DNA of 9,360 nucleotides. Origin: Armatimonadota bacterium. GTDB lineage: Bacteria > Armatimonadota > SYMT01. The stretch lies in assembly GCA_020696885.1 (NCBI GenBank), contig JAJFMS010000061.1, positions 1-9,360 on the forward strand, read 5' to 3'. This document shows, one piece after another, positions 1-9,360 of the stretch (position 1 is the first letter of the stretch; each line of letters opens with the position of its first letter). A program made the translations under genes and the position numbers. A model generated the notes under the pieces. It had not been told where the DNA came from. It was given only the letters and a program-made list of their open reading frames with translations, and made no database searches.

Positions 1-1
1 C

Positions 2-622
2 GGCTGGAAGCTGCTGTTCGATGGGAAGACCACCACCGGCTGGCGCAACTTCAAGAAGCCCGACATCTCCAAGGGCTGGCAGGTGGTGGATGGCGCGCTG
101 TGCCGCATGGATAGCTCGGCGGGCGACATCATCACGGTGGACCAGTACGACAACTTCGAGCTGCGGCTCAACTTCAAGGTGCCGGCCCACGCCAACAGCG
201 GGCTGATGTACCGCGTCACCGAGGACAAGGGCAGCACCTGGTGGACCGGGCCGGAGATCCAGATCCTGGACAACACGGACCCGAACGGCGATCCGCAGCG
301 CGCCGGCTGGCTCTACGGGCTGTACCAGTCCCCCGTGGACGAGAAGACCGGGAAGCCGGTGGACGCTACCAAGCCGCTGGGCGAGTGGAACGTGCTCCGG
401 CTGGTGTGCGACGGCCCGCACGTGGAGCAGTACCTCAACGGCGTGAAGTACGCCGAGTACGAGCTTGGCAGCGAGGACTGGAACAAGCGGCTGGCCGCCA
501 GCAAGTTCGCGAAGATGGACGGCTTCGGCAAGAACGCGAAGGGCCACATCGCGCTCCAGGGCGACCACGGCAACGTCTGCTTCACGAACATCAAGATCCG
601 CCCGCTTCCCGCTAAGAAGTAG
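2..622 (+). CDS. DUF1080 (3-keto-disaccharide hydrolase-like) protein, 5' end missing
   Basis: The reading frame is open from the window edge and encodes 206 residues before a TAG stop; the true start and any signal peptide lie outside. The visible part covers essentially a whole DUF1080 domain. It opens with the family hallmark GWKLLFDGKTTTGWRNF, followed by WQVVDGAL, the strand FELRLNFKVPAHANSGLMYRV, GPEIQILDN, GEWNVLRLVCDG, VEQYLNGVKYAEYE, and a closing GHIALQGDHG...FTNIKIRPL. This is a concanavalin A-like jelly-roll fold. Some family members hydrolyse 3-keto-glycosides and many are exported proteins of polysaccharide-degrading bacteria; the substrate of this one cannot be told from sequence. 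A methionine at 83 lies inside the domain and is not the start. A hairpin follows the stop, and the next gene has its own ribosome binding site, so the two may be separate transcription units. Family assignment is strong; enzymatic activity is inferred. Confidence 0.9.
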   Translation, partial: GWKLLFDGKTTTGWRNFKKPDISKGWQVVDGALCRMDSSAGDIITVDQYDNFELRLNFKVPAHANSGLMYRVTEDKGSTWWTGPEIQILDNTDPNGDPQRAGWLYGLYQSPVDEKTGKPVDATKPLGEWNVLRLVCDGPHVEQYLNGVKYAEYELGSEDWNKRLAASKFAKMDGFGKNAKGHIALQGDHGNVCFTNIKIRPLPAKK

Positions 623-635
623 TCAGCTTCGCATC

Positions 636-672
636 GGAGTGTGGGGGAGAAGGCTCCGATCTCCCACACTCC
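636..672 (+). terminator. Hairpin after the DUF1080 gene, possible terminator
   Basis: Bases 636-645 (GGAGTGTGGG) pair perfectly with 663-672 (CCCACACTCC). After a two-base bulge (646-647), three more pairs form (648-650 with 660-662), leaving a 9-nt loop. No run of T follows, so it is not a canonical Rho-independent terminator. It lies 14 bases after the stop of the upstream gene. The unit CCCACAC is repeated at 671-677, giving a simple-sequence character like the larger hairpin near 3327. Confidence 0.45.
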
Positions 673-702
673 CACACGGACCTGTCTTGACCGTGCTGGA
701 AC

Positions 703-707
703 AGGAG
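703..707 (+). promoter_or_regulatory. Ribosome binding site that sets the GTG start of the PD40 lipoprotein
   Basis: AGGAG sits 8 nt before the GTG at 716. The frame can be extended to another GTG at 641, but that codon lies inside the hairpin and lacks a comparable site. The 716 start also places a standard lipoprotein signal near the N-terminus. Confidence 0.7.
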
Positions 708-715
708 CTTCTGCC

Positions 716-1972
716 GTGAGCAACACTGTAGTCACCCCCTCGAGCGGGTACCGTGTGTTCAGGCAGGTCGGCCGCGCCGCCCTCTGGCCGGTTCTGCTCG
801 GCACGGTCCTGCTCTCCGGCTGCCGGCCCGGGGCGATCTGGTCTCCCGATGGGAAGCTCCTGGCGCTGGAGACTCGCTCGGGGCTGTTCCGCTTCGACGT
901 GGAGCGCGGCAGCTCCGAGCTCCTGGTAGGGGGCGCCCGACGGGCCATCAATCCCTCCTGGTCACCGGATGGTAAGCGGCTCTGCTTCTACCTCGCGGCC
1001 ATACAGGGAGAGCGGCTTCAGGGAGTGAGCCTCGCAGCGCTGGACCTCCAGACTCGCAAGCAGCAGGTCCTCGTCGCCCGGATCAGCTTGCCGCAGGCGG
1101 AGAAGGGACCGCCCGGAGCCAGCCCGCTGCTGCTGCTCAAGCAGGTACTCACCTCCACCTGGAGCCCGGATGGCAAACAGGTCGCCTTCATCACCCATGA
1201 AGGCGGACGCAGCGTGCTGGGGGTGGTGAGCTCGGCAGGTGGTGCGGTGAAGCGTCTCACTTCGCCGCCGCATGAAGCGCTTTCCCCTGCCTGGTCGCCC
1301 GACGGCACGCAGATCGCGTACCTCATCGAAAAGCGCGGGAAGCCTGGCCCGGGAGGCATCCCTGCCAGCCACGGGCCGCTGACCCTGCACCTGATCCGCC
1401 CGGACGGCACCGGCGCCCGGAAGTGGTGGACCCCACCCGCCGGACTGGCGCTCAACCCGGTGCCGCTAGGCCCGCAGTGGTCCCGCGATGGCAAGTCCGT
1501 CGGGCTGATCGCCGAGGTAACCCCCGCCGGGGGCGCAGGGGGTGCGGAGGGCGGCCCTCCGACCACAGCCAGCGAAGCGTGGAGCATCCCGGTGACCGGC
1601 CCTGCGAAGAAGGTCGCGGAGGTCCCCGGGGCCGCCATCGGCGCGTCCTACTCCGCGGACCTGCGCGCCATCACTTTCTACCTGGCGCCTCCCGGCGGCG
1701 GGCCGAACGATCCGAACTTCGCACACCCGGAGGTGGCCGTGCTTCGGGAGCCGTTCAAGACGCCGCAAACGCTGTTCCGGGCTGACCTGGGGAAGCTCGG
1801 GCCGGACACTCCGCCCGACCAGGCTCCCGAAGGGCCTCCGATCCCGGCAGTATCGCCGGACGGAACCCAGGTGGCACTGCTCGAGGAGCCACCCGGAAAA
1901 CCGGCCCGGCTGCGACTGATCCGGGCCGGCGAGCGAGAGCCCCGGGTATATCCACTGCCTGCGCCGCGGTGA
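716..1972 (+). CDS. PD40/WD40-like beta-propeller lipoprotein (TolB C-terminal-like)
   Basis: This 418-residue protein from a GTG start is predicted to be exported and lipid-anchored. The N-terminus has basic residues (R13, R16, R20), a hydrophobic stretch WPVLLGTVLL and a lipobox LSGC with the acylated cysteine at residue 36. The mature part is a chain of PD40 blades marked by WSPDG-type motifs: IWSPDGKLLALE (about 42), SWSPDGKRLCFYL (82), WSPDGKQVAFIT (149), WSPDGTQIAYLI (193), WSRDGKSVGLIA (255), a degenerate SYSADLRAITFYL, and VSPDGTQVALLEE (about 379). Such propellers resemble the TolB C-terminal domain and the N-terminal domain of prolyl oligopeptidases, but no peptidase domain follows, so it is probably a binding or scaffolding protein at the cell surface or in the periplasm. 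A glycine/alanine/proline-rich insertion lies in blade five (about residues 273-287). No ligand or partner is suggested by its neighbours. The fold and export calls are good; the function is unknown. Confidence 0.82.
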   Translation: MSNTVVTPSSGYRVFRQVGRAALWPVLLGTVLLSGCRPGAIWSPDGKLLALETRSGLFRFDVERGSSELLVGGARRAINPSWSPDGKRLCFYLAAIQGERLQGVSLAALDLQTRKQQVLVARISLPQAEKGPPGASPLLLLKQVLTSTWSPDGKQVAFITHEGGRSVLGVVSSAGGAVKRLTSPPHEALSPAWSPDGTQIAYLIEKRGKPGPGGIPASHGPLTLHLIRPDGTGARKWWTPPAGLALNPVPLGPQWSRDGKSVGLIAEVTPAGGAGGAEGGPPTTASEAWSIPVTGPAKKVAEVPGAAIGASYSADLRAITFYLAPPGGGPNDPNFAHPEVAVLREPFKTPQTLFRADLGKLGPDTPPDQAPEGPPIPAVSPDGTQVALLEEPPGKPARLRLIRAGEREPRVYPLPAPR

Positions 1973-2062
1973 TCCGCAGGCGGCCGTAAGTACGTCTGGC
2001 GTCGGTGTTTGCCTCGGCTGGGCCGGGGGAACCCTCCTCGTGACATCAGGTAAACCGCATAC

Positions 2063-2068
2063 GAGGAG
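2063..2068 (+). promoter_or_regulatory. Ribosome binding site of the zinc alcohol dehydrogenase gene
   Basis: GAGGAG lies 5 nt before the ATG at 2074 and supports that start, which gives the typical MKAVVF N-terminus of medium-chain dehydrogenases. Confidence 0.75.
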
Positions 2069-2073
2069 TTGCC

Positions 2074-3318
2074 ATGAAGGCTGTTGTATTCCACGGGATC
2101 GGGGACATCCGGCTGGACGAGGTCCGGGATCCAAAGCTGAAAGATCCCACGGACGCCATTGTCCGGCTCACCGCCAGCGCCATCTGCGGCACGGACCTGC
2201 ACATGGTGCGCGGCACCATGCCCGGCATGAAGCCCGGCACGATCCTCGGCCACGAGGGCGTCGGCATCGTCGAAGAGCTGGGCAAGGACGTGCGCAACCT
2301 GAAGGTGGGCGACCGGGTGGTGATCCCTTCCACTATCGCCTGCGGCGGCTGCTCCTACTGCCGTTCCGGCTACTACTCCCAGTGTGACGAAGCGAACCCC
2401 AAGGGTGCCCTCGCCGGCACGGCGTTCTTCGGCGGTCCCGAGCCGACCGGGCCGTTCGACGGTCTGCAGGCGGAGTATGCGCGGGTGCCGTTCGCGCACG
2501 TGGGGCTCGTCAAGCTGCCGCCGGAGGTGAGTGACGACCAGGCGATCCTGCTGTCGGACATCTTCCCCACCGGCTACTTCGGCGCGGAGATGGCGGAGAT
2601 CGAACCGGGTGATACCGTCGCGGTGTTCGGCTGCGGCCCGGTGGGCCTGTTCACCATCATGAGCGCGCAGCTGATGGGCGCCGGCCGGGTGCTGGCGGTG
2701 GACCACCATGCGGACCGCCTGGACAAGGCCCGCGAGTTGGGTGCCGAGGCGATCAACTTCGACCAGGACGATCCGGTGCAGACGATCCGCCGCCTGACGA
2801 ATGGGATCGGCGTGGACCGTGCTATCGACGCGGTGGGCGTGGACGCGGAGCGGGCCAAGCACGGCCCCGCGGCGGCGCTCTCCGCGCTGCAGAAGGAGCA
2901 GTTCAAAGAAGAACTCAGCGAGATCGCTCCGAAGACCAACCCGGATGGCGATAACTGGGTGCCCGGAGACGCGCCGTCCCAGGCGCTGCAGTGGGCGGTG
3001 CAAGCGCTGGCCAAGGCGGGGACGCTGTCCATCATCGGCGTCTACCCGCAGACGGACCGGTTCTTCCCGATCGGCATGGCGATGAACAAGAACCTGGCGA
3101 TCAACATGGGGAACTGCCACCACCGGAAGTACCTCCCGCACCTGGTGGAGCTAGTACGCACGGGAGCCGTGGATCCGGAGAAGATCCTCACCGAGCGCCA
3201 GCCGATGCTCGGCGCGATCGAAGCCTACGAGGCATTCGACCTGCGGCAGCCGGGCTGGATCAAGGTAGAGCTGCGGCCCGCCGTGGTGAACGCCCGGGAA
3301 CTGCGGGAAGCGGCGTAG
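2074..3318 (+). CDS. Zinc-dependent alcohol dehydrogenase, formaldehyde dehydrogenase-like MDR family
   Basis: This 414-residue cytosolic medium-chain dehydrogenase/reductase should oxidise an alcohol or aldehyde adduct with NAD. The GroES-like catalytic domain contains ICGTD with the catalytic-zinc ligand C38, GHE with H60/E61, and a probable third ligand at D162 (LLSDIFPTGYF). The structural-zinc lobe is complete: C90, C93, C96 and C104, spaced C-x2-C-x2-C-x7-C. The Rossmann motif GCGPVG is at 186-191, and an acidic D210 at the end of the next strand favours NAD over NADP. A long insertion (about 258-305, containing many Q, K and E residues) separates the Rossmann strands, and HHRKYLPHLVELV lies near the C-terminus. 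This length and insertion are characteristic of the glutathione-independent formaldehyde dehydrogenase-like subgroup rather than plain yeast-type ADH. The substrate is not determined. The gene is flanked by a large hairpin downstream and looks monocistronic. Confidence 0.92.
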   Translation: MKAVVFHGIGDIRLDEVRDPKLKDPTDAIVRLTASAICGTDLHMVRGTMPGMKPGTILGHEGVGIVEELGKDVRNLKVGDRVVIPSTIACGGCSYCRSGYYSQCDEANPKGALAGTAFFGGPEPTGPFDGLQAEYARVPFAHVGLVKLPPEVSDDQAILLSDIFPTGYFGAEMAEIEPGDTVAVFGCGPVGLFTIMSAQLMGAGRVLAVDHHADRLDKARELGAEAINFDQDDPVQTIRRLTNGIGVDRAIDAVGVDAERAKHGPAAALSALQKEQFKEELSEIAPKTNPDGDNWVPGDAPSQALQWAVQALAKAGTLSIIGVYPQTDRFFPIGMAMNKNLAINMGNCHHRKYLPHLVELVRTGAVDPEKILTERQPMLGAIEAYEAFDLRQPGWIKVELRPAVVNARELREAA

Positions 3319-3326
3319 TGGGATAG

Positions 3327-3387
3327 GGAGGTAGGGAGGTGAGGGGATGAGGGGTGGGTCTCCTCATCCCCTCACCTCCCTACCTCC
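3327..3387. terminator. Perfect 26-bp inverted repeat between convergent genes, probable two-way terminator
   Basis: Bases 3327-3352 are exactly complementary to 3362-3387, leaving a 9-nt loop at 3353-3361. The arm is made of iterated GGGAGG/GGTAGG/GGTGAGG-like units, so one strand is nearly all purine and the other nearly all pyrimidine plus T. It begins 9 bases after the stop of the + strand dehydrogenase, and the next gene in this direction is on the - strand, which fits transcription termination from both sides. No T-run follows on either strand, so the mechanism would be non-canonical. The pyrimidine units continue to about 3400 as partial repeats. Confidence 0.65.
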
Positions 3388-3572
3388 TCACCTACCTCCT
3401 GCGCCGCGTTCAGGTATCGTTGCAGAACGGTGCGCAGGCGAATCGTGCGGCGGGTTCGGTGCCCTTCCTCCAGCCGGCGGCCTCGCTCGCCTCGCCCGTG
3501 GCAACCGTGACGAGCTACGGATCCTGCGGGAAGCGCTCCACGTGCCCTTTCTGGAGTGAGTTTGGGAGTGCC
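3388..3572. other. Intergenic stretch with no recognisable gene
   Basis: After the hairpin there are about 185 bases before the end of the - strand VOC gene. Open frames cross it on both strands, but none has a convincing start, ribosome binding site or recognisable protein. The first bases continue the CCTACCTCC-type repeats of the hairpin. I see no RNA gene or promoter here. Confidence 0.5.
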
Positions 3573-3935
3573 TCAGGACGAGTGCAGGGCGATCCGGTTG
3601 CCTTCGCTGTCCAGCACCACCGCTCGCCAGCCGTACGCGCCGAGGGAGTGCTTCCCGTGCAGCACCCGGCCGCCATAGGCTTCCACCGCGGCCAGCGCGT
3701 CGTCCAGGCGGTCCTGGCAGTTCAGGTAGACCAGGGGGCCGTGCTCGGAAGGCCGCACGGTATCCGACGTGAAGAGGCAGCCGCTCACGTTCTCCCCGGC
3801 GTGCGGGAGCATCCCGATCGCCATGCCGGGGAACTCCTGCCTGGCAATCGGCGCCGCGAGCACCGCCGAGTAGAAGCTGATTGCCCGGTCCAGGTCCGTG
3901 ACCGGAATGTCCACCCATACCACCTGATTCGCCAT
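3573..3935 (-). CDS. VOC-superfamily (glyoxalase/bleomycin resistance fold) protein
   Basis: This 120-residue single-domain protein has paired beta-alpha-beta-beta-beta modules. The first module starts WVDIPVTDLDRAISFYSAVL, a typical VOC opening, followed by FPGMAIGMLPHAG. The second module contains GPLVYLNCQDRLDDALAAVEAYGGRVLHGKHSLG and ends with a DSEGNRIALHSS strand. The length is that of one VOC protomer, which normally dimerises to build the metal site. The frame is open upstream to 4076, but the ATG at 3935 is chosen because GGGAGAGG (3941-3948 on the complementary strand) sits 5 nt before it and because the VOC fold starts right there; the extension has no conserved look. The activity (isomerase, dioxygenase, thiol transferase or a binding role) cannot be predicted. 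It is divergent from the cassette that follows and convergent with the dehydrogenase, so it is probably its own unit. Confidence 0.85.
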   Translation of the reverse strand: MANQVVWVDIPVTDLDRAISFYSAVLAAPIARQEFPGMAIGMLPHAGENVSGCLFTSDTVRPSEHGPLVYLNCQDRLDDALAAVEAYGGRVLHGKHSLGAYGWRAVVLDSEGNRIALHSS

Positions 3936-4122
3936 CGTCGCCTCTCCCGTGTTCCACCGGCAACCGCTGGGCCGGCGGCGGAGCCAGTCATGCGCATTAT
4001 CGGGCGCACCGCCTCCCATCATGACGCCGATGAACGAGAAGCCCTTCGCCGGCAGCATGGTGAAGGTGACCGGCACTATCCAGGAAGAACGGGGCGGTAG
4101 CGCGCACTCGGGAGGACGTTTG
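3936..4122. promoter_or_regulatory. Divergent control region between the VOC gene and the STM4015-4011 operon
   Basis: These 187 bases separate two diverging transcription units, so they should hold promoters in both directions. I can see the two ribosome binding sites at its ends but no convincing -35/-10 pair, operator repeat or riboswitch. The assignment rests on position alone. Confidence 0.4.
4111..4115 (+). promoter_or_regulatory. Ribosome binding site that sets the STM4015-family start
   Basis: A perfect GGAGG lies 7 nt before the ATG at 4123. The frame is open back to 3949, but the extra 58 residues are low-complexity and overlap the divergent control region, so 4123 is preferred. 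Confidence 0.8.
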
Positions 4123-5061
4123 ATGGGGATCTACGAGTTCAATCAACAGTTTGCCGGCAAGCCGGTGATCAATTGGGATGCAAACCAGCCGCTGGCTGAT
4201 GCCGAGAACCATGTCTACCGCATCTCCATCGACTGGGACGACTCCGAGGCCGGCGAGAAGTGGACCGACCGCCTGGCGATGTTCCTGGACGACCCGGCTT
4301 CCGCCCAGGTGACCGGGCTGATCGTGGGCTTCTGGGGCGGCGAGCCCGGCGACGAGAGTGCGGCTCCGGTGGTGGAGGCCCTGGTGGCGGCGCGGGATCG
4401 CCTCCCGCTGCTCAACGGCCTCTTCCTCGGCGAGATCCTGGCCGAGGAGTGTGAGATCTCCTGGATCGCGCAGACCGACGTGTCGCCGCTGTTCGAGGCG
4501 TATCCAAAGCTGGAGTACTTCCGGGTGCGCGGCAGCACCGGGCTCCGCCTTGGGGCGATCCGCCACGCGCGCCTCAAGGAGCTGGCGATCGAGTGCGGCG
4601 GGCTCGGCCGCGACCTCCTGCACGATGTCTTCGCCTCGGAGCTGCCCGAGCTGGAGCACCTGGAGCTGTGGCTGGGCGCGGAAGGCTACGGAGCGGAGGC
4701 CACCGTGGACGACCTGGCGCCGCTGCTCTCGGGAGAGTTGTTCCCGAAGCTGACCTACCTCGGCCTGCGGGACAGCGAGATCACGGACGACATCGCCGGC
4801 GTGCTCGCGAATGCGCCGGTGCTGGAACGGCTGGAGGTGCTGGATCTCTCGCTCGGCACCTTCGGAAACGGCGGCGCGGCGGCGCTGCTGGCCAGCCCGC
4901 ACGCGCCAAAGCTGAAGAAGCTGGATATCCATCACCACTACTGCTCCGATGAGATGATCGAGCGGCTGCGCGGGCTGGGGATCGAGGTGGAGGCCAGCGA
5001 GCACCAGACCCCGGACGACTGGGGCGACGGGGAGCACCGCTTCGTTGCGGTCGGTGAGTGA
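4123..5061 (+). CDS. STM4015 family leucine-rich-repeat protein
   Basis: This is the first gene of the five-gene cassette: 312 residues, cytosolic, with no signal peptide or membrane segment. The N-terminal part (to about 140) contains VYRISIDWDD, VTGLIVGFWGG, PVVEALVAARDRLPLLNGLFLGEI and CEISWIAQTDVSPLFEAYPKL, which I recognise as family features. The C-terminal half has five leucine-rich repeats of 26 to 33 residues, starting near 151 (LKELAI), 177 (LEHLEL), 210 (LTYLGL), 237 (LEVLDL) and 264 (LKKLDIHHH). The protein is markedly acidic and ends in an aspartate/glutamate-rich tail closing with HRFVAVGE. LRR proteins usually bind proteins or peptides, so a scaffold, chaperone or substrate role is plausible; no catalytic motif is seen. 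It overlaps the next gene by 8 or 17 bases, implying coupled translation. The family match is from recognition of sequence and gene order; the function is unknown. Confidence 0.88.
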   Translation: MGIYEFNQQFAGKPVINWDANQPLADAENHVYRISIDWDDSEAGEKWTDRLAMFLDDPASAQVTGLIVGFWGGEPGDESAAPVVEALVAARDRLPLLNGLFLGEILAEECEISWIAQTDVSPLFEAYPKLEYFRVRGSTGLRLGAIRHARLKELAIECGGLGRDLLHDVFASELPELEHLELWLGAEGYGAEATVDDLAPLLSGELFPKLTYLGLRDSEITDDIAGVLANAPVLERLEVLDLSLGTFGNGGAAALLASPHAPKLKKLDIHHHYCSDEMIERLRGLGIEVEASEHQTPDDWGDGEHRFVAVGE

Positions 5062-6211
5062 CGCCGCCCACCGGCCTCGCTACGTGGTGCTGGGAAACCC
5101 GGGCTGTCGGCGGGTCGGCCTGTTTCAGGAAGCGCTGGTCCGCGCCGGCCTGGCGCCGGCCCTCCTCGTCTCCTGGCTCGACCTGCTTACCGGCCGGGAC
5201 GACCTCTCCGTGACCGTTCAGCCCGGTGACGTGGTACGGATCGAGTCGCCCGGCCGCGAGTTCGAGGTGGAGCGGGAATTGCTGGCCTGGGGTGCGGAGT
5301 CCGCGGACGAGGAAGAGTTCGATCGCCTATCCGCGCAGCGTCTCCAGGCGCTTACTTTCGAGCGGGGCCGGATCCTCGCCCCACGCCAGTGGTACCTTGG
5401 CTTCCGGCGAGCCCTGGCAAGGGTGAGCACGCAACTGGAGGCATGCGGCGACGTGACGACGATGAACGATCCCGCCGAGATTGCGATGATGTTCGACAAG
5501 CCTGCGTGTCACGCGCATCTCCGCGAGGCGGGGATCCCGGTGCCGGAGGCGCTCGGATCGGTACAGAGTTATGAGGAGTTGCTGGACTGGATGGAGCGCT
5601 GCCGCTGCCCGCGCGTATTCGTGAAGCTCGCCCACGGCTCCAGCGCTTCCGGGGTGGTGGCCTACCAGTTCCAGGGCGACCGGCACCAGGCCGCCACCAC
5701 CACCGAGCTGGTGCGGGAGGCCGGCGAGGTGCGGCTCTACAACTCGCGGCACATCCGTACGCTGCGTGATCCGCACGAGATCGGCACGCTCGTCGACGCG
5801 CTGGGCCGGCACCGGGTCCACGTGGAGCGGTGGCTGCCAAAGGCCGGGCTGGACGGGCAGTCGTTCGACCTCCGCCTCCTCACGATCGCCGGCGAGCCCG
5901 CGCACACCGTGGCCCGCCTCAGCCGCAGCCCGATGACGAACCTGCACCTCCTTAACGACCGCGCAAGTGTGGAGCGGGTGCGAGAGCAGGCGCCCGCCGT
6001 GGCCTGGGAAGCGGCGCTGGACACCTGTCGGCGCACTGCCGCGGCGTTTCCACGCAGCCTGCACGCCGGCATCGACCTGGCGTTCAGCCCGGACTTCCGC
6101 CGCCACGCCGTGCTGGAGGTCAACGCGTTCGGCGACCTCCTCCCCGGCACGCTCCACGCCGGACAGGATACCTACGGCGCCGAGCTCGCCGCATTGTCGA
6201 GGGCAGCATGA
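5045..6211 (+). CDS. STM4014 family ATP-grasp-like protein
   Basis: This 388-residue protein probably couples ATP hydrolysis to carboxylate-amine (or similar) bond formation. The N-terminal pre-grasp part starts RYVVLGNPGCRRVGLFQEAL with LLVSWLDLLTG. The grasp region follows: MNDPAEIAMMFDKPACHAHL and AGIPVPEAL (140-168), a probable ATP-binding lysine K194 with a small-residue loop HGSSASG, E261 in VHVERWL, D275/R277 in FDLRLLTIAGEPAHTVARLS, and the likely metal ligands E358/N360 in VLEVNAFGD. Homology to ATP-grasp is inferred from this order of motifs; the acceptor is unknown. Start choice: the TTG at 5045 lies 10 nt after GGGGAG (5029-5034), while the GTG at 5054 is a commoner start codon but 19 nt away; the three-residue difference does not affect the domain. 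It overlaps the STM4015-family gene upstream, and its TGA shares bases with the ATG of the next gene. Confidence 0.86.
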   Translation: MRSVSDAAHRPRYVVLGNPGCRRVGLFQEALVRAGLAPALLVSWLDLLTGRDDLSVTVQPGDVVRIESPGREFEVERELLAWGAESADEEEFDRLSAQRLQALTFERGRILAPRQWYLGFRRALARVSTQLEACGDVTTMNDPAEIAMMFDKPACHAHLREAGIPVPEALGSVQSYEELLDWMERCRCPRVFVKLAHGSSASGVVAYQFQGDRHQAATTTELVREAGEVRLYNSRHIRTLRDPHEIGTLVDALGRHRVHVERWLPKAGLDGQSFDLRLLTIAGEPAHTVARLSRSPMTNLHLLNDRASVERVREQAPAVAWEAALDTCRRTAAAFPRSLHAGIDLAFSPDFRRHAVLEVNAFGDLLPGTLHAGQDTYGAELAALSRAA

Positions 6212-7014
6212 TCGACGCGCGCAGCCTCGTCGGCACGCACGACGTACTGTTTCTCACCCTGGACACCCTGCGTTACGACGTCGCCCGGGACGCGCTGGCG
6301 GCCGGGACCACGCCGAACCTCGCCGCGCTCCTGCCCGGCGGCTGGGAAGAGCGGCACTCCCCGGCCACCTTCACCTACGCGGCACACCACGCCTTCTTCG
6401 CCGGGTTCCTGCCCACGCCTCCGGGACCGGGACCCCACCCGCGCCTCTTCGCGGCTCGCTTCGAGGGCAGCGAGAGCGTCACCGAGCAGACCTGCGTCTT
6501 CGACGCGCCGGACATCGTGTCCGGCTTCGCCTCCCGGGGCTACTACACGCTCTGCATCGGCGGGGTGGGGTTCTTCAACCTCCGCACCCCGCTCGGCCGG
6601 GTGCTGCCGGGCCTGTTCCAGGAGAGCCACTGGTCCGAAGAACTGGGCGTCACGGACCCCCGCTCCACCCAGAACCAGGTGCGGCTGGCCGTGGAGCGGT
6701 TGGGGCCGCTGCCGGCGGACCGGCGCGTTTTCCTGTTCCTGAACGTCTCCGCCATCCACCAGCCGAACCGCCTCTACGCCCCCGGCGCAGCGGAGGACGA
6801 CCTCCGCACCCACCGGCACGCGTTGGAGTACGTGGACCGCTGCCTGCCGCCGCTCTTCGAGGCGCTGCGCCGGCGGGCGCCCCTGCTGGCGATCCTCTGC
6901 TCGGACCACGGCACCGCCTATGGGGAGGACGGCTACCACGGCCACCGCGTGGCGCACCCGGTGGTGTGGACCGTCCCCTACGCGGAGTGCGTGCTGCCGG
7001 AGCTGCCCCGATGA
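6208..7014 (+). CDS. STM4013/SEN3800 family hydrolase (alkaline phosphatase/sulfatase fold)
   Basis: This is a 268-residue cytosolic member of the alkaline phosphatase superfamily, much shorter than typical sulfatases (about 450-550). The first metal-binding strand is VLFLTLDTLRYD (D19, D24). The active-site helix start HSPATFTYAAHHAFFAGFLP corresponds to the sulfatase C/S-x-P-S-R...TG region. Counting back from the glycine puts T56 at the nucleophile position, so no formylglycine can form, and a phosphate or phosphonate ester substrate or a transferase reaction is more likely than sulfate hydrolysis. FLNVSAIHQPNRLY holds the mid-domain histidine, and CSDHGTAYGEDGYHGHR (D233, H234, H244, H246) supplies the remaining metal ligands. 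Its ATG overlaps the stop of the ATP-grasp gene in an ATGA, and its own TGA overlaps the next ATG the same way. Family and fold are well supported; the substrate is unknown. Confidence 0.87.
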   Translation: MIDARSLVGTHDVLFLTLDTLRYDVARDALAAGTTPNLAALLPGGWEERHSPATFTYAAHHAFFAGFLPTPPGPGPHPRLFAARFEGSESVTEQTCVFDAPDIVSGFASRGYYTLCIGGVGFFNLRTPLGRVLPGLFQESHWSEELGVTDPRSTQNQVRLAVERLGPLPADRRVFLFLNVSAIHQPNRLYAPGAAEDDLRTHRHALEYVDRCLPPLFEALRRRAPLLAILCSDHGTAYGEDGYHGHRVAHPVVWTVPYAECVLPELPR

Positions 7015-8333
7015 GCCGCCTCGCCGAGCTGCTGCGGGGGGCGCCGTTCGCCGGCTACGCCTACTCCTACCCGCACAAGACCGCATATCGGCCGTTGGAT
7101 CCGCCGGTGCCGCTCGAGGAAGCGTGGGCCGGTGAAGACCGGAGCGCCGCGTTCCTGTACCTGCACGTGCCGTTCTGCGAGATGCGCTGCGGGTTCTGCA
7201 ACCTGTTCACCACCGCGAACCCGGCCGCCGACGTGGAGCAGCGGTATCTCGCCGCGCTCCGCCGCCAGGCCCTGCGCGTGCGGGAAGCGATCGGCCCGCT
7301 CCGCGTGGGCCGGATGGCGATCGGCGGCGGCACCCCCACCTACCTCGCACCGGATGATCTCGCCGCGCTCCTCGCCCTGGCGCGGGAGCTGTTCGGCGCG
7401 GATGCCCAGCAGGTGTCCGCCTCCGTGGAGACCTCCCCGCTCACCGCCACGCCGGAGCGGCTGCAGGTGCTGCATGACCACGGCGTGGAGCGGATCAGCA
7501 TCGGCGTCCAGAGCTTCCGGGACGAGGAAGCCGCCGCCGCGGGCCGGCCGCAGAAGCGCGCCGCCGTCGAAGCCGCCCTCGGCCGGATCCGCGCCGTGGG
7601 GTTCCCGCGGCTGAACCTGGACCTGATGTACGGTCTCCCCGGGCAGACGGTGGAGACCTGGAGGGAGTCGCTGCACGCCGCCCTGGAGTACCAGCCCGAG
7701 GAGCTCTACCTCTACCCGTTGTACGTCCGCCCGCTCACCGGCCTGGACCGCCGGGGCGCGCAGAGCTGGGACGAACTCCGCCTCGCCTGCTATCGCGTGG
7801 GCCGGGACCTGCTCCGGGAGCACGGCTACACGCAGCTCTCCATGCGGCACTTCGGTCGCCGCTTCGCCCGGGCCGCGGCCATGCCGGAGTACCGGTGCCA
7901 GGAAGACGCCATGCTTGGACTGGGCTGCGGTGCGCGCTCCTACACCCGCACCCTGCACTATTCCAGTGAGTACGCCGTGGGCCGGGCAGGGGTGCGGGAG
8001 ATCCTGGCCGAATACCTGGAGCAACCGGAGGAGGCGTTCGGTCTGGCCGGGTACGGGTTTGCCCTCGACACGGAGGAGCAGCGCCGGCGGTTCGCGATCA
8101 AGTCACTGCTGCACGCGGAGGGGCTCTCGCTCGCTGACTACCGTGAGCGGTTCGGCACCGACGCGTTAGCCGACCTGCCGGAGCTTTCGGAGCTGCTCCC
8201 GCACCGCCTCGCCGAAGGAAAGGACGACCGCCTGGTGCTCACGACTTCCGGCATGGAGTACTCCGACGTCATCGGCCCGTGGCTCTACTCGCCCCTGGTG
8301 CGCGAGCGCTCCGAGCAGTTCGACCTTCGCTGA
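7011..8333 (+). CDS. STM4012 family radical SAM protein (HemW-like)
   Basis: This is a 440-residue radical S-adenosylmethionine enzyme. C56-x3-C60-x2-C63 (CEMRCGFC) should bind the [4Fe-4S] cluster, preceded by FLYLHVPF as in HemN/HemW proteins. Further radical SAM landmarks are GGGTPTYL (from 105), VETSPLTATPERL, RISIGVQSF and LNLDLMYGLPGQT. After the barrel, CQEDAMLGLGCGARSYT resembles the HemW LGLGAGAHS region, and the end (FAIKSLLHAEGLSL...) resembles the HemN C-terminal winged-helix domain. The organisation is that of coproporphyrinogen dehydrogenase-like proteins, but the cassette context argues against a heme role. The open frame extends far upstream through the preceding gene, but the ATG at 7011, overlapping the upstream TGA in an ATGA, is the natural start. 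The next gene begins 5 nt after its stop. Confidence 0.92.
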   Translation: MSRLAELLRGAPFAGYAYSYPHKTAYRPLDPPVPLEEAWAGEDRSAAFLYLHVPFCEMRCGFCNLFTTANPAADVEQRYLAALRRQALRVREAIGPLRVGRMAIGGGTPTYLAPDDLAALLALARELFGADAQQVSASVETSPLTATPERLQVLHDHGVERISIGVQSFRDEEAAAAGRPQKRAAVEAALGRIRAVGFPRLNLDLMYGLPGQTVETWRESLHAALEYQPEELYLYPLYVRPLTGLDRRGAQSWDELRLACYRVGRDLLREHGYTQLSMRHFGRRFARAAAMPEYRCQEDAMLGLGCGARSYTRTLHYSSEYAVGRAGVREILAEYLEQPEEAFGLAGYGFALDTEEQRRRFAIKSLLHAEGLSLADYRERFGTDALADLPELSELLPHRLAEGKDDRLVLTTSGMEYSDVIGPWLYSPLVRERSEQFDLR

Positions 8334-8338
8334 GGCCC

Positions 8339-9193
8339 ATGAGACTCACGCTGCTCTACCGGGGACCGCTGGCAAGCTGCAACTACGCCTGCCCCTACTG
8401 CCCGTTCGCCAAGCGCCGCGAGAGCGACGCGGAGCATGAGGTCGACCGCGCGGCGCTGGAGCGGTTCGTCACCTGGGTCGAGCAGCGGGAACAGGATCGC
8501 TTGTCGATGTTTTTCACACCCTGGGGCGAAGCACTCATACGAAGCCGGTATCAGCAGGCTCTGGTCCGGCTGACGAACCTTCCACACGTGGAGAAGGTGG
8601 CCATCCAGACCAACCTCTCCTGCCGTCTGGACTGGGTGGAGCGGTGCGACAAGAGCCGGCTCGGGCTCTGGGCCACCTACCATCCCGGAGAGGTGACCCG
8701 AGTACGGTTCCTGAAGCAGTGCTGGGAGCTGGCGGCGCGTGAGGTCCGGTTCAGCGTGGGCGTGGTGGGGCTGAAGGAGCACGCGGCGGAGATCGAGGCG
8801 CTCCGCAACGAGCTGCCGCCGCACGTGTACCTCTGGATCAACGCCTACAAGCGGGTGCCGGACTACTACACCGAAGCAGAATTGCAGGCGTTCGAGGCGG
8901 TGGATCCGCTCTTCCCGCTCAACAACCAGCGCCACCCCAGCCAGGGCCGCGCCTGCCGCACCGGCGCCTCCGTACTCTCGGTGGACGGGGACGGCACCCT
9001 GCGCCGCTGCCACTTCGTTCGCGAGCCGCTCGGAAACCTCTACGAGCCCGGTTGGGAGAGCGTGCTCCAGGAACGCCCGTGTGTGAACGACACGTGCGGA
9101 TGTCACATCGGTTACGTGCACCTGGACCACCTGGGGCTGTACGACACCTTCCGGGGAGGGATTCTGGAGCGGATCCCGGCGCGAGGCCCGTAG
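8339..9193 (+). CDS. STM4011 family radical SAM protein
   Basis: This 284-residue second radical SAM enzyme is the last cassette gene. The cluster motif is C14-x3-C18-x2-C21 (CNYACPYC) right at the N-terminus, followed by FFTPWGEAL (in the place of the usual GGEP), VEKVAIQTNLSCRL, LWATYHPGEV and RFSVGVVGLK, which fit a short TIM-barrel core. The C-terminus carries additional cysteines: C206, C224 (the spacing C-x17-C around VDGDGTLRRC), C248, C253 and C255. This resembles a SPASM/twitch auxiliary-cluster region, as found in peptide-modifying radical SAM enzymes, though cluster number is not provable here. The ATG at 8339 is chosen because it gives the correct N-terminus and follows the upstream stop by 5 nt; GAGG at 8332-8335 is a close-spaced ribosome binding site. 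The frame is open back to 8279 but that would overlap the previous gene. Confidence 0.9.
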   Translation: MRLTLLYRGPLASCNYACPYCPFAKRRESDAEHEVDRAALERFVTWVEQREQDRLSMFFTPWGEALIRSRYQQALVRLTNLPHVEKVAIQTNLSCRLDWVERCDKSRLGLWATYHPGEVTRVRFLKQCWELAAREVRFSVGVVGLKEHAAEIEALRNELPPHVYLWINAYKRVPDYYTEAELQAFEAVDPLFPLNNQRHPSQGRACRTGASVLSVDGDGTLRRCHFVREPLGNLYEPGWESVLQERPCVNDTCGCHIGYVHLDHLGLYDTFRGGILERIPARGP

Positions 9194-9217
9194 AAGAACC
9201 TTCATCGCGAGAGACGC

Positions 9218-9263
9218 CGTTTGCCCCGTGGTGATCCCGATCGACCACGGAGCCGGCCAAACG
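9218..9263 (+). terminator. Imperfect hairpin after the cassette, possible terminator
   Basis: CCGTGGT at 9226-9232 pairs with ACCACGG at 9244-9250, and an outer stem CGTTTG (9218-9223) pairs with CAAACG (9258-9263), with bulged bases between. It begins 24 bases after the last cassette stop. No T-run follows, so terminator function is only suggested by position. The remaining bases to 9360 show no recognisable gene. Confidence 0.35.
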
Positions 9264-9360
9264 CCGACGCACGCAGGCGGGTCACTGCTCAACCTTCGGG
9301 ATTGCCACAGCGCCGCGGAGGAGGTCGCCCGCATCCCGGAAATCGACGCCGGATGAAGGC

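Follow-up and report, generated by a model that had tools for sequence, protein, structure and literature searches.

We propose that a five-gene cassette of the STM4011–STM4015 type, found in the window (the whole 9,360-nt stretch of an Armatimonadota contig analysed here), encodes a system that would modify the C-terminal tail of one of its own products, the acidic leucine-rich-repeat (LRR) protein STM4015, by acting on its terminal Glu. We give this reading a probability of about 0.5. It builds on gene content, linkage, co-occurrence, conservation of tails and active sites, an asymmetry in copy number and the co-segregation of ligase and tail, all of which are observed directly in the genomes.

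An earlier note, made from the sequence alone, had described the complete cassette, and this was confirmed, with five + strand open reading frames where it had placed them, in the order STM4015-STM4014-STM4013-STM4012-STM4011 and each exceeding the cut-off of its NCBIfam model. These encode the 312-aa acidic LRR protein STM4015 (4123–5061; NF038076, 347 bits, cut-off 275), the ATP-grasp protein STM4014 (ending at 6211; NF038074, 415 bits, cut-off 175), a 268-aa hydrolase of the STM4013/SEN3800 family (6208–7014; NF038075, 409 bits, cut-off 250), the 440-aa radical SAM protein STM4012, which resembles HemN and class C methylases (7011–8333; NF006067, 593 bits, cut-off 380), and the 284-aa radical SAM protein STM4011 (8339–9193; NF038073, 416 bits, cut-off 200). 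STM4014 has two possible GTG starts, one at 5084 (375 aa, 22 nt after STM4015) and one at 5054 (385 aa, overlapping STM4015 by 8 nt); the database copy (P0121), with 375 aa, agrees with the former. The following genes overlap by 4 nt (STM4014/STM4013 and STM4013/STM4012) or are separated by 5 nt (STM4012/STM4011). For all five proteins the STM40xx model was by far the best NCBIfam match, ahead of any unrelated family, and the next-best models were HemW for STM4012 (153 bits) and the RimK family for STM4014 (31 bits). The families themselves (NF038073–NF038076 and NF006067, of the kinds hypoth_equivalog, subfamily and equivalog) have names without a function. The literature searched gives no function either, as a locus tag appears in two papers, a single time in a table of each, in agreement with the note's remark that no product or pathway is established. 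An Rfam search of the window returned zero matches, and promoter and terminator scans of positions 3300–9360 gave counts no higher than shuffles (0 vs 0.3 and 2 vs 1.9, respectively).

The five genes behave as one unit. In one actinomycete order, where 81 genomes were searched gene by gene, all five were found in the same 43 (counting G179, whose 4011 is cut by a contig end), while 37 had none over cut-off; the only gene found alone was a 4013, in a single genome (G177), so separate occurrence is not common. In one planctomycete class (98 genomes), 4014 and 4012 were found in the same 15. All five genes are held by 64 of 80 relative loci, 56 of them in strict order, and the Salmonella record (L120) shows the same order as the window. 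The exceptions are three loci split into divergent operons (L015, L019, L063), three with an extra 4015 ahead of 4011 (L012, L017, L024) and two flagged as out of order only by the midpoint rule of our script (L011, L027). One or more genes are missing from the other 16 loci, eight of which were checked genome-wide. This strict co-occurrence and conserved order support a single pathway. We sampled at the level of order and class because too few genomes exceeded the cut-off in a sample spanning the actinobacterial phylum (3/110). The module is as widespread as had been supposed, occurring in about a dozen phyla with hosts that include soil actinomycetes, cyanobacteria and Salmonella; the database yields at least 3,375 matches to STM4014 (E ≤ 0.001), some of which may be other ATP-grasp enzymes. 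The suggestion of horizontal spread held in part: 13 records filed as plasmids bear the cassette, although some resemble chromosomes (a Nonomuraea record of 11.9 Mb and one from Salmonella that includes typA and glnA). In the 4014 tree, Bacteroidota and Burkholderiales cluster with Pirellulaceae and Schlesneria (SH-aLRT 94).

STM4015 combines its LRR body with a distinctive C-terminus. The window protein has a net charge of -33, bearing out its description as an acidic LRR protein, and the figure for 105 sequences is -8.8 charges per 100 aa. The body is followed by an acidic linker that is variable in the alignment (residues 291–305, positions 4993..5037, + strand) and then by a conserved tail, RFVAVGE (residues 306–312, positions 5038..5058, + strand), whose E312 is the proposed ligation site. 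Asp and Glu make up 36% of the 20 residues preceding the tail, vs 17% of the whole protein (120 STM4015 relatives). Both R306 and E312 are invariant in 26 aligned sequences and are kept in 94% and 97%, respectively, of 105 more diverse ones, a set that covers matches of at least 120 bits. Every one of the 120 relatives listed ends in Glu and 119 fit the tail pattern, against a background of 7.0% for terminal Glu among 2,516 mechanical ORFs of at least 200 aa. Across the 80 loci, 107/117 4015 matches fit the pattern, which was drawn from these same matches; among 9,025 ORFs of at least 70 aa there was one further carrier, the true 4015 of L035. The ten matches off the strict pattern comprise three apparent overlapping wrong-frame ORFs (the first matches of L004, L035 and L045), five that end in Glu with one pattern position changed (L008 second, L012 second, L038, L065, L080 second) and two that end without Glu (L007 copy 3, L021 copy 1), both in tandem arrays alongside tail-bearing copies. 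No Cys is conserved at ≥90% among the 105 sequences, and the tail columns of the 120 relatives hold no invariant Ser, Thr or Lys. The conserved tail after an acidic linker, with its terminal Glu, is an observation new here. The earlier note had counted the LRR protein as part of the maturation set; its gene does belong to the set, but its product would more probably serve as substrate or carrier than as an enzyme component.

STM4015 is also the multi-copy component of the system. At least two 4015 matches (some of them fragments) were found in 33 of the 43 actinomycete genomes, vs a single 4014, 4012 and 4011 each. In 18 loci with tandem copies, 39 pairs show 57.3% identity in the body vs 73.6% in the last seven residues, and tail identity exceeds body identity in 35/39. 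Copies unlinked to a cassette show the same ending: sixteen selected distant regions contain 21 matches, of which 20 terminate in Glu, all except the pseudogene L103, and 17 agree with the strict pattern. In some genomes STM4015 is replaced by WGR/LRR proteins that lack the tail yet retain the terminal Glu, which is likewise new here. In 6/15 planctomycete genomes with 4014 and 4012 and without a 4015 match, 4014 has LRR proteins with the ending GD[YIWP]E next to it or nearby; of two such proteins that were domain-scanned, one contains WGR, TIGR02996 and LRR domains and the other TIGR02996 and LRR. The Salmonella protein ends in ..YMNAMYTE and the Bacteroides protein, WGR-LRR by eye, in ..YYPMITE. 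The only feature shared by the tail types seen (RYVAVSE, GDYE, HAE, MYTE, ITE) is the terminal Glu; one genome (G004) has, after its second 4014, a weak LRR match (38 bits) without it. Direct modification of the aromatic residue at position -6 was considered and set back because Salmonella, the two HAE tails and six of nine GDxE tails lack this residue; it is present in the tails of L107, L108, L113 and Bacteroides.

The candidate for acting on this terminus is STM4014. Among 70 members, matches to NCBIfam models were found for the RimK family (45), MptN (35), LysX (13) and CofF (4), all ligases that join amino acids to carboxylates, although the similarity is weak and local, the 31 bits of the window protein comparing with a RimK cut-off of 143.4 and its LysX score (TIGR02144) being 15.7 bits against a cut-off of 275.6. 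The nearest Pfam model for the same 70 was ATPgrasp_ST, which is associated with sugar transfer, for 39, YheCD for 25 and RimK for 5. Searched against solved structures, the single sequence gave zero sequence matches and the alignment profile only a weak match to cyanophycin synthetase (0.017); profile comparison with STM4013 found no relation. Residues K149, K191, D341, E355 and N357 (numbering from 5054) are present in 100% of 80 sequences.

The segment of STM4014 from the E-x-N motif on (ExNAFGDLLPG..., positions 6116..6163, + strand) differs between tail classes and is a candidate tail-reading loop. It reads FFP[GN]W.D..GRS in 6/7 ligases paired with GDxE tails, the seventh (L108) falling outside the search pattern, and in ligases with canonical tails it is mostly LLP, LLR or YHR followed by G-x-DTY (26 rows listed of 31 loci). 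In the 4014 tree the GDxE and HAE classes each form a clade of their own (SH-aLRT 99 for both), with three loci without 4015 (L010, L018, L034) canonical by default. The trees of 4012, 4013 and 4011 require 3, 2 and 3 changes of the GDxE class, counts in which these three loci are unlabelled, but AU tests of a single GDxE clade gave no clear rejection (p 0.047, 0.488 and 0.229, respectively). The trees cover one third of the actinobacterial rows and take the region of L005 once, without its duplicate L115; the change counts and AU tests further leave aside L081, L082, L084, L085 and L114. Because of these AU results, the claim that only the ligase follows the tail draws mainly on G004, which has two 4014 genes, each adjoining its own tail type, yet one strong 4012 match (its genome-wide counts cover 4014, 4012 and 4015). 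Tail class may thus follow the ligase and not the radical SAM enzymes, though the trees and G004 suggest this weakly.

Among the other three enzymes, STM4012 matches the solved structures of HemN (1olt, 7.5e-29) and NocN (9p2u, 7.6e-20), to which it is homologous while forming an equivalog family of its own. Its radical SAM motif, C56xxxC60xxC63, is kept in 99% of 70 sequences, as are the equivalents of HemN/NocN contacts to the second SAM: the predicted SAM-II-stacking Tyr is Y50 (99% of 70), and R153 and D196 correspond to R161 and D204 (100%). The stacking role of this Tyr in class C methylases is described in passages of PMC12871812. NocN S225 and R230 align with Tyr in STM4012. In STM4011, the radical SAM Cys residues (C14xxxC18xxC21) occur in 98% of 65 sequences and five further Cys (206, 224, 248, 253, 255) in 100%. 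The earlier description of STM4011 as SPASM-like would rest on these invariant extra Cys, and no SPASM domain model matched it; two partial structure matches (7on7_A, 4jiv_D) were short and chance-like and were dropped. A profile of 41 STM4013 sequences matched arylsulfatase (1.2e-6) and NPP (1.5e-5), placing it in the alkaline-phosphatase/sulfatase superfamily, while the single sequence had zero sequence matches among solved structures. D19, T56, H60, H184, D233, H234 and H246 are present in 100% of 72 STM4013 sequences and are candidate active-site residues.

In the mechanism that we favour, STM4015, with its LRR body, acidic linker and short tail with a near-invariant terminal Glu, would be the substrate or carrier. 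STM4014, as a RimK/LysX-type enzyme, would convert a carboxylate of the terminal Glu into an acyl phosphate and couple it to the amine of a building block that may itself be phosphorylated. There is precedent in LysX, which attaches alpha-aminoadipate to LysW at the gamma-carboxyl of its C-terminal Glu (PMC10433800), and such ligases recognise acidic carriers through positive patches (PMC9303977). While the LRR protein holds this unit, STM4012, HemN-like and likely to transfer a C1 unit with the help of two SAM molecules, would remodel it, as may STM4011 with its predicted extra iron-sulfur ligands. STM4013, in some lineages together with a HAD phosphatase that is added to the cassette, would take off a phosphate- or sulfate-type group. 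We infer each of these chemical steps, as well as the building block and the unit's staying attached; the existence of a maturation-type gene set, as the note had proposed, is supported. Some lineages add an accessory pair, new here, of a DUF6745 protein and a ~98-aa family without a model. Neighbouring genes were clustered with the core genes masked (unmasked, antisense shadow ORFs dominate), and among the best 32 clusters, inspected by eye, no peptidase was recognised. A modified protein with a fixed terminal group is the more likely end product, vs a released metabolite, because there are several diverged STM4015 copies for each enzyme set and no adjacent peptidase was seen to recur.

It is unlikely, in our judgement, that STM4015 is instead a releasable carrier, on whose terminal Glu a unit is built and then freed as a small molecule, with regeneration of the protein. 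The use of a C-terminal Glu is that of amino-group carrier proteins (PMC9303977 and PMC10433800). As in LysW/LysX and ArgW/ArgX, a very acidic protein with a C-terminal Glu is accompanied by a neighbouring ATP-grasp gene and by tail-matched ligase variants. An ABC-transporter ATPase-like cluster also recurs in 17/80 loci (five groups, median 4.3 kb away), although it looks generic. Pearlins (PEARL, TglA/TmoA), as described in PMC9303977, likewise build a unit on a carrier C-terminus with radical SAM tailoring, but there a tRNA-dependent PEARL acts on a carrier peptide that is released by a protease, in place of an ATP-grasp enzyme. LysW and pearlin routes need release, for which no peptidase was recognised among the best 32 clusters, and several diverged bodies per genome are hard to square with a pure carrier. 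The EDWGE motif of LysW and its three or four zinc-binding Cys are absent here, the LRR body has ~300 aa vs ~54 aa for the carrier, tailoring is by radical SAM enzymes and not by reduction and transamination, and STM4014 stays below the LysX cut-off.

We also consider it quite improbable that the tail is a recognition or docking signal, with STM4015 as a scaffold or regulator bringing together enzymes that make a small molecule not bound to it. The tail is short and conserved right to the terminus, LRR proteins commonly bind other proteins, only 4014 and 4011 are near-neutral among the partners of the strongly acidic STM4015, and a terminal Glu could equally serve docking. However, terminal Glu alone is common to the tail types, as would be expected of a reactive terminus more than of a docking motif, and 4015 copies multiply while those of 4014, 4012 and 4011 do not. 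A RiPP-like system, in which the tail would be a core peptide cut off after modification of its side chains by the radical SAM enzymes, would account for the two such enzymes with an ATP-grasp partner, the tandem copies and the conserved C-terminal segment, but is very doubtful given bodies of about 300-500 aa (312 here) vs short precursors, the lack of a recognised peptidase in those clusters, the missing -6 aromatic in the tails named above and too little tail variation for a diversified core.

Ligation at a protein C-terminus by an ATP-grasp enzyme is familiar from RimK, which acts on ribosomal protein S6. The favoured terminal-Glu ligation resembles this in that 45/70 STM4014 members match the RimK model, but the window protein falls short of its cut-off, and the cassette differs in its two radical SAM enzymes and in having a substrate of its own, present in several copies. 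Graspetides similarly pair an ATP-grasp enzyme with an acidic residue of a ribosomal substrate, but the STM4015 tail has no conserved Ser/Thr/Lys partner; a term search of a graspetide survey (PMC8939145) returned neither STM4014, LRR nor leucine.

The cassette is widespread yet hardly mentioned in the literature searched. If the terminal-Glu reading is true, it would add another mode of assembly at a C-terminus to those of LysW carriers and pearlins, as well as a new protein-bound group. More tentatively, a set of LRR proteins spread over about a dozen phyla, whose bodies are of the LRR or WGR-LRR kind, may bear a prosthetic group built by radical SAM enzymes and ligated to the C-terminal Glu by a dedicated ATP-grasp enzyme; they could then be diverged receptors or adaptors sharing one chemical tip, and would form a new class of protein maturation.

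The run of five STM40xx genes in one direction that the earlier note described is real: STM4015 (4123-5061), STM4014 (5084, or 5054, to 6211), STM4013 (6208-7014), STM4012 (7011-8333) and STM4011 (8339-9193), all on the forward strand, encode proteins that each score far above the curated NCBIfam cut-off of their own family. Upstream lie a glyoxalase-like gene (3573-4076, reverse strand), a zinc alcohol/formaldehyde dehydrogenase-like gene (2074-3318), a PD40 beta-propeller protein (641-1972) and the end part of a 3-keto-disaccharide hydrolase gene (2-622). The dehydrogenase resembles glutathione-independent formaldehyde dehydrogenase, with a TIGR02819 score of 189 bits, below the cut-off of 637. 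In a 4014 tree built without any enterobacterial row, the window's protein groups with loci of Chloroflexota, Thermomicrobiota and Acidobacteriota, six rows in all (SH-aLRT 95).

Gene order was mapped in loci from one scan with a 4014 alignment, which found at least 80, and proved conserved: among the 80 listed, 64 hold all five genes and 56 hold them in strict order, with 4015 directly upstream of 4014 in 72/79. For eight of the 16 incomplete loci we searched the genome for 4012, which was over the cut-off in five (in L056, inside the locus itself) and not over it in G003, G005 and G006. Stronger evidence than these 4014-anchored loci comes from unanchored genome tests, counted irrespective of kinship. 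Across 81 Streptosporangiales genomes (the order of G008, a Streptosporangium), the same 43 carry 4014, 4015, 4012 and 4011, including G179, whose 4011 is truncated by a contig end and falls below the cut-off. 4013 is over the cut-off in these 43 plus G177 (locus L105), where it stands alone without the other four genes, and four genomes lacking the rest of the cassette have 4013-like matches of lower score. Likewise, 4014 and 4012 are over the cut-off in the same 15 of 98 Planctomycetia genomes (the class of G004). The five genes thus travel together, as the earlier note had supposed, and are one system. One genome, G205 (L119), has a decayed cassette, with short fragments of 4014, 4015 and 4011 together.

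By named records and taxonomy, the cassette occurs in Chloroflexota, Thermomicrobiota, Armatimonadota, Planctomycetota, Cyanobacteriota, Melainabacteria, Acidobacteriota, Actinomycetota, Deinococcota, Bacteroidota, Myxococcota and Pseudomonadota, and in Bacillota on a plasmid. Among 72,556 records deposited as plasmids, 13 carry 4014, and some of these 13 look chromosomal; 4011 is on all 13 and has one further, generic match. In a Salmonella Infantis record labelled as a plasmid (L120), typA and glnA adjoin the cassette, a setting that resembles a piece of chromosome. Three records deposited as Salmonella or Escherichia phage (H28-H30), including one of 156 kb, match STM4014 in part; these may be host DNA. 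In cyanobacterial loci (L012, L014, L017), 4015-like proteins have an N-terminal segment like QPREFDAVLGG..PPP..VLGG[IL]EGV in common with a WD40 protein and a further ORF beside the cassette (examples: L012:13437-13733, L012:7745-8965, L017:11284-12024).

An accessory pair, a DUF6745 cluster (PF20530 in three members scanned) and a small protein (about 98 aa), lies near the cassette in 35/80 listed loci, mostly on the opposite strand; in Methylobacterium it precedes 4015 in one seven-gene run. In Streptosporangiales, DUF6745 (>300 bits) and the small protein share one set of 20 genomes, each of which has the cassette (20/43 vs 0/38 of the other genomes), and weaker DUF6745 members occur regardless of the cassette. 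The small protein (L049:13994-14305; L124:11083-11379, reverse strand; L122:3655-3951) matched no Pfam or NCBIfam family in two members scanned. Its family, with at least 7,792 database matches at E <= 0.001, conserves GD, GExTGHxH, HxEH, QREYxP and a C-terminal Asp (alignment A5). The pair was not seen in the window's last 167 nt. DUF6745 genes also share a region with the cassette in L015, L019 and L063, where it is split into two divergent operons, 4015-4014 and 4013-4012-4011.

4015 is the multi-copy member of the cassette. At least two matches occur in 33 of the 43 Streptosporangiales genomes, with a mean of at least 2.7 per genome (a few matches being fragments), and 4014, 4012 and 4011 are single-copy in the same genomes. 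In alignment, relatives of the window's 4015 have a variable acidic linker followed by R-[YF]-V-A-V-[GS]-E at the C-terminus. Among the 120 database matches listed of 3,470, all end in Glu; position -7 is Arg in 117, -6 is Tyr or Phe in 119 and -3 is Val in 118. Terminal Glu is found in 7.0% of 2,516 mechanical six-frame ORFs of at least 200 aa, a background in which shadow ORFs and the 4015 genes are also counted. A strict tail pattern fits 107/117 4015 hits in the 80 listed loci, from which hits it was itself derived; the one further pattern-bearing ORF among 9,025 of at least 70 aa is the real 4015 of L035. Of the ten misfits, five end in Glu, three look like wrong-frame ORFs and two (L007 copy 3, L021 copy 1) are genuine departures. 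Between tandem copies, identity is 57.3% in the body vs 73.6% in the last seven residues (39 pairs, 18 loci). Copies that lie hundreds of kb from the cassette or on a different contig keep the tail as well: in 16 selected regions, 17/21 distant hits fit the strict pattern and 20/21 end in Glu, the remaining one (L103) being a pseudogene.

The 4015 model (NF038076) finds nothing at E <= 1e-20 in six of the 15 Planctomycetia with 4014 and 4012 (G200, G216, G219, G223, G247, G283), where other LRR-containing proteins take its place beside 4014 (with one ORF between in G219). Their LRR part is distantly related to 4015 (67.8 and 47.5 bits in two scanned; cut-off 275). Domain scans found WGR, TIGR02996 and LRR in that of L106, and TIGR02996 and LRR in L111:8893; the others resemble these by eye. 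Their tails differ from those of 4015 (..GDYE, GDIE, GDWE, GDPE), but all eight such proteins in the six genomes end in Glu, and so does one more in G004 (L113:36-2081). After the ligase next to that G004 protein comes another LRR hit, a weak one (38 bits), which ends in Leu. Other tails are ..HAE (G254, G260), ..YMNAMYTE in Salmonella and ..YYPMITE in a Bacteroides version that is WGR-LRR by eye. Terminal Glu is the feature common to the tail types. None of the tail classes was seen to conserve a Lys, so what the tail would offer is a carboxylate and not an amine.

4014 keeps the ATP-grasp residues K149, K191, D341, E355 and N357 at 100% (80 sequences). NCBIfam matches of 70 members are to enzymes joining amino acids to carboxylates (RimK family 45, MptN 35, LysX 13, CofF 4) and Pfam matches are to ATPgrasp_ST (39), YheCD (25), RimK (5) and ATP-grasp_3 (3), so the two databases point to different nearest kin. 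In the 4014 tree the GDxE tail class forms one clade and the HAE class another (SH-aLRT 99 each). After E-x-N, 6/7 GDxE ligases read FFP[GN]W.D..GRS, and elsewhere mostly LLP..G.DTY is found. G004 has both 4014 types, each lying by the tail that matches it, and a single 4012 at E <= 1e-100. This is moderate evidence suggesting that 4014 reads the tail type. On the 4012, 4013 and 4011 trees the GDxE class needs 2-3 changes, but AU tests of the class (p = 0.047 for 4012, 0.229 for 4011, 0.488 for 4013) leave co-inheritance of the other enzymes with the tail class a possible account, which counts against a ligase-specific reading.

The nearest relatives of 4012 are HemN and NocN, the latter a class C methylase that binds two SAM. 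The Tyr with a stacking role in PMC12871812 (HemN Tyr56, NocN Tyr34) is Y50 in 4012 (99% of 70); the aligned counterparts of NocN R153 and D196 are R161 and D204 (both 100%), and those of S225 and R230 are Tyr. 4011 has CxxxCxxC plus five invariant Cys (65/65), by which an auxiliary cluster is likely, and no SPASM model matches it. By profile search, 4013 is an alkaline-phosphatase/sulfatase superfamily hydrolase. A HAD phosphatase recurs: Bacteroidota, Burkholderiales and some Planctomycetes have a gene for one between 4014 and 4013 (9/80 listed loci, one scanned), a Cof-type HAD gene overlaps 4011 in Salmonella, and in Bacteroides finegoldii (L121:8316-9881), a record with only fragments of 4013 and 4012, 4011 is fused to a Cof-type HAD phosphatase. 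Having two phosphatase-type activities hints that the building block is phosphorylated.

In open-licence literature, a scope that subscription-journal work would escape, the locus tags were found only as table rows in PMC3844500 (sigma-54 binding sites) and PMC2784778 (a selection table). The best reading of the sequences is that 4014 would ligate a unit to the C-terminal Glu of 4015, after which 4012, 4011 and 4013 would tailor it. As far as sequences tell, this logic would work like LysW/LysX, where PMC10433800 places ligation at the Glu gamma-carboxyl, and like pearlin assembly (PMC9303977). The cassette is a member of neither, having no EDWGE, conserved zinc Cys or LysX-level score, and no PEARL. 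An ABC ATPase-like cluster recurs in 17 listed loci, its median distance being 4.3 kb. Since no peptidase was recognised among the best 32 neighbour clusters and 4015 bodies diversify, we lean towards a product that would be a fixed group on the protein.
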